Of a stretch of DNA of 64,000 bases, positions 1 through 64,000 are shown piece by piece. The position numbers and the translations under genes are program-made. The notes beneath the pieces are model-generated. The model saw nothing but the letters and a program-made list of their open reading frames with translations. It had not been told where the DNA came from and ran no database searches. Each line of letters starts with the position of its first letter. The first letter of the stretch is position 1. Location of the stretch: the NCBI GenBank assembly GCA_031278895.1, contig JAITJN010000037.1:1-64000 (forward strand). The letters are read 5' to 3'. Source of the DNA: Candidatus Endomicrobiellum guadaloupense. GTDB taxonomy: Bacteria > Elusimicrobiota > Endomicrobiia > Endomicrobiales > Endomicrobiaceae.

Positions 1-223
1 GTTGTCGAAGATGTTATTAGATGACGAATAAGTAAGTAAGTAAAAGATAAATATAAGAAAAAGAAAGAAGATGTTGAGTTTTAGAAAAAATAAACACCTT
101 CTTTTTATTTGGCGAGAAATAGTTAATTACTTTTGTAGTTGTAAGGGACATTAAATTTTGTCACTTTTGAATAATTTTATAGAATACTATAACTTGATTC
201 TGACATTATATTGGCAAGTCTCT

Positions 224-871
224 ATGAAGAAGAAGGAGATGGTGATGAACAAAAGCTTTTTGTTATTGTTATCATTTGTATTCTTACTGGGCATATCTTC
301 AAATCTTAGTGCTCAAGGAGCAAAGGTTCGAGGTTATTCTGATAAAGATAAATCTCCAATGCCGTTTGCTGTGTATGTTGAAAATAACTCAAAGCAAAAT
401 CATTTTGCTCCATCAGGTTGGATGGGTGATTATGGTGATATAAGACTTGATTTAGTTAACAAAGAAAATACAAGGAGTGGAAATTCATGTATAAAAATTG
501 TTTATAGTGCAAAAGCGACCCAGGGTGCTGGTTGGATTGGGATATATTGGCAACAACCTCCAAATAATTGGGGTGATAGAAAAGGTGGATATGATTTAAC
601 TGGAGCCAAAAAACTTACTTTTTGGGCTAGAGGCGCTGTTGGTGGTGAAAAAATTGCAGAGTTTAAAGTAGGCGGTATATCAGGAGAATTCCCTGATTCA
701 GATTTTGCTTCTATAGGACCTGTTGAACTTACAGATATTTGGACAAAATATACAATAGACTTAAAAGGCAGAGATCTAAGTAATATTATTGGTGGTTTTT
801 GTTTTGCTGCGTCCAAAGATGATAACCCGAACGGTTTTACAATGTACCTTGATGATATAATATACGAGTAG
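224..871 (+). CDS. Exported carbohydrate-binding-like (galactose-binding fold) protein
   Basis: ORF 158..871. The likely start is internal (MKKKEMVMNKSFLLLLSFVFLLGISSNLSAQG), giving a signal peptide. The C-terminal half 'GYDLTGAKKLTFWARG...WTKYTIDLKGRDLSNIIGGFCFAAS...GFTMYLDDIIYE' resembles CBM11/CIA30-like beta-sandwich modules. Confidence 0.6.
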   Translation: MKKKEMVMNKSFLLLLSFVFLLGISSNLSAQGAKVRGYSDKDKSPMPFAVYVENNSKQNHFAPSGWMGDYGDIRLDLVNKENTRSGNSCIKIVYSAKATQGAGWIGIYWQQPPNNWGDRKGGYDLTGAKKLTFWARGAVGGEKIAEFKVGGISGEFPDSDFASIGPVELTDIWTKYTIDLKGRDLSNIIGGFCFAASKDDNPNGFTMYLDDIIYE

Positions 872-883
872 CCTATATTTTTT

Positions 884-921
884 AAAAGACAGAAGTTTGT
901 GTCAAGACTTCTGTCTTTTTT
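884..921 (+). terminator. Rho-independent terminator
   Basis: Inverted repeat AAAAGACAGAAGT ... ACTTCTGTCTTTTTT ending in a T tract, just downstream of the 158..871 ORF. Confidence 0.8.
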
Positions 922-939
922 GTGTCTAAAGGGTTCTTA

Positions 940-1824
940 ATGATTGATACTAAAGAAATATTGAAAAACTTTACTTCGTATATAGTTGTTGAAAAGGGAT
1001 TGTCTAGGAATACGGTTTTGGCATATAGGATTGATATTTTAAAATTTATTGATTTTGTAAAAGAAAAACAAATCTTTCTTGAAAATTGTAAACATCAAGA
1101 TATAACAGATTTTTTATGGAAAGCAAAAATTGATGGATTAAAACCGAAGTCTCTTTATAGACTTGTAGAGTCTTTAAGACAGTTTTATAAATTTTTAGAT
1201 TCTGAAGATATAATTAAGACTAATCCAACTTTGTATTTATCTTCTCCAAAAATTCCAGAAAACTTACCTAGTATGCTCACATTTGACGAGGTAATACTTT
1301 TATTAAATTCAGTTACAGATGAAGATGAAGTAAACATAAGAAACAGAGCTATGCTTGAGCTCCTATATGCCACAGGATTAAGAGTTTCTGAGCTTATAAA
1401 TCTTAAATTTTCAAACATAAATTTAAATGATAATTTTTTAAGAATTGTAGGCAAAGGTTCTAAAGAACGACTTGTCCCTTTTGGGGAAAAAGCTAAGAGT
1501 TTTATAAATATTTATCTCTCAAAAAGAAAGCCTTATGTAAGTTCAGAAGATAATGTTTTTATTTCAAGACTTGGAAGAAAGCTTTCCAGGGTAGAATTTT
1601 GGAGACAATTAAAAAATATAGCTAAAAAAGCTAGGATTAATAGAAATATTACGCCTCATACTCTAAGGCATTCTTTTGCAACACATCTTTTAGCTGGTGG
1701 GGCGGATATTCGCTTTGTTCAAGAGATGTTGGGGCATGCTTCAATATCTACTACCCAAATTTATACTCACCTTGATAAGGATAAAGTAATACAACAGCAC
1801 AGAACGTTTCATCCTAGAGGATAA
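940..1824 (+). CDS. Tyrosine recombinase XerC/XerD family
   Basis: N-terminal SAM-like core-binding domain ('KGLSRNTVLAYRIDILKFIDF'), then 'LLYATGLRVSELINLK', 'HTLRHSFATHLLAGGADIRFVQEMLGHASISTTQIYTHL' with catalytic R, HxxR, H and Y. Confidence 0.93.
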   Translation: MIDTKEILKNFTSYIVVEKGLSRNTVLAYRIDILKFIDFVKEKQIFLENCKHQDITDFLWKAKIDGLKPKSLYRLVESLRQFYKFLDSEDIIKTNPTLYLSSPKIPENLPSMLTFDEVILLLNSVTDEDEVNIRNRAMLELLYATGLRVSELINLKFSNINLNDNFLRIVGKGSKERLVPFGEKAKSFINIYLSKRKPYVSSEDNVFISRLGRKLSRVEFWRQLKNIAKKARINRNITPHTLRHSFATHLLAGGADIRFVQEMLGHASISTTQIYTHLDKDKVIQQHRTFHPRG

Positions 1825-1828
1825 ATCA

Positions 1829-2638
1829 TCAAATATTTAGAGTTTCGTTCATACTTCCTGTGCGATAGCCAAGAAGATCTACTGAAATATAAATATATCC
1901 CAACTCTTTTAATTTACTGTAAACTTTTTCTCTATTGTTTTTGTTCATAAGAATTTCAATTCCGTGTTCATCTGTTTCAATTCTTGCTAGATTGTTATGA
2001 TGTCGTACCCTCACTTTCCGTAAGCCTATATCAAGAAGTGCTTGCTCTGCTTTATCTACCATGGATAGAGCTTCAATAGTAATTTTTTGTCCATATGGAA
2101 ACCTTGAAGATAAACACGCGAAAGATTGTTTGTTCCAAGTTGATAAATTTTCTCCTTTTGAAAGTTTACGTATTTCACCTTTTGTAAGATTTGCATATCG
2201 TAGAGGGCTTTTTACTTCTAGCTCAGATACAGCAATAAGGCCTGGGCGATAATCTCCACTATCATCACTGTTTGATGCTTCTGCTACATTTTTGATCTCT
2301 TTTTCTTTTGCTATTTTCCAAATTTTTGAAAAAAGTTCTTTTTTACACAAATAACAGCGGTTAGTAGGATTATGTAAAAAACCTTCTATATTCAACTCTT
2401 CAGACTCGCATATTATGTGTGTTATTCTTTCTTTCTTACAAAAAGCAATTGCTTCGTTAAGTTCTCTTTTAGGAAAAGAGTAAGACTTTGCCGTTACAGC
2501 TATAACTTTATTGCCAAGTAAATCATGAGCTGTTTTTAATAAAAATGTTGAATCAACTCCGCCAGAAAACGCTATTATGAGATTATCCAATTCTAAGATA
2601 TATTTTTTTAGGAGTTCATATTTTTGTTCTATATTCAT
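1829..2638 (-). CDS. larE: LarE-type ATP-dependent sacrificial sulfur transferase (nickel pincer cofactor synthesis)
   Basis: PP-loop 'IIAFSGGVDSTFLL', 'NRCYLCKKELF', 'SFACLSSRFPYGQKI'. Adjacent to larC and larB. Confidence 0.9.
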   Translation of the reverse strand: MNIEQKYELLKKYILELDNLIIAFSGGVDSTFLLKTAHDLLGNKVIAVTAKSYSFPKRELNEAIAFCKKERITHIICESEELNIEGFLHNPTNRCYLCKKELFSKIWKIAKEKEIKNVAEASNSDDSGDYRPGLIAVSELEVKSPLRYANLTKGEIRKLSKGENLSTWNKQSFACLSSRFPYGQKITIEALSMVDKAEQALLDIGLRKVRVRHHNNLARIETDEHGIEILMNKNNREKVYSKLKELGYIYISVDLLGYRTGSMNETLNI

Positions 2639-3853
2639 TTATTTTATCTTTATAGTATTTTTTACTTTATCAAAAGTTATGCCTTTCAAACTAGCTATTT
2701 TTGCTATATCTTCAAATTCAGACTTTAATTTCCTTATTCCAAAGCCTTCTCCTATTTTAATACATACATTCCCGTATGGTGTTTTTTGTAAAGAGGTTTT
2801 GCGGTTTAAAATATATCTGTCACAAATAGTTTTTCTTACTCCAAAGGTTGTAGTGTGTTCTAAAATAAGTCTTGCAAAGAAATCTGCGTTTTCTATATTG
2901 CATATGCATGTTAATAAAATTCCAGGACGATTTTTTTTCATTTGGAGATGCGTATAAAAGACATCTAAAGCACCTTTGTTTAGGAGTAAGTCTAAAACAA
3001 AGCTTAACGATTCTCCAGTGATATCATCCATATTACACTGTAACTGAACTACAATATTATTTGTAGAATTTATATTTTTATTGGATTCTCCTAAAAATGC
3101 ACATACACAATTTGGTATTTCGAATTTATGTGTTCCCATTCCATATCCTATATTTTTTATATTCATTACAGGCATTTGCCCAAAGCGGTTAGCAAAGTAT
3201 TTTATAATTGCAGCGCCTGTAGGTGTGCATAACTCTCCTTTAATATCATTTGTATAAACAGGAATATTACGTAAAATATGCGCTGTCGCAGGAGCTGGTA
3301 CTGGAAGAATGCCGTGCGCGCAATGGACATGGCCTTTCCCTATATTTATAGGAGAAGCTATTATTTCTTCAGGTGAAAGTCTTTCAATAAGCAGGCATAC
3401 TCCTACAATATCAACTATTGCGTCAATTTCACCAACTTCATGAAAGTGTATTTTAGTTACAGCTTTACCATGCGCTTTCGCTTCAGCTTGAGCAATTATA
3501 GTGTATATGTTTAGAGCGTTGTTTTTAACATTCTTTGAGACTTTTAACTTTAATATAGTACTTTCAATTGTTTTTAGATTTATATGATTATGCTCTGAAT
3601 GATGTTTGCAGTGATGAGTATTTTCATGGTTATGTTCATTTTCTTTATGTCCGCAAATGCTTACATGGATTTTCGTTCCTTTTATAGAACATTTTTCATC
3701 AGTTTGTGCTATTACCTTTACATTATTAAGACCAAGTAAGTTCATCTCTTTTAAAAAAATTTTCTTATATTTGTCATTAACTAATTCATACAATGCAGCT
3801 GCCAACATATCTCCTGCAGCACCCATAGAGCATTCCAAGTAAAGAGTTTTCAT
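2639..3853 (-). CDS. larC: LarC nickel insertion protein (nickel pincer cofactor synthesis)
   Basis: 'MKTLYLECSMGAAGDMLAAALYEL', His-rich segment, 'KIHFHEVGEIDAIVDIVG', 'CNMDDITGESLSFVLDLLL'. A single uninterrupted ORF. Confidence 0.92.
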   Translation of the reverse strand: MKTLYLECSMGAAGDMLAAALYELVNDKYKKIFLKEMNLLGLNNVKVIAQTDEKCSIKGTKIHVSICGHKENEHNHENTHHCKHHSEHNHINLKTIESTILKLKVSKNVKNNALNIYTIIAQAEAKAHGKAVTKIHFHEVGEIDAIVDIVGVCLLIERLSPEEIIASPINIGKGHVHCAHGILPVPAPATAHILRNIPVYTNDIKGELCTPTGAAIIKYFANRFGQMPVMNIKNIGYGMGTHKFEIPNCVCAFLGESNKNINSTNNIVVQLQCNMDDITGESLSFVLDLLLNKGALDVFYTHLQMKKNRPGILLTCICNIENADFFARLILEHTTTFGVRKTICDRYILNRKTSLQKTPYGNVCIKIGEGFGIRKLKSEFEDIAKIASLKGITFDKVKNTIKIK

Positions 3854-4620
3854 TTGATGCTCTCCATTTTATTGATACGGCTTGCAATAAATCCAGCTCC
3901 AAAACCATTGTCTATGTTTACTACAGAAATACTGTTTGCACAAGAATTAAGCATAGCAAGTAAAGCTGAAAGACCTTTGAAATTTGTCCCATATCCAACG
4001 CTTGTAGGCACTGCTATTATAGGACAACTTACAAGACCTCCGACAACACTTGCAAGTGCACCTTCCATACCAGCCACTGCTATTATTACCCTTGCCTTCA
4101 TAAGTATTTCATATTTGGATAAAAGTCTATGAATTCCAGCTACGCCTACATCGTATATTCGTGTGACATTACTTCCAAGCACTTCTGCTGTTATTGCAGC
4201 TTCTTCGCATACTGGCATGTCGCTTGTCCCGCCTGACACTATAACTATATCACCTAAGAGTTTAATATTTTTGATACGTTTTACAATGGCAATTTTTGCA
4301 ATTTGGTAGTATTCAATATTTATTTGTTTTGCTAGAAAATCTGCAGTTTTTTTAGATACTCTTGAGATTATAATATTGGCTAAATTATTGTTGAGCATAT
4401 TTAAGGCAATATCTAATATTTGTTCTTGAGTTTTTCCTTGTCCGAAGATAATCTCTCCACAGTCTTGCCTTAAACCTCTATGGTAATCAATATTTGCAAA
4501 ACCCAAATCTTTAAAAGGAGCAATTTGTAAACGCAATACAGCATCTTCAGGTGAAATAATGCCTGATTTCACCATTTTTAGAAGACTTAGAATTTCTTCT
4601 TTATTATTTATTTTTTGCAT
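3850..4620 (-). CDS. larB: LarB pyridinium-3,5-dicarboxylate mononucleotide synthase (PurE/AIR carboxylase-like)
   Basis: 'ANIDYHRGLRQDCGEIIFGQGKT', 'IVSGGTSDMPVCEEAAITAEVLGSNVTRIYDVGVAGIHRLL', 'VAGMEGALASVVGGLVSCPIIAVPTSVGYG'. Confidence 0.92.
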   Translation of the reverse strand: MQKINNKEEILSLLKMVKSGIISPEDAVLRLQIAPFKDLGFANIDYHRGLRQDCGEIIFGQGKTQEQILDIALNMLNNNLANIIISRVSKKTADFLAKQINIEYYQIAKIAIVKRIKNIKLLGDIVIVSGGTSDMPVCEEAAITAEVLGSNVTRIYDVGVAGIHRLLSKYEILMKARVIIAVAGMEGALASVVGGLVSCPIIAVPTSVGYGTNFKGLSALLAMLNSCANSISVVNIDNGFGAGFIASRINKMESIK

Positions 4621-4624
4621 ACTT

Positions 4625-4900
4625 TTATTTTGCTAAGGATTTTATCACATTTGTTGTAATTTTAAACAATATATAAAGTATACATAGTCCAATAATTCCA
4701 GCTAGAAATGTTGATGCATAATGATTTTCTACAAAAGGGAAAGAGTAATTTGAAAATAAAGAAAATGTTTTTTTTGCTTTATCCTCAAAGCCATAATTTA
4801 TAGCAAGAGTCTCTAAAGTATCTGGAAGCTTTGAAGCAAATAAGCTTGCTAAAAGTACAGTAAATATAGGAATTATGAATACTAAATTCTTTTTATTCAT
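4625..4900 (-). CDS. PDGLE-domain / CbiN-NikN-like small membrane protein of a metal ECF transporter
   Basis: 91 aa, two TM helices, 'SKLPDTLETLAINYGFE' resembling the PDGLE motif. Overlaps the cbiM-like gene. Confidence 0.7.
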   Translation of the reverse strand: MNKKNLVFIIPIFTVLLASLFASKLPDTLETLAINYGFEDKAKKTFSLFSNYSFPFVENHYASTFLAGIIGLCILYILFKITTNVIKSLAK

Positions 4901-5579
4901 TGGGTTGTCCGTTTATGCTTCTAAATACTTTAATTAATGCAAGCGTTATTAGAGTTTCAAGGCAAGCCATGCCTAAATGTAAGTTCATCATATCTTTAAA
5001 TGCTGTTGAAAACATTATTGAATCAGATAATTCAAGTTCTAAAAGACATACTAAAGAAGCTGTCATAACTGAGAAAAAACATGCTATAAAAACACCAGGA
5101 TAGTGGCTTCTTCTTGAAAAATATTTATATACATAATAAGATAAGAAAGAACCTATAAATGCCATGTTAAAAATATTTGCTCCAAGAGCTAAAATTCCTC
5201 CATCTGAAAAGAACAGAGATTGTGTGATAAGAACAAAAGAGATTATTGCAAAACCTGCGAAAGGGCCTGCAAGGATAGCAGCGAAAACCCCTCCAAGTAA
5301 ATGGGCTGATGTTGCAGATTTTACGGGAATATTAAACATTTGAAAAGCAAATACCCATAACGCTATTAATGCTAATCTCTGAAAATATTTATTTGCATTT
5401 TCAGAAAATCCAAGCTGAGAATCAATACCTGTTACTGAAACATTATTCGCGAGTACTCTTGATGATGCAACAGTTACACTTTTTGATATCTTACTCAGGC
5501 AATATCCAAGCATGCTAACACTTCCTGCAAGCAATCCTACTGTCAAATTATTGTTTAAAAATCCGTCAGGTATGTGCAT
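4893..5579 (-). CDS. CbiM/NikM-family metal (probably Ni) ECF transporter S component
   Basis: Internal start gives 'MHIPDGFLNNNLTVGLLAGSVSML', the hallmark CbiM N-terminus needed for metal binding. 'ATSAHLLGGVFAAILAGPFAGF', multiple TM helices. Confidence 0.9.
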   Translation of the reverse strand: MHIPDGFLNNNLTVGLLAGSVSMLGYCLSKISKSVTVASSRVLANNVSVTGIDSQLGFSENANKYFQRLALIALWVFAFQMFNIPVKSATSAHLLGGVFAAILAGPFAGFAIISFVLITQSLFFSDGGILALGANIFNMAFIGSFLSYYVYKYFSRRSHYPGVFIACFFSVMTASLVCLLELELSDSIMFSTAFKDMMNLHLGMACLETLITLALIKVFRSINGQPNE

Positions 5580-5602
5580 ATATCCTCCAGAATTAAGTAT
5601 GA

Positions 5603-6685
5603 TCACTTTTGTACTTTTGCTAATAGATATGCGCCTATAGCTAGAAATATAAAGTTTGGCAGCCATGCCGCCATAAAAGGTGACAGTATTAAATTTTTCC
5701 CAAGAGATACTGTTAAAGCTTGAGTTCCCCAATATACAAATGTCGCAGATAATGCGGCAAGAAAACCAAATATCATATTTGTTCTTCTTCCAATCCCTAT
5801 AGCAAAAGGTATTCCTATCATCATAACTATAACATGGGCAAAAATAGAAGAATATCTTTCATATAATTTTATTTTTGCTTTTATTGCTGATTTTCCGAAA
5901 ATCTTTAGCTGATTTATATATTTAATAAAATTAGTTGTATTCATGCTAGTATACGGTGGATCTTTAAGCGTTATATCTTCGGGAGTAATATTTATGTCAG
6001 AATTATATGTTTTAAAATAAATCTCATCCCAAAAATAGCTTTCAAATCCACGCATAACACCGTTTTTAAGTATCCAAGTCCCGTCTTCCCAATCAGCTTT
6101 TTCAGCTAAGATAAGTCTTTTTAATTCAAAGGCTTTACTATATCTTTCAAGTACAATGTTTTCCATTGTATTTGCTTTTGTGTCTAAATGTCCAACAGTT
6201 AATCGTATATTATTTTTTAATGCTATTATTTGATTATAATAATCCGTTTGTATATACTCTTTTACTTTTTCTATTTTCTCGCTTTTTAATTTTCTTGTAT
6301 ATACAGATGTTTTTGTAACAAGAAATTCTCTAGCGGCAATATCTGCAAGTCCTATTATAAAACCAAATATAAGAAAAAGGGAAATAATACGCCACATATT
6401 TATTCCAGCGGCTTTCATTGCAGTAATTTCGCTGTTTTTTGAAAGATTTCCAAGAGTAAATAATGAGGCTAGAAGAGTAGCTATTGGCAAAGCTTGGACA
6501 ATCCATTCAGGAGCACTTGTTAGTGTGTGAGCAACCATTATACCAAAAGATACCTTGAGTTCCATGTAGTCTTTTATTCTTCCAAGTAATTGTGACACTA
6601 TGACTACGATTGAAAAAGCCGCAGTTGTAAATATGAATATTCTAATGAAGTTTTTTATAATATATTTATAAAGAATTTTTATCAT
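5603..6685 (-). CDS. lptG: LptG/LptF family LPS export permease (YjgP/YjgQ)
   Basis: 'LPIATLLASLFTLGNLSKNSEITAMKAAGINMWRI' and C-terminal TM triplet. Follows lptF with overlapping ends. Confidence 0.88.
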   Translation of the reverse strand: MIKILYKYIIKNFIRIFIFTTAAFSIVVIVSQLLGRIKDYMELKVSFGIMVAHTLTSAPEWIVQALPIATLLASLFTLGNLSKNSEITAMKAAGINMWRIISLFLIFGFIIGLADIAAREFLVTKTSVYTRKLKSEKIEKVKEYIQTDYYNQIIALKNNIRLTVGHLDTKANTMENIVLERYSKAFELKRLILAEKADWEDGTWILKNGVMRGFESYFWDEIYFKTYNSDINITPEDITLKDPPYTSMNTTNFIKYINQLKIFGKSAIKAKIKLYERYSSIFAHVIVMMIGIPFAIGIGRRTNMIFGFLAALSATFVYWGTQALTVSLGKNLILSPFMAAWLPNFIFLAIGAYLLAKVQK

Positions 6686-7806
6686 CTTTTTACCATTTTA
6701 TTAAACGAGTAAATTCCCAGTGATCCAATTATTAGATCTGGTAGCCATAGTATTATCCCTATAGGGAGATATTTTTTTTCTCCAATATTTACTGCAAGAG
6801 TAAACAATACATAATAAATAATAACTATAACTAAACTTAAACCAAAACCAGCAGCTTTGCCTTCTTTTCCTGTGCGTATTCCTATAGGTAGAGCTATAAA
6901 GATAAAAACAAGAGGAGCTAAAGCAAAAACCCAACGTATCCAATAGTCTAATAAATATGGAATAAAATCAAATTTTTGTTCTTTATATTGCTTTATTGTT
7001 TTAAGCAGTTTTGGAGATGGTATTTGAGAAGGATGTGAACCATCGTTGCTAATATTGCTCCCTATTGGAATAAAAAAGGAATAAGTTTTAAAAGTTGAAT
7101 GAGTCATATTTGCCATATCAGAAGGAGAAGCTTTTTGCCAATATCCATTATAAAGAGTCATTTTAACTCCATTAGAATAAGTTTTTAGAGTAGCTGAAGA
7201 CGCTGTTATACGCCAAGCGTCATTATCGTTTTGTGGCAAAACATTTTTAGGATTAGGAGTATAACTCTCAAATTTATATATGCTTACACCAATTAAAGTA
7301 TTTGTGGCATTATTGACTTTATTACTGTATATGTTGTAATTCCCAAGAGTTTTTAGAGATTTTTCATCAAACTTTGCAAGCGGTTTTGTCTTTGCGACTT
7401 CTTGAAAATAAACTTTTAAATGGGAATTTAATTCTGGTGCAAAAAAATGATTAAAGAAAATTAAAAATAATGAAAGGCAGCATGCAAAAAGTATTATAGG
7501 CATTGTGAGCGTTTTATATCCGAGTCCTGCAGCTTTAATAGCAGTAATTTCATTGTCGGCTGATAACTTCCCATAGGAGAGCAATGCTCCAAAAAGAACT
7601 GCCATAGGTATTGATAATGTTAACACGTTTGGAAGAAAGAAAATAAATATTTTTAAAACTAACAAAAATGCTACGCCGTTGCCAATCAGTAGATCCATCA
7701 TATCAAATACAAAATTTAATATTAGAAGAAATGAAAAAATAACAACACCAAAAATAAAAGAATGTAAAAATTCTTTTATTATATAAGAATGTATTTTTTT
7801 AACCAT
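6682..7806 (-). CDS. lptF: LptF family LPS export permease (YjgP/YjgQ)
   Basis: 'SIPMAVLFGALLSYGKLSADNEITAIKAAGLGYKTL', C-terminal 'ALPIGIRTGKEGKAAGFGLSLVIVIIYYVL'. Confidence 0.88.
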   Translation of the reverse strand: MVKKIHSYIIKEFLHSFIFGVVIFSFLLILNFVFDMMDLLIGNGVAFLLVLKIFIFFLPNVLTLSIPMAVLFGALLSYGKLSADNEITAIKAAGLGYKTLTMPIILFACCLSLFLIFFNHFFAPELNSHLKVYFQEVAKTKPLAKFDEKSLKTLGNYNIYSNKVNNATNTLIGVSIYKFESYTPNPKNVLPQNDNDAWRITASSATLKTYSNGVKMTLYNGYWQKASPSDMANMTHSTFKTYSFFIPIGSNISNDGSHPSQIPSPKLLKTIKQYKEQKFDFIPYLLDYWIRWVFALAPLVFIFIALPIGIRTGKEGKAAGFGLSLVIVIIYYVLFTLAVNIGEKKYLPIGIILWLPDLIIGSLGIYSFNKMVKR

Positions 7807-7926
7807 GTTTATTTGATAAAAGTCCTGTTTAAATATTGTCGACTAAGACAATTGTATAAAATTTGTGTAAAACTTTAAAGAATATTATAATCAGATATTA
7901 ACAGATGATATAATAAAAGATATTAA

Positions 7927-10900
7927 ATGATAGCTAAAAATTTTAAAGCTTTAGTTTTAATATTATCTTTATCTTTGTTCATTAATTCCGCAGGATTTGC
8001 GGAGTATAAATCTTATGCGACAAAATACAGCGTACTGGGCAGTAGTCAAAAAGAAATTTACAGTCAATTTGATGAGTACGATATATTTCACGATATTGAA
8101 AGTACAGAGCCTTCTGGAACTATAATTTCGCAAGATAAAGAAGAGCTGCCAGAATCCGTCCAGGAGATAGCAGGCCAAGAGATATTGAATTATTTTAACG
8201 ATAAAAAATACTCAACGATGGAATATTCTCATAAAAGTTGGCTAGAAAAAGATAAACGTTATGAAAGATCTCCAAATACAGATTTAAAAAATCAGTCTTT
8301 ACCACTTCCAATAACAGCTGATCTCCCATTTGATTCAAATCTTTCTCTTTCAGGAAGAAAACTTATAGGTTTTAGCCATACATCAAGAGTATATAATAAA
8401 GAAGAAGCAGGGAAAAGGAAAAATAATTCAACATTTAAGATGGAGCAAGAATTACAGATGAAAGTTCTTGGAAGTATAGGGGAAAGATTAAATGTTAATA
8501 TTGACTATGATGACACTGTAGACAAAAAAGACATATCTCTAATTTACAAAGGCAAACGTGGCGAACTTGTAAAAGAAGCAGCTTTTGGAGATATTTCTAT
8601 TTGTATGCCTGCTACGGAATTTACTGGATATAAAAAAGAGTTGTTTGGACTAAAAGTTGACACAGAATATAAAGGTTTTGGCTTAAATGGTTTTTTTAGC
8701 AAAACAAAAGGCTTATCTGAAGTAAAACGTTTTACAGGAAGTACTCAATTAGAAAGAAAAATTATCGCCGATACAGCTTATGTTAAATTGAAATATTATT
8801 CGTTACTAGCAAACGGCGAAGTGAGAACAATTAAAAACGGCTCTGTGAAAGTATATATAGACTATCAAAAAAATGATCCCAAATATAATTTTTCTTATCC
8901 GACAGGTGTCCTTCTTACAGACATAAACAATACAGCAAGATTTAATTATACAGGTAATTTTGTAACTCTGGTACAAGGCCAAGATTTTATTGTTGACTAT
9001 ACAACAGGTATGCTTGGGTTTAAGACTACTTTGGTTGGCAATTATGTTGTTGCTGTAAGTTATGACTTTAGCGATGGGACATCTCTTCCTGATCCAGCTA
9101 TAATAAAAGATGAGAATAATACCGCAGGGATTACTACAGAACTTAAAACAGTCTATGATTTAGGAAACTTAAAAATAGTTCGCGATAATGGAAGAGGTAA
9201 CTTTTTGCTAGAAATAAAATATTTAAATGATTCTGTCCCTGTAATCATTGATGGAGGAATCCCCGTTGCGTCTTATCCATCAGATATTACGGTTGATTTT
9301 GAAAATGGATACTTCAAACTCAATAATAGATTACACAACTCTTTATATAGCAGTGGAGAACACAAGTATAACTTTTTAACTGAATATCAATATACGATTA
9401 AAATACTAAATTTAAGACCAGGAATTGTTCCACGTTCTGAAAAAATTATTGTTGATGGAAATACTTTGAAAAATGGTGATGATTACATCATTGATTATGA
9501 TATAGGAATTTTGACTATAAAAAATGATGAAGTGATAAAAGAGAATTCTGTGATGGACGTTTCTTACGATTATTCCATTTTTGGTGCAGGAAATGAAACA
9601 TCTCTTGTAGGGGCTAACACAAGATTTAAAGTAATAGATAATTTTTCAGTTGGAGCAAGCATAATACATAATTTTACTGCGAAGGGAAAAGAGCTTCCTG
9701 ATATAAAAAATACTCCTACTAATCTTACAATTAGTGAATGTGATGCAAAAATTACAGATTTAGACATAGACTTATTAAATATGAGCCTTAACGGCGGTGT
9801 TGAATATGCTTTAAGCTCTTACAACAGCAATACTGCTGGAAAAGCATTAATTGATTCTATGGATAATTCTGTTAGAGAAGATATGGCGAATATGCTAGAA
9901 GAAAATTGGTTTCATAGTGCTACAGGGTACCCAACAGTAAGAAGAAACTTAAGAGACTTGTCTTGGAGAAGTTATGAAATAAATCTTAGAGATATTGATC
10001 CATTTTTAGAGATTAATGATGGAGAAAGACAAATCGTTTTAGACGTTGATTATGACGTTAGAGTTTCATCAGAAATAGCTTTTTCTCAAAAACTTTGTTC
10101 AGGATGGGAGGGAATAGACTATTCAAAAAAACTCTATGTTGATATATGGATTAACGATCCGAACTCATACTCTCATGATGTTGTTATAGAGTACGCTTCT
10201 TGCATAAATGAAGATTCTGATGGTTGTGGCGAGCTCGACACCGAAGATACTGATAATACAGGAATTTTGAGTCCATGGAAAGATACAGGGCGACCTTATC
10301 ATAATAGAGATGGAACGGTTTCATTGATAGGCGCTTATAACGGTAAGCTTGATACTGAAGATATAAACGGAAATGGAATATTAGATATGGAAGATGAAGT
10401 AGCAGAAAGCTTTTCTCTTTCAGATCCAAGTGTTACTGTAATAAACACTAATCCAAACGGTTGGAGACAATTAAGAATTCCAATAGATATTAATAACAAT
10501 AACAGAGATATTTGGAGAAATATAAGAATTTTACGTGTGAAAATATGCCAGACAAGAGGTCTTACAGGCAATCAAGGAAGACTAAGCATCGGTAAGATAT
10601 CAATATCAGGAAACAGATGGGAAAAAGCAGGTTTGAATTTAAATGATTTCAACATTTCTTCTATAGGCAGATTTGACGTAAACTACAAATCTCTTATAAA
10701 TAACAGATATTATTTAGATTTATACGGCATAGAGAACACAGTAAAGAAAGATGAAAGAGCTTTAAAGATAGAATATACTGCTTTAGGATCACAAGAACAG
10801 TTTTTAGCAAAATCAGTCTATTTAGGCGAAGCTCTTGATTTGTCAAAATATGAATCTTTAAGGTTTATGGTGTATGCAAAACCTGAAAATGAATATGCTG

Positions 10901-13212
10901 CATTAGGCGATGTTATAATATTTAGAGCAGGTGGGAATGATGATAATTATTTTGAATATAGAGTTGCTGTAACAAATGATGCGTGTTGGCAAGATTGGAA
11001 CTTAATTGTAATAAACCAAAATGCTATTGGCACAAATGCATATTGGTCAACATCAGATCCAAATGCTGAAATTATTGTACATGGAAACCCATCTTTAGAT
11101 ACAATTTCGCAGTTTGTTATTGGTGTGGAATCTTCTGATATAGGAAATAAACGTCAAGTATGGTTCAATGAGATACATGTTACCGGGACTAAACTCACAA
11201 ATGGTTCTGGTTGGAAATCCGGAGGAGATTTACAGTGGAGAGGCAATGATGTATTAGGAACTATAACCGTTGGGGCTTCTAAAAAAACAATTGATAGAGA
11301 TTTCCGTAATATTACTGCTGGGGTCTATAATAGAGACTTCACTGAAGAAAATGCTTATTTTGATTTTGAAGGTTTAAAAACCAATAGCCCTGCAAAAATA
11401 TTTCCTTTAAAAACAGGAATCTCTAGGGTAGAGACAATAACTCCAAGAGTTTCAGAAAATAAGTCAAACTTGGTTTCTTTAAATGAGGATGGTCGTGTTA
11501 TAAAGTATTGCGGATATGCTGAAACTGATTTAAGACCAGGAATAAGGTTTCCAAAAATTGGATTAAAGTATGATCGTTCTATTATAGACACGTCAAAAAT
11601 TAAACGTTTAGAAGACAAAGAAACTTTATCAGGAGCGTTTGTTTATAATGTCCCTGTCAATCTTATAATATTTCCAGTGAACATATCTGCAGATGCAAAA
11701 ACTTCAAGATCATATTTTAAAATTTACCCTGAAATTCCTATAGAAGTATCAAAAGAATTTTTAGGAGTAGACAAAATAAGGCAATATTTAGATATTTCTA
11801 ATTACCATACTTTAGAACAATCAAACATACTAGCGTTGAAATGTCCTTTTAAATTTACGAAAGGTATTACTTTTTCTCCTGGATATACAATAAACATAGT
11901 AAGGGAAAAAAATAGAGATTTCCCAATAGGAATTGAATACGATAAATCTTTAAACCAAGGTGTGGGTGCAAGTCTTGTCTTGGGTCTTGCAGATTGGTTT
12001 TCTCCTGCACTTACATATAGTATTAATACTAAAGAGAATTATAATGTTCGTACAAGTACTAATTCAGAAACTCTTATTATACCTGGGCAAAAGAAGTATA
12101 TAGAAAGGAATGGTATTGGAGAAGTTTCTTGGAATTTAAATGTTTATGACATTACTTCTTTTAGGCTTTTAAAAACTTTATCATTTTCATCTTACTATAA
12201 ACTTCAAGATTTAGATTCTTATGACAATGTTGACAAAAATTTTAAATCAATAGGCTGGACAAGTAAAAAACTTTGGGTAAGAGACAATCCTCTTATGGAT
12301 ATACAACCTTTTTATTCGTCAAATACTTATACTGTTAAAACAATTTTAAATAGAAATGATATTCGTTTTACAGGAAAATATATGCCTTTTGAAGCATTTT
12401 CTTTTAGAGGATTTTTTGCCCCATTAAATTCTCTAAGCGCAAACTGCACTTATACTCAAGGAAACGAAAAATCTTACAAAACAGGCACAAACAATAAAAT
12501 ATGTACAATAATATGGCCTGATATTATTCTTGGAATATCAAATGTTGATAAGTTTTTTTACCAAATGCATATTTTTGACGATACTCAACTCAATTTAAAA
12601 TATAACAATAAAAGTGTAGTGGCTTACAATGTTTCTTATATTGATAGTATTATGAGAGGATTGGATTACAGATTTAAATTCTTAAAGATTTTTGATTTAT
12701 ATCTTGCTTTAGAAAATACAAAGTCTGAAGAATTATCTTATAGTACTTTGAAAACTTTGTTTGATTCTTGTGCAAATAAACATGTATTTCAGAGTGCTCT
12801 AGGTCTAGGGCGATGGCGATTTAGTTTAAGATATGAAAATGAGGAGCGTTGGCAAAAAAATGCTTCAGGAAAATATTCGTCAAATGTTTGCAAACATTCT
12901 TATGTTGGTCAGATAAATGCGGATTTGCTTTTTACATCTGGAATAAGACTTCCTTTAATAGCAAAAGCAATCCCTTTGAAAAACAGAATGATATTCATTT
13001 CAAATTTAAAGTATATAGACCAAAAGTCAGATGTTAATGTTGAAAAGGATAATAATATAAATTATGGGATTGCTGCTAATGCCGATTACGAAATATCAAA
13101 ATATTTTAGATTTATTGCTGGATTAAGTTATGACAGATTTGAATTTAGATACAACAATGATTTAAATTATTACGACTTTACAGTTATAGCTAGACTGACA
13201 ATACAATTTTAG
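7927..13212 (+). CDS. Giant SprA-like outer-membrane/cell-surface protein (1761 aa)
   Basis: Signal peptide. Repeated SprA-type modules such as 'LRPGIVPRSEKIIVDGNTLKNGDDYIIDYDIGILTIKNDEVIKENSVMDVSYDYSIF' and 'GEALDLSKYESLRFMVYAKPE...GDVIIFRAGGNDDNYFEYRVAV...WQDWNLIVINQ'. C-terminal alternating beta-strand pattern ending in aromatic F. Confidence 0.7.
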   Translation: MIAKNFKALVLILSLSLFINSAGFAEYKSYATKYSVLGSSQKEIYSQFDEYDIFHDIESTEPSGTIISQDKEELPESVQEIAGQEILNYFNDKKYSTMEYSHKSWLEKDKRYERSPNTDLKNQSLPLPITADLPFDSNLSLSGRKLIGFSHTSRVYNKEEAGKRKNNSTFKMEQELQMKVLGSIGERLNVNIDYDDTVDKKDISLIYKGKRGELVKEAAFGDISICMPATEFTGYKKELFGLKVDTEYKGFGLNGFFSKTKGLSEVKRFTGSTQLERKIIADTAYVKLKYYSLLANGEVRTIKNGSVKVYIDYQKNDPKYNFSYPTGVLLTDINNTARFNYTGNFVTLVQGQDFIVDYTTGMLGFKTTLVGNYVVAVSYDFSDGTSLPDPAIIKDENNTAGITTELKTVYDLGNLKIVRDNGRGNFLLEIKYLNDSVPVIIDGGIPVASYPSDITVDFENGYFKLNNRLHNSLYSSGEHKYNFLTEYQYTIKILNLRPGIVPRSEKIIVDGNTLKNGDDYIIDYDIGILTIKNDEVIKENSVMDVSYDYSIFGAGNETSLVGANTRFKVIDNFSVGASIIHNFTAKGKELPDIKNTPTNLTISECDAKITDLDIDLLNMSLNGGVEYALSSYNSNTAGKALIDSMDNSVREDMANMLEENWFHSATGYPTVRRNLRDLSWRSYEINLRDIDPFLEINDGERQIVLDVDYDVRVSSEIAFSQKLCSGWEGIDYSKKLYVDIWINDPNSYSHDVVIEYASCINEDSDGCGELDTEDTDNTGILSPWKDTGRPYHNRDGTVSLIGAYNGKLDTEDINGNGILDMEDEVAESFSLSDPSVTVINTNPNGWRQLRIPIDINNNNRDIWRNIRILRVKICQTRGLTGNQGRLSIGKISISGNRWEKAGLNLNDFNISSIGRFDVNYKSLINNRYYLDLYGIENTVKKDERALKIEYTALGSQEQFLAKSVYLGEALDLSKYESLRFMVYAKPENEYAALGDVIIFRAGGNDDNYFEYRVAVTNDACWQDWNLIVINQNAIGTNAYWSTSDPNAEIIVHGNPSLDTISQFVIGVESSDIGNKRQVWFNEIHVTGTKLTNGSGWKSGGDLQWRGNDVLGTITVGASKKTIDRDFRNITAGVYNRDFTEENAYFDFEGLKTNSPAKIFPLKTGISRVETITPRVSENKSNLVSLNEDGRVIKYCGYAETDLRPGIRFPKIGLKYDRSIIDTSKIKRLEDKETLSGAFVYNVPVNLIIFPVNISADAKTSRSYFKIYPEIPIEVSKEFLGVDKIRQYLDISNYHTLEQSNILALKCPFKFTKGITFSPGYTINIVREKNRDFPIGIEYDKSLNQGVGASLVLGLADWFSPALTYSINTKENYNVRTSTNSETLIIPGQKKYIERNGIGEVSWNLNVYDITSFRLLKTLSFSSYYKLQDLDSYDNVDKNFKSIGWTSKKLWVRDNPLMDIQPFYSSNTYTVKTILNRNDIRFTGKYMPFEAFSFRGFFAPLNSLSANCTYTQGNEKSYKTGTNNKICTIIWPDIILGISNVDKFFYQMHIFDDTQLNLKYNNKSVVAYNVSYIDSIMRGLDYRFKFLKIFDLYLALENTKSEELSYSTLKTLFDSCANKHVFQSALGLGRWRFSLRYENEERWQKNASGKYSSNVCKHSYVGQINADLLFTSGIRLPLIAKAIPLKNRMIFISNLKYIDQKSDVNVEKDNNINYGIAANADYEISKYFRFIAGLSYDRFEFRYNNDLNYYDFTVIARLTIQF

Positions 13213-13224
13213 AGAGTTTTAGAT

Positions 13225-13941
13225 ATGAAAAAAGTTTTCCTAGATATCGTAAATTTATTTTATCCAGTTACATGTTCATTATGTGGAGAAGACTTAAACC
13301 CCATATTTCAAACTAATATATGTAATAGGTGTAGAAATTCTTTTAATTTAATAACAGGAAATATTTGTCAAAAATGTGGTGTTCCTTTACAAAGTGAAGG
13401 TAAATTCTGTTATATATGTAAAACAAGACCTAAAGAATATATATTTGATGAAATGCGCTCTGTTTATGAATACAAAGGTTCTATAAGAAAGCTGATTTTA
13501 AAGTTTAAATATTCTAATAGATCTTTTTTAGCAAAAGATTTTGCTAAAGAGATGTATAAAACAATACAAAACAATAATTTTTATAAAGAAACAGATTTTA
13601 TTATACCAGTTCCTTTAAATGTAATTAGAAGAGTAAAAAGAGGTTACAATCAGGCAGCTTTGCTTGCAAACGAATTATCAGCTAAAGCAGATATTACTGT
13701 ATTAAAAGATGTTCTGTTTAGAAAAAAAATAACAAAACCTCAGTTTAAATTATCAAAGACTGAACGCTTTGAAAATATAAAAAATTCTTTTTTTGTAAAA
13801 AATAGAAAAATTATAGCAGGTAAAAATATATTGTTAGTAGATGATATAGTTACAACTGCTTCAACTATTTGTGCATGTTCATCTGTTTTAAAATCTTGTG
13901 GTGCAAGTAAAGTTTTTATATTAACATTATCAAGAGATTAA
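13225..13941 (+). CDS. ComF family phosphoribosyltransferase
   Basis: N-terminal double zinc ribbon (CSLCGEDL...CNRC...CQKCGVPL...CYIC). PRTase motif 'GKNILLVDDIVTTASTICACSSVLKSCGASKVFILTLSR'. Confidence 0.92.
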   Translation: MKKVFLDIVNLFYPVTCSLCGEDLNPIFQTNICNRCRNSFNLITGNICQKCGVPLQSEGKFCYICKTRPKEYIFDEMRSVYEYKGSIRKLILKFKYSNRSFLAKDFAKEMYKTIQNNNFYKETDFIIPVPLNVIRRVKRGYNQAALLANELSAKADITVLKDVLFRKKITKPQFKLSKTERFENIKNSFFVKNRKIIAGKNILLVDDIVTTASTICACSSVLKSCGASKVFILTLSRD

Positions 13942-13962
13942 CTTGTTAAGGTAAATGCAAAA

Positions 13963-13984
13963 ATGGAAAGGCATGCCTTTCCAT
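13963..13984. repeat. Perfect 22-bp palindrome
   Basis: ATGGAAAGGCATGCCTTTCCAT reads identically on both strands. Located 22 bp after the comF stop. Confidence 0.9.
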
Positions 13985-14160
13985 CACTAAATCGTGTGGG
14001 AAATGCATTATTAAATCCAGAAGGTATACAAATTTAATTAATAAAATGAGACCACTCTAAAAGTTCACTTTTTGTTGCTTAAGTTTTCCATATAATTTAT
14101 TATATCATTATTATATCAATTAAGTAGAGAAATAAGTTAAAATACAAAATAGGTAAGAGA

Positions 14161-14965
14161 TGAAAAAATTTAAGTATTTATTGATTTTGCTGTTATGTGC
14201 AGTATGTTTAAATGCTTGTGATATGGCTGGAAGCAAAGAATTAGTTATAGAAATTATCATATAAATCCTTTATCTGATAGTGAAGTAGAGGATGCTCTTA
14301 AAAACCTTCTTGTAGAGATACTAAACTGCTATAGTTTTTTGAATATTAATGATGATATTTCTTCTATTAGAAGATCCATATTTACCGCGTCTGTAAGCAA
14401 CCTAGATGTGGAACGTTTAAATCGTATTAGAGGAGCATTATTGGCTCCACCTCCAATACAGGATGATAGATGTTACAATATGGTTGCAGAACTTGTTAGA
14501 ATCAATGAAATTCACATTGATGAGAGTGATATTTATCCTGTTGCATCTGCGATTAGTCGCATGTGTAGTTGTCTTAATGAGCATCTTGAGATAAATCTTT
14601 ATACAATATATACTCTTGCTAATACTACAGGTTTGTTTTTTGATCTTGGAGTTATTAAATAGAATATAACAACTGGTATTATTAATTTAAGGACTCTTAA
14701 TGTTCAACTAAATAGAGCTGCTGAAATAATAGAGCATATAAATTCCCTTCATATTGGTGCTGACATGTCAAACACATATAAAAGTATATTATTTTGTAAA
14801 AAAATAGTTGTTGCCTTATGCAATGGAGATCGTAATAATCTTAATCTTTTTACTAGACAACTTAGAGATAACGATATAGATATAATTGGAGATATTGCTA
14901 ATGTATTAAACAATGATGAGCGTGAGCAGTTAGCAGAAGCACTTACAAACCTCCTCTCAAAATAA
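14161..14965 (+). pseudogene. Decayed lipoprotein gene
   Basis: Starts with lipoprotein signal 'MKKFKYLLILLLCAVCLNACDMAGSKE'. The frame then shifts (~14240) into 'RNYHINPLSDSEVEDALKNLLVEILNCYSFLNINDD...' (ORF 14339..14662), has an in-frame TAG at 14660 and continues in the same frame into ORF 14765..14965. Confidence 0.7.
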
Positions 14966-15072
14966 GTTTTTTTCATTTTATCTCATATAAAATTAGACAA
15001 CTGCATAAATTTTTTGTAAACTCTCGTCAATCTTAGCTTTTCAATAACTTAAATTAAAGAAATCAGGACATA

Positions 15073-15615
15073 ATGATTTGCTTAAAGTTTGTTAAACAAT
15101 CAAGGGGACAAGCTCTTGTTGAAGCAGCTTTAGTTACCCCATTGCTTATTATTTTTCTTTTTGGAGTTTTGTGGTTTGCCAGTATAATCCTTACTTGGCA
15201 ACAATTAACATCTGCTGCTCGTTATGGAGCTGATATGCTTGCCTACACGCCTTTTAGCGTAAAATATATAGAAGATGATATAAGAGATTATCTATGTGCT
15301 AAAAATACAATAGGAAGAATCATTGATCCAAAAAGACTCAGCATAAGAATTGAAGCAAATGATTATATTCCTATAAAATTTGATTTTGATATCACAAACA
15401 TTTCTAGGTTTGCAGCTTTAAATCCTTTAAATATGTTCAACTCATTAAAATCTTTTGCTCCTGGAGCTGCTAAAAAATCTTTTGTTGAAATAAAATATTC
15501 TCATAAAATTCCAAGAATACTTAAAATAATTGGAAACGACAGCATAAAAATAACAGCTTGCGCGTCAGTTTTGTCTGGGACTGGAAGTATCGCAGATTTA
15601 CGAAGGCAAAAATAA
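15073..15615 (+). CDS. TadE-like pseudopilin/pilus assembly protein
   Basis: 'SRGQALVEAALVTPLLIIFLFGVLWFASIILTWQQLTSAARYGADML' N-terminal TadE/TadG-like segment. Confidence 0.85.
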   Translation: MICLKFVKQSRGQALVEAALVTPLLIIFLFGVLWFASIILTWQQLTSAARYGADMLAYTPFSVKYIEDDIRDYLCAKNTIGRIIDPKRLSIRIEANDYIPIKFDFDITNISRFAALNPLNMFNSLKSFAPGAAKKSFVEIKYSHKIPRILKIIGNDSIKITACASVLSGTGSIADLRRQK

Positions 15616-15635
15616 ACTTAAATAGGGGCGAAACT

Positions 15636-15806
15636 ATGAACTTTGGCTGGATTAAAAAAAACAAAGGGCAGGGAATGGTTGAGTATATTCTTATCATAGC
15701 TGTTGTTGTGGGTATAGTTTTTGTTGCATATAAGACTTTAGGGAAAAAAGTTAAATCCCAATTTGAGAAAGCTACTAAAACAATTCAATCAGCAGATAAA
15801 GTATAG
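15636..15806 (+). CDS. Flp-type pilin
   Basis: 57-aa product 'MNFGWIKKNKGQGMVEYILIIAVVVGIVFVAYKTLGKKVKSQFEKATKTIQSADKV', with G/QGMVEY prepilin cleavage context. Confidence 0.9.
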   Translation: MNFGWIKKNKGQGMVEYILIIAVVVGIVFVAYKTLGKKVKSQFEKATKTIQSADKV

Positions 15807-15810
15807 TCTT

Positions 15811-16647
15811 ATGAAAAGGTCTATAATAATTGCTTTAATCTGCGCGATAATTTGTGGAGTGTTAGCCTATTTGTTTTTGTCAGATTTAGAAATTAAATAT
15901 AAATCTGCGACTGATCCTATTAAGGTTGTTGTTGCATGTCAAAGAATACCCCAAGGAATTTTAATAGAATCTAACATGCTTATTGAAAAAATAATACCTA
16001 AAGAGTACATGCAGCCGAAAGCTTTTCAAAGTTTAAGTGATTTGTTTAGAGAAGATGGTTCTGCTATTTATATATCTTTAAATACAATTGAAGAAAATGA
16101 ACAAATACTTTCCACAAAAGTTTCAAAAACTAATCAAGATACTGGCATAAGTAATTTAATTCCAGATACTAAAAAGGCTCTATCAGTATCTTTTGACGGC
16201 GAGTCTTTAGGTATTCTTACTCCTGGCAATAGAATAGATATTTATGCTATAATTGAATACCTTGATAATGGCAAAGAATTGCAAGATATAGTATTTTCTG
16301 TAGCACAAAATGTTTTGGTTCTAGCTGTTGGAGAGAGCTGCATAGGGGCTGTCAAAAAATCTGATCAAGAAGATGAAGATGTAGCTAATTTAAACTCTGT
16401 AACCGTCGCTGTATCTGTAGAAGAAACTCAAAAAATCCTTATAGCGTGCGAAAAAGGACGCTTAAAATATGTAGTAAGACCTGCCGGTGACTTAGAAATA
16501 TCTGATATAAAACCTTTAAAACTTTCGTCAATGATAAAAGATATTTCAAAAATATCTCCAAATTACACAAGAGATTTAAAGACAGCAAACCAAAGAGAAG
16601 TTTTAGAAATAATAAACAAATACACAAACATAAACAAACAAAAATAG
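15811..16647 (+). CDS. Flp pilus assembly protein CpaB/RcpC
   Basis: 'MKRSIIIALICAIICGVLAYLF...VVVACQRIPQGILIESNMLIEKIIPKEYMQPKAF' SAF-domain; 'KALSVSFDGESLGILTPGNRIDIYAII'. Confidence 0.88.
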   Translation: MKRSIIIALICAIICGVLAYLFLSDLEIKYKSATDPIKVVVACQRIPQGILIESNMLIEKIIPKEYMQPKAFQSLSDLFREDGSAIYISLNTIEENEQILSTKVSKTNQDTGISNLIPDTKKALSVSFDGESLGILTPGNRIDIYAIIEYLDNGKELQDIVFSVAQNVLVLAVGESCIGAVKKSDQEDEDVANLNSVTVAVSVEETQKILIACEKGRLKYVVRPAGDLEISDIKPLKLSSMIKDISKISPNYTRDLKTANQREVLEIINKYTNINKQK

Positions 16648-16655
16648 AGGTTTAG

Positions 16656-18650
16656 ATGTTTGCAATAGCGTCAAGCTGTAGTTTGCTGCAGAGAGATTTA
16701 CTAGCTTATGGATTTTCTTGTGTGACGATAAGTAAAAAAGAATCTTGTATTATTTTGGACTTATCCATTCCTGATCCGAATCCTTTTTGGTCTTTTTATG
16801 GGAATGAGGTTAAGTACATAGAAGATATCTTGCCAGTTTTATCTGGGGCTAATGCTAAAATTTTGAGGGAATATCTAACTCCTTTCGGATTAAATTCTAT
16901 TCTTGGCTTTAGAAATATTAAGTTGAAAGATGCAGATATTGGTAGAGTTTTATACTTAATATCATCTCTTAAAGAAAGTTTTAAATATATTTTTGTTGTT
17001 TTCCCAGATGATATAAGTGAAAATCTTCTAGCTCTCATACAAGAAACAGAGTGTATTCTGCTTCCATACACATCAGATGCGATATCTGTAAAAAATGCAA
17101 AATTTATTTTAAATCAATATTCTTCACTAATTCATGAATTAAATTTTGTTTCTTTAAAGCTTAATACAGGATATATTATTAATTTCGATAATAGTTTGCG
17201 AAAATCAAAATTTTTCAAAGATGGCATTGAGTCGAAGTTTGACTTTCATATCCAAGAGCAGATATTATCTACACAGTTTTCTTATAAAGATAAATCTAAT
17301 AGTTATGTTTTAGCTTTATATAAGACACTGGACATTCTTGATGGTTTACGACGAGAAAGAGAAGGGAATTTATTGTCAAACAATTATTATCAAAATGAGA
17401 ATTCTTATAGGGAATTGAGAGATGATATTCACAAAGCTCTTGTAGAAGAAATGAAAGAATATGTCAATGAAGTTGATAGCTCTAAACTAAAACAGATATC
17501 AAAAGATAAGATAAGTGAAATTTTAGATAGAAGACATCTTGTTTTGCCAAAAGATATTTCAGAAATACTATACAAAGAACTTTGCAATGATATTGCTGGT
17601 CTAGGAGTATTGGAAGATTTTATAGAAGATCCTTCTGTTACAGAAATAATGGTTAATGGGTACAAAGATATATATATTGAAAGAGATGGAAAAATAATAA
17701 AAACAAATGTTTCTTTCCCAGATGAAGAGCATTTAAAAACGATTATAGATAGAATAGTCTCCAGAATTGGTAGACATATTGATGATTCTTCGCCAATAGT
17801 TGATGCAAGACTTAAAGATGGTTCTCGTGTTAATGCTGTTATAAAGCCCATATCCTTGGACGGATCTGTAGTTACGATAAGAAAATTTTTAAAAAATAAA
17901 ATTTCAATTGAATCTTTAATTTGTTCAGGCAGTCTAAATGAACATATGCTTGAATTTTTAAAAACAGCTGTCTTATTAAAAAAAAATATAATAGTCTCAG
18001 GTGGCACTGGAACAGGCAAAACAACACTTTTAAACGCCATATCTTCATTTATTCCAAAAGATGAAAGACTTATCACTATCGAAGATTCTGCTGAATTACA
18101 GCTTCAACAAGAACATGTTGTAAGGCTTGAAAGCAGATCAAAATCAACTGAAGGGATGGGAGAAGTTAGTATTAGGAAACTTGTTGTAAACGCTTTAAGA
18201 ATGCGTCCTGATAGAATAATTGTTGGCGAGTGCCGTTCATGCGAAGCTATTGATATGATTCAGGCAATGTCTACTGGACATGAAGGGAGTCTCACTACAT
18301 TGCATGCTAATTCTCCTTATGATGCTATTTCAAGACTTACTACTATGGTTTTGATGTCTGGTATAGATTTGCCTGAAAAGTCTATTATCTCTCAAATAGT
18401 ATCAGCAATAAACATTATAGTTCAATTAAGTCGTTATTGTGATGGTTCAAGAAAAATATCCTCAATATCTGTAATAAATAAGACAAATGATGATAAATTA
18501 TATGAAATTAAGCCTATTTTTCAGTTTGATTTAAAAGGTTTTGATGATGGTGTTCAAAAAGGTGGATTTAGTTTTACAGGTTTTATTCCAGATTTTATAC
18601 AAAATGCATTTCAAAGGGGAATAACTATAAATGATGAGATATTTAAATGA
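16656..18650 (+). CDS. TadA/CpaF secretion ATPase with N-terminal TadZ/CpaE-like degenerate domain
   Basis: C-terminal part: 'VTEIMVNGYKDIYIERDGKI', Walker A 'VSGGTGTGKTTLLNAI', 'IVGECRSCEAIDMIQAMSTGHEGSLTTLHANSP'. N-terminal ~235 aa: 'CIILDLSIPDPN...KYIFVVFPDDISENLLALIQETECILLPYTSDAISVKNAKFIL' resembles TadZ/MinD-like proteins without a P-loop. Confidence 0.88.
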   Translation: MFAIASSCSLLQRDLLAYGFSCVTISKKESCIILDLSIPDPNPFWSFYGNEVKYIEDILPVLSGANAKILREYLTPFGLNSILGFRNIKLKDADIGRVLYLISSLKESFKYIFVVFPDDISENLLALIQETECILLPYTSDAISVKNAKFILNQYSSLIHELNFVSLKLNTGYIINFDNSLRKSKFFKDGIESKFDFHIQEQILSTQFSYKDKSNSYVLALYKTLDILDGLRREREGNLLSNNYYQNENSYRELRDDIHKALVEEMKEYVNEVDSSKLKQISKDKISEILDRRHLVLPKDISEILYKELCNDIAGLGVLEDFIEDPSVTEIMVNGYKDIYIERDGKIIKTNVSFPDEEHLKTIIDRIVSRIGRHIDDSSPIVDARLKDGSRVNAVIKPISLDGSVVTIRKFLKNKISIESLICSGSLNEHMLEFLKTAVLLKKNIIVSGGTGTGKTTLLNAISSFIPKDERLITIEDSAELQLQQEHVVRLESRSKSTEGMGEVSIRKLVVNALRMRPDRIIVGECRSCEAIDMIQAMSTGHEGSLTTLHANSPYDAISRLTTMVLMSGIDLPEKSIISQIVSAINIIVQLSRYCDGSRKISSISVINKTNDDKLYEIKPIFQFDLKGFDDGVQKGGFSFTGFIPDFIQNAFQRGITINDEIFK

Positions 18651-19453
18651 TAAAGATAATTCTCATTTTTTCTTTTGCCTTGTTTGTATTCTGTTTTGTA
18701 TTTTTTCTTATAAACAAATTTAAATTTAACATAAATAAAAAAGGAAATTTTGATTTAAAGAGACTGTCTCAAAATAAAAAAAGATTTTTAATTTCTTTTA
18801 TTATTTTTGTATGTGCTACTGTACTTTCTCAAAATATTATTTTTGCGTTAATTTTTTGTGTTTTGTATTGCTATTTTGATTGGTATATACAAGACAGAAA
18901 TAAGCGTAAAAGATTGGCATTAGCGGATCAGCAAGTTATGGAAGCTTTAAATATTATAAAGAATTTTGTTATATCAGGACAATCCTTACAAAATGCTTTT
19001 ATAGTAGCTAAAAATGAATTGAAATATCCTATAAAGAATGAATTTATAAAAATATCTGATAAGTTAGCTTTTGGGATGAATTTCGACAAAGTTTTAGAAG
19101 AGACATCCAAAGATGTTATTAGTAAAGAATTTAAGTTTATGATTGACGTAATCAGAGTGTCAAAAGATACAGGAGGAAGTTTAGGTAGTATTTTTGACAG
19201 GATATTAGATAGCGTAGTTCAAAGAACAAGCATTCAGTCACAAATAACAGCTTTAACAGCTCAAGGTAGAATGTCTGGAAATATTGTAAGCATAATCCCT
19301 TTTGTTGTTATATTTATTATGTATGCGATTGAACCGGAAATGATTGAATCTCTATTTGTTACATTGACTGGCAATATTTTGCTTTTAATTATAGTTGTTA
19401 TGGTTCTTAGCGGATCGTTTATTATAAGAAAGATGACAGAGATAGAGTTATGA
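18647..19453 (+). CDS. TadB-like inner membrane platform protein (GspF domain)
   Basis: 'ALNIIKNFVISGQSLQNAFIVAKNELKYPIKNEF...FMIDVIRVSKDTGGSLGSIFDRI' plus C-terminal TM helices. Position in tad operon. Confidence 0.85.
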   Translation: MIKIILIFSFALFVFCFVFFLINKFKFNINKKGNFDLKRLSQNKKRFLISFIIFVCATVLSQNIIFALIFCVLYCYFDWYIQDRNKRKRLALADQQVMEALNIIKNFVISGQSLQNAFIVAKNELKYPIKNEFIKISDKLAFGMNFDKVLEETSKDVISKEFKFMIDVIRVSKDTGGSLGSIFDRILDSVVQRTSIQSQITALTAQGRMSGNIVSIIPFVVIFIMYAIEPEMIESLFVTLTGNILLLIIVVMVLSGSFIIRKMTEIEL

Positions 19454-20334
19454 TGATGATGATAATATTATTATGTATTTTTTTATCAATTACAGTATTT
19501 TTCACTGCTTACTTTATACTTTTAAACTTAAATAAATTAGGACTTGCCATAAAAATTAGAAGTAATAAAAAAAGAAAGCCCGATACTTTTGCGGATGTCC
19601 ATTCTTTTTCTGTTATTGAAAGACTTGCTTATGCATTAGAGAAACTAAAACTTAAGAAGTTTGTTTATTTAATTGAAAGCAATGAAAAAATTTTACAATT
19701 ACTTGGAAAGAAATATAGAAATCTAAACCCATATAAATTTTTTGCAATACAAATACTATTCATGTTTGTAGGTATGTTATTTGGCGCACTTTTTATAAGT
19801 ATGAAGATATTAGTTATTCTTTCTATAGGATTAATATTTTTCTATTTACCTATTTTAAAGATTAAAGAAGAGTTAAAAAAAAGAAAAGAATCTATATTAA
19901 AACAATTACCTGAAATGTCGGAATTACTTTGTGTTATGCTTGAATCAGGACTAGATTTCTACGGAGCAAGTGAGAAAATTGGCTTAATCATAAAAGGACC
20001 TTTAATTGATGAGTTTAAATCTGCTTTAGCAAAAATTTCTCTAGGCTATGATAAAAAAAGAGCTTTAAATGAAATGGCTGAAAATACTGGGGTAGAATCT
20101 GTTTTTTATTTTGTTAGAACGATAAATACTGCTTTAGAGTCAGGAACGCAAATTTCAGATACTTTAAAACGAATGTCGCTTATGTTACGTAATGAAAAAT
20201 TTTCATATGCACAAAAAAAAGCTCAAGAATGTCCAATAAAAATGCTTATTCCATTGACTCTATTGATATTTCCTACTATTTTTATAGTTATATTTGGTCC
20301 AATTGCAATAAACTTTATTAAAGATGGCTTTTAG
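19450..20334 (+). CDS. TadC-like inner membrane platform protein (GspF domain)
   Basis: 'LPEMSELLCVMLESGLDFYGASEKIG...TALESGTQISDTLKRMSLMLRNEKFSYAQKKAQECPIKMLIPLTLLIFPTIFIVIFGP'. Confidence 0.88.
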   Translation: MMMMIILLCIFLSITVFFTAYFILLNLNKLGLAIKIRSNKKRKPDTFADVHSFSVIERLAYALEKLKLKKFVYLIESNEKILQLLGKKYRNLNPYKFFAIQILFMFVGMLFGALFISMKILVILSIGLIFFYLPILKIKEELKKRKESILKQLPEMSELLCVMLESGLDFYGASEKIGLIIKGPLIDEFKSALAKISLGYDKKRALNEMAENTGVESVFYFVRTINTALESGTQISDTLKRMSLMLRNEKFSYAQKKAQECPIKMLIPLTLLIFPTIFIVIFGPIAINFIKDGF

Positions 20335-20467
20335 TTTTATAAATTTTTTTGAATATACTTTTTCAAAAAATTTACTTTTCTCACAAGATATGTATAGTAT
20401 ATTGCATATACTAATATAATATATAGATGGATAGATAAAAAAATTGACTTATATCTTGGAGATTTGT

Positions 20468-21184
20468 ATGAAGAAAGTATATAAAGTATATATGCTCATT
20501 TGCATCGGTTTCTTATTAAATAGTTGTAATAACTGTAATATTTTCTCATGGGCACGCCCTCCATTGAAAAAAAACTTGAGCATAATTGTCTCTCAAGGGA
20601 ACGTTCTTATGGAGAGAGGAGACTTTAAAGGCGCTAAAAAAGAATATAGAAATGCTATTGAAATACAAAATGATCCTGAAACAGTTATGCTTTACGCGGC
20701 AGCTCTTATTAACGAAATTTTTGGCTATAATTTTGGTCAAATAGTTGTAGATATTTGTAATAATAATAATGGAAGACATATGTTGGATAGCCTTTCTCCT
20801 GAAACAATAGCCCGTGCTGATAGAGACTTATTGGAATTAGTTAATGCGCCTGATTTCTTCCCTTCAGTTTTTGATTCTTTAATCCCTCCTGCTGATAGCG
20901 ACACAAACCTTAATGGAGCAGCTGTATATATTTTGGCAGGATTATTTCATGTTTTAAATAATCCTGCTATTAGAGATAGTATGGCTATAACTAATAGTTT
21001 TAGTATTCATTCCAGCTCTTTTCCAGTTAACAATAGTAGCGCAATGGATGCTTTGGAAAAACTAGAATGGTGTTTGTCCAAAAGTTTACAATGTTTGAAT
21101 AATATTAGTAATCCTGGTCAACTTGTTTTAAATTTACTTCAAGAATTACAAGAAATGTATGCGACATGTATCTCTTTAATGTAG
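20468..21184 (+). CDS. Lipoprotein with TPR-like segment (possible TadD-like)
   Basis: Lipobox 'MLICIGFLLNSCNNC'. 'NVLMERGDFKGAKKEYRNAIEIQNDPETVMLYAAALINE' reads as a TPR. Downstream of tadC. Confidence 0.6.
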   Translation: MKKVYKVYMLICIGFLLNSCNNCNIFSWARPPLKKNLSIIVSQGNVLMERGDFKGAKKEYRNAIEIQNDPETVMLYAAALINEIFGYNFGQIVVDICNNNNGRHMLDSLSPETIARADRDLLELVNAPDFFPSVFDSLIPPADSDTNLNGAAVYILAGLFHVLNNPAIRDSMAITNSFSIHSSSFPVNNSSAMDALEKLEWCLSKSLQCLNNISNPGQLVLNLLQELQEMYATCISLM

Positions 21185-21201
21185 CAAGAGGAAGTATAGC
21201 A

Positions 21202-22443
21202 ATGAAAAGTAAAATTACGATTCTATTAGTTTTTGTGGGTGCTTTAATTATTAATACTGCTGTATCTGCTGATCAACTAGAAAAAAGAGCTTTTATAAAT
21301 GGATTACGCCCCATGAGTATGGGAGGTGCTTTTATTGCTGTTGCAGATGATGAGAATGCATTTTTTTATAATCCTGCTGGAATAACTGAGACAACTGGCT
21401 ACTCCCTACAAGTTTTATCTATGGATGCTGTTTTGCTTACAGATACTTTGGATTTGTACAAATTTTATAAAGATAATGGAAAAGATATAAACAATTGGAG
21501 TGAATTGACTCAACAACAACAAGTAGAGATAGTAAATAAAATTCTTAATAATGCTTTGGATAAACCGGCAGGTATTTTGATTTCCGCTCCAAGTGTAACT
21601 TTTATAAATAAGCCTATAGCTATTAAAGAGAATTATTTAAACTTCGGGATTGGTTTATTTTCTTGGATAGAGTCAGTAGCTAAGTTTAAAAGAGGAGTCT
21701 TATTCCCTAGCTTGTACTATAATGCAGAGGTTACTGGAATTAGTATTATTCCTTTAGCTTACAAGATAACTTTTCTTGATGCTGTAAAGTTGCATAGAAC
21801 GTTGTCTTTAGGTGTAAATTTCAAATATATGTACAGAATAAAAAATTGCCAAGATCGAGTTTCTCTTGACGAGATTCAAAATTATGAATTTCTAAATGCA
21901 TTGTTAGAAGGGACTGCATTTGGAATGGATTTTGGGGTGATTTATCGTTTGAATACTCGCTGGAATTTTGGTCTTAATGTGACCGATATATTTACTACTT
22001 GCGTAAAATATAAAAATGTTTACAAAAATTCACAGGATTACGGGAAACGATTGAATGGAAGCATCAAGCCAAATCTTGGAGTGGGTATTGCTTACATCCC
22101 AGAAAAATTTTATTATTGGCCTGACAAATATCTGAATACAAATAACAATTTAATGTTTGTATTTGATATAATTGGTTTTACGGAAGCAGAAGAATATTTT
22201 ATAGAATCGTTTTTTAAGAAAATTCATTTCGGAACTGAATGTAAATTAAGTCCATTTGTTATAAGGATGGGTTTTAATTCAGGCTATCCAACTGTAGGGC
22301 TTGGAATTGTTACAAAAATAGTTAATTTAGAGTATGCTTTTTATGGCGAGGAACAAGGTGCCTATGCAGGACAAAAACCGGCTTGGTTTCACAGAATGCA
22401 GCTCTCAGTTAAATTTGGCAATAACGATAAGTCAAAAAAATAA
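21202..22443 (+). CDS. PorV/PorQ-like outer membrane beta-barrel protein
   Basis: Signal peptide. 'NGLRPMSMGGAFIAVADDENAFFYNPAGITETTGYSLQ' hallmark of the PorV/UPF0164/FadL-like group. C-terminal beta-strand pattern. Confidence 0.65.
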   Translation: MKSKITILLVFVGALIINTAVSADQLEKRAFINGLRPMSMGGAFIAVADDENAFFYNPAGITETTGYSLQVLSMDAVLLTDTLDLYKFYKDNGKDINNWSELTQQQQVEIVNKILNNALDKPAGILISAPSVTFINKPIAIKENYLNFGIGLFSWIESVAKFKRGVLFPSLYYNAEVTGISIIPLAYKITFLDAVKLHRTLSLGVNFKYMYRIKNCQDRVSLDEIQNYEFLNALLEGTAFGMDFGVIYRLNTRWNFGLNVTDIFTTCVKYKNVYKNSQDYGKRLNGSIKPNLGVGIAYIPEKFYYWPDKYLNTNNNLMFVFDIIGFTEAEEYFIESFFKKIHFGTECKLSPFVIRMGFNSGYPTVGLGIVTKIVNLEYAFYGEEQGAYAGQKPAWFHRMQLSVKFGNNDKSKK

Positions 22444-23460
22444 TTAGTTCTCTGTTATTTTGAGTATAGTTGCAATAATTTTATTACCTTTATTTATAGA
22501 AATAGCAGAAATTTTATATCTTTTAAATTCCCCACTAACTCTATTGCCAGGCTGTTCATTTGCTGTTATTACAATTTTGACTATATCAGGATCTTTTACA
22601 GCTTCAAGTATATGCTGTCTATTTTTATTAATAGGGTGTTTTATTATTTTCCCTGTAGAATCATAATAATATAAAATCTCATTTGATGAATTTAATAATA
22701 TAAATGCCAGGCTGTCTTTAATTGATGTTTCATAAGCATATTCAATAATTTCAATCAAGCATTCATTATCTTTTTTAAAAACTTCTATTATTTTTGAGAT
22801 TTTATATCTTTCCGTTGTAAAAATATTTATTATTTCATTATATTTCCCATCTTTTACTGGTACATGATTGTTTTCAATACTTTTTTTTATTCTGTTGAAA
22901 GGAGAAAGTATTAGAAATTTTAAAAGGAGGTAGAGAATGACAGTAATCATTATTGTTACAGAAGATGCTATAGAGTAATATTTTATTTGCCAATATTTGG
23001 CTAGTTTTTTACTTTTTTTTACGGAAGCTATAGCTATAAGTGTGTAATCATTTCCTAGCGGTTCTGATAACAAGAAAAAATTATTATCTGGCATTTCTTC
23101 AATAAGTTCTTTTCTTTGTATAATGGCTTTATCGTAAATAGTTGAGTGTTTTTCTGTATTCCATTCATTTGTATTATTGTGTATGATAACCTTTCTGTTT
23201 GTATCAAGTATAAAGCAAGATACTATATTTTGAGAATTTGCGATCAACTCAATATTTGAAAGAAGATTAATATCATCAGAATTTTGAATTGATTTGTTTA
23301 AATGTGGTACAGTTATTTTTAATTCTGTTTGAGCCTTTTGCAATATTAGACTTTGTAGATCTTTTTCTTTATCTTTTGAAAGTAGATTTACTATTGGATA
23401 GAAAATTCCGCAAATAAACAAAAGTGTAGAGAAGGATAGGAATATTATATTCTTCTTCAT
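22444..23460 (-). CDS. Membrane sensor-like protein (extracytoplasmic cache-like region, two TM, C-terminal PAS-like region)
   Basis: TM at N-terminus, ~130-aa periplasmic region, second TM 'SSVTIMITVILYLLLKFLILSPF', then 'DSLAFILLNSSNEILYYYDSTGKIIK' PAS-like. No kinase or GGDEF domain visible. Confidence 0.5.
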   Translation of the reverse strand: MKKNIIFLSFSTLLFICGIFYPIVNLLSKDKEKDLQSLILQKAQTELKITVPHLNKSIQNSDDINLLSNIELIANSQNIVSCFILDTNRKVIIHNNTNEWNTEKHSTIYDKAIIQRKELIEEMPDNNFFLLSEPLGNDYTLIAIASVKKSKKLAKYWQIKYYSIASSVTIMITVILYLLLKFLILSPFNRIKKSIENNHVPVKDGKYNEIINIFTTERYKISKIIEVFKKDNECLIEIIEYAYETSIKDSLAFILLNSSNEILYYYDSTGKIIKHPINKNRQHILEAVKDPDIVKIVITANEQPGNRVSGEFKRYKISAISINKGNKIIATILKITEN

Positions 23461-23599
23461 AGCATTGATTATACAATATTTTTGCTTGGGCTTATGCTCA
23501 CTTACGTTTCAATTAAAATACTGTACTTCTATAATTTTTGATATACTTTTTTCATGAAAATTTTATATTGAATAATATTTAAGAGATACAATTGGGCGA

Positions 23600-23920
23600 T
23601 TGATGGAAGAAATAAAATTAAATATAAAAGTAGTTAAGGCGCAAACATTTTGGCAAAGATTTATAGGCCTTATGTTTAAGAAAAATATTAAGTATTCTGT
23701 ATTATTTAAAAATTGCAAATCTGTACATACATTTTTTATGTGTTTTAATTTGGATGTTATTTTTCTGGATAGAGATAATAGAGTTATAAAAATTGTAAAA
23801 CAATTGAAGCCTTTCAGAATAGTTCTACCTGTGAAAAACGCAGTTTCAATTATTGAGATACCTTCAAATACTATAGAGAATGTGAATTCTATTATTGGAA
23901 AGAAATTGATTGATTTTTAA
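23600..23920 (+). CDS. DUF192 family protein
   Basis: 'FWQRFIGLMFKKNIKYSVLFKNCKSVHTFFMCFNLDVIFLDRDNRVIKIVKQLKPFRIVLPVKNAVSIIEIPSNTI' matches the DUF192 pattern. Confidence 0.85.
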   Translation: MMEEIKLNIKVVKAQTFWQRFIGLMFKKNIKYSVLFKNCKSVHTFFMCFNLDVIFLDRDNRVIKIVKQLKPFRIVLPVKNAVSIIEIPSNTIENVNSIIGKKLIDF

Positions 23921-24097
23921 ATAAAAAATTAAAATTACAATTTTGACTGTATTGTTAAAAAATGGTATAATTCTCGTTATAAAACCTTGAACTTGAAACA
24001 AATCTACATAACCCACTTAAAAAAAGAGAATAATAAAGGGGATTGGATTAGTTAAAAGAATAATTGGAATAAAAAGTCTTACATTTTAGAGGAAAGT

Positions 24098-25573
24098 GTG
24101 GAAATGGAAAAAAAAGAGCAAGAACAACAAGTAACTCCCATAGAGCAAATAATTCAGCAAAGAAAGCAAAAAGCAAGAGATTTTGTAGCTTCAGGCATAA
24201 ATCCTTATCCAGCTAAATACCTTTTAGATAAGAATAATGCGCAAATACAAAAAGAATTTGCATCTCTTGAAAAAGAACAGGTCTCAGATGTAAGAGTTAG
24301 AGCTGCTGGAAGAGTAATGACTTACAGAAATATGGGAAAAGCAGCCTTTCTTGACATAAGAGATGGATATTCTAAAATTCAGATATACGTAAGAGCAGAT
24401 AAAGTTGGAAATGAAGAATATACGCTTTTTAAAAATATGGTTGATACTTCTGACTTTATTGCCGTTGAAGGGGTACCTTTTAGAACAAAAACAAATGAAC
24501 TTAGCATAATGGTAGAAAAGTGGACAATGCTTACTAAAGCATTTAGGCCTCTTCCAGAAAAATGGCATGGACTTAAAGATACTGAAACAAGATACAGACA
24601 AAGATATTTAGACTTAATAGCTAATACTGAAGTTAAAGATGTTTTTGTAAAAAGAAGTATGGTAATTTCTGCTATAAGGCATAAACTTGAAGAGCTAGAT
24701 TTTATAGAAGTAGAAACACCTATTTTACAATCTTTGGCAGGTGGAGCTAATGCAAGACCTTTTATAACACATCACAATGCTCTAGATATAGATTTATTTT
24801 TAAGGATCGCTCCAGAGCTTTTTTTAAAGCGTTTGGTTGTCGGAGGAATGGATAGAGTTTTTGAAATAGGTAGAAACTTTAGAAACGAAGGTATTGATAA
24901 AAACCACAATCCAGAATTTACAATGATGGAGCTTTATCAAGCTTATGCTGACTACAATGATCTGATGGATTTGACTGAGACCTTAATTAAATCTGCTGCA
25001 GAAAAAGTAAATCCAGAACTTAAATTGGAATTTAGAAGAGCAAAAATGTTTGATTTGATAAAAGAATATACAGGGCTTGATTTATTGCCTTATGTTGAGA
25101 GCGGCAAGATGTATGAGCAGATAAAACATTTAAATCTTGATTTACCGAAAGATGCTACAGATAAAAAGATTTTAGATCAAGTTTTTGATGAGAAAGTTAT
25201 GCCTAATTTAAAGAACCCTACATTTGTTATGGATTATCCTGCTGTGTATTCTCCACTTTCAAAGGTAAAATTTGACCAACCTGAAATAGCTGAACGTTTT
25301 GAACTTTACATAAATGAAATGGAAATAGGAAACGCATATTCAGAGCTTAATGATCCTCAATTGCAGAAGACTAGATTTGCTCAGCAAATGGAAGCTAGGA
25401 AAAAAGGCGATGATGAAGTTATGCCTTATGATGAAGATTTTATTTTTGCTTTAGAACAAGGTCTTCCTCCAACAGGAGGCTTGGGGATAGGAATAGACAG
25501 ACTTGTTATGGTATTGACTGGAGTGGAATCTATAAGAGAAGTTATAACTTTTCCAGCAATGAGAGCGGAGTAA
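24098..25573 (+). CDS. lysS: Lysyl-tRNA synthetase, class II
   Basis: '[29 protein letters not shown]', '[16 protein letters not shown]', '[66 protein letters not shown]', '[11 protein letters not shown]'. Confidence 0.97.
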
Positions 25574-25579
25574 ATTTTT

Positions 25580-26809
25580 ATGAGTGTAGTTTCAGTTGAG
25601 TTTTTTATAGCGATAAGGTACTTGAAGGCAAGAAGGAAAGCTCTTTTTTCTTTTCTTACTACTTTTATCGCTATAGGGGGAACAACCTTGGGTGTTGCTG
25701 CTCTTGTTATAACTCTTGCTGTTATGAGCGGATTTCAAAGCGATATAAGAAATAAAATTTTGGGTATACAACCGCATATTCTTGTAACAAGATCTGATGG
25801 CGGCTCTTTTGACAATTATCTTAGTGTGGAAAATAAAATAAAAAATAATATAAATATATCAAATGTGTCTCCATTTATATACAAGCAGGGTATTATAAGA
25901 GGTATTGATTCTGCATCTACATCTGGAATAATAATAAAAGCTATAGATTATGCCAAAGAAAATAAAATTTTAAACCTTTCAAATCAAATTGTTGTTTCAG
26001 ATATGAAGTTTGATGGTGAAAATATTGGAGAAAGATCAATAATATTAGGTTGTGAACTTGCCAAAAGCATTTCTACAGATGCTGGAGATGAAGTTATTTT
26101 GATGTTTCCTACTAATTTTGGAAGTATTCCGAAGATGTATAAGTTTAATGTTTCTGCAGTAATACAATCAGGAATGTATGATTTTGATTCCTCTTTAGGT
26201 TTTATAGACTTAAAAGAAGGTCAAAGTTTGTTCTCAATGCCAGATTCTGTTACAGGCCTTGATATACACACGACTAATTTTGAAAAAGCATCTGTTACTG
26301 CTGTTGATCTCCAAAAATATTTATCTTATCCTTATAAAGTAAAAGCATGGCTTGATATGAATAGGAATCTTTTTTCAGCTTTAAAGCTTGAAAAAATAAT
26401 GATGTTTCTTATTTTAGGGCTCATAATAATTGTTGCAGCGTTTAATATTATTTCTAATCTTTTGCTTCTAAGCGTTCAAAAGTCAAAAGAGATAGGAATA
26501 ATGTCAGCTATGGGGTTTTCAAACTATTCTATTTCAAAGATATTTTTCTACGAAGGTCTTATTGTTGGTTCGATAGGGACAATTCTTGGAATAATTCTTG
26601 GTGTATTTTTAAGCGCTGCATTAAAATATCTTGATATATTTAAACTTCCAAAAGGTGTTTACTACGTTGATAGACTTCCTGTATCTATAGCTCCTTTAGA
26701 TATACTTTTTGTAGCTTTAAGTGCTTTTACTATCTCTGTAGTTGCAGGTCTCTATCCAGCACGTCAGGTTGCGAAATTAGATCCTCTTGAAGCTATAAGA
26801 TATGGTTAA
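25580..26809 (+). CDS. LolC/LolE family lipoprotein-releasing ABC permease
   Basis: 'FFIAIRYLKARRKALFSFLTTFIAIGGTTLGVAALVITLAVMSGFQSDIRNKILG', C-terminal FtsX-like permease domain ending 'ARQVAKLDPLEAIRYG'. Confidence 0.93.
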   Translation: MSVVSVEFFIAIRYLKARRKALFSFLTTFIAIGGTTLGVAALVITLAVMSGFQSDIRNKILGIQPHILVTRSDGGSFDNYLSVENKIKNNINISNVSPFIYKQGIIRGIDSASTSGIIIKAIDYAKENKILNLSNQIVVSDMKFDGENIGERSIILGCELAKSISTDAGDEVILMFPTNFGSIPKMYKFNVSAVIQSGMYDFDSSLGFIDLKEGQSLFSMPDSVTGLDIHTTNFEKASVTAVDLQKYLSYPYKVKAWLDMNRNLFSALKLEKIMMFLILGLIIIVAAFNIISNLLLLSVQKSKEIGIMSAMGFSNYSISKIFFYEGLIVGSIGTILGIILGVFLSAALKYLDIFKLPKGVYYVDRLPVSIAPLDILFVALSAFTISVVAGLYPARQVAKLDPLEAIRYG

Positions 26810-26829
26810 CGCTTTGTATCGGAATAAAT

Positions 26830-27489
26830 ATGATTATAAAAACAGAAAACCTAAATAAGCGCTACTCTAAAAAAGATTCTGCTGATGTTAAAGTATTGAA
26901 CAATATAAATTTGGAAATAAGAGCAGGGGAGAAAGTTGCTTTAATAGGCCCGTCTGGAGCTGGTAAAAGTACTTTAATACATATTTTAGGATTGATGGAT
27001 AGGCCAACTTCAGGGAAAGTTTATATAGATGGATTAGACTGTTTTAGCAAAGATGATAAATTTTTACGTAGCATCAGAAAAATTTCTATAGGTTTTGTTT
27101 TTCAGTTTCATTACCTTATGCCTGACTTTACAGTTTTAGAAAATATTCTTATTCCGGTATGGAAAGATAAAGAATCAAAATCAAAGCAAGCGCAAGATAT
27201 TTTAAGTAAATCTGGACTTTTACATAGGAAAGATCACTATCCTTCTGAATTGTCAGGAGGAGAACAACAGAGAGTTGCAATAGCTAGAGCATTGATAAAT
27301 AATCCACGTATAATTTTTGCAGATGAGCCTACTGGTAATTTAGATAGGCACACAGGGATCGAAATAGAGAAATTATTATTTGACAGCGCAGATGTGCTAG
27401 GGTCTACTCTTGTTTTTGTTACGCATAATGAAGATCTTGCTAAAAAATCTGATAGAACAATTAGACTTGATGACGGATTTATAGTCTAA
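26830..27489 (+). CDS. lolD: LolD family ABC transporter ATP-binding protein
   Basis: Walker A 'GPSGAGKSTLIHILG', signature 'LSGGEQQRVAIARAL', Walker B 'IIFADEPTGNLD'. Directly downstream of lolC/E. Confidence 0.93.
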   Translation: MIIKTENLNKRYSKKDSADVKVLNNINLEIRAGEKVALIGPSGAGKSTLIHILGLMDRPTSGKVYIDGLDCFSKDDKFLRSIRKISIGFVFQFHYLMPDFTVLENILIPVWKDKESKSKQAQDILSKSGLLHRKDHYPSELSGGEQQRVAIARALINNPRIIFADEPTGNLDRHTGIEIEKLLFDSADVLGSTLVFVTHNEDLAKKSDRTIRLDDGFIV

Positions 27490-27524
27490 ATAGTACTTTT
27501 ATTTACATATAAGGAGAAGAGACA

Positions 27525-28400
27525 ATGAAAATTTATCTTGATGGGGAACTTGTTGAAAAAGAAGATGCAAAAATATCTGTATTTGATCACGGTTTTCTTT
27601 ATGGTGATGGTATTTTTGAAGGAATAAGAGCATATAATGGACGAATTTTTAGATTGAAAGAACATTTAGAAAGACTTTGGGCTTCTGCAAAAGGTATTAA
27701 TTTAGAGATTCCAATTAATAGGAAAGAGATGGAGAAAGCTATAATGAAGACTCTTTTGGCAAATAAGCTTTCTGATGCATATATAAGGCTTATAGTTACA
27801 AGAGGCTGTGGAGATTTAGGTCTTGATCCAAGAAGTTGTACACAACCTCCTTCAATTGTAATTATAACTGATCAAATTAAATTATATCCTGAAGAATTCT
27901 ATGAGAGTGGTATGGAAGTTATAACAGTTTCAACAAGACGTATAAGGCAAGATTCATTGAGTCCTAATATTAAGTCACTGAATTATCTGAATAATATTTT
28001 GGCTAAAATACAGGCTGTAAGCAGTGGAGTTGCTGAAGCTATTATATTAAATTCAGAAGGATATGTTGTAGAGTGTACAGGTGATAATATATTTATAGTA
28101 AAAAATGAAGTTATTTATACTCCATCAGGTTCTGAAGGGGCATTAATAGGAATAACTAGAGATGCAGTCATAGAGCTTGCTAAAAATAGATCAAAGATTG
28201 CTGTAAAGGAAGGACGTATAAGTTTGTATGATGTTTATATAGCTGATGAGTGTTTTCTGACAGGTACAGCTGTTGAAATAATCCCTGTAGTCGCTGTTGA
28301 TTCTAGAACTATTGGTGATGGCAAGCCTGGAAGAATAACAACTAAACTTATAAAAGAATTTAAATCATTAGCTCGTTCTTCAGGTACACCAATTAAATAA
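27525..28400 (+). CDS. ilvE: Branched-chain amino acid aminotransferase (class IV)
   Basis: '[35 protein letters not shown]', '[17 protein letters not shown]', '[11 protein letters not shown]'. Confidence 0.93.
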
Positions 28401-28409
28401 TTTTCTTAT

Positions 28410-28449
28410 AGCAGAGAATTGATTTTTAATAATAGATCAATTCTCTGCT
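28410..28449 (+). repeat. Perfect 14-bp inverted repeat (hairpin) between ilvE and tamB-like gene
   Basis: AGCAGAGAATTGAT (28410-28423) / ATCAATTCTCTGCT (28436-28449), 12-nt loop, no T tract. Confidence 0.85.
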
Positions 28450-28466
28450 GAAAAATTAAGGCGAGT

Positions 28467-31400
28467 ATGCGAAAGATTATAATATTTTTTGTTGTCTTGA
28501 TTTTACTTGTTTGTGCGTACTGTACAAGAGGATATTTTTTAGTTCCTTACTTGCAAAAATATATGAGCAGCAAAACAGGACATAATATATCAATTTCCAC
28601 TTTCTCAGTATCTCCGTTTAAGTTATCTATTAAAAATATTAATGCCGATGGTATTGTAAAAGCCAAAAAAGTTACATTCAAATTAAATCTTCTTAAACTT
28701 TTTTTAAGTATTTTTTCCTCTTTGGAAAATATAAGACAAATTGAAATATCTAACCTTGAAATTAATTTAAAAGAAAATCCAGATACCACTGATGTAAAAT
28801 CAAATAATAGAAAATCTATTTTGAATCTTCCTAAAATGGAGGTTGATGTTTATATTGATAAAGCAACTATAAAGCAAGGTTCCAGTGTTTTTAATCTATC
28901 TAATATTAATGTATATGTTAATAGCAGCACAATAAATATAGGTTCAAATTTACACAGTCTTGGAAGTTCTATTAAGATTGAAGCTTCATTGAAACAGAAA
29001 CAAGATTATCTTTTTGACGGGTCAATACTTCTAGTATCTAAAGATAAAATGAACATGTTTATAACTTCTGAAGGGACTATTGATTTAGTCTCTTTTAATG
29101 CTAATTGGAATATAGTAGTAGTAAATCTTGATTATAGAGGTTTTGATTTTGAAGGAGCATCAGGCACTTTATTAAAAAATGAAAACGGTATTGATATTAA
29201 AATTGGCGGAAACTTTGGAAATCTTAAAGTAAATGGGTTGCTTAGCGACAAGACAGATATGTCTGCATTTATAGATATTTCACAGACCAATAAATCTATG
29301 TCAGGAAAGCTTAATATAGACTTTAAAAAGCAAAGATATTCAAAAGAATTAAGAATTAAATCATCAAAATTAAAAGTTTTTGATTTTGAACTTGTAAGCT
29401 TTGATTTATATGGAAATGAAAATAATAACGGAGCATATAAAGTTATTTGCGATTGTGGTTCGTCTAGAAAATTGGAAGGCGTTTATTTAAAAAATGGAGT
29501 TTATGAAAGTAGTCTATTTGTAAGAGATAAGAAAGTTGGAAATATAAAAGGAAATATAAAGACAGGAGCAACTATTGTTGATGCTAAGAATATAAGTATG
29601 ATCGATATGCCTATAGTTCCTGTAATGGCAGGCAATGGACAAGGAACAATAGATATTTTTGGCAGTATAGATGAAAATTCAGGCAAAATAGATTTCATTT
29701 TCAAAAACTTAGAAGTATCTGGTATGAAGAGAGTTAATGCCGAAGGAGCGATACTACGCGATAGAAATAAATATATATTCAATTTTTGTAAATCTGACAA
29801 CTCAATTTCTTTAAAAAATGTTATTGTTGATGGAAAGCAAGTATTCACAGATTTTAAATTTGAAAGAGTTAATCTTTCAAATGTTTCGCGTATTATAGGA
29901 AATTCTAAAGTCAATATTTCTGGAGTTGCAGACGGGCATATAAAGTATGAAAGTGGTATGGGAACAAAATTTGACATCAAAGCATTTAATGGAAAATTTT
30001 ATGGAAATGAATTTAAAGAATTTAATGGGAAGGTAGAAGCATCTTTAAACAGGATAGATATTAAGCAGTTTGTTATAAAAAACAGCTCAAATACAAGTAT
30101 AGTTGATGTGAAGGGATTAATAGGATTTACAGATGAGAATCCTAAATCCTCAGTATATATTGATTTGAATGGCATTCTTTTTCAAGGTATTAAAACTGAT
30201 GCTCATATTGAATTTCATGGATATTTTTCAAATGGTAAAAATGTAAAAGGATTGGTAAGAGCTATTGATAGCAAAATAGGAGGAGTATCTTTCGGTACTC
30301 TTGAAGCTGACGCGAATATATCAACAAAAAAAATTAAAATATCAAATTTAAAGTCTGATAATGTGATAAATGCTTTAATATCTGCAAATTTGAAAAGAAA
30401 TAAAATAAAATGTGTAATTGATTTCAAAGATATTAATATAGAAGGAATTTATCCAGGTATATCAGGATATTTAGACGCTTCAGTGAAATTTTCAGAACAA
30501 TTAACCAATCCATATATTAAAGTTTCATCTTTGTTGAAAAAAGGCAATTATTTATCTAAAAATTTTTCTTTATCATCTGAATTTTATTATAAAAATGGTA
30601 TTGTAGAAATAAACAAAGCAAATATTGCCTCTGATAAAACGGAAATATTCTTAAATGGACAATATTCAAACTCTGGACATTTATATTTAACCGTAAATAA
30701 TTTAAACGATAAAATCATAAACACATTAATCGGTTTTACATTACCATTCAAAGGAGAACTATTTGGGAAAGGAAAAGTTTCTTTTCTTGGCAAGAATCCA
30801 GTACTTAATTTGTCTCTTGAAACAAAAGGCGCTTATATAAATTCTCTAAAGATAAAAGATTTTAAAGCTAAGGTTAAAATTGCAAATAAAAATATTGAAA
30901 TAAGTTCTGCTTCTGCAAAAATATCTAATAGCGAGATAAGAGTTGATAAAGGTTTCTATAATTTAAACAATAGTAAATATTCTTTAGATTTATTTTTGTT
31001 AAATATTCACGCTGGTCCTGCAGATTTGTTTGGAAGCATAAAAGTATCTGGAGATATGTTAAAAGAAAATGGAGAATCTGTATATAGTGGAATAGTAAAT
31101 ATTAATAATTTATGGTTGAATAAATATAAATTGGATCATTATCTCTTCAATTATTCTTTTAAAAATGGGAATCTAAGATTGTTTCAAAAATCTGAAATAG
31201 AGAAAGATAAGTTTGATTTATCAGGCAAAATTATTTTTAGTGATACATTATATCTAAAGAAACTGAATGTTGTAAAAGGATCTTCATATTTTGATATGTC
31301 CGGAAGTTTTTCTAAAGAGTATATAAATTTTGAGATAGCGGGGTTTGGGATTGATTGGAGATTTATGGCTAATCTTTTTGGTTTGCCAGGTGATCCTGAA

Positions 31401-33107
31401 GGTTTGGCAGATATACATATCAAACTTAAAGGAAAACAGAATGCTCTTGAAGGGAAAATGTCAATAGTTTCATCAAATGGAACATTTATAAATGTTCCAT
31501 TTGATAAATTTGGTGTGTATATAGATTTTTATGATAGTTTAGCTTATATAAAAGAAGCTGTAATTTCAAAGAGAAATAGTGTAGATATTTCTGTTAGCGG
31601 CAGCTTCCCTATTTCTTTTAGCGATGAAGAAATATCTAAAAAATTAGTAACCATAAAGTATGAGATTGAAGACAATAAATTAGACAGCTTAGATTATCTT
31701 TCTGATGGTTTGCTTTCTCCTTTAGCAGGAAAAATGATATTAAAAGGACATATTGAAGGTAGTTATAAAAACTTAACTAGCAATGGAAAGCTTTCAATTT
31801 ATAATGGTGCATTTAAAGCTAATGATTACATTAATAAGATAAAAAATGCGTCGATTGAAATGTCTCTTACTGATAACTTGATTAAAATTGATAAGTTTAC
31901 ATTCAGCTCTGGTTCAGGTGAAGTAAATGTTGACGGCCAAATAAAGTTAAAAAATTTTCAAGTAAAAAATTTTAATATTAGAGCTTTTACTGAAGGGAAT
32001 AAAGGAATTCCTATATATATACCAATGCTCCCTATTACTAAATTTATGGGGTCAAAGTCTATATTAAAGGATTATTCATATGGAGAACCTTTATTTGATA
32101 TTAAAATGTCAGGTAATCTTGAAAACCCTTTGGTTTCAGGATATATTATTTTAGAAAATACTAGATTCACTTTCCCAGGTGAAAGTGATAAAAACTCAAA
32201 TTTTGCAATACCTCCAGGTACAGAGTTTGATTTAGATTTGCGTACTGGAGCCAATACAAGATTTGAAAATTCTTTTGTTTCGGCTTTGATAAACGGATCT
32301 TTACATATAGGAGGTAATATTGATAGTTTGAAACCAGAAGGTACTATTGATCTTACAAGCGGAAAACTAAATTTTGGAATAGGTTCTTTTGACATAATAA
32401 GTTCAAAACTAGAAATATTTAGTGATAATAAAGTCTATATAACTGCTGAAGGTGAAACTATTATTCCTTCAAAAACTGGCGGAGATTCTGAAACTATAAA
32501 GGTACATGTCATGAGAAGTGAATTATTAGAATTATTGACTGGAGAGATTAACGATGCAATAAGTTTTAGTTCAAAAGACAATCCGAATATGGACCCTCAA
32601 AAAGCTTTTGCCAAAGCTATGGGGACAGATCAGGAGAAAGAGATAAATTCTTCAGAGTTTGAAGCTTCACCTAATTTTAGAGCAAAGCAACAAGTTCTAA
32701 GACGTATTGACCAAAATTTTTCAACGCCACTAGCAAAATTATTTTTTCGTAAAATAGGAGTTGCTGATAATTTTAAAGTTTCTTATGTTAGCACAGATGA
32801 TACTATTTCTAATAATGACACACTAGACTTAGTTTATTTATTATCTGGAACAAGGTATACAATGGAGAAAAACTTAAGTAAAAATATTCTTCTTGGATAT
32901 AACTTAACTTTTGATGAATTTAACAAAAAACTTGGATTAAGACATGATATAGAATTACGTTATAGATTAGCTCCAGATCTATTCTTAAAGGGAAATTTTG
33001 AGTTTGATCCTCAAGAAGGAACTAGAAATCCTGACAGATCAATAATGTTTCAGCATCAATTTAGGTTTGGACCATCAAAAAAACATAAAAAGCAAGTGGA
33101 GGAATAA
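28467..33107 (+). CDS. TamB/AsmA-like translocation-assembly (DUF490) protein, 1546 aa
   Basis: Single N-terminal TM, long beta-helical low-complexity architecture. C-terminal TamB pattern 'GSLHIGGNIDSLKPEGTIDLTSGKLNFGIGSFDIISSKLEIFSDNKVYITAEGE...LRYRLAPDLFLKGNFEFDPQEGTRN...MFQHQFRF'. Confidence 0.85.
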   Translation: MRKIIIFFVVLILLVCAYCTRGYFLVPYLQKYMSSKTGHNISISTFSVSPFKLSIKNINADGIVKAKKVTFKLNLLKLFLSIFSSLENIRQIEISNLEINLKENPDTTDVKSNNRKSILNLPKMEVDVYIDKATIKQGSSVFNLSNINVYVNSSTINIGSNLHSLGSSIKIEASLKQKQDYLFDGSILLVSKDKMNMFITSEGTIDLVSFNANWNIVVVNLDYRGFDFEGASGTLLKNENGIDIKIGGNFGNLKVNGLLSDKTDMSAFIDISQTNKSMSGKLNIDFKKQRYSKELRIKSSKLKVFDFELVSFDLYGNENNNGAYKVICDCGSSRKLEGVYLKNGVYESSLFVRDKKVGNIKGNIKTGATIVDAKNISMIDMPIVPVMAGNGQGTIDIFGSIDENSGKIDFIFKNLEVSGMKRVNAEGAILRDRNKYIFNFCKSDNSISLKNVIVDGKQVFTDFKFERVNLSNVSRIIGNSKVNISGVADGHIKYESGMGTKFDIKAFNGKFYGNEFKEFNGKVEASLNRIDIKQFVIKNSSNTSIVDVKGLIGFTDENPKSSVYIDLNGILFQGIKTDAHIEFHGYFSNGKNVKGLVRAIDSKIGGVSFGTLEADANISTKKIKISNLKSDNVINALISANLKRNKIKCVIDFKDINIEGIYPGISGYLDASVKFSEQLTNPYIKVSSLLKKGNYLSKNFSLSSEFYYKNGIVEINKANIASDKTEIFLNGQYSNSGHLYLTVNNLNDKIINTLIGFTLPFKGELFGKGKVSFLGKNPVLNLSLETKGAYINSLKIKDFKAKVKIANKNIEISSASAKISNSEIRVDKGFYNLNNSKYSLDLFLLNIHAGPADLFGSIKVSGDMLKENGESVYSGIVNINNLWLNKYKLDHYLFNYSFKNGNLRLFQKSEIEKDKFDLSGKIIFSDTLYLKKLNVVKGSSYFDMSGSFSKEYINFEIAGFGIDWRFMANLFGLPGDPEGLADIHIKLKGKQNALEGKMSIVSSNGTFINVPFDKFGVYIDFYDSLAYIKEAVISKRNSVDISVSGSFPISFSDEEISKKLVTIKYEIEDNKLDSLDYLSDGLLSPLAGKMILKGHIEGSYKNLTSNGKLSIYNGAFKANDYINKIKNASIEMSLTDNLIKIDKFTFSSGSGEVNVDGQIKLKNFQVKNFNIRAFTEGNKGIPIYIPMLPITKFMGSKSILKDYSYGEPLFDIKMSGNLENPLVSGYIILENTRFTFPGESDKNSNFAIPPGTEFDLDLRTGANTRFENSFVSALINGSLHIGGNIDSLKPEGTIDLTSGKLNFGIGSFDIISSKLEIFSDNKVYITAEGETIIPSKTGGDSETIKVHVMRSELLELLTGEINDAISFSSKDNPNMDPQKAFAKAMGTDQEKEINSSEFEASPNFRAKQQVLRRIDQNFSTPLAKLFFRKIGVADNFKVSYVSTDDTISNNDTLDLVYLLSGTRYTMEKNLSKNILLGYNLTFDEFNKKLGLRHDIELRYRLAPDLFLKGNFEFDPQEGTRNPDRSIMFQHQFRFGPSKKHKKQVEE

Positions 33108-33108
33108 A

Positions 33109-33597
33109 ATGAGTAAGATAAGAGCAATGATATCATCCTTCTTGAAAGATTTTGAGAATTTTGCTGTTAAAGGAAACGCTATTGATATGGCTGTCGGTAT
33201 TATCATAGGGGCAGCTTTTGGTAAAATAGTTGACTCTTTGGTAAAAGATATAATAATGCCTCCTATAGGGTTACTTTTAGGAAATTTTGATTTTACTAAT
33301 TTATCTGTAGTTTTAAAAAGCGGAAAAACATTAAAAGACCCTTATGAGACTCTTGCTGCAGCTCAATCTGCAGGAGCTATAACGATTAATATAGGACTAT
33401 TTCTAAATGTTCTGATTTCTTTTATAATAATAGCGTTTTGTGTATTTATAATGATAAAGTGTATAAGTAAGCTTAAAGAAAAGTCTGCACCATCAGATCA
33501 GGTTAACACAAAAGAATGCCATTTTTGTTGTTCCTCAATACCTCTCAGAGCTGTTAAATGTCCAGACTGCACTGCGGATTTAAATACTCAAAAATGA
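33109..33597 (+). CDS. mscL: Large-conductance mechanosensitive channel MscL with C-terminal zinc ribbon
   Basis: 'FLKDFENFAVKGNAIDMAVGIIIGAAFGKIVDSLVKDIIMPPIGLLLGNFDFTNLSVVL'. C-terminal 'KECHFCCSSIPLRAVKCPDCTADL'. Confidence 0.95.
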   Translation: MSKIRAMISSFLKDFENFAVKGNAIDMAVGIIIGAAFGKIVDSLVKDIIMPPIGLLLGNFDFTNLSVVLKSGKTLKDPYETLAAAQSAGAITINIGLFLNVLISFIIIAFCVFIMIKCISKLKEKSAPSDQVNTKECHFCCSSIPLRAVKCPDCTADLNTQK

Positions 33598-33778
33598 CAA
33601 TACGAAAAATTAGTCTTGTTCTAATAATTTGTTTTCTATCTATAACGCTCTCATATCCTAAAGAATATACTAATATAGATTCTCTTGCTCCTTCGATTAC
33701 AAAAAGTCTTTATGAATTAGGAGTCAGAAGTTTTGTCATTTGAAGTATATGTAAATAAGTAAAACTTAAGGTTGCAAT

Positions 33779-36700
33779 CTATGCTGCGCTTAGAATATTT
33801 TTTGCAGTAGATACAGATGTTTCCATTATTTTTGCTACATCATTTATGACTTCTCTAAACGATAATGTATTTATTAAATCACTTGTTACGACAATATATG
33901 TATGTAGCTTTTGATATGGATTATCTTGATTATGACTGTGTACAATAGGATCAATACTCTCTTCTTCATCAAGTTTTTCAATGATATCTTTTGCAAATAG
34001 TACTATCTGCTTATTTAAATTCAATAATGATTCACTGTTTAGAGATTGGTCTTTTTCAATTCTAAGTCTGGTCTGATCAAAGAAATTCTTGAGTGTTTCA
34101 GGAGATTCAAAAATTTTGTTTTCAACATCTGTAATAAACAATGCTGTTAAGAGAATTTTTAAAGTATCTATTACATCATGTTCGTTTATCATGTTAAATG
34201 TTTCTTCATATGATAAATTAAATGCTTGTAGATATTGGTTTACAACATAAGATTCAATAAAACCTCTTAGAAATCCTATGGCTTCCAGAACTGCCTCACT
34301 CTCAGAGCCTGTTTCATTATCGCTTGCTCTTTGTAGAATAATTTCAATGTGTTTACGTACAACATGGCTAACGCCTACGTTATTTAAGGTTATTTTAATT
34401 TCTTGAGATGAAATTGATGAAGGTTTTTGGTGCATTAAATTTAGCAGTTCTCTAATGTTAGTTGTAGTTGTGTCTATATTTTGCTCAAGTATTTTACGTC
34501 CTCTTTTGTAACCTGTATACTTTGCTTTTAATTGCTGTTGTTTGTCAATTACAGCTTCGCCAGAAGTATCATCAATTACTACTAGAGCTAATACATTGTA
34601 TTCTCCTAAATTTGCAAGATGTTCTCTGAGAGATTTATTTTTTAGAATTATTGTATTTCTTTCAACTATAGAGTTTCCTTTTGAGACTTTCTTTAATGAC
34701 TCAAGAACACTCATAATAGATTCAATATCATCAGATTCTTTCGCGTCTATACTTATTCCATCAAATCCTATTCCTAGATATGTTTCAAATATTTCTTCTT
34801 TGGCATTTAATAGATTCACCTGTATGTTAATCCTCATCCCAAATAAGTGCGCTTTAGTTATAAATTTTTTCATAATATCTTTTGTTGTTTCAGATGATAA
34901 TTCACTAATGTCAAAATTATCAATATTAAGTATTATTGTAGTAGCTCCTTCTTTCTTTTTTCTTTCTAATAATGCATTTGTAAAATCTGTATCTGGAAGT
35001 TTTTGATATGTTAGTGTTACCTCATAAAATTTTTCATACTCATCTAATTTGAATAATCTTGTGGCTTTAATGTTTTGTTCTATAGTAATAAGATTTTCGG
35101 GTGTAATGACTAAATCTTCTACACTATATGTTCCTACTAATCCTGAATCTGTATTATCTGTTCGATATAATTTCTGCACACTTTCTTGAGTTGTTGTGTC
35201 AGGTGAAAAACCTATAAAATCCATCATTATTACACCTTCAGAGCTTATTCCAAGATTGGTTATGCTATTAAATTCTTGCATTAAAACAGAATTTGTATTT
35301 AAATCATTAGCAAAGAACTGGACTGCTGATGAAAAATTTTCAAATGAGTCTTGGCCATCCTGTAGTTTTAATCCTATAACCCATATACCTTCTTCATTAC
35401 GTACATAAACTTCATAGATCAGATTGTTAAAAGATGTGTTTACGCTCATTTTATGAATATAATTTCTAGGAAATACATCTGACGAGATGTGTTCAACAAC
35501 TGCAGATGAGTAGTTGCTTTCTTTTATAATTGTTTTTGCATACATAAAAGTACTTGATTCTTTTTCTTTAGAACCTGAAACAAATAAAGTTAATGGTTTT
35601 TTAATATCTGTTTCTATCTGCCATTCGTTTTGAGGTTTAAATAATGTAGAGACTATAAGACCTGCTATTTTTAGTGTAAAGGATAGTAGCATCATTAAAA
35701 TATATTTTATTGAAGTATATAAATTTATTATATACAATACAAAGTTCATAATCTTCATAATAAGATCTAATACTTTTTTTACGCCATTATACTTTGTTTC
35801 TATAGCAGTTAATATTTCTATAATATCCATAGCCTCAGTTATTTTAGGTTTGAACCCAATAATAAGATTTTCCTTAGCAAGTGTTCTAAACAGTATTTCT
35901 AGTGCTAAGTTAATACCAGGGAATATTTTTTCAGCCCAGTAAATAATATCTTTAAGACTTGATACAAATATTCTTGACCCATCGCTTTTTATTTTTTCAT
36001 CATTAGAAGTGTTCGATTTCTGAGAGTATTTAGGTAGTGATTTCAATAAATCAGGAATGGATAATAGTAAAATAACAATAAATTTTATTGATGTTATAAG
36101 GTTTAACTTCTTGTTGATTTCATTTTTTGTATTTTCAACTTTCGTTTGTGCTTCTTCATTCTTTCTATAAGTTGATAAGAACATTGCTATAGCGCCTGAA
36201 CTGCTTATAAGAGAAACAAAATCATGTAATGTAGCAAGTATTAACTTCCCTCCATATCCTATTAATCCTGCAAGACCCATTACTACAATAAATTCTATAA
36301 CATCTGAAAATGTGAGATTTGTTATTCCAGTTTTAAATATTCTGTATATTATAAATACTAGCGCAACTATAAAAGGAGAAATAATTATACTATATGCTGG
36401 GATTGTACTAAATAAACAAGATGTTACTACAAGACTAATGGTAATACCTAACATAAACTTGACAACGTTATCTACTCTCTTAATTCTATCTATACTATTT
36501 GTAACAATTGATTTCGATTTGTTTTGTAATGCTCTTTGAATTTCTTCAATTGAGATCGAAGTGACGTGTTTTTGAGGATACATTGTTTTTTTAAAAGTTA
36601 TTGCTCTAAACAGATCAGCAAAAGAAACAAGAAGTTCTTCTAACCATTTAAAGTTATTGTGTATAAAAAAACGGATTTTATTTTCAGGATTTGCAAATTG

Positions 36701-39205
36701 TCTATGAGCTAATTCATGTTGAATAAAATTTATAAACAGTTTTTGATTAATAGTATTGTTTGCCAAAGGATCAAAAAATAATTGTCTAGCAAGGGTAAGA
36801 TTTATATTAATTTTATCATTGAAGATGTCATATTCCATAACAATACCAGAACCAATGTTGTCTTTTAGTTCAATGATATCTTTTACCTGATCATATAAAT
36901 CTTCATGAAGAGCTAATAATAATTTGCTTTTAATATATGTATTTACAGAAGTAGCAGGAATTTGTAAAGGAACCAGCTCACTTTCAGTTAATTTTGCATT
37001 TAAAATAGTATTTCTTTGCCAAAGCGCATAAGAAGCAACAATAGAAGAAGGAATAAAGATAAGTAAGGGAATAATCATAAAAGGTAAAGCCCACGACATC
37101 ATGGGAATTAAGATTAAAAAAGGGATAGAGACAGTAGCAGAAATAAAATTGATCATAGCAGTCAATCCAGCAGTTTTAGAAGATTTAGCAAGAGGTTGTT
37201 GAGATGAAGTAGAAGGAAGAAGTGGTTGTTGAGTAAAAATGCCATCAGAATGATTGTAGATGTAAGTTTTATCGTTAATTTTGAGAGTTAAAGGTTCAGA
37301 TTTAGAAGAACCGCCAGAAAGAGAGATAGAAATGTCAGAGTCTAAAGAAGAAGCAATTTCTTGTAAGAAGTCGCTCAAAGCTTGAGTAGAGTATCCTCTT
37401 TGAACAAGAACATCAGAAAGACCGATAAGGCGCTGATTTATATCATTTTGAGACATATTAAGAGCAGCTAAGGTAGTAGATAAAATTTTACTTTGTTCTT
37501 TAGCTAAAGAGTGATAAGCTTGTTTAGCCAGTTCAACGCCATCATCAACAGTAGGAGTAATAACGATAAAAGAGATGCCTTGTTTTGCAAGCATGTCATT
37601 TAAGTATTGAGTATGAAAGCCGCCAGTGACAACAACAGAGATATTCTTAGAGTTATCTAAAGATTTGATAACTTTTTCAGTATCAGATAATGAAGAATCA
37701 AAGTGAATATTAAGTTTGTGAGAGTCGTGTAGGAATGAAAGGTTGTCAAAGAAGTATTGATTTCTATCGATATTAACGTTATAGAAAGAGTCAACAAGAG
37801 TTTCATAAGGAGCAAGCAGAGAAAGTTTTTTGTTATCAAGATACTTTATATATAATCGTTTCCATTCTTTAATATGTTGTTTATACCAATCATAGTTGTC
37901 AGAAGTAATACTAGTAGAGAAATAATTATAAAATTCATCAGCAAACCATGATAGAAAAGCGACTTCTTTAGAGCCTTGGTCAGTTGCTAAAGCAATACTT
38001 AGTTGATCTTCAAGGCGTTCTTCTTCATCAAGCATAGAAATAGGGTTAATATTTTTATTAAGTTCAACTTGATTAAAGAGTTTGTTGAGTTCAGGGAAGT
38101 TGATAGAAAGGTCAATGTTGAGTTGTTTAGAGAAATTAATAATGAAAGCATAGAGTTTATCAATGTCCTTGAAGTTAGAAGATTGGTCAGTAATCATTTT
38201 GAAAGCTTGGTATGGGAGAGTTTGTTTAAGGTGTAAGATAAGAGATTTGAGTTGTGTAGAGGCTTGAGAATAATTGATTTTATCGCTTTGTTGAAGAAGA
38301 GCAATAAAAGTGGTGATATTTTTATAAGAACTATTATCAATTTCAATAGAGCCAGACTGTTTATTAAAGATAGGTTGAATATCAATGCCAAACCTTTGAG
38401 CATAATTTGAGATAAGAGCGTAGAATTTCTTAGGAGAAATCTTACCAGAGTGATAATCTTTAAAGAGGGATTCGATTTTAAGTTGTCGTTTATTGGAATA
38501 AATAGATCTAAGGTAAAGGATATCTTTATCAATACTAGAGAGGATAGAAGATATTTCGTTTTGAGAGTAAAGGATGTCACCGAACCGTTGAAGATTTTGT
38601 AGATAAGGGGATTTGTTTTCAAGGCCTTTGATAAGATGAGGGCGATTTGAGATAATGGAATAGTATTCAGGGCCAGTAAGCATACCAGTGTTAAGGATAT
38701 TATTGACGATCTTTTGTTTAGTTTTTTTGTCTTTGATGTTAGAGAGCCAAGAAGTATCAACATCGCCAAAAGCCCCTTCCATATAGACATTTTTGACGCC
38801 ATACTTTTTATCAAACAGTTCAATGATGTAAGCGATGTTCTTTTGTACGTTAGGGTGAAGGTGTAGGTCTTGGATATTGATGATGATGGTATCGCTGGCA
38901 GAGAAGTTGGAGTTAGTAATTTTGCCTAAAGAGTTTGGAATAAAGAATTCGGACAAGATGTGTTTGAATTGTTGGGTAGAGATGATATTGTGTAGAACTT
39001 GAGCAATACTTTGTCCGTACACGTATGATAGTAGAAAACAATTGACTATTATTAATGCTACTACTTTTGTTTTGGTTAAGGGTTGAAGAGTATTTTTGAG
39101 CTGATAAAATCTGTACAAAATTCTTTTAAGCTTTTCACTAAAAGAAAATAGGAATAACAAGTGGTTTTTCAAGAAATTCTTCATGAATCCCCCTCTTGAC
39201 AACAT
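33779..39205 (-). CDS. Giant exported multidomain protein (1808 aa): Tiki/ChaN-like N-terminal region, membrane-embedded HExxH zincin, TIM-barrel-like C-terminal region
   Basis: N-terminal TM/signal 'KVVALIIVNCFLLSYVYGQ'. 'IINIQDLHLHPNVQKNIAYIIELFDKKYGVKNVYMEGAFGDVDTSWL' and 'VVVTGGFHTQYLNDMLAKQGISFIVITP'. TM pair then 'FIQHELAHRQFANPENKIRFFIHNNFKWLEELLVSF' (HELAH at 36704..36718). C-terminal 'ATTIILNIDNFDIS...FGMRINIQVNLLNAKEEIFETYLGIGFDGISIDAKE'. One uninterrupted ORF. Confidence 0.75.
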   Translation of the reverse strand: MLSRGGFMKNFLKNHLLFLFSFSEKLKRILYRFYQLKNTLQPLTKTKVVALIIVNCFLLSYVYGQSIAQVLHNIISTQQFKHILSEFFIPNSLGKITNSNFSASDTIIINIQDLHLHPNVQKNIAYIIELFDKKYGVKNVYMEGAFGDVDTSWLSNIKDKKTKQKIVNNILNTGMLTGPEYYSIISNRPHLIKGLENKSPYLQNLQRFGDILYSQNEISSILSSIDKDILYLRSIYSNKRQLKIESLFKDYHSGKISPKKFYALISNYAQRFGIDIQPIFNKQSGSIEIDNSSYKNITTFIALLQQSDKINYSQASTQLKSLILHLKQTLPYQAFKMITDQSSNFKDIDKLYAFIINFSKQLNIDLSINFPELNKLFNQVELNKNINPISMLDEEERLEDQLSIALATDQGSKEVAFLSWFADEFYNYFSTSITSDNYDWYKQHIKEWKRLYIKYLDNKKLSLLAPYETLVDSFYNVNIDRNQYFFDNLSFLHDSHKLNIHFDSSLSDTEKVIKSLDNSKNISVVVTGGFHTQYLNDMLAKQGISFIVITPTVDDGVELAKQAYHSLAKEQSKILSTTLAALNMSQNDINQRLIGLSDVLVQRGYSTQALSDFLQEIASSLDSDISISLSGGSSKSEPLTLKINDKTYIYNHSDGIFTQQPLLPSTSSQQPLAKSSKTAGLTAMINFISATVSIPFLILIPMMSWALPFMIIPLLIFIPSSIVASYALWQRNTILNAKLTESELVPLQIPATSVNTYIKSKLLLALHEDLYDQVKDIIELKDNIGSGIVMEYDIFNDKININLTLARQLFFDPLANNTINQKLFINFIQHELAHRQFANPENKIRFFIHNNFKWLEELLVSFADLFRAITFKKTMYPQKHVTSISIEEIQRALQNKSKSIVTNSIDRIKRVDNVVKFMLGITISLVVTSCLFSTIPAYSIIISPFIVALVFIIYRIFKTGITNLTFSDVIEFIVVMGLAGLIGYGGKLILATLHDFVSLISSSGAIAMFLSTYRKNEEAQTKVENTKNEINKKLNLITSIKFIVILLLSIPDLLKSLPKYSQKSNTSNDEKIKSDGSRIFVSSLKDIIYWAEKIFPGINLALEILFRTLAKENLIIGFKPKITEAMDIIEILTAIETKYNGVKKVLDLIMKIMNFVLYIINLYTSIKYILMMLLSFTLKIAGLIVSTLFKPQNEWQIETDIKKPLTLFVSGSKEKESSTFMYAKTIIKESNYSSAVVEHISSDVFPRNYIHKMSVNTSFNNLIYEVYVRNEEGIWVIGLKLQDGQDSFENFSSAVQFFANDLNTNSVLMQEFNSITNLGISSEGVIMMDFIGFSPDTTTQESVQKLYRTDNTDSGLVGTYSVEDLVITPENLITIEQNIKATRLFKLDEYEKFYEVTLTYQKLPDTDFTNALLERKKKEGATTIILNIDNFDISELSSETTKDIMKKFITKAHLFGMRINIQVNLLNAKEEIFETYLGIGFDGISIDAKESDDIESIMSVLESLKKVSKGNSIVERNTIILKNKSLREHLANLGEYNVLALVVIDDTSGEAVIDKQQQLKAKYTGYKRGRKILEQNIDTTTTNIRELLNLMHQKPSSISSQEIKITLNNVGVSHVVRKHIEIILQRASDNETGSESEAVLEAIGFLRGFIESYVVNQYLQAFNLSYEETFNMINEHDVIDTLKILLTALFITDVENKIFESPETLKNFFDQTRLRIEKDQSLNSESLLNLNKQIVLFAKDIIEKLDEEESIDPIVHSHNQDNPYQKLHTYIVVTSDLINTLSFREVINDVAKIMETSVSTAKNILSAA

Positions 39206-39272
39206 TTTTAAGTTACTTTTTTATATTTCGCAATATTTTTTGTCTTTTAAAGATCTGACATTTAGAATTTTA

Positions 39273-41396
39273 TTATATTTTTGAATATTTTTTAAATAGA
39301 AAAACAATCATATAAGCAGAAAAAGTTCCTATCAATGCTCCTACAAGAACATCTGAAGGAAAATGGCTTCCTGTGTAGATTCTATAAAATCCTGAGTAAA
39401 AAGCAAGTATTATGTATAAATACCAATACTTTTTAACTATTATAAACATAAAAGTACACAAAGAAAATGCTAATTCTGTATGTCCTGATGGAAAAGAGTC
39501 TGCATATAATTTTTCATATATAGTATTAATGTTTCCATCAAATACTTTTAATGGACGAGATCTTTCAAAATAATGTTTTAGAAAATGAACTATTACAGCG
39601 CCTACTATCATTACGCTTACCATAAGAGCAAGATTTGTCCAGAAGTGATCTTTTTTATTTTTCCAGAGAATAAATATACATATTGTAAGTATTATAATAA
39701 AACTTAGATTGAAATTTTTGTCGTCAAAATAAGAAATAGGAGCAGCAAGAAAGTCTAAATACTTAGACTTTAACCCTGAATTTATAAATTTAAAAATAAA
39801 GTGATCAAAATTTAGAAGTTCTTGTTTGATATCTTTTTTTTGTTTTATAGCTATGGTTGTATAAGAGTCTGGAAGTTTAGATGGATTAAAAGATTTACAA
39901 TATGTAAAAAAGAAGTTTTTGATTTTTTTACCGTTTCTATATACTGGAAATGTTTCAACGTCTGCATATGATGAAAATACATCTCTATATCTAATTTTAG
40001 GATCTGAAAAAAAGTAGTCATTGCAGATATATAGAGCATTTTTATTTTTTAACTTCTCTAAGTCTCTTTGCCAAAAATCATAAGCATCTATTTTGTCACT
40101 TATACAAAATACCCTAAGCTCAGGGATACAAGCTGCAAGTTCACTAGCCAAATAACTCTTATATGTGAATATAAAAGGTCTTTCTTCTTTTGAGTAGGAG
40201 TTTACTATTTTTCTTATTTCGTTTCCTACTTCTTTCCAACCATAAACTTCATTTGTCACGTCAATTCTTTCTGATTCTGGAATGCCGTGTTCTATTTGTT
40301 CAATCTTGTCTTTTGGTATAAACTTTTCAACAGGGACAACTCCATACAAAACATGTAAAGGAACTATAATAATCATAAATAATGCCAACGCCCAAGCTGT
40401 ATAAGAATAAAGTTTAAACCATTTTATATCCCAAAACTTTAAGGTTAGATGCGTAACATATATAGACAACCCCAAATAACCCATTGCAGGCCAATGAGGA
40501 AGTATTTCATTAAATGTTGCTATTGCATTAAAAAAAACTAAAACAGGTAAAGAGAAGCAAGAAATAACAAGAGCCGTTCTATCATTTTTCTTGTAAGCTT
40601 CCTTAATACATAAAAATGCAGCTACTATAAATATTAGAAATAATAATGGGGAAATATATCCGGCTTGTGCCCCAATAGACCTGCCAAAAAATATTAAAGA
40701 GAATTTAGGTAGAGAACTGCCAAATCCATGATTTAACTGAAATCCAAAAGAAGCCCAACTATTTTCTATATTCCACATTATAACTGGCAAAAACATTATG
40801 GCAGATAAAATAATTCCAAAGTAAGGCTCTTTTTTCTTAAACCAGAATCTATGTTTTGGAGAAAAAATAAGAAATAGAGATATTGAGAAAGGTATCAACA
40901 CTCCATTATATTTAGAAAGCATTGCCAATCCTGTTGTAATGCCAAGCAAATACCAATAATTTTTATTATTAGTTTCAATTAGAGTGATAAAAATAAGGAG
41001 CGATAAAAGCCAGAAGAGTGCAAGTGGGGAATCTGGAACAGCTATTACAGAACCTAAGAATGAAAATACAGGGAGAACATTTAATAGTAGAACTCCAAAA
41101 AATGCTGTTCTTTCATTATAAAGTTTTTTAGCGCATGTAAAAAATATCCATATTGCAAAGAAGAATATTAATACAGTAGGAAACCTTACAGCAAATTCAT
41201 TATTTCCAAAAATCAATGTTGAAGCTTTGATTATATATCCTATTAGAGGTGGATGATCAAAATATGAGAGATCCAAAAATTTGGAATATACCCAATAATG
41301 AGCTTCGTCTATTGTTAAGCCAATTTTACCTATTATTAAAAGTCTAAGTAGTGTTGAAACTATATTCACAATCCAAAACCATAATTTATAATTCAT
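39273..41396 (-). CDS. GT39 (ArnT/PMT-like) glycosyltransferase fused to a C-terminal PAP2 phosphatase domain
   Basis: GT39: 'LTIDEAHYWVYSKFLDLSYFDHPPLIGYIIKASTLIFGNNEFAVRFPTV'. PAP2: 'KHYFERSRPLKVFDG...DSFPSGHTELAFSL...FYRIYTGSHFPSDVLVGALIG'. Confidence 0.88.
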   Translation of the reverse strand: MNYKLWFWIVNIVSTLLRLLIIGKIGLTIDEAHYWVYSKFLDLSYFDHPPLIGYIIKASTLIFGNNEFAVRFPTVLIFFFAIWIFFTCAKKLYNERTAFFGVLLLNVLPVFSFLGSVIAVPDSPLALFWLLSLLIFITLIETNNKNYWYLLGITTGLAMLSKYNGVLIPFSISLFLIFSPKHRFWFKKKEPYFGIILSAIMFLPVIMWNIENSWASFGFQLNHGFGSSLPKFSLIFFGRSIGAQAGYISPLLFLIFIVAAFLCIKEAYKKNDRTALVISCFSLPVLVFFNAIATFNEILPHWPAMGYLGLSIYVTHLTLKFWDIKWFKLYSYTAWALALFMIIIVPLHVLYGVVPVEKFIPKDKIEQIEHGIPESERIDVTNEVYGWKEVGNEIRKIVNSYSKEERPFIFTYKSYLASELAACIPELRVFCISDKIDAYDFWQRDLEKLKNKNALYICNDYFFSDPKIRYRDVFSSYADVETFPVYRNGKKIKNFFFTYCKSFNPSKLPDSYTTIAIKQKKDIKQELLNFDHFIFKFINSGLKSKYLDFLAAPISYFDDKNFNLSFIIILTICIFILWKNKKDHFWTNLALMVSVMIVGAVIVHFLKHYFERSRPLKVFDGNINTIYEKLYADSFPSGHTELAFSLCTFMFIIVKKYWYLYIILAFYSGFYRIYTGSHFPSDVLVGALIGTFSAYMIVFLFKKYSKI

Positions 41397-42098
41397 TTAT
41401 TTCCCTGCTGTTAGTTTAAGTTTTAAAACTTTAAATAGATAAGTTATTAAAGTTCCGGGACGAAGTTTTGATTTCCCTGAAAATCTTGTAAGAAAAACTA
41501 TAGGGTATTCTATAACTTTCAAGTTATTTTTTTTGATTTTATATAGAACTTCAGTAACTATAAAAGGATCGCTTGCAGTTAGTTTAGAAGCAAATTTAAC
41601 AAGAGCTGCTCTTTTAAACATTCTATATCCGGAAGTAGTGTCTTCTATTTTGATGCCTAATACAAAGGACAAATAACGTCTTGAAAAACTGCTCACTAAT
41701 TGTCTAATTAATGATCTTTCTTCATCTTTTCCGCCATTAACATAACGAGATCCTATAACAACATCGCAATCTTGTATTGTTTTTAAAAATCCTGGAATAT
41801 ATTTAGGGGAGTGAGAACCGTCGCCGTCCATTTCAACTATATAATCAGCGCCCATATCAAGAGCTTTTAGAAATCCGTCTTTGCCTGCATAACCTCTTCC
41901 TTTTTTTTCTTTTCTTAAAAGAAGATGAACTTTGTTGTTTATGTTTGACAGTTCTTCAACTATTTTATAAGTTTCGTCAGGAGACATATCATCAACAACT
42001 AAAACATCTACATCAGCTCCACAATTTAAAACATCTTCAACCATAAGTTTTATATTGGGAGCTTCATTATATGTAGGAATCATTACTACAGTTTTCAT
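41397..42098 (-). CDS. Polyprenyl-phosphate glycosyltransferase (GT2, DPM1-like)
   Basis: 'MKTVVMIPTYNEAPNIKLMVEDVLNCGADVDVLVVDDMSPDETYKIVEEL', 'GADYIVEMDGDGSHSPKYIPGFLKTIQDCDVVIGSRYVNGG'. Confidence 0.92.
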   Translation of the reverse strand: MKTVVMIPTYNEAPNIKLMVEDVLNCGADVDVLVVDDMSPDETYKIVEELSNINNKVHLLLRKEKKGRGYAGKDGFLKALDMGADYIVEMDGDGSHSPKYIPGFLKTIQDCDVVIGSRYVNGGKDEERSLIRQLVSSFSRRYLSFVLGIKIEDTTSGYRMFKRAALVKFASKLTASDPFIVTEVLYKIKKNNLKVIEYPIVFLTRFSGKSKLRPGTLITYLFKVLKLKLTAGK

Positions 42099-42127
42099 AA
42101 AACCTCTATTTCGGATTTCAAAGAATA

Positions 42128-43270
42128 TTATACATATTCTTCTATTGCATATATAACATCTTTTGGCGGAATTGATTCCATGCAATTGTCAACTAAATCA
42201 CACTCTTGCTTATAGCAAACGACGCATGTTTTATTGGACTGTATTTTTGTACCTTTTGAATATATTTCTATTTCGTTTACTGAAGTTGGACCAAAAAGAG
42301 ATACTACATTTTTTTTAAGTCCAGCAGCAGCATGCAAGGCCATTGTATCACCGCATAAGACTATATCACAAAGATTTATTTTTGCAAAGAAATCAGGGAT
42401 AGTATTGTTAATTCCTGTTGATATAACATTTGGCATGCTTTCTTTTAAAATTAAGTCAATTTCGTTTTTATCATCAGAACTACCAAAAAGCAAAACAAAA
42501 TGTCCTTTTTGCGAGAATGATTTTGCTGTTTCAATAAACCCCTTTGATGTCCATTTTTTTAATTTCCATCTTTTTCCTGCCCCTGGATGGATACCTATAA
42601 TTTTCTTATCATGAGATATATTATTATCTTCTAAAAATTGTTTAGCTTTTTCTACTGAATTTTTTTGCAAAGGAACAATTATTTCATAATTATCTTTTGG
42701 AAGTTCTGCTATTTTAGACATCCAATGTTGATATGTAAAAATATTAGCTCTTTTAAGTTCATCATAGGCGCTTGTTTTAAGCCATTCTTTAGCATAATTA
42801 TTTGAGTATATAATATTTCTATTGTCATCTAAAGAAAAACCCTTTATTTCTGTTTTGTTTGATAGTTTTGTAATAGATAAACTCTCAAAGGCCAAATCTA
42901 AATTAATAACTATGTCAAAAAAGTTATTTACAAGATATTTTATAGCGTTTTCATCATTATGTACTATTTTATCTATAAGATTATTTCCTTCAAGGACTGC
43001 AGCGTTTTTTGTGTCAACAATCCAAGTAATTTCGCTTTTCGGATAAAGTTCTTTTAATCCGTTTAACAGAAATGTGGTTCTTAAAACATCTCCCATTGCA
43101 CCAAGTTTGACAACTAGAATGCGTTTGTTATCTTTTTTCCCTGAAATTTTTAAGTAGTTTCTACATTCTTTACAATGGGCATTATTATTTTTTTGATAAA
43201 CACAAGGTCTATCTAACTGGAAATTTGAACAATCGGTGAAAACTTCGAAAGTATTATTAATTTCTATCAT
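42128..43270 (-). CDS. ADP-heptose:LPS heptosyltransferase-like (GT9)
   Basis: 'KRILVVKLGAMGDVLRTTFLLNGLKELYPKSEITWIVD', 'KIIGIHPGAGKRWKLKKWTSKGFIETA', 'CDIVLCGDTMALHAAAGLKKNVVSLFGPTS'. Confidence 0.92.
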   Translation of the reverse strand: MIEINNTFEVFTDCSNFQLDRPCVYQKNNNAHCKECRNYLKISGKKDNKRILVVKLGAMGDVLRTTFLLNGLKELYPKSEITWIVDTKNAAVLEGNNLIDKIVHNDENAIKYLVNNFFDIVINLDLAFESLSITKLSNKTEIKGFSLDDNRNIIYSNNYAKEWLKTSAYDELKRANIFTYQHWMSKIAELPKDNYEIIVPLQKNSVEKAKQFLEDNNISHDKKIIGIHPGAGKRWKLKKWTSKGFIETAKSFSQKGHFVLLFGSSDDKNEIDLILKESMPNVISTGINNTIPDFFAKINLCDIVLCGDTMALHAAAGLKKNVVSLFGPTSVNEIEIYSKGTKIQSNKTCVVCYKQECDLVDNCMESIPPKDVIYAIEEYV

Positions 43271-43363
43271 AATTATGAAATTAGCAAATCTTGTTCTTCA
43301 TTGCAATATCGTATACAAAGTAGTAGAATCTCTGCTCTGTAAAATTGTCTATATGGAGATCTT

Positions 43364-44782
43364 ATGGATAGGTTATTTTGTAAGAAAAATGCATTTTTTA
43401 TTGTTGGCTTTGTTATATTATTTAAAATGTTTTTGTCTGCTTGTGTGGAATTACATCCAGATGAGGCATATTATTGGCTTTGGTCACAACACTTGGCATT
43501 AGGCTACTTTGATCATTCTCCAATGGTAGCGTGGTTTATAAAAATAACTACACTATTTTCCAATTCTGAACTTGCTGTAAGGTTTTCTTCTATGATACTA
43601 ACCATAATAGTTAGTCTTGTAATATGGAAACTAGCAAAAAAACTTTTTAATGAAACTATAGCATCTGCATCTGTTATAGTATTAAATACTCTGCCTGAAA
43701 TGATGGTAGCTTCAATAGTAATTACTCCAGATACACCGGTGTTTTTATTTTTTTCGTTGACTTTATATTATATGTGGCGTTTGTTTGAAACTAATAAAAC
43801 AAAATTTTGGTATATAACAGGCCTGTTCTTTGGGTTAGCTTTATTATCAAAATATACAGCTATATTGTTTGGGTTAAGCCTTTTTATATATATGATTGCA
43901 GACAAAAAATGGACTTGGTTCGAAAATAAGCATTTTTATCTAATGTTTGTTGTGTCTTTTATTGTATTTTTGCCTGTCATTATATGGAACTATCGTCATG
44001 ATTGGGTATCTTTTACATTTCAACTCCATCATGGACTAACGAGCGATGGAATTCATTGGAACTATGTGTTTGATTATTTGTGCTCTCAATGTCTTGTAGC
44101 CGGACCAATCATTTTTATTTCAGGAATTATTGCTGGTTTAGGTTATTTTTGTTCAAAAAATTCAAAGAGAATTTTTATTGCATCTTTTTCTATACCAATA
44201 ATAGTATTTTTTATGTTTACTGCTTTAAAGAGAAACCCAGGTGCAAATTGGCCTGCTTTTGCATATTTTGCTTTCAGCATTATGGTTTGCGCCTATTTGC
44301 TTGAAAATAATTCAGATATAAAAAGGAAAGTTTTAATATATGGGACAACATTTAATTTTATTATCTCTTTCCTTTTAGGACTGCACGTTAAATATGCGAT
44401 TATTCCTTTGGGTATTTTCTCATGCCATGCTGCTGTTGCTGATGCAACTAATTGGTTTCACGGGTGGAAGGATTTAGGAGACTATCTTATAAAAAAAGAT
44501 ATTAAATATGTTGTAACAGACAATCAACAGTGGGGTGGAATTGTGGCTTATTATACAGAGAATAAATTTGGAGTATTAACGGGGCATGTTCCTGTAAATC
44601 AGTTTAAGTATTGGGAAATTCCAAAAGACTTAGCTTATTCCAAAACTGCGATTGTAAAAATAGATAAAGATATGGGAGATAATTTTAGTAAAATTGAAAA
44701 TGCTGATATTTTAACAGTTTCAAGAAAGAGTATTCCTATTCGCCAATATGCAATTGTTGAAACCAATGGTTATGTGAGATGA
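43364..44782 (+). CDS. GT39 family glycosyltransferase
   Basis: 'VELHPDEAYYWLWSQHLALGYFDHSPMVAWFIKITTLFSNSELAVRFSSM'. Paralog of 39273..41396 without the PAP2 domain. Confidence 0.88.
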   Translation: MDRLFCKKNAFFIVGFVILFKMFLSACVELHPDEAYYWLWSQHLALGYFDHSPMVAWFIKITTLFSNSELAVRFSSMILTIIVSLVIWKLAKKLFNETIASASVIVLNTLPEMMVASIVITPDTPVFLFFSLTLYYMWRLFETNKTKFWYITGLFFGLALLSKYTAILFGLSLFIYMIADKKWTWFENKHFYLMFVVSFIVFLPVIIWNYRHDWVSFTFQLHHGLTSDGIHWNYVFDYLCSQCLVAGPIIFISGIIAGLGYFCSKNSKRIFIASFSIPIIVFFMFTALKRNPGANWPAFAYFAFSIMVCAYLLENNSDIKRKVLIYGTTFNFIISFLLGLHVKYAIIPLGIFSCHAAVADATNWFHGWKDLGDYLIKKDIKYVVTDNQQWGGIVAYYTENKFGVLTGHVPVNQFKYWEIPKDLAYSKTAIVKIDKDMGDNFSKIENADILTVSRKSIPIRQYAIVETNGYVR

Positions 44783-44881
44783 AAAGTTAATTTTCAAGCC
44801 TGAATTTATCGGTTTATAGTGCGACTGTGTTTATCATGATAAAATTGAATTGTAAAAGACAAAATAGTACAATCCATATTT

Positions 44882-46207
44882 ATGAGGTACGCATTTGCGA
44901 TTTTAATGGTTTTCTTTGCGGCATCTTCTATCCTTGCAGATCAAACTGATCTGATAAATGTTTCAGTTATGTCAAAAATTTCTCTTGCCTTAGATTACGA
45001 CTTACAATTTAGAGCAGTATCTTATTCAAACATAGATTATACGTCGGCAAAGACCAAATCTGCAGATGTTTTTTCTCAATATTTAAATTTAAATGTAATA
45101 GGGAAATTTGACGATAGAATTGAAATGTCTGCAAAGCTTGGTTCATATGGCTTTTCAGGAAAGTATTATAGTGCTTTTGAAATGCCTTACGAAGGTAGGG
45201 ATTTTGAAATTTTTTTAGAGACAGCTTTTCTTACATTCAAGAATGAGAAAGGTTTTTCTCTTCCCTACAAGATATATATTGGAAAACAAGAGTTTCATTA
45301 TGGCAATGGCTTTATAGTAGATGGTGATAATACTGGTATGCTTGGTGCTGAAGTAAATATTGAATTGTCCAGATTTTTGACTTTAGATATGTTTGCTTCA
45401 AAAGTTTCTGATGAGAATTTTAATTTTTATGGAATCAATTTTAATTTTTTTTCTTTTATAGAGCTTACACTATGCCAAGAACGTAATGACTCTGGGTATA
45501 TATATATAAAAGGTTTGTCTACTAAAAATTCTGGTGATGATTCAAACAAGATTGAATATGATAATAAAACTTTTTATGATATTCGCATGGCAAATAATGG
45601 TAAGAAGTATGAATACGCTATTGAAGCTGCTCAGCAAAAAGGTGGTTTATTAAAAGACAATAGGCAAAAAGTTGACTATGATGCGTATATGTTTAGTTTA
45701 AACGGTGTATGGCATGTAGATATGTTTAGAAGAGATGCTAATGCATGTATTTTATTTACATATTCTGGGGCAAAGGGAGAAAATTGTTTTAATCCTACAT
45801 TTGCAAAAAGATATAATGGTTTGCAAAGAATAGGGTATGGAACACTATTTGCCGCAAATACTACTGACTCTTTTATTGTTCTGCCAAAAGGGTATTATGG
45901 AATAAACACATTAGGAGGTTGTTTTGATATTTCACCATTTAACGCATTTACTTCAGGCGTTTCATATTTCTTCTTTTCAGCTTCAAATGCACCGACTGAT
46001 GCAGGTGATGCAGGATTTTCTAAAATTTATGGCGCAAAAGCTGATTTAGGAAAAGAATTAGATTTTTTTGTTAAATATAAATATAAAAATTATTTTGATA
46101 TAGTTTTTGATTTCGCGTGGTATACGCCCCCTTCAAAAGCTGATAAGGTTTTTGCCAATATAAATTCTTCATATTTATTCCAAATAGGAATAGTCGCGAG
46201 GTTCTAA
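44882..46207 (+). CDS. Outer-membrane beta-barrel-like protein
   Basis: Signal peptide 'MRYAFAILMVFFAASSILADQ', alternating amphipathic strands through to C-terminal '...SSYLFQIGIVARF'. Stop lies 2 bp before the GH57 start. Confidence 0.55.
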   Translation: MRYAFAILMVFFAASSILADQTDLINVSVMSKISLALDYDLQFRAVSYSNIDYTSAKTKSADVFSQYLNLNVIGKFDDRIEMSAKLGSYGFSGKYYSAFEMPYEGRDFEIFLETAFLTFKNEKGFSLPYKIYIGKQEFHYGNGFIVDGDNTGMLGAEVNIELSRFLTLDMFASKVSDENFNFYGINFNFFSFIELTLCQERNDSGYIYIKGLSTKNSGDDSNKIEYDNKTFYDIRMANNGKKYEYAIEAAQQKGGLLKDNRQKVDYDAYMFSLNGVWHVDMFRRDANACILFTYSGAKGENCFNPTFAKRYNGLQRIGYGTLFAANTTDSFIVLPKGYYGINTLGGCFDISPFNAFTSGVSYFFFSASNAPTDAGDAGFSKIYGAKADLGKELDFFVKYKYKNYFDIVFDFAWYTPPSKADKVFANINSSYLFQIGIVARF

Positions 46208-46209
46208 AT

Positions 46210-48309
46210 ATGAAAAAAGTTTATTTAGCTTTTTTGTGGCATCAACATCAGCCCATGTATAAAAATCCTATTACAGGGATTTATGAGCTTCCATGGGTAA
46301 GACTTCACGCTACTAAAGATTATTATGACATGGTTGCAATCCTTGACGGTTTTCCTAAAATAAAGTCCAACATAAACTTAGTTCCATCTTTGTTAATGCA
46401 GCTTGAGGAATATGCTTCAGGCAAAGCTAAAGACAAATTTATGGACTTAACTTTAAAAGATGCTAAACTTTTGACAGATGATGAAAAGATGTTTATCTTG
46501 CCAAATTTCTTTTTATCCAATTTGGAAAATATGATTTTGCCGTTTTCTCGTTATTGTGAACTTTATAATAAAAAGAATCAAGCGCCGAATGGAAGTCTGT
46601 TTGAGGAGCAAGACTTTAGAGATCTGCAAGTTTGGTTTAATTTGTCATGGTTTGACCCATATTGGCGCAAGACAGACGAGTTTATAAAGTATTTATATGA
46701 TAAAGGAAAAGATTTTAGTGAGGATGAAAAAAGAAAACTTATTGATAAACAGATTGAAATATGTGGGGAAGTAGTTTCTAAGCATAAAGAAGTTCAAGAC
46801 AGAGGGCAAATTGAAGTTACCGTAACACCTTTTTATCACCCTATCCTTCCTCTACTTTGCGATACAGATGCTGCAAAGGAAGCAACACCTGAAATAATAC
46901 TTCCGCGAAAAAGATTTATTCATCCCGAAGACGCTTTATGGCATATTGAAAATGCTGTTTCTTATTATGAAAACCGCTTTGGTGTTAAACCATCGGGCAT
47001 GTGGCCTTCAGAAGGTTCGCTGTCAAATGCTACCGTTGAACTTATTTCAGGAGCAGGCATAAAGTGGACAGCAACAGATGAGGCAGTTTTATTTAACAGC
47101 ATGAAAGATATGTCAAACGATAGGAGACATTTATTTAAACCGTTCCAATTAAATATAAACGGTAAAAATTTAAACATAATTTTCAGAGATCATGGTCTTT
47201 CTGATTCAATAGGTTTTGTGTATTCCAAATGGAATCCTCAGGATGCGGCAAATGATTTGATAGCTAAAATTAAAAATATTGGCAAATATGCTTCTTCTCT
47301 TTGTGACGCGCCACTTGTGTCTGTTATTTTAGATGGAGACAATTGTTGGGAATACTATAAGAATGATGGCTGGGATTTTTTGACAGCTCTTTACGAAAAA
47401 CTGAGTGTTGATGAAGATATAGAAACAGTAAGAGTAAGTGAGTATCTTACAAAATTTCCTCCAAGAGATGTAATAACAAATTTAACGGCAGGATCTTGGA
47501 TTAATGGGAATTTTGGTGTTTGGATAGGAAGTAGTGAGGATAATAAATCTTGGGATTACTTATCCACTACACGAGATGTTTTATCAGAAAGATTAAAATC
47601 TGGAGGAGCATCTGATGTAAATGCAGCTTGGAATGCTTTGCATGCAGCAGAAGGCTCTGATTGGAACTGGTGGTATGGTGGTGAGCATTCTTCATTAAAT
47701 AACACCGACTTTGATTTTTTATACAGGCAACAATTGATAAAAGCGTATGAGTCTTTAGGTATAGTCGCTCCTGAGACATTATTTGAAACAATTGGAATCA
47801 ACTCTAGTCAAAAATATGCGCTAACCACTCCTGTTGTTATTTCACCAAAGATTGATGGGAAAGTTTCTGATTATGAGCAGTGGAGCAAATCAAGTTTTTA
47901 TAAGACAGGCACAAGCGGCGCTACAATGCATCAAGTCTCTACGATATTAAAATCTTTCAATTATGGCTTTGATACTAATAATTTGTATTTAAAAATTGAT
48001 TTTAATGAAGAGTCGTTAACAAATATTTCTTTAAAAATAATATTTTTAAAGCCCATAGAGATGTTTATAACTTTAAGTTTTAATTTAGGAAATGAAATTG
48101 TGGTTTTAGATGGGCAAGGAAAAATCCTAAATATTGCAAAAGGCATGTTTAGCAAAAGCGTAGAACTAGCTTTGCCGCTTTCGTACTTAAATTTACCAGA
48201 GAAACATGATAATATAAAATTTATGATAGCTGTAAATAAAAATAATTCTGAATTTGAAAGATGGCCTTATCAGTCTACTATAGAAATACCAAAACCAGCT
48301 GATGTTTAA
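46210..48309 (+). CDS. Glycoside hydrolase family 57 enzyme (alpha-amylase/amylopullulanase-like)
   Basis: GH57 motifs 'FLWHQHQPMYKNP', 'VTVTPFYHPILPLL', 'GVKPSGMWPSEGSLS', 'LDGDNCWEYYKNDGWDFL'. C-terminal DOMON-like region. Confidence 0.93.
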   Translation: MKKVYLAFLWHQHQPMYKNPITGIYELPWVRLHATKDYYDMVAILDGFPKIKSNINLVPSLLMQLEEYASGKAKDKFMDLTLKDAKLLTDDEKMFILPNFFLSNLENMILPFSRYCELYNKKNQAPNGSLFEEQDFRDLQVWFNLSWFDPYWRKTDEFIKYLYDKGKDFSEDEKRKLIDKQIEICGEVVSKHKEVQDRGQIEVTVTPFYHPILPLLCDTDAAKEATPEIILPRKRFIHPEDALWHIENAVSYYENRFGVKPSGMWPSEGSLSNATVELISGAGIKWTATDEAVLFNSMKDMSNDRRHLFKPFQLNINGKNLNIIFRDHGLSDSIGFVYSKWNPQDAANDLIAKIKNIGKYASSLCDAPLVSVILDGDNCWEYYKNDGWDFLTALYEKLSVDEDIETVRVSEYLTKFPPRDVITNLTAGSWINGNFGVWIGSSEDNKSWDYLSTTRDVLSERLKSGGASDVNAAWNALHAAEGSDWNWWYGGEHSSLNNTDFDFLYRQQLIKAYESLGIVAPETLFETIGINSSQKYALTTPVVISPKIDGKVSDYEQWSKSSFYKTGTSGATMHQVSTILKSFNYGFDTNNLYLKIDFNEESLTNISLKIIFLKPIEMFITLSFNLGNEIVVLDGQGKILNIAKGMFSKSVELALPLSYLNLPEKHDNIKFMIAVNKNNSEFERWPYQSTIEIPKPADV

Positions 48310-48336
48310 GTATTATAAAATATTTTGGAGAAATAA

Positions 48337-48627
48337 ATGAAAGTAAGAGAATTTGAGTTAAAGGGCAGAAAGTACTTGGGGTGTGAGGGGGAAATATCTT
48401 CTGGTAGTAACCTGGTTTTTATAAAAGGAAGTAATGGTTTTATAATGTGCAGTTATTTAAATCTTGAAACTGCTGAAAAAATGAATAATATTGCAGCTAT
48501 TGTTACAGGTGTTAAAACTATTGATGATATGTTAAAGAAAGATATATCAAACGCTACAACAAATGCTAAACAAATTGGAATTGTACCAGGGATTTCCGTG
48601 TTAGAAGCGCTTGATAAACTTAGTTAG
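48337..48627 (+). CDS. DUF1805 family protein
   Basis: 'GSNLVFIKGSNGFIMCSYLNLETAEKMNNIAAIVTGVKTIDDMLKKDI' matches the DUF1805 pattern. Confidence 0.8.
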   Translation: MKVREFELKGRKYLGCEGEISSGSNLVFIKGSNGFIMCSYLNLETAEKMNNIAAIVTGVKTIDDMLKKDISNATTNAKQIGIVPGISVLEALDKLS

Positions 48628-48682
48628 TAATTATCTAAAATTGGACTTTAAGTACAAAAGAGGATAGAAGGAGCAAAAGTAA

Positions 48683-48723
48683 AATGAATCCGATGTAGTC
48701 AAAAGATCTATATCGGATTCATT
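48683..48723. repeat. Perfect 12-bp inverted repeat hairpin
   Basis: AATGAATCCGAT (48683-48694) / ATCGGATTCATT (48712-48723). Confidence 0.85.
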
Positions 48724-48765
48724 GATCTGCAATAAGTAATTGCTTAAAAAAGTTAAAGAATTAAT

Positions 48766-49246
48766 TTATAAAACAAGTTCATAGATTGCTTTACTATTAC
48801 TAGAGTGAACAAAACGGTTAGGGTGGCGCCAATAATTCTCATCTCCAGATTTAATAAATCCTTTAGTAGTAATATCGTTATAATCGTCAATAAAGATGGC
48901 AATGCAATCAATATCATCTAAATAAACGTAAAGATTATGACCTTCTCTATACTACCTAAGAGTTTTCTGCCAGATTTTTCAAATATGTCACCACTTGAGG
49001 ACCGTACCATATCTATACTAAATGTTATTATTTTTGATGTAGTTAAATTTTTGAAAGTAAGCTCTCTAATATATTGGATGATATAATCTTTTTTGATACC
49101 AGTATTAGATTGTCTCCAATTTTAAAATCAAGATAACTACTACTAATAGCATAAGGTGAAGAAGTCCTTCCTGCCTTTTTCTCACAAGAACAAAACAAAC
49201 ATGCAACAAACAACATACAAAAAATAAATGTAAAACCTTTTTTCAT
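48766..49246 (-). pseudogene. Decayed lipoprotein gene
   Basis: Lipoprotein start 'MKKGFTFIFCMLFVACLFCSCEKKAGRTSSPYAISSSYLDFKIGDNLILVSKK...' then a broken frame. A separate frame carries '...HNLYVYLDDIDCIAIFIDDYNDITTKGFIKSGDENYWRHPNRFVHSSNSKAIYELVL*' up to the stop at 48766..48768. Confidence 0.65.
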
Positions 49247-49496
49247 TTTATTTCTCCATAAATTTTAGAATCATCAATATAAGCTTATTTGATGTTTATA
49301 TGTTTATAAGTATAGACATTTTAAAAAAAAGTTATTTTTTTTGAGAAATTTTTGAAAAAATTGATGTAATCACTAAGTTTATCGGCTAGTTCCCCCAAAA
49401 AAGAGGTTGTCCTATTTTAACTTTGAAATGACATCAACCCTACAAAAAATTGACATTTGACATTAAGAAATAAAATATATACAATAGTTTCACAGT

Positions 49497-49570
<74 letters not shown>

Positions 49571-49586
49571 TTTATAGAATTTTAAA

Positions 49587-49616
49587 ACGACCTCTTTGTA
49601 GGTTGTATTTTTTTTG
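49587..49616 (+). terminator. Rho-independent terminator after tRNA-fMet
   Basis: ACGACCT ctttgt AGGTTGT followed by ATTTTTTTT. Confidence 0.75.
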
Positions 49617-49782
49617 TAAAAGAGTTATCTTATTTTGTGTTCTAAATAAAGGAAGTTTTGTAGTGTTTTTTAATGATGCTTGTTCTACTCTATGTTGGGA
49701 AAAACCTGTAAAGAAGTGTGGAGTGTATAGTAAAAATTAATGTCGATACATTTTCTTAAATATAAATATATTGAGGTATAAA

Positions 49783-50346
49783 ATGATTATAGGCTTGACA
49801 GGTTCTTATTGTTCTGGGAAAGATACAGTCGCCGATTATATATCAAAAAAACGTGGGTATAAGCATTTTTCTCTGTCTGATGTTATAAGAGACATAATGA
49901 AAAAAGCAGGAATTGATCCTATAAGAGAAAATCTAATTGTCTTTGGGACAAAACTTCGTGAGGAAAATGGTAATGGGATTTTGGCTAAAAAAGTCTTGGA
50001 AAAAGCTAAAGATGATGGTAAGTATTGCATAACTTCAATAAGGCATTCAGAGGAGGTTAATGAGTTTAGGAAAAGAAATGATTTTATATTAGTAAATGTT
50101 GACGCTCCTCAGGATGTCCGTTTTAGAAGAATGCAGAAAAGAAAAAGACCTGGTGATCCCAAGACATTAGAGAAATTTATAGAGCTTGAAAAAAAAGAAT
50201 GTCAAACTTCAGGTTCAGGACAACAACTACGCAAAACTGGCAATATGGCAGACATTACCTTTATAAATGATTCTAACGATATAACAACATTGGAAGCTAC
50301 TGTTGATAAATTTTTGGAAGATTTAGAAAATGAAAGAAGTATTTGA
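49783..50346 (+). CDS. P-loop nucleotide kinase-like protein (dephospho-CoA kinase/dNMP kinase-like)
   Basis: 'MIIGLTGSYCSGKDTVADYISKKRGYKHFSLSDVIRDIMKKAG...YCITSIRHSEEVNEFRKRNDFILVNVDAPQDVRFRRMQKR'. Confidence 0.75.
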   Translation: MIIGLTGSYCSGKDTVADYISKKRGYKHFSLSDVIRDIMKKAGIDPIRENLIVFGTKLREENGNGILAKKVLEKAKDDGKYCITSIRHSEEVNEFRKRNDFILVNVDAPQDVRFRRMQKRKRPGDPKTLEKFIELEKKECQTSGSGQQLRKTGNMADITFINDSNDITTLEATVDKFLEDLENERSI

Positions 50347-51562
50347 TGTTGTAGTTGTTGGTGCTGGAGTTGCCGGCATGATGGCTGCTATAAAGGCTGG
50401 CGAACGCGGATTAAAAACTATAGTTTTGGAAAAAAAATCACGACCAGGAATAAAACTTTCAATTACTGGTAAAGGAAGATGTAATTTTACCAATAGTGCT
50501 TCTGTGAAAGAATTTATAAATTTGTTTCATAATGGCAAATTTTTATATAGCAGTTTTAATGCATTTTCAAACCTTGATGCAATTTCTTTCTTTGAAAATC
50601 TAGGTGTTCCTAGCAAACTTGAAAGAGGTGGAAGATATTTCCCTGTAAGCGACAAATCTCAAGATGTAGTTGACGCTTTAGTAAAAGAAGTTAAGAAGAG
50701 TTCTAAAATACTTACTTCATTTGATGTAAAAGATGTAAAGAGAAATGATGACTTAACCTTTACAATTTCTTCTCTTAACAATTCAATAATATCAAAAAAT
50801 TTAATTCTAGCGTGTGGCGGTGCTTCGTACCCTACAACTGGCTCCGACGGTTCCGGGTATGCTCTTGCAAAGTCTTTTGGGCATACTATAAAACAAGCAA
50901 TTCCTGCATTAGTACCTATAATTTTAGATAAAGAATATTTAAAAGACCTGCAAGGTTTAAAGTTAAAAAATGTTGAAACATCTGTTATTTTTGATGGAGA
51001 AAGTCTTGCCAAAGAGTTTGGCAAGATGGAGTTTACATCTTTTGGAGCAAGTGGTCCGATAATTTTAGCACTTAGTGGACTTATAGCTGAAGAAGTTTCC
51101 AGTAAAGATTTAATTTTATCCTTAAATTTAAAGCCTGCCCTTTCAAATGAACAGTTGAATCAAAGATTATTGAGAGAAATAGATAAATTTGGGCAGTATA
51201 ATGTAAATATTATGCTTAAAGAATTGCTTCCTGCACAAATAATAAGGCCATTTGTAAACTATTGCGGTATTAGTGGGACTAAAAAGTGTTCGCAGATTAG
51301 TAAACTTGAAAGAGAAAAAATACTGAATGGATTCTTTAATTTCAGAATCAAAATATTAAAAACAAAAGATTTAAAAGAAGCTATAGTTACAAGAGGTGGT
51401 GTTGTTACAGACGAAATAAATCAAAAAACAATGGAGTCAAAATTAGTTCAGGGTCTCTATTTTTGTGGAGAAATTATAGATATTGATGCACCTACCGGCG
51501 GATTTAATTTACAGGCGGCATTTTCAACAGGTTGTTTAGTCGGGAGTTCAATAGGAAACTAA
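50330..51562 (+). CDS. NAD(P)/FAD-dependent oxidoreductase, HI0933/YhiN family
   Basis: 'FDVVVVGAGVAGMMAAIKAGERGLKTIVLEKKSRPGIKLSITGKGRCNFTNS', 'ACGGASYPTTGSDGSGYALAKSFGH', 'GVVTDEINQKTMESKLVQGLYFCGEIIDIDAPTGGFNLQAAFSTGCLVG'. Confidence 0.93.
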   Translation: MKEVFDVVVVGAGVAGMMAAIKAGERGLKTIVLEKKSRPGIKLSITGKGRCNFTNSASVKEFINLFHNGKFLYSSFNAFSNLDAISFFENLGVPSKLERGGRYFPVSDKSQDVVDALVKEVKKSSKILTSFDVKDVKRNDDLTFTISSLNNSIISKNLILACGGASYPTTGSDGSGYALAKSFGHTIKQAIPALVPIILDKEYLKDLQGLKLKNVETSVIFDGESLAKEFGKMEFTSFGASGPIILALSGLIAEEVSSKDLILSLNLKPALSNEQLNQRLLREIDKFGQYNVNIMLKELLPAQIIRPFVNYCGISGTKKCSQISKLEREKILNGFFNFRIKILKTKDLKEAIVTRGGVVTDEINQKTMESKLVQGLYFCGEIIDIDAPTGGFNLQAAFSTGCLVGSSIGN

Positions 51563-51754
51563 ATGAGTAGAGGTATAAGAAAATGAAAGTCTAACTTAAA
51601 CGCAAGCGGTGAAAGACTTAACAGAACTTGCCAGGAAATACTTTATTTCTGAAAATTTTTAAGTGGCGGAAAGGGAATTATTTGCTAGTTTGACTTTTAG
51701 ATGTATTTTAAGTAGACTCTAACGAAATAAAGTGAGTTAGGATGTTTTTGCGTT

Positions 51755-51784
51755 CCTAAAAATTCCCTCAAAGGGTGTTTTAGG
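51755..51784 (+). promoter_or_regulatory. Hairpin upstream of glutamate synthase genes (possible attenuator/terminator)
   Basis: CCTAAAA-att-CCCT-caa-AGGG-tg-TTTTAGG followed by GCGTTTTTA, ~60 bp before the first glutamate synthase start. Confidence 0.4.
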
Positions 51785-51844
51785 GCGTTTTTACATGTAA
51801 ATACACATATGTTTAGATGTTGATTTTTGCGTAGTGGAGGTCTA

Positions 51845-52936
51845 ATGTTAAAAGAAGGTGAATTACGTATTCCGTCAGGTTGTGCAATAAGCGGGATTAT
51901 AGACAAGAAAGGTAACCGTTTTAGTGGTGGAGAAATTATTAAGTCTATTGCATTAATGCATGAAAGGTCAAACGGGTTAGGTGGCGGTTTTGCAGCTTAT
52001 GGTATTTACCCTCAATATAAAGAACTTTATGCTTTCCACATTTTTTACGATAGTCTAAGCGTTAAAACCCAAGTAGAAGACTTCCTTACAAAGCATTTTG
52101 AGATAGAAAGTGCTGGAAACATTCCTACAAAATCAGTCCCAAATATAAAAGATCAACCTTTAATATGGCGTTATTTTGTTTCTCCAAGAATTTACATGTC
52201 TAAAGAAGAAATCATAGATGAAGATGAATTTACTTCAAGATGTGTGATCAAGATAAATAAAGAATATATTGGCGCCTATGTTTTTTCAAGTGGTAAAAAT
52301 ATGGGGACTTTTAAAGGTGTAGGATACCCTGAAGATATTGGCGAATTTTTTATGTTGGATAGATATGAAGCTTATATGTGGACTGCACATGGAAGATTTC
52401 CTACAAATACTCCAGGCTGGTGGGGTGGATCTCATCCTTTTACAATGCTTAATTGGTCCGTAGTACACAATGGCGAGATATCTTCTTATGACGCCAACAG
52501 ACGTTTTGTTGAAATGTTTGGTTATAGATGTACTCTGCAGACGGACACGGAAGTAATAACGTATCTTTTTGATTTGCTTGTAAGAAAGCATAAAATGCCA
52601 ATGGATAAAGCTATAAAAGTAGTAGCATCTCCTTTTTGGGACAATATAGAAAGAGAAAATAAAAAAACTCAAAATGAACTTAAGAGTATAAGAGCTGTAT
52701 ATGCTAACGCTCTTATAAACGGACCTTTTTCAATAATTTTAGGTTGCCAGAAAGGTATGGTAGCGCTAAACGATAGGATAAAACTTCGTTCTATGGTTGC
52801 AGCAGAAAAAGGCGACAGAACTTATGTTGCAAGCGAAGAGAGTGCTATAAAGATAATATGCGATAATCCAGATAGAATTTGGTCGCCAAAAGGCGGAGAA
52901 GCTATTATTGCTTTATTGGAATGTGAAAATAAATGA
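51845..52936 (+). CDS. Glutamate synthase, glutamine amidotransferase (class II) subunit, split form
   Basis: 'PSGCAISGIIDKKGNRFSGGEIIKSIALMHERSNGLGGGFAAYGIYP', 'AHGRFPTNTPGWWGGSHPFTMLNWSVVHNGEISSYDANRRFVEMFGY'. Confidence 0.9.
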   Translation: MLKEGELRIPSGCAISGIIDKKGNRFSGGEIIKSIALMHERSNGLGGGFAAYGIYPQYKELYAFHIFYDSLSVKTQVEDFLTKHFEIESAGNIPTKSVPNIKDQPLIWRYFVSPRIYMSKEEIIDEDEFTSRCVIKINKEYIGAYVFSSGKNMGTFKGVGYPEDIGEFFMLDRYEAYMWTAHGRFPTNTPGWWGGSHPFTMLNWSVVHNGEISSYDANRRFVEMFGYRCTLQTDTEVITYLFDLLVRKHKMPMDKAIKVVASPFWDNIERENKKTQNELKSIRAVYANALINGPFSIILGCQKGMVALNDRIKLRSMVAAEKGDRTYVASEESAIKIICDNPDRIWSPKGGEAIIALLECENK

Positions 52937-54438
52937 ACTTAAAATTTGATAGCCCATTATTTGAAGTAATAAGAGATGAGAAGAAGTGCATAAAATGCAA
53001 AACCTGTGTTTTAGAGTGCTCAAATAAAGTTCATTCATATGATGAGAAGAAAGATATTTTTAAAGCTGATGATATGAAATGTGTCAACTGCCATAGATGT
53101 GTGGCTTTATGTCCGACAAAAGCATTGATTATAAAAAAATATCCTCTTGAATTTAGAGAGAATGCTGTTTGGACAGAGTCTGCTATAAAAGAAATTTTTA
53201 AACAGTCTCAAAGTGGTGGAGTATTGCTTTCAAGTATGGGAAATCCAAATCCTTCCCCAATTTATTGGGATAAAATGCTTTTAAATGCCAGTCAAGTTAC
53301 AAACCCTTCAATAGACCCATTAAGAGAGCCGATAGAAACAAAAGTTATGATAGGCAGAAAGCCTGAAAAACTTGAGTTTGCCTCTAATGGGAAACTCATA
53401 ACAAAAATGCCTCCTCAGGTTACTTTAAATGTTCCAGTTATGTTTGCAGCTATGAGCTATGGGGCAATCTCACCGAATGCTCATGAAGCGCTTGCAAGAG
53501 CTGCAGAGGAACTAGGAATTTGTTATAACACTGGCGAAGGCGGATTAAATAAAGATTTTTATAAATATAGAAAAAATACCGTTGTTCAAGTGGCGTCTGG
53601 AAGATTTGGCGTGCATAAAGAATATTTAAATGCAGGCGTTGCAATAGAAATTAAGATAGGACAGGGAGCAAAACCTGGAATTGGTGGGCATTTACCTGGA
53701 CGAAAAGTTTGTGAAGATGTTTCTACTACCAGAATGATACCAGTAGGTTCCGACGCTATATCTCCAGCTCTTCACCATGATATTTATTCAATTGAAGATT
53801 TAAGACAACTTATATATTCTTTAAAAGAAGTTACACATTATGAAAAACCCGTGTTTGTAAAAATTGCAGCTGTTCATAATGCTGCCGCTATATCTTCTGG
53901 TGCGCTAAGAGCAGGAGCTGATGCTATTGTGGTAGATGGATTTCGCGGAGGAACTGGAGCTGCTCCTACAAGAGTTAGAGATAATGTAGGGATTCCAATA
54001 GAGTTAGCGCTTGCTTCAATTGATCAAAGATTAAGGGAAGAAGGAATAAGAAATCAAGGTTCTCTGTTAATTTCTGGCAGTATTAGGAACAGCGCTGATA
54101 TAGTTAAAGCTATTGCACTTGGAGCTGATGCTGTTTGTATAGGTACAGCTGCGCTTATAGCGCTTGGTTGCCATATGTGTCGTACTTGTGTTACAGGCAA
54201 ATGTAACTGGGGGATAGCGACACAAGACCTAGAACTCGTAAAGAGATTAGAGCCTGATGTTATGTATAAGAGACTTGTAAATTTAGTTTCTGCATGGAAT
54301 CATGAAATTCAAGAAATGCTTGGTGGAATGGGTATGAATGCTGTTGATAGTTTACGCGGGAATAGACTTATGCTTAGAGGTATAGATTTAAACCAAAAAG
54401 AATTGGAAATACTTGGAATAAAGTATGCTGGAGAGTAA
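52933..54438 (+). CDS. Glutamate synthase, FMN-binding/central subunit with N-terminal ferredoxin domain
   Basis: 2x[4Fe-4S] 'CIKCKTCVLECSNKV...CVNCHRCVALCPTKAL'. 'ISPNAHEALARAAEELGICYNTGEGGLNKDFY', 'VDGFRGGTGAAPTRVRDNVGIPIELAL'. Confidence 0.93.
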   Translation: MNLKFDSPLFEVIRDEKKCIKCKTCVLECSNKVHSYDEKKDIFKADDMKCVNCHRCVALCPTKALIIKKYPLEFRENAVWTESAIKEIFKQSQSGGVLLSSMGNPNPSPIYWDKMLLNASQVTNPSIDPLREPIETKVMIGRKPEKLEFASNGKLITKMPPQVTLNVPVMFAAMSYGAISPNAHEALARAAEELGICYNTGEGGLNKDFYKYRKNTVVQVASGRFGVHKEYLNAGVAIEIKIGQGAKPGIGGHLPGRKVCEDVSTTRMIPVGSDAISPALHHDIYSIEDLRQLIYSLKEVTHYEKPVFVKIAAVHNAAAISSGALRAGADAIVVDGFRGGTGAAPTRVRDNVGIPIELALASIDQRLREEGIRNQGSLLISGSIRNSADIVKAIALGADAVCIGTAALIALGCHMCRTCVTGKCNWGIATQDLELVKRLEPDVMYKRLVNLVSAWNHEIQEMLGGMGMNAVDSLRGNRLMLRGIDLNQKELEILGIKYAGE

Positions 54439-54442
54439 AAAT

Positions 54443-55180
54443 ATGAAAACGATAAATGCTTTAGATGTTCATTATCGTAAACTCAACGATTCTATAGATA
54501 GCGCAATTAAAGTTGATAAAAGTATAACTTTAAATAATGTTTTTGGTCAGAGATATATAGGGAGAGGTTTACCAAAAGGCGTTAAAATTAAAATACATGG
54601 AATTCCCGGTAATGACATGTCTGCGTATATGGGCGGAGCCAAAATAGAAGTTTTGGGAAATGCACAAGATGCAATTGGAAATACCATGAATTCAGGCAGA
54701 ATAATTATACATGGCAGATGTGGAGATACGTTGGGATATGCCATGAGAGGCGGAGAAATTTACGTTGAAGGAAATGTTGGATATAGAGTCGGCATTCATA
54801 TGAAAGAATATAAAGATATGAAGCCTTTGATTGTTATCGGAGGAAAAGCTGGAGATTTTTTAGGTGAGTATATGGCAGGCGGATCTATTATTCTCTTAGG
54901 TCTTAATCTTGCAGAAGGAGAAGAAATAGTAGGAAGATTTTGTGCAACAGGAATACATGGTGGAAAAATATATATAAATGGCAATCCTGATAAATATAAA
55001 TTTGGCAAAGAAGTTGAAAAAGTTTCTCTTACAGATGAAGATACTGCTTTTCTAAAAAAGCATATTGCCCTATATGCGAAATTTTTTAAAAAAGATTTAT
55101 CCCATTTAAAGCTTGAATATTTCTCAAAATATATGACAGTTAACAAGAATCCGTATTCTAATATGTATTGCTCTAATTAA
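54443..55180 (+). CDS. Glutamate synthase, GXGXG (beta-helix) subunit
   Basis: 'GRGLPKGVKIKIHGIPGNDMSAYMGGAKIEVLGNAQDAIGNTMNSGRIIIHGRCGDTLGYAMRGGEIYVEGNVGYRVGIHM'. Confidence 0.92.
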   Translation: MKTINALDVHYRKLNDSIDSAIKVDKSITLNNVFGQRYIGRGLPKGVKIKIHGIPGNDMSAYMGGAKIEVLGNAQDAIGNTMNSGRIIIHGRCGDTLGYAMRGGEIYVEGNVGYRVGIHMKEYKDMKPLIVIGGKAGDFLGEYMAGGSIILLGLNLAEGEEIVGRFCATGIHGGKIYINGNPDKYKFGKEVEKVSLTDEDTAFLKKHIALYAKFFKKDLSHLKLEYFSKYMTVNKNPYSNMYCSN

Positions 55181-55206
55181 TTTAAATATATGCAGAGGTT
55201 TAAGAG

Positions 55207-56346
55207 ATGAAAAATGATAGCTTTTTTTGCAAACAATACAAAAAGGCTTATTTAGAGCTTTCAAATGGCATTATTCTTGAAGGCAGAGCTATTGGGGCAG
55301 ACGTTACTGTAAGCGGTGAAATGGTATTTAATACCGGCATGTTAGGTTATAGTGAGGCTATGACTGACCCTTCATATTTGGGCCAGATTTTAGTATTTAG
55401 TTTTTGTTTAATAGGGAATTACGGAATACCTTTCCCCGAAAACAGGGATTTTTTTTCGTCGCAAGGACATGAAAGCTCTTCAATAAAAACGCAAGGTATA
55501 ATAGTTTCAGATATTTATGATTGGTGTCACCATCATGATGGTGGTATATCTCTTGACGATTGGATGAAAATGCAAGGCGTGCCTGGTATTGCTGGAATAG
55601 ACACAAGATATTTAGTACAGATAATAAGGAAAAGCGGAAATCTTTGGGGAAGAATTGTTTCTGAAGGAGCAAAACCACAAGATAAGAGTAAATTTGATTT
55701 CTTAAAAAATTTTAAAGATGGTGAGTATGTTGAGCCGTCGAAATATAATTTAATGTCGTCTGTATCAACTAAAGAAAGACAAATAATGGGTAAGGGATAT
55801 AAAAGAGTTGCAGTTGTTGATTGTGGTGCAAAGTGGAATATTATGAGAATGATTATAGGAAGAGGCTGTGAAGTGGAAGTGTTGCCTTGGGATATGGATT
55901 TTTCAACAGTAAAATGTGACGGCTGGGTTATAAGCAATGGGCCTGGAGATCCTAAGAATACCGGGGATTTAGTTGAGAGAGTGAAAAAAGACATCTTAAA
56001 TTCAAATAAACCTATTTTAGGAATATGTCTCGGCCATCAAATTTTAGCGTTAGCTTCCGGAGCTAAAACTAAAAGATTAAGCCACGGGCACAGAAGCCAC
56101 AATCAACCTGTTTTTTCTTTACCTAATAAAAAGGCTTATATGTCTAGCCAAAACCACAGATATGCTGTAGAGAAAAGTTCAATACAACCAGGTTGGAAAC
56201 TTTGGTTTGAAAATGCCAATGATGATTCTGTTGAAGGTTTAAAGCATAAAACAAAACCATTTATGTCAGTACAATTTCACCCTGAAGCTTCTAGCGGTCC
56301 AAACGATACATCTTGGATTATGGATAAACTTGTAGAGTTGTTATAG
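55207..56346 (+). CDS. carA: Carbamoyl-phosphate synthase small subunit
   Basis: 'AYLELSNGIILEGRAIGADVTVSGEMVFNTGMLGYSEAMTDPSYLGQILVFSF', 'GWVISNGPGDPKN', 'ILGICLGHQILALASGAKTKRLSHGHRSHNQPV'. Confidence 0.97.
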   Translation: MKNDSFFCKQYKKAYLELSNGIILEGRAIGADVTVSGEMVFNTGMLGYSEAMTDPSYLGQILVFSFCLIGNYGIPFPENRDFFSSQGHESSSIKTQGIIVSDIYDWCHHHDGGISLDDWMKMQGVPGIAGIDTRYLVQIIRKSGNLWGRIVSEGAKPQDKSKFDFLKNFKDGEYVEPSKYNLMSSVSTKERQIMGKGYKRVAVVDCGAKWNIMRMIIGRGCEVEVLPWDMDFSTVKCDGWVISNGPGDPKNTGDLVERVKKDILNSNKPILGICLGHQILALASGAKTKRLSHGHRSHNQPVFSLPNKKAYMSSQNHRYAVEKSSIQPGWKLWFENANDDSVEGLKHKTKPFMSVQFHPEASSGPNDTSWIMDKLVELL

Positions 56347-56375
56347 TTAAATGAAATGGAAATATATAAATGGGT

Positions 56376-56776
56376 GATACGAAAGAAGAACACTTACGAA
56401 AGGTCTTAGAGAAAAACTTGTAAATCTTATTGCAATTGGTGGTTTGTAGGTATTGGTCTCTTTTTAGCTTCGGTAAATGCCATAGCTAAGCCTGATCCGT
56501 GTTTGTTGTTGTCTTATATAATAGGAACGTTTTTTATGTATCTAATTATATTAAAGACGTTCAATGTCTCAGGGAAATATTACAAAATTAAGGTATTCTA
56601 TTCCTTTTTATCCGTACTCAAACTATTTGGTCTTTGCAGCTGTGTTGCTTATATTTGTAACGCTTGCATTTGATAAAAGGACAAAAACTTTGGCATTGGG
56701 ATATCCAATTTGATTGTTTTTGTTGTATGCAATTTATAGATTGTTTGTTAAAGAAAATAATATGAAAGCGATATAA
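56376..56776 (+). pseudogene. APC-superfamily amino-acid permease remnant (N- and C-terminal pieces joined, middle missing)
   Basis: Frames with stops: '..LREKLVNLIAIGGL*' / 'GIGLFLASVNAIAKPDPCLLLSYIIGTFFMYLI' (N-terminal APC signature). Then 'FYPYSNYLVFAAVLLIFVTLAFDKRTKTLALGYPI*LFLLYAIYRLFVKENNMKAI*' (C-terminal APC signature). Confidence 0.65.
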
Positions 56777-56786
56777 GAGGTAAAAT

Positions 56787-59700
56787 ATGCCGATTTTAGA
56801 TTTTTTGTTGCCAAAAAATGGGGAAAAACAAAAAGTTATTCTTCTTGGTTCTGGCGCGTTGTCTATAGGACAAGCAGGGGAATTTGATTATTCCGGCTCT
56901 CAAGCTGTAAAGGCTTTAGAAGAAGAAGGATTGGAAGTAATAATTATAAATCCGAACATTGCTTCTGTTCAAACCGATAGAGGGGCAAATAAAAAAGTTT
57001 ATTTGTATCCTATTACTCCTTTTTGGGTTGAGAAAATTATTAAAATCGAAAAACCTGTTGCTATTATTTCAAGCTTTGGCGGTCAGACATCTTTGAACTG
57101 TGTAATAGAGCTTGAAAAAAGCGGGGTATTAAAAAAATACAATGTAAAAGTTTTAGGAACACAGGTTAATGCTCTTGAATTATCTGAAGATAGAGAGCTT
57201 TTTGCCCAGAAAATGAAGTCTATAAATGTACCTATAGCTAAAAGTCATGCAGTTTCTACAGCAGAGGAGGCATTAGAGACTGCGCAGCAGATAGGCTATC
57301 CTGTTATTACTCGTTCGGCTTTTGCTCTCGGTGGGCTAGGCAGCGGATTTGCAAAAATTCCTGCAGATTTAAAAAAGCTTACGCAAGCAGCATTAATGAC
57401 TTCTCCTCAAGTTTTAATTGAAAAATCTCTTCATGGTTGGAAAGAAATAGAATATGAAGTAATGAGAGATAAAACTGGAAATACAATAACCATATGCAAC
57501 ATGGAAAATTTTGATCCTATGGGAATACATACTGGCGATTCTATAGTAGTAGCTCCTTGTCAGACGATAAACAATACTGAAAACAATATGCTTAGAGACA
57601 CTGCAATTAAAATTGCACAAAACGTAGGAATTGTTGGTGAGTGTAATGTTCAGTATGCTCTAAATCCACATGACTATGGTTTTTACGTTATAGAGATTAA
57701 CGCAAGACTTTCGCGTTCCAGCGCTTTAGCAAGCAAAGCGACGGGCTATCCTATAGCTTATATAGCTGCAAAAATAGTTATAGGGTTTGATTTGTTGGAA
57801 TTAAAAAACCCTGTTACTGGAACAACCTCAGCATTTTACGAGCCATCACTTGATTATGTCACTTTAAAAGTTCCTCGTTGGGACTTAAGTAAATTTACAG
57901 GAGTATCAAAAAATTTAGGCACTCAAATGAAATCTGTTGGTGAAGTTATGGCAATTGGCAGAAACTTCTGTGAGGTTATACAAAAAGCTTTAAGAATGGT
58001 TAATGAAAATGAAAATGGCATTACAGTGAACATTTTTAAAGACGCTTCTGATGAAGAGCTTGATAAAGAACTTTTGTCGCCAACAAATCTAAGAGTTTTT
58101 GCAATTTATGAGACATTTAAGAGAGGAAAATCCATACAATATGTTTATGAAAAAACTAAAATAGATTATTGGTTTTTGTCTCATGTCCAATATTTAGCAA
58201 ATGTCGAATCTGAATTGTATAAGTTTTTTGTAGAGCATGGTCTAAAAAAATATTTGTTTACTGCTCAAGACATATACAATGCATATAAACAGATTTCTAA
58301 AGATCAACTGCATCGTTTAAAATCAAAAGGGTTTTCAGATTTCCAACTTACAAAAGTTTATCTTTCAGCATGCTTAAATGCTCAAATAAAACTAAGTATA
58401 AAACAGGTACGAACTTTATCTTTTGGACTAAGAAAGTTAAGAAAAAAACTTGGCATTCTTCCTGTTGTAAAACAGATAGACACAACTTCTTCAGAATATC
58501 CAACAAAATCCAACTATTTATATCTTACATATGACGGTATTCATAGCGATGTTTCTCCGAAGAAAAATGTAAAGAGCATAATTACTTTAGGAAGCGGAAG
58601 CTATCGTATAGGAAGCAGCTTAGAGTTTGACTGGTGTTCTGTTATGACAAGCAGTTATTTCAAAAATAAAAGGAATGAGAGCGTTATTATAAACTGTAAT
58701 CCGGAAACAGTTTCTACAGACTACAGCGCTTCAGATAGACTTTATTTTGAAGAATTATCTTCAGAGAGAGTTTTAGATATTATAGATATTGAAGAACCAA
58801 AAGGTGTTGTTGCATGTATGGGCGGACAAAATCCTAATAATCTAATTCAACCGTTAAGCGAAGCTAAGGTAAATATTTTAGGACATAGTCAAAAGAGTGT
58901 TGACGGAGCTGAGGACAGAGAAAAATTTTCTGCTATGCTTGATAAATTAGGCATAGATCAGCCTGAGTGGATTTCTGCTGTTTCTAGAGACGAAATAGAA
59001 AAGTTTATAGAAAAAGTAGGATTTCCTGTACTTATACGTCCAAGTTTTGTATTGTCTGGAACACTTATGAATGTTGCAAATGATAAGGATAGTATGGATC
59101 ATTATTTGTCTTTAACAAAAGATATATCTTCAGATTTCCCTGTGGTTATTTCAAAATTTATTCTTGACGCAAAGGAAATAGAGTGCGATGGAGTAGCAAA
59201 AGGCGGAGAAGTTATATTATCGCTTGTTACGGAACATATAGAAAATGCAGGTGTTCATAGCGGCGATGCTACTATGGTTTTTCCTTCACAGAAAATATAC
59301 ACTCGTACAGTAAATGTTATTAAAGATATAGTTAGAAAAATAGTTAAATGTTTAAATTTAAATGGTCCTTTCAATATACAGTTTATAGCTAAAGAAAATG
59401 ATGTTAAAGTTATTGAGTGCAATGCAAGAGCTTCAAGATCTTTCCCTTTTATTTCAAAAGTCTCTGGCGTAAATTTGGCAGAACTTTCATGTAAAGTTAT
59501 GAACAATGAAAAAGTAAAAAAAATTTTAATTGATGAAAGCGAGATACATTATGTTGGTGTTAAAGCTTCAATGTTTAGTTTTCAGAGACTTGACGGCGCA
59601 GATCCTGTAATAGGTGTTGAAATGGCATCAACTGGCGAAGTTGGTTGTTTAGGAGATAAATTTGACCATGCAATGCTTTTGTCAATGGAATCTACTCAAA

Positions 59701-60101
59701 TAAGGAAGCCCAAAAAAGGTGTCTTGATAAGTGCGGGAAGGGAAAAAGATAAAATTAAATTTATGGAAGTTATAGATAATCTCTATAAGCTTGGCGTTCT
59801 TGTTTATGCAACAAGAGGAACTGCAAAATTCCTTGAAGACAGAGGATATGAGGTAGAAACTGTCCACTGGAACCGCAACCCTAGGGCTGTAGATATAATA
59901 ATAGAAGGAAAAGTTGATTTTGTAATCAACATAAACAAAAATTTAAGTATTGACGAACTGCACAATAATTCTGAAATAAGAAAAACAGCTGTTAAATGTG
60001 GGTGTTCCCTGCTTACAAACCTTGAGAAAACAATAGCTTATTTGAGAGCTTATGATTCTTATGAAGAGTTGCAAAATATTGAACGCTGCATAAGTTTATA
60101 G
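56787..60101 (+). CDS. carB: Carbamoyl-phosphate synthase large subunit
   Basis: '[48 protein letters not shown]', two ATP-grasp halves, '[22 protein letters not shown]', C-terminal MGS-like domain. Confidence 0.97.
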   Translation: [1104 protein letters not shown]

Positions 60102-60355
60102 TTTTGGATATTGCAAGTTTAAGTTGCTAATGCAACAGGTTCTGTTGTTTGAGAAAGTAATCCTAAAAAGAAATAATATCTTGCACTTAACTCTTTTAAA
60201 AAAGATGGAAAGAAGTTGCAGCAGGCAGCATTACCCAACTTGAATTTGCCATTTCAAAATACTGATTACGTTTAGATAAATATGATGTCATAATGTCAAG
60301 GACAATGTATGTTTGTCATTCTCTATTAAAAAATTAGTTAATTATTGGAAAGAAA

Positions 60356-61537
60356 ATGATAACAAAAGATTTAATTTTGAGAATTTTTTCTGCAGCAAAT
60401 ATTTTAAGATGGAATGATCATATTCGCCCATCAGATTTTTCTGAGCTTGATAAGCAGTCGCATAAGATGATAATCGCATATATTATTGCCAAGTTCGAAG
60501 AGGAAAATGGAGAGTCTGTTGATTGGATAAAACTTATAGAAGGTGGTATTTTTGAATTTTTTCAGAGAATAATGCTTACAGATTTAAAGCCAGAAGTTTT
60601 TCGTGAGATAATGTCGAAAAAAGAAAAAGAATTAAATAAATGGGTTCTTGAAAATTTAAAAGAAGATTTAAATGCTATCGGTAAAGACTTTGCAAAAAGA
60701 TGTGAAAAATATTTCTCAGATGTTAATTATGCAAATTATGAGAAAAAAATATTGAGTGCAGCTCATTGTTTGTCTACTAAATGGGAATTTGTAATAGTAT
60801 ATCAATGGAACTCCATGCTTTATGGAATAGAGAAAACAAAAAACGAAATAGATGAAAGTCTTTCTTCTTGTGACGATTTGTTTGGAGTGACTCAATTGAT
60901 GTTTAATAAAAAATATTATGGTTTTTTAGACTTGTGCGGTCAGCTTAGGTTTCAACAAAGATGGGCTCAAGCATTTAGAGTGCAGAAGACTACGGTTTTA
61001 GGGCATATGTTAATGGTTGCGATATTTGCATATTTATTATCTCTTGAAATGGATGCTTCTGAAAAAAGAAGGTATAATAATTTCTATTCATCATTATTTC
61101 ACGATTTACCAGAGATCTTGACCAAAGATATAATTAAACCGGTTAAAACTTCTATACATGGACTAGAAGGTATAATAAAACAGTATGAAAAAAAACAAGT
61201 TGATGAACGAATACTTCCCTTAATTCCCCAAAGTTGGCATAGCGAGATGCAGTATTTTATAGAAGATGAATTTTCGGATAAATTTATTGAGAATGGTAAA
61301 GTTAGACGTGTTGACAACGCGGCTGACTTTGATAATGATAAATATAATGCTGTTGATGGAACTCTTGTAGAAATATGTGATAAACTTTGTGCTTATATAG
61401 AGGCATCTATGACTCTAGAATATGGTATAAATTCGTCCACACTGATAAAATCAAAAGAAATGCTTTACAAGAAATATTCAAGCATTAAAAAGAATAATTT
61501 AGACCTTAAACAATTGTACGACTATTTTGTTAATTAA
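60356..61537 (+). CDS. HD-domain hydrolase, YfbR/5'-nucleotidase-like
   Basis: 'QKTTVLGHMLMVAIFAYLLSLEM...FYSSLFHDLPEILTKDIIKPVKTSIHGLEGIIKQYE', 'VEICDKLCAYIEASMTLEYG'. Confidence 0.8.
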   Translation: MITKDLILRIFSAANILRWNDHIRPSDFSELDKQSHKMIIAYIIAKFEEENGESVDWIKLIEGGIFEFFQRIMLTDLKPEVFREIMSKKEKELNKWVLENLKEDLNAIGKDFAKRCEKYFSDVNYANYEKKILSAAHCLSTKWEFVIVYQWNSMLYGIEKTKNEIDESLSSCDDLFGVTQLMFNKKYYGFLDLCGQLRFQQRWAQAFRVQKTTVLGHMLMVAIFAYLLSLEMDASEKRRYNNFYSSLFHDLPEILTKDIIKPVKTSIHGLEGIIKQYEKKQVDERILPLIPQSWHSEMQYFIEDEFSDKFIENGKVRRVDNAADFDNDKYNAVDGTLVEICDKLCAYIEASMTLEYGINSSTLIKSKEMLYKKYSSIKKNNLDLKQLYDYFVN

Positions 61538-61542
61538 ATATA

Positions 61543-61626
61543 TGCTGAGGATGGGATTTGAACCCATACCGCCCTTTCGGGGACAGGCTTCTGAGACCTG
61601 CGTGTCTGCCATTCCACCACCTCAGC
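61543..61626 (-). tRNA. tRNA-Leu (anticodon CAG)
   Basis: Reverse complement GCTGAGGTGGTGGAATGGCAGACACGCAGGTCTCAGAAGCCTGTCCCCGAAAGGGCGGTATGGGTTCAAATCCCATCCTCAGCA. Long variable arm, loop CTCAGAA. Confidence 0.95.
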
Positions 61627-61824
61627 TCTGAATATACTTAACTGCTAGTAATTTTCATTTCAATAACATGATAATCTTCCACTTACCAGATTTGTATCTT
61701 AGGGAGCATGAAATGTTCAGTATAATACCACAAATAACTAAAATACTCCAGCATCTGTACAAGTCTAAATGTTTTGTTGATAAAGACTATCTCTTTCTTT
61801 CATGCGTTTGTCGTAGAGAAAGTT

Positions 61825-62160
61825 TTTTTTAGACTTAAAGCAACACAAACAGCGCACATAATAGGACTAAAGTGCAATACAATAAACTTGTGGGCGCAAC
61901 AAGAAGTTTAGAGAAGGGATGTATAAGCAAGAGGTAGAGGAATCTAAAGAGAAGCTAAGAGGAGAAGTAGAGCTAGATGAGAGTTATTTTTGTAGAAGTA
62001 TGATAAGAGGGTGATAGTTTAATTGAGTGAAGAAAGTTTTGGGTTGCATTTGAAAGAATGTGAAAGGAGATATAGAAGAGCATAGAGCAGATGAGGCAAG
62101 AATTAGGTATAATCTAATAAGGGGTTAGCTCTTTGCTACCTTTCTAGTTTAGAGTCGTCA
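61825..62160 (+). mobile_element. Degraded IS1595/ISXO2-type transposase remnant
   Basis: Fragments in shifted frames: 'FFRLKATQTAHIIGLKCNTINLWAQQEV*', 'REGMYKQEVEESKEKLRGEVELDESYF' (IS1595 hallmark GEVELDESYF) and 'SFGLHLKECERRYRR' (C-terminal hallmark). Confidence 0.75.
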
Positions 62161-62197
62161 TATTATACCTTATAAATTATAATAGAAAGGTTATGTC

Positions 62198-62314
62198 ATG
62201 AGAGTTAATCAAAAAATAATGAACCGTTCTTTAGATAAGAAAATAAATGTTCTTAAAGATATAGTCACGAAACAAGCTCAGATAAAAGCTTCAAAGATAT
62301 TGGAAGGTGAATAA
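62198..62314 (+). CDS. Small ORF (38 aa) upstream of cas9
   Basis: 'MRVNQKIMNRSLDKKINVLKDIVTKQAQIKASKILEGE*' preceded by GAAAGG. May be a real small protein or debris. Confidence 0.3.
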   Translation: MRVNQKIMNRSLDKKINVLKDIVTKQAQIKASKILEGE

Positions 62315-62452
62315 AGATATAGCTTTAGAAAACCAACTATGAGACACTAAAGAAATATTTGAAGACTTATTCATCCATATTTCATTTTCTTTGTCACATT
62401 GGTTCTATTTTAGTCGCTTTATATCAATTAGCAATATTTAGAGGAGTTACTT

Positions 62453-64000
62453 ATGCCAAGCAATGAATTAGTCTACTCTTTTGATTTGGGTTCCGGAAGT
62501 ATTGGTGTTTGCGTTAGGAGTGGCAAAAACATTTTACATTTAGAATCCCTATTAATTGATCCAGATTTTGCTTCAGTAAAAGAAGCATCTATGCGTAGAA
62601 GACAAATCCGTACACGCATAGCGCATAAAGAGAGAGAAGTGGTGGGACAAACAAGCAAAATTAGCAGGTATTGAAGTATTATCAACTGCCCAACCTTCAA
62701 AAGAAAATCCAAATCTTAAACCTGACAAAAGAATGTTAATAGAATTTCTACCACAAGCTTCTAAAGACAAAACAATATACTCTTCTCATTTATTAAGAAT
62801 AGCTCTTTTGCAAGGCGTAAAATTAGAAGGCTGGCAGATCTATAAAGCTATAAGATCTGCAATGCAAAGGAGAGGCTATGATGCACATCTGCCTTGGGCG
62901 CAAAGCTTAGACGAGCGAGAGAATGTAGATGCTTCAAACAGATATGGTGAAAAACTAAAAGAATTTTTCGCAAACAATCAGAAATATTATTATCCATGCT
63001 ATTACGAAGCTTTTACACAAGGTATTTGGGATCCAGAAAATCCCAAAATACTGACAACTAGGCTCGGAAAAAATCCAAATCCTGCAAGAAACAGAGGCAA
63101 CAAACCACCTGAAGACAAATGTTTCCCATCAAGACAGCATGTTGAAGAGGAATTAAGAGTTCTGCTTACAAAAGCAGCAGAATTATTTCCAAAACTTAAA
63201 GGTAAAGAAGACTTTGTTATTTATGGACCAGCAAAAGAAGCTTATGCTTCATATAATAACAAAAAATATGCTAAATACAGAGGGACTAATTGGGATTTGC
63301 AAGGATTATTAGGTCAGAAAGTACCAAGATTTGATAATAGAATTATTGCAAAGTGTTGTTTAATAGCACGTTATAATGTTTGTAAAGCAGACAAACAGGT
63401 AAATAAAGAAGTTTCTTTCTTGCTTGCTTTAAAAAATATGAGATATTCTAAAAATCATATAACAAGCATGCAGTTAAATCCACAACAAGTAAATGATATT
63501 TTTAAAAGATACACAGAATATCTTGAGATAGAGAAAAGTAAAGATGGGAATAGTGAGCAAAAAGATAAGACACTTAAAAAAAGAAAAGGCAAAGATAACC
63601 CTTTAACAAGAACTTTCTGGAAAAATTACGTAAATGACTTAGGTGGACAGGTAAACCCTGGCCAACAAGAGATATCAAAACCAAAAGATACCGGCAGAAG
63701 CAGGTTTTGTAAACCAGCATTGAATATATTGCATAGTTTAATTTTGTTTGGCAAAAATCCACATGATTATTATAAAGAACTTACTGAACAAAATAAAAAT
63801 ATTAACCCTAACAAGGGGCTAGTGAAAGAGGATTATAAATTTTTACTTAACATGCCAAATGATTGGTATTCCATAAGTATTCAAGATACAAGAGAAGATG
63901 ATAAAAAATTGTCCCGTCATGAAGCGGAAAGTAAAATAGTCGAGTATATATCAAAGATAAGCAATAGGGTAGTTCGTCATAGATTATTGATGTTGTTTAA
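62453..64000 (+). pseudogene. cas9: Cas9 (type II, probably II-C-like) N-terminal half with one frameshift; continues past window end
   Basis: RuvC-I 'LVYSFDLGSGSIGVCV', bridge helix 'ASMRRRQIRTRIAHKERE'. Frame shifts at ~62639, then an uninterrupted frame from 62640 to the window end: 'WWDKQAKLAGIEVLSTAQPSKENPNLKPDKRMLIEFLPQASKDKTIYSSHLLRIALLQGVKLEGWQIYKAIRSAMQRRGYDAHLPWAQS...ISNRVVRHRLLMLF'. This frame is absent from the ORF track because it lacks a start and runs off the edge. Confidence 0.85.

What the first reader, a model, noticed from the sequence alone, without database searches (positions are those of the whole stretch)
33779..39205. 1808-aa exported protein combining a Tiki/ChaN-like region, a membrane-embedded HELAH metalloprotease and a TIM-barrel-like domain
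Seen: one uninterrupted minus-strand ORF with an N-terminal TM/signal. It contains 'DLHLHPNVQKNIAYIIELFDKKYGVKNVYMEGAFGDVDTSWL' with a later 'VVVTGGFHTQYLNDMLAKQGISFIVITP', which looks like the start and end of a Tiki/TraB/ChaN/EreA-type fold. It then has hydrophobic helices flanking 'FIQHELAHRQFANPENKIRFFIHNNFKWLEELL', a zincin HExxH with a glutamate ~20 residues later and M48-like topology. After more TM helices comes a ~400-aa C-terminal region with beta/alpha repeats ('ATTIILNIDNFDIS', 'FGMRINIQVNLLN', 'GFDGISIDAKE', 'NVLALVVIDDT'). Tiki proteins are themselves membrane-associated metalloproteases in animals. A bacterial protein with this fold plus an M48-like zincin and a barrel domain is not an architecture I recognise. 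Inference: an exported processing enzyme or host-interaction factor.
Basis: partly seen in the sequence, partly recalled or inferred. Interest (0 to 1): 0.82.

Follow-up and report, generated by a model that had tools for sequence, protein, structure and literature searches.

The report
Shortened giant protein with TIKI-like header
This 1,808-residue membrane protein of a termite-gut Endomicrobium relative is a cut-down member of an uncharacterised family of giant proteins (up to about 12,700 residues) that runs through the phylum Elusimicrobiota and always begins with the same TIKI/ChaN-type hydrolase-like domain, giving these unexplained giant proteins a first shared, testable feature.

Summary
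The ORF is real and intact, though it probably starts at 39184.

N-domain (residues 47-575): found in 65 of 296 Elusimicrobiota genomes, directly after a membrane helix, at the head of ORFs of up to about 12,700 aa. TIKI/ChaN superfamily is well supported. The superfamily's catalytic pattern (DxH, E, R, GGxH) is conserved in both classes, sister-class members hit Pfam ChaN up to the exact GGFH motif, and Foldseek's most probable hits are ChaN, HopBA1 and EreC.

Zincin: HExxH-x21-E lies in a TM-flanked domain shared by Endomicrobiaceae giants (34 of 37 copies keep HExxH). It resembles M1-type gluzincins, not M48, and is below every family cut-off.

C-terminus: a genus-level "footer" predicted as an alpha/beta domain, barrel and helical bundle (GH84-like architecture), without conserved barrel-mouth carboxylates.

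At the same locus a congener encodes about 5,040 aa, three keep relics and two have lost the gene. This copy is therefore a giant with its middle missing.

Function is inferred: a membrane-anchored hydrolytic header for processing or docking giant envelope proteins. Presence outside Elusimicrobiota was not testable here.

The parts
33779..39205 (-). Gene: 1808-aa ORF including stop; probable true start ATG at 39184 (about 1801 aa)
   Evidence: intact homologous ORFs; dN/dS
39014..39070 (-). N-terminal TM / signal anchor, residues 46-64, preceded by a K/R-rich segment (N-in inferred)
   Evidence: hydropathy; a TM precedes the N-domain in nearly all relatives
37481..39067 (-). Header domain (residues 47-575), TIKI/ChaN superfamily-like, family-defining
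   Evidence: (pLDDT 90.9)
38855..38872 (-). QDLHLH (residues 112-117): D113-x-H115, equivalent of the TIKI E/D-x-H motif
   Evidence: Q112 and H115 invariant in 43/43 and 20/20, D113 in 42/43 and 20/20; RRSP comparison PMC6254334
38777..38779 (-). E143, equivalent of the TIKI second-strand Glu
   Evidence: invariant in 43/43 and 20/20
37763..37765 (-). R481, candidate for the conserved TIKI basic residue
   Evidence: invariant in 43/43 and 20/20; position equivalence inferred
37613..37624 (-). GGFH (residues 528-531): H531, equivalent of the TIKI GxxH histidine
   Evidence: invariant; PF04187 matches in sister-class relatives end exactly here
37019..37168 (-). TM hairpin, residues 680-729
   Evidence: hydropathy
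36593..36868 (-). Zincin-like domain (residues 780-871): strands then HExxH helix then glutamate helix
   Evidence: pLDDT 84-95 here
36614..36718 (-). HELAH (830-834) - x21 - E856 ... D864
   Evidence: HExxH in 34/37 copies, E and D in 37/37
35645..36466 (-). TM-rich stretch, residues 914-1187, about six TMs; no homologue found in relatives
   Evidence: low-confidence model
33782..35608 (-). Footer region (residues 1200-1808): alpha/beta subdomain, beta/alpha barrel-like (about 1360-1570), helical bundle, conserved tail ILSAA
39276..41396 (-). Neighbour: PMT_2 glycosyltransferase-PAP2 fusion; marks the syntenic locus
33067..33597 (+). Neighbour on the other side: MscL channel
28467..33107 (+). 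Neighbour: TamB-like protein (1546 aa)
   Evidence: NF047952, E 4.9e-12, below cut-off; synteny

Best explanation
SHOWN: the protein is an internally shortened member of an Elusimicrobiota family of giant membrane proteins. It keeps the family header (one TM plus a TIKI/ChaN-type domain), the zincin-like module and the genus-specific footer, and lacks the thousands of variable residues that relatives carry between them. INFERRED topology: the header anchors in the inner membrane N-in, so the TIKI-type domain, the zincin-like domain and the barrel-like footer face the periplasm or cell exterior. INFERRED mechanism: in the giants the header leaves the Sec channel first and acts as a membrane-bound hydrolase station. 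A TIKI-type His/acid site and, in Endomicrobiaceae, a gluzincin-like HExxH...E site would cut or condition the downstream chain (self-processing) or envelope or partner-cell proteins. The footer would act as a non-catalytic binding or terminal-docking domain. The window copy keeps both stations without the cargo. Estimated likelihood: family membership and shortened state about 0.95; TIKI fold about 0.9; TIKI site catalytic rather than only ligand-binding about 0.6; self-processing or docking of giant proteins as the role about 0.35.
For: Family: the header profile matches 65 of 296 Elusimicrobiota genomes, including all seven genomes of other families in the order and ORFs up to about 12,700 aa. 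In six sister-class genomes it gives 19-75 matching segments each. The header is at the N-terminus, almost always right after a TM. Domain order header-zincin-...-zincin-footer in genus giants. TIKI: the DxH/E/R/GGxH residues are invariant across two classes, apart from D113 in one of 43 sequences, and match the 2His/2Glu plus Arg site of RRSP. Six of 20 header members hit PF04187, one above its curated cut-off, and the four matches inspected end at GGF/YH. The highest Foldseek probabilities go to ChaN, HopBA1 and EreC, with Bcr135 also listed; ChaN, HopBA1 and Bcr135 are the comparison set in the RRSP paper. Zincin. Shortening: the syntenic PMT-X-MscL-TamB locus in G077 holds about 5,040 aa over two contigs with an exact 119-nt overlap, flanked by the same neighbours.
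Against: No Foldseek match reached E<=1e-3 for either model. Profile-profile comparison of the header with ChaN did not give a sensible alignment. The header has D instead of the superfamily's E in the first motif. HExxH is lost in three genus paralogues. No barrel-mouth carboxylate is invariant in the footer. No biochemical evidence and no measured active-site geometry. Self-processing has no direct support, since no cleavage sites or proteomics were available. The same locus is decayed or empty in siblings, so the gene is dispensable in related symbionts.
Confidence: 0.5

Rival explanations
1. Decay intermediate: the gene is a giant whose middle was deleted during genome erosion in a flagellate endosymbiont. 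It is still open by recency and no longer has the giant's function.
For: The genus fits Endomicrobiellum, which undergoes progressive genome erosion (PMC11257099).
Against: 1808 codons without a stop in a genus where relics are riddled with stops. All header and zincin catalytic-type residues are intact. dN/dS of 0.35 against the relic, although part of that reflects the shared ancestry.
Confidence: 0.3
2. The header is a ChaN-like ligand (for example haem or metal) binding domain, not a hydrolase. The giants are adhesion or uptake scaffolds and the short form is a membrane-bound binding protein.
For: Pfam's match is to the ChaN haem-binding branch, and ChaN has the highest single Foldseek probability.
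Against: The invariant set DxH, E, R, GGxH is the full catalytic-type set of the hydrolytic TIKI branch.
Confidence: 0.2
3. A stand-alone envelope protease of the cell (membrane-embedded zincin) unrelated to giant-protein biology, as in the first reader's picture.
For: Conserved HExxH-x21-E flanked by TMs. The short form has no cargo.
Against: The syntenic relative is a giant, all close homologues are parts of giants, and some paralogues lack the second histidine.
Confidence: 0.12
4. The TIKI resemblance is an artefact of helix-rich sequence and short His motifs; the header is a different alpha/beta fold.
For: Helix-driven false hits occur in the same domain (PAH_ZNF598; 14-3-3 and calmodulin). 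Foldseek E-values are not significant.
Against: The PF04187 match exceeds its curated cut-off and, in the four cases inspected, ends at the catalytic GGFH motif. Motif order and strand positions agree with the superfamily.
Confidence: 0.08

Closest known systems
TIKI superfamily (ChaN PF04187, Ere esterases, HopBA1, RRSP, animal Tiki)
   Same: Strand-DxH, strand-E, basic residue, strand-GGxH order; membrane or extracellular context in several members; sister-class headers hit PF04187
   Different: Asp replaces Glu in the first motif; a large helical insertion (about 300 aa) between the second and third motifs; always the N-terminal header of long, often giant, proteins
Giant proteins of Omnitrophota and Elusimicrobiota (PMC10066038, PMC11573180, PMC12419801)
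   Same: Very large ORFs with multiple TMs, poor annotation, in host-associated or predatory-like lineages; peptidase domains reported in some
   Different: Here a common header domain is identified for the Elusimicrobiota giants; whether Omnitrophota giants share it could not be tested
Gluzincins
   Same: HExxH in a helix, third-ligand-type Glu in the next helix; weak M1 profile matches
   Different: Loop between HExxH and E varies from about 6 to 30 residues; below all cut-offs; no M48 match
GH84 O-GlcNAcase / hexosaminidase architecture
   Same: Predicted alpha/beta domain, beta/alpha barrel and C-terminal helical bundle; Foldseek probability up to 0.99
   Different: E only 1.8e-3, poor global superposition, no conserved Asp-Asp pair or invariant barrel-mouth acid

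Membership tests
Elusimicrobiota giant-protein (header) family, defined here | Header domain at the N-terminus after a TM | tested here: met
   (E 2e-192, residues 47-575)
Elusimicrobiota giant-protein (header) family, defined here | Giant length (over 5000 aa); common but not universal among header proteins | tested here: not met
   1808 aa here; about 5,040 aa at the syntenic locus of G077
TIKI superfamily | Acid-x-His, Glu and GxxH catalytic-type residues (2His/2Glu) in order | tested here: met
   D113, H115, E143, H531 conserved; Asp instead of Glu in the first position; criteria from PMC6254334
TIKI superfamily | Conserved basic residue near the active site | tested here: inconclusive
   R481 invariant; spatial equivalence not measured
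TIKI superfamily | Profile match to a member family | tested here: inconclusive
   The window domain itself does not match PF04187; sister-class members do, one above the cut-off
TIKI superfamily | Common core fold | tested here: inconclusive
   Confident model; Foldseek's highest probabilities go to ChaN, HopBA1 and EreC, but E>0.1
TIKI superfamily | Hydrolytic or metallo-dependent activity | not testable with these tools
   Needs biochemistry
Peptidase M48 | M48 profile match | tested here: not met
   No M48 family among Pfam or NCBIfam hits at E<=1
Gluzincin / M1 | HExxH-x18-E with PF01433 above cut-off | tested here: not met
   20.6 bits against cut-off 27.7; spacing x21
Zincin (broad) | HExxH in a helix, strands before, acidic ligand in the following helix | tested here: inconclusive
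   Secondary structure and conservation agree; geometry not measured
GH84 | Catalytic Asp pair at the barrel mouth | tested here: not met
   No invariant acids at predicted strand ends in eight footers

The most novel reading that the evidence does not exclude
The TIKI-type header defines a previously unrecognised, phylum-wide class of self-processing or membrane-docked giant proteins. It is expanded to tens of copies per genome in some Elusimicrobiota, and in flagellate endosymbionts it is stripped down to header plus footer before loss.
Probability: 0.3. Interest if true: 0.82.

Novelty: new variant of a known kind. Interest (0 to 1): 0.66.

Why it matters
Giant proteins are unusually frequent in Elusimicrobiota and related phyla and have been described as poorly characterised, with no assigned function categories (PMC11573180). 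A shared, alignable, confidently modelled header with a catalytic-type residue set gives a handle on what such proteins do. The header alone (about 530 aa) can be expressed and assayed, where a 12,000-aa protein cannot. The natural short form in this window is a ready-made minimal construct. The locus series (about 5,040 aa, 1808 aa, relics, absence) also shows how giant genes are dismantled during symbiont genome reduction.

Tried and rejected
Pfam and NCBIfam on the whole protein: nothing above cut-off. PDB sequence search with single sequence and profiles: only helix-rich or motif-driven chance hits. Profile-profile comparison of header and ChaN alignments: no sensible alignment. Foldseek against viral structures: nothing. 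Plasmid, phage and viral-contig searches with the header: no relative, so no sign of a mobile element. TraB/PrgY/GumN (PF01963) in the phylum: no match above cut-off, so the ChaN branch is the closer one. Pfam on the variable middles of two genus giants: no family; one order-level giant carries TPR, calcineurin-like and cNMP-binding matches. M48 assignment rejected. GH84 membership rejected on catalytic residues, fold resemblance kept. A repeat or duplication origin of the 880-1200 TM region was not supported, as no relative matched it.

Full report
OBSERVATION. The ORF at 33779-39205(-) is intact and encodes the motifs quoted. A Shine-Dalgarno-like AAGAGGGGG precedes the second ATG (39184), so the protein is probably about 1801 aa. 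Hydropathy places TMs at 46-64, about 680-729 and at about six sites in 914-1187.

ORGANISM. The window lies in a 1.3-Mb, about 31% GC genome. The nearest named record is Endomicrobium sp. Gx485_bin199 (Elusimicrobiota), which is syntenic; the neighbouring PMT-PAP2 gene is 92% identical there.

A GIANT-PROTEIN FAMILY. Searching 40 relatives showed that residues about 45-590 recur at the start of ORFs of up to 12,656 aa, and that residues 1196-1808 recur at the end of genus giants. Profile mapping gave the order header, zincin, variable middle, further zincins, footer. Over 296 phylum genomes the header profile matched 65: all seven genomes of other families in the order, most other genera of the same family (28 of 35, counted) and only 14 of the window's own genus. 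In six genomes of a sister class it gave 19-75 matching segments each, in ORFs of up to 12,444 aa; segments are not always separate proteins. The footer is essentially confined to the window's genus. The zincin runs through Endomicrobiaceae directly behind the header.

HEADER IS TIKI/CHAN-LIKE. Neither the window domain nor any of 43 relatives matched a relevant Pfam family. The AlphaFold model from 43 sequences is confident (mean pLDDT 90.9). Foldseek against the PDB gave no significant E-value, but its highest probabilities went to ChaN 2g5g (0.33), HopBA1 5t09 (0.25) and EreC 6xcq (0.20); Bcr135 3b55 was also listed. ChaN, HopBA1 and Bcr135 are the TIKI comparison set used for RRSP (PMC6254334). 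Independently, a PF04187 (ChaN) search of phylum genomes hit header-bearing giants of the sister class. Six of 20 members match, the best at E 5.7e-7 and 30.2 bits against a cut-off of 27.7. In the four cases inspected the match ends exactly at the GGF/YH motif. Across both classes Q112, H115, E143, R481 and H531 are invariant, and D113 is in all but one. These correspond to the E-x-H, E, basic residue and GxxH set shown essential in RRSP, with Asp for the first Glu. Cautions: some helix-driven false hits occur in the same domain, and profile-profile comparison with ChaN failed.

ZINCIN-LIKE MODULE. HELAH (830-834) and E856 are 21 residues apart. In 37 aligned copies HExxH is kept in 34, and E and D864 in all 37, while the loop between HExxH and E varies widely. 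The model places three strands, then a helix holding HExxH, then a helix holding the Glu (pLDDT 84-95). Weak profile similarity is to M1 aminopeptidases, not M48. Three genus paralogues have HELRR or HELRK and are probably inactive.

FOOTER. The model (local pLDDT mostly 80-95) shows an alpha/beta subdomain, seven to eight beta/alpha units and a helical bundle. Foldseek's best matches are GH84 enzymes (probability up to 0.99, E 1.8e-3), which to my knowledge have the same three-part layout. Since no barrel-mouth acid is invariant among eight footers, a catalytic GH84 role is unlikely. The tail ends in a conserved ILxAA.

HISTORY OF THE LOCUS. The order PMT-PAP2, X, MscL, TamB is conserved in close relatives. 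In G077 the N-terminal 727 aa sit on one contig end and a 4352-aa continuation on another. The ends share an exact 119-nt overlap and the outer neighbours are the same, giving about 5,040 aa. In G135 and L021 the gene is in pieces, in G013 and G005 relics remain, and in G015 and G010 nothing is detectable. The window gene therefore lacks about 3,200 residues of middle relative to G077. dN/dS against the G135 relic is 0.35, versus 0.18 and 0.24 for its neighbours.

FUNCTION. The evidence supports a membrane-anchored, extracytoplasmic protein with a hydrolase-type header. That the header processes or docks giant chains is inference. Rivals (decay intermediate, ligand-binding ChaN-type, stand-alone protease) remain open.

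NOVELTY. Giant proteins are known from Elusimicrobiota and Omnitrophota, and a preprint on giant genes (West-Roberts et al. 2023, cited in PMC12057145) could not be read here. No source I could read mentions a TIKI-type header.

Noticed in passing
window 7927-13212 (+): 1761-aa ORF with SprA/Sov-like similarity (TIGR04189, E 3.5e-34, 117 bits against cut-off 200): possible type 9 secretion translocon relative in Elusimicrobiota; any link to export of the giant proteins is untested.
   Followed up: no
window 28467-33597 (+): TamB-like 1546-aa ORF followed by MscL; conserved with the giant-protein locus in close relatives.
   Followed up: partly
L212 and L213 (G092:C9 and C5), first 119 bases; L214/L218 (G077): Contigs repeatedly break at the TM hairpin before the zincin (residue about 690); two paralogous contigs in G092 share their first 119 bases exactly, suggesting recent gene conversion or recombination between giants.
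   Followed up: partly
L027, L022, L033, L036, L128-L132 and other footers: All intact footers end in a conserved ...K/R-x-(I/V)L-x-(A/S)A tail; whether it is a processing or degradation signal is unknown.
   Followed up: no
L042 (G026:C1, 11,603-aa ORF): An order-level giant carries long TPR arrays, a calcineurin-like phosphoesterase match and a cNMP-binding match (L043) behind the header.
   Followed up: no
G062 (one search set, 1.6 Mb in one contig, same family): A complete same-family genome lacks the header altogether while congeners have about 16-23 candidate copies, so loss is not limited to the window's genus.
   Followed up: no
window 41397-43270 (-): Glycosyltransferase run (GT2, GT9, PMT-PAP2) on the same strand just upstream of the gene; possible co-transcription.
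   Followed up: no

Follow-up and report, generated by a model that had tools for sequence, protein, structure and literature searches.

Related systems and the setting of the locus

As its title indicates, the study of Izawa et al. (2016, GBE, doi 10.1093/gbe/evw227) concerns decaying CRISPR-Cas and restriction systems in 'Ca. Endomicrobium trichonymphae'. In a survey of Endomicrobia MAGs, 11 of the 15 were called II-C and 3 I-C (PMC11257099), and Cas9d, or subtype II-D, takes in the former II-C2, a group of 900-1050 aa (PMC9755519, PMC12669027). We analyzed a 64-kb stretch of DNA (the window) from the beginning of a 99.7-kb contig, which belongs to a genome of 1.30 Mb in 66 contigs that is 94% complete; positions above 64000 follow the same contig numbering and lie beyond the window. 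The locus that begins with cas9 at 62453 is very probably a genuine type II (Cas9d-like) cas9-cas1-cas2-tracrRNA-array locus of an Endomicrobium relative, which would have worked throughout most of its past until a recent inactivation. Its cas9 and cas1 are each single-copy in the genome. The closest relatives of the cas9 gene are found in Endomicrobium MAGs, with 66% best-segment identity to L046 (Ca. Endomicrobium embiratermitis), and a search for relatives among viral contigs found none.

A minus-strand tRNA-Leu (cag) gene at 61543..61626 bounds the inserted cas island on the left; it was recognized by Rfam, which returned tRNA only, and by comparison with relatives. Beside it, on the same strand, lies the C-terminal remnant of a transporter (61650..61783, ~45 residues), which we take to be MATE-like and which is complete at the same place in relatives. 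Relatives without cas genes at this site carry an HD gene, tRNA-Leu(cag), in some cases a minus-strand transporter, an ABC ATPase, and an MprF-like gene. The position of the present cas genes between tRNA-Leu and the ABC ATPase, together with the transporter remnant, indicates that the locus is an insertion or replacement. In two further genomes (G013 and G054), the cas genes and the ABC gene are on different contigs. The gene-free stretch from tRNA-Leu to cas9 (61640-62450) holds the transporter remnant and transposase-like debris; the likeness of this debris (61820-62120) to transposases was judged by eye, and no Pfam match was found in it.

The reading frames of cas9

The 5' part of cas9 (62453..62638, plus strand) comprises 62 codons that encode RuvC-I (FDLGSGSIG) and the Arg-rich bridge helix (RRRQIRTRIAHKERE), and it matches positions 2-58 of the NCBIfam Cas9d model NF049971 (E 2e-20). 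The gene departs from this frame within the GA-rich stretch 62630-62639, and 11 off-frame codons and a TGA (62639..62674, by frame translation) close a 73-aa ORF (62453..62674) that reads MPSNELVYSFDLGSGSIG...RRRQIRTRIAHKERE before its off-frame residues. The initial annotation had described a frame with RuvC-I and bridge helix that stops at 62674 and is restored from 62640, and translation and the profile confirm both. From TGG at 62640, the shifted frame carries the remainder of cas9 (REC onwards, first in-frame ATG at 62733) and is open to 64000; the ~450 codons of the annotation agree with the 453 in the window, but they are only about half of the true length, as the frame continues on the contig to 65594 (984 codons). 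For a stop-free run of this length, log10 p is about -33 when base composition alone is considered. This second piece matches positions 60-985 of NF049971 (E 8.7e-208) and alone scores 693 bits against a curated cut-off of 375 bits, and the assignment to Cas9d is made by this profile score. Pfam gave no match for either Cas9 piece.

One model position is absent where the two pieces meet, and the coverage of positions 2-58 and then 60-985 places the join within 1-2 residues of 62638/62640. Alignment with related Cas9 proteins, which the annotation had proposed, was informative at this point. Intact relatives read HKEREKWW, HKKREEWW or HRKRENWW, and relatives thus place a single residue (K, E, N or Q) after 'RE' and before 'WW', whereas our sequence reads HKERE, followed by WW in the other frame. 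As this spacing residue is absent, a net loss of two bases in the GA/A-rich stretch 'agcgcataaagagagagaagt' (62620..62640, plus strand) fits best and would account for the one residue missing relative to the relatives; of the two changes considered earlier, a 2-nt loss or a 1-nt gain, the former is thus the better fit and the latter is disfavored. All of the Cas9 motifs (RuvC-I, bridge helix, RuvC-II, HNH, and RuvC-III) are encoded, but in two frames instead of in one polypeptide, and cas9 is here a broken gene and not a working one.

The sequence 3' of the lesion has retained all catalytic motifs. At columns that are invariant among the Elusimicrobiota relatives, private substitutions are no more frequent than in intact relatives (Cas9, 3 of 165; Cas1, 1 of 85), and third codon positions diverge most (0.46, in comparison to 0.25 and 0.17), with synonymous sites probably saturated at ~67% identity. 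This normal rate of change at conserved columns means either that the constraint ended only a short time ago or that the frameshift is spurious. Judged from the sequence, the decay looks recent, with conserved residues otherwise evolving at a normal rate.

Lesions beyond the frameshift

Cas9 carries a second, in-frame change between the RuvC-II motif and HNH, where it reads EDFVCEN-NKK and L046 reads EDFIGEKKKNEYISSQNA-NKK. This private gap of 11 residues makes the segment shorter than in all other aligned homologues that reach it, and in alignment with solved structures the segment falls in the part that runs up to HNH. Beyond the window, cas1 (65594-66514, plus strand) is intact and best fits type II models, and cas2 (66501-66857, plus strand) has an Asp to Tyr exchange. 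This D22Y exchange is private, with FYLP here and FDL in every other aligned Cas2 that reaches the position, and the replaced Asp is presumably a metal-binding residue. In E. coli, mutation of the equivalent residue is not known to prevent spacer uptake, and D22Y therefore marks decay without proving it. Both the Cas2 exchange and the 11-residue deletion in Cas9 might be tolerated.

The array is reduced to a single CRISPR repeat 3' of cas2 (66942-66977), which is accompanied by no spacer. A functional array has at least two repeats that flank a spacer, whereas one repeat was found in the locus and in the genome: its 24-nt core occurs once, with no other copy genome-wide at up to 3 mismatches, and when degenerate repeats were sought downstream of it, the score did not exceed that of shuffles. 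The arrays of relatives at the corresponding place have 3 to >44 repeats, although a multi-repeat array can be lost through mis-assembly of its repeats. The upper figure belongs to Ca. Endomicrobiellum porotermitis (L049 / L017, G013:C10), whose intact cas9 and >44 repeats constitute a large spacer record for the genus. An Endomicrobium-like cas9-cas1-cas2-array contig was also seen in a MAG titled Clostridioides sp. (L051, JAISUA010000184.1), which is probably mis-binned or mislabelled.

Between cas2 and the repeat, a tracrRNA-like region on the minus strand (~66858-66936) contains an anti-repeat, a 23-nt inverted repeat that is 91% complementary to the repeat. In comparison to L046, the region is ~25-30 nt shorter on either side of the anti-repeat, and repeat and anti-repeat show two compensatory changes and one mismatch. 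Both cas1 and the pairing of repeat and anti-repeat look maintained, which speaks against inactivation. Read on the minus strand, the repeat has at its end an extended -10-like TGTTATAAT directed at the tracrRNA. There are type II-C arrays whose repeats carry promoters, and the present repeat resembles these. By this analogy, the promoter-like end could explain why precisely the repeat at 66942-66977 stays readable, but a single readable repeat would equally be expected from a recombination that spared one repeat.

Possible causes of the probable inactivation and comparison with known systems

The frameshift could be a sequencing or assembly error at 62630-62640 in a gene that is truly intact, with the array possibly missing all the same, but we consider this unlikely. 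The intact motifs 3' of the lesion and the normal-looking constraint would be in agreement with such an error, and lone indels in dinucleotide stretches are typical errors. However, the error would have had to hit by chance the sole locus in the surveyed 76 kb that also has lesions of the array, tracrRNA, Cas2, and a deletion, and the ORF map of these 76 kb, which is not exhaustive, shows no further long gene broken by one indel. The collapse of the array, the short tracrRNA, the Cas2 Asp to Tyr exchange, and the in-frame deletion in Cas9 together make a really decaying locus likelier than a lone base-calling error.

A different fate of the remnant is conceivable, namely reuse for another purpose, in which cas1 and a tracrRNA transcribed from the repeat as its promoter would stay under constraint after the loss of Cas9 and spacers, or a Cas9 that is still made from two pieces; we hold either to be very improbable.

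We assessed the integrity of the cas9 frame at 60 related loci from Elusimicrobiota, Verrucomicrobia, Gastranaerophilales, and others. The gene is in a single frame at 56 of them, and the four interrupted ones (L050, L080, L100, and L102) break elsewhere. As no relative is broken at the bridge helix, it is very unlikely that this place holds a conserved signal for recoding or that the protein is naturally split there, which supports the order of the initial annotation, in which a recent mutation or sequencing error was favored over recoding. L050 (G023:C79, 400-510) has an independent cas9 frameshift at about codon 125 in an Endomicrobium MAG with open cas1 and cas2, and in genome G016, cas9 is a fossil with several stops. 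The long conserved open frame beyond the lesion is what programmed or slippage recoding, ribosomal or transcriptional, would need to restore full-length Cas9. Nevertheless, we give recoding hardly any credence, as the shift point has no stop codon, no long homopolymer, no poly-A or poly-T of slippage-permitting length, and no other shift-prone signal, and with the array gone there is nothing left to guide.

Equally little can be said for a natural split Cas9, in which the 73-aa RuvC-I/bridge peptide would reassemble with a 953-aa product from ATG 62733. The two open frames do adjoin, with the ATG near the start of the second, but no clear ribosome-binding site precedes this ATG ('cctgacaaaagaATG'), which falls 31 residues into conserved sequence, the break is confined to this genome, and spacers to use are absent. 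A reversible on/off switch by repeat-length change can practically be dismissed: the lesion does lie inside GAGAGAGA and two bases are the unit of such a repeat, but there are just four GA units, relatives show GAAAGAGAAAA-type sequence without a repeat tract, and the switch could not reverse the loss of spacers and tracrRNA parts.

With recent inactivation as the preferred reading, the frameshift would have arisen by slippage in the GA/A-rich stretch and the array would have been lost by recombination between outer repeats. Possible products of the broken gene would be the 73-residue peptide or, after a restart at 62733, a Cas9 that lacks both RuvC-I and the bridge helix and should neither hold a guide nor cut both strands. 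Given these defects and the loss of the spacers, CRISPR immunity is, as far as sequence can tell, most likely absent from the cell. The cause is ordinary, but the case is unusually fresh: a relative of termite-gut symbionts is losing its immune system. The locus offers a snapshot of early CRISPR loss in a symbiont lineage, with the effector broken, the memory erased, and the adaptation genes mostly remaining, and alongside intact relatives it could help to order the steps of CRISPR loss; knowledge of Cas9 itself is unaffected.

With regard to Cas9d and subtype II-D, our Cas9 passes the NF049971 cut-off, and its ~1045 aa suit the II-C2 range. The II-D adaptation module comprises cas1, cas2, and cas4 (Makarova 2025), whereas cas1 and cas2 are adjacent here and no cas4 was found beside them or elsewhere in the locus, only weak Cas4-like matches on other contigs; the promoter-like end of the repeat resembles II-C arrays. 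A second, distinct Cas9 was observed beside the Cas9d-like one in two related genomes (G013:C14 and G054:C41). With the type II systems of the Endomicrobia MAGs (PMC11257099), the locus has cas9-cas1-cas2, array, and tracrRNA in common. L046, L049 (Ca. Endomicrobiellum porotermitis), and L048 are intact homologues, and L046 and L049, in which the array was sequenced, have spacers and a cas9 in one frame, unlike the locus described here. CRISPR-Cas decay has already been published for this genus, and the present locus adds another example of it. Like the decaying systems that Izawa et al. (2016, doi 10.1093/gbe/evw227) treat in 'Ca. Endomicrobium trichonymphae', it stems from the genus or its near kin and illustrates how protist endosymbionts lose defence systems; the lesions here are a cas9 frameshift and the loss of all spacers.
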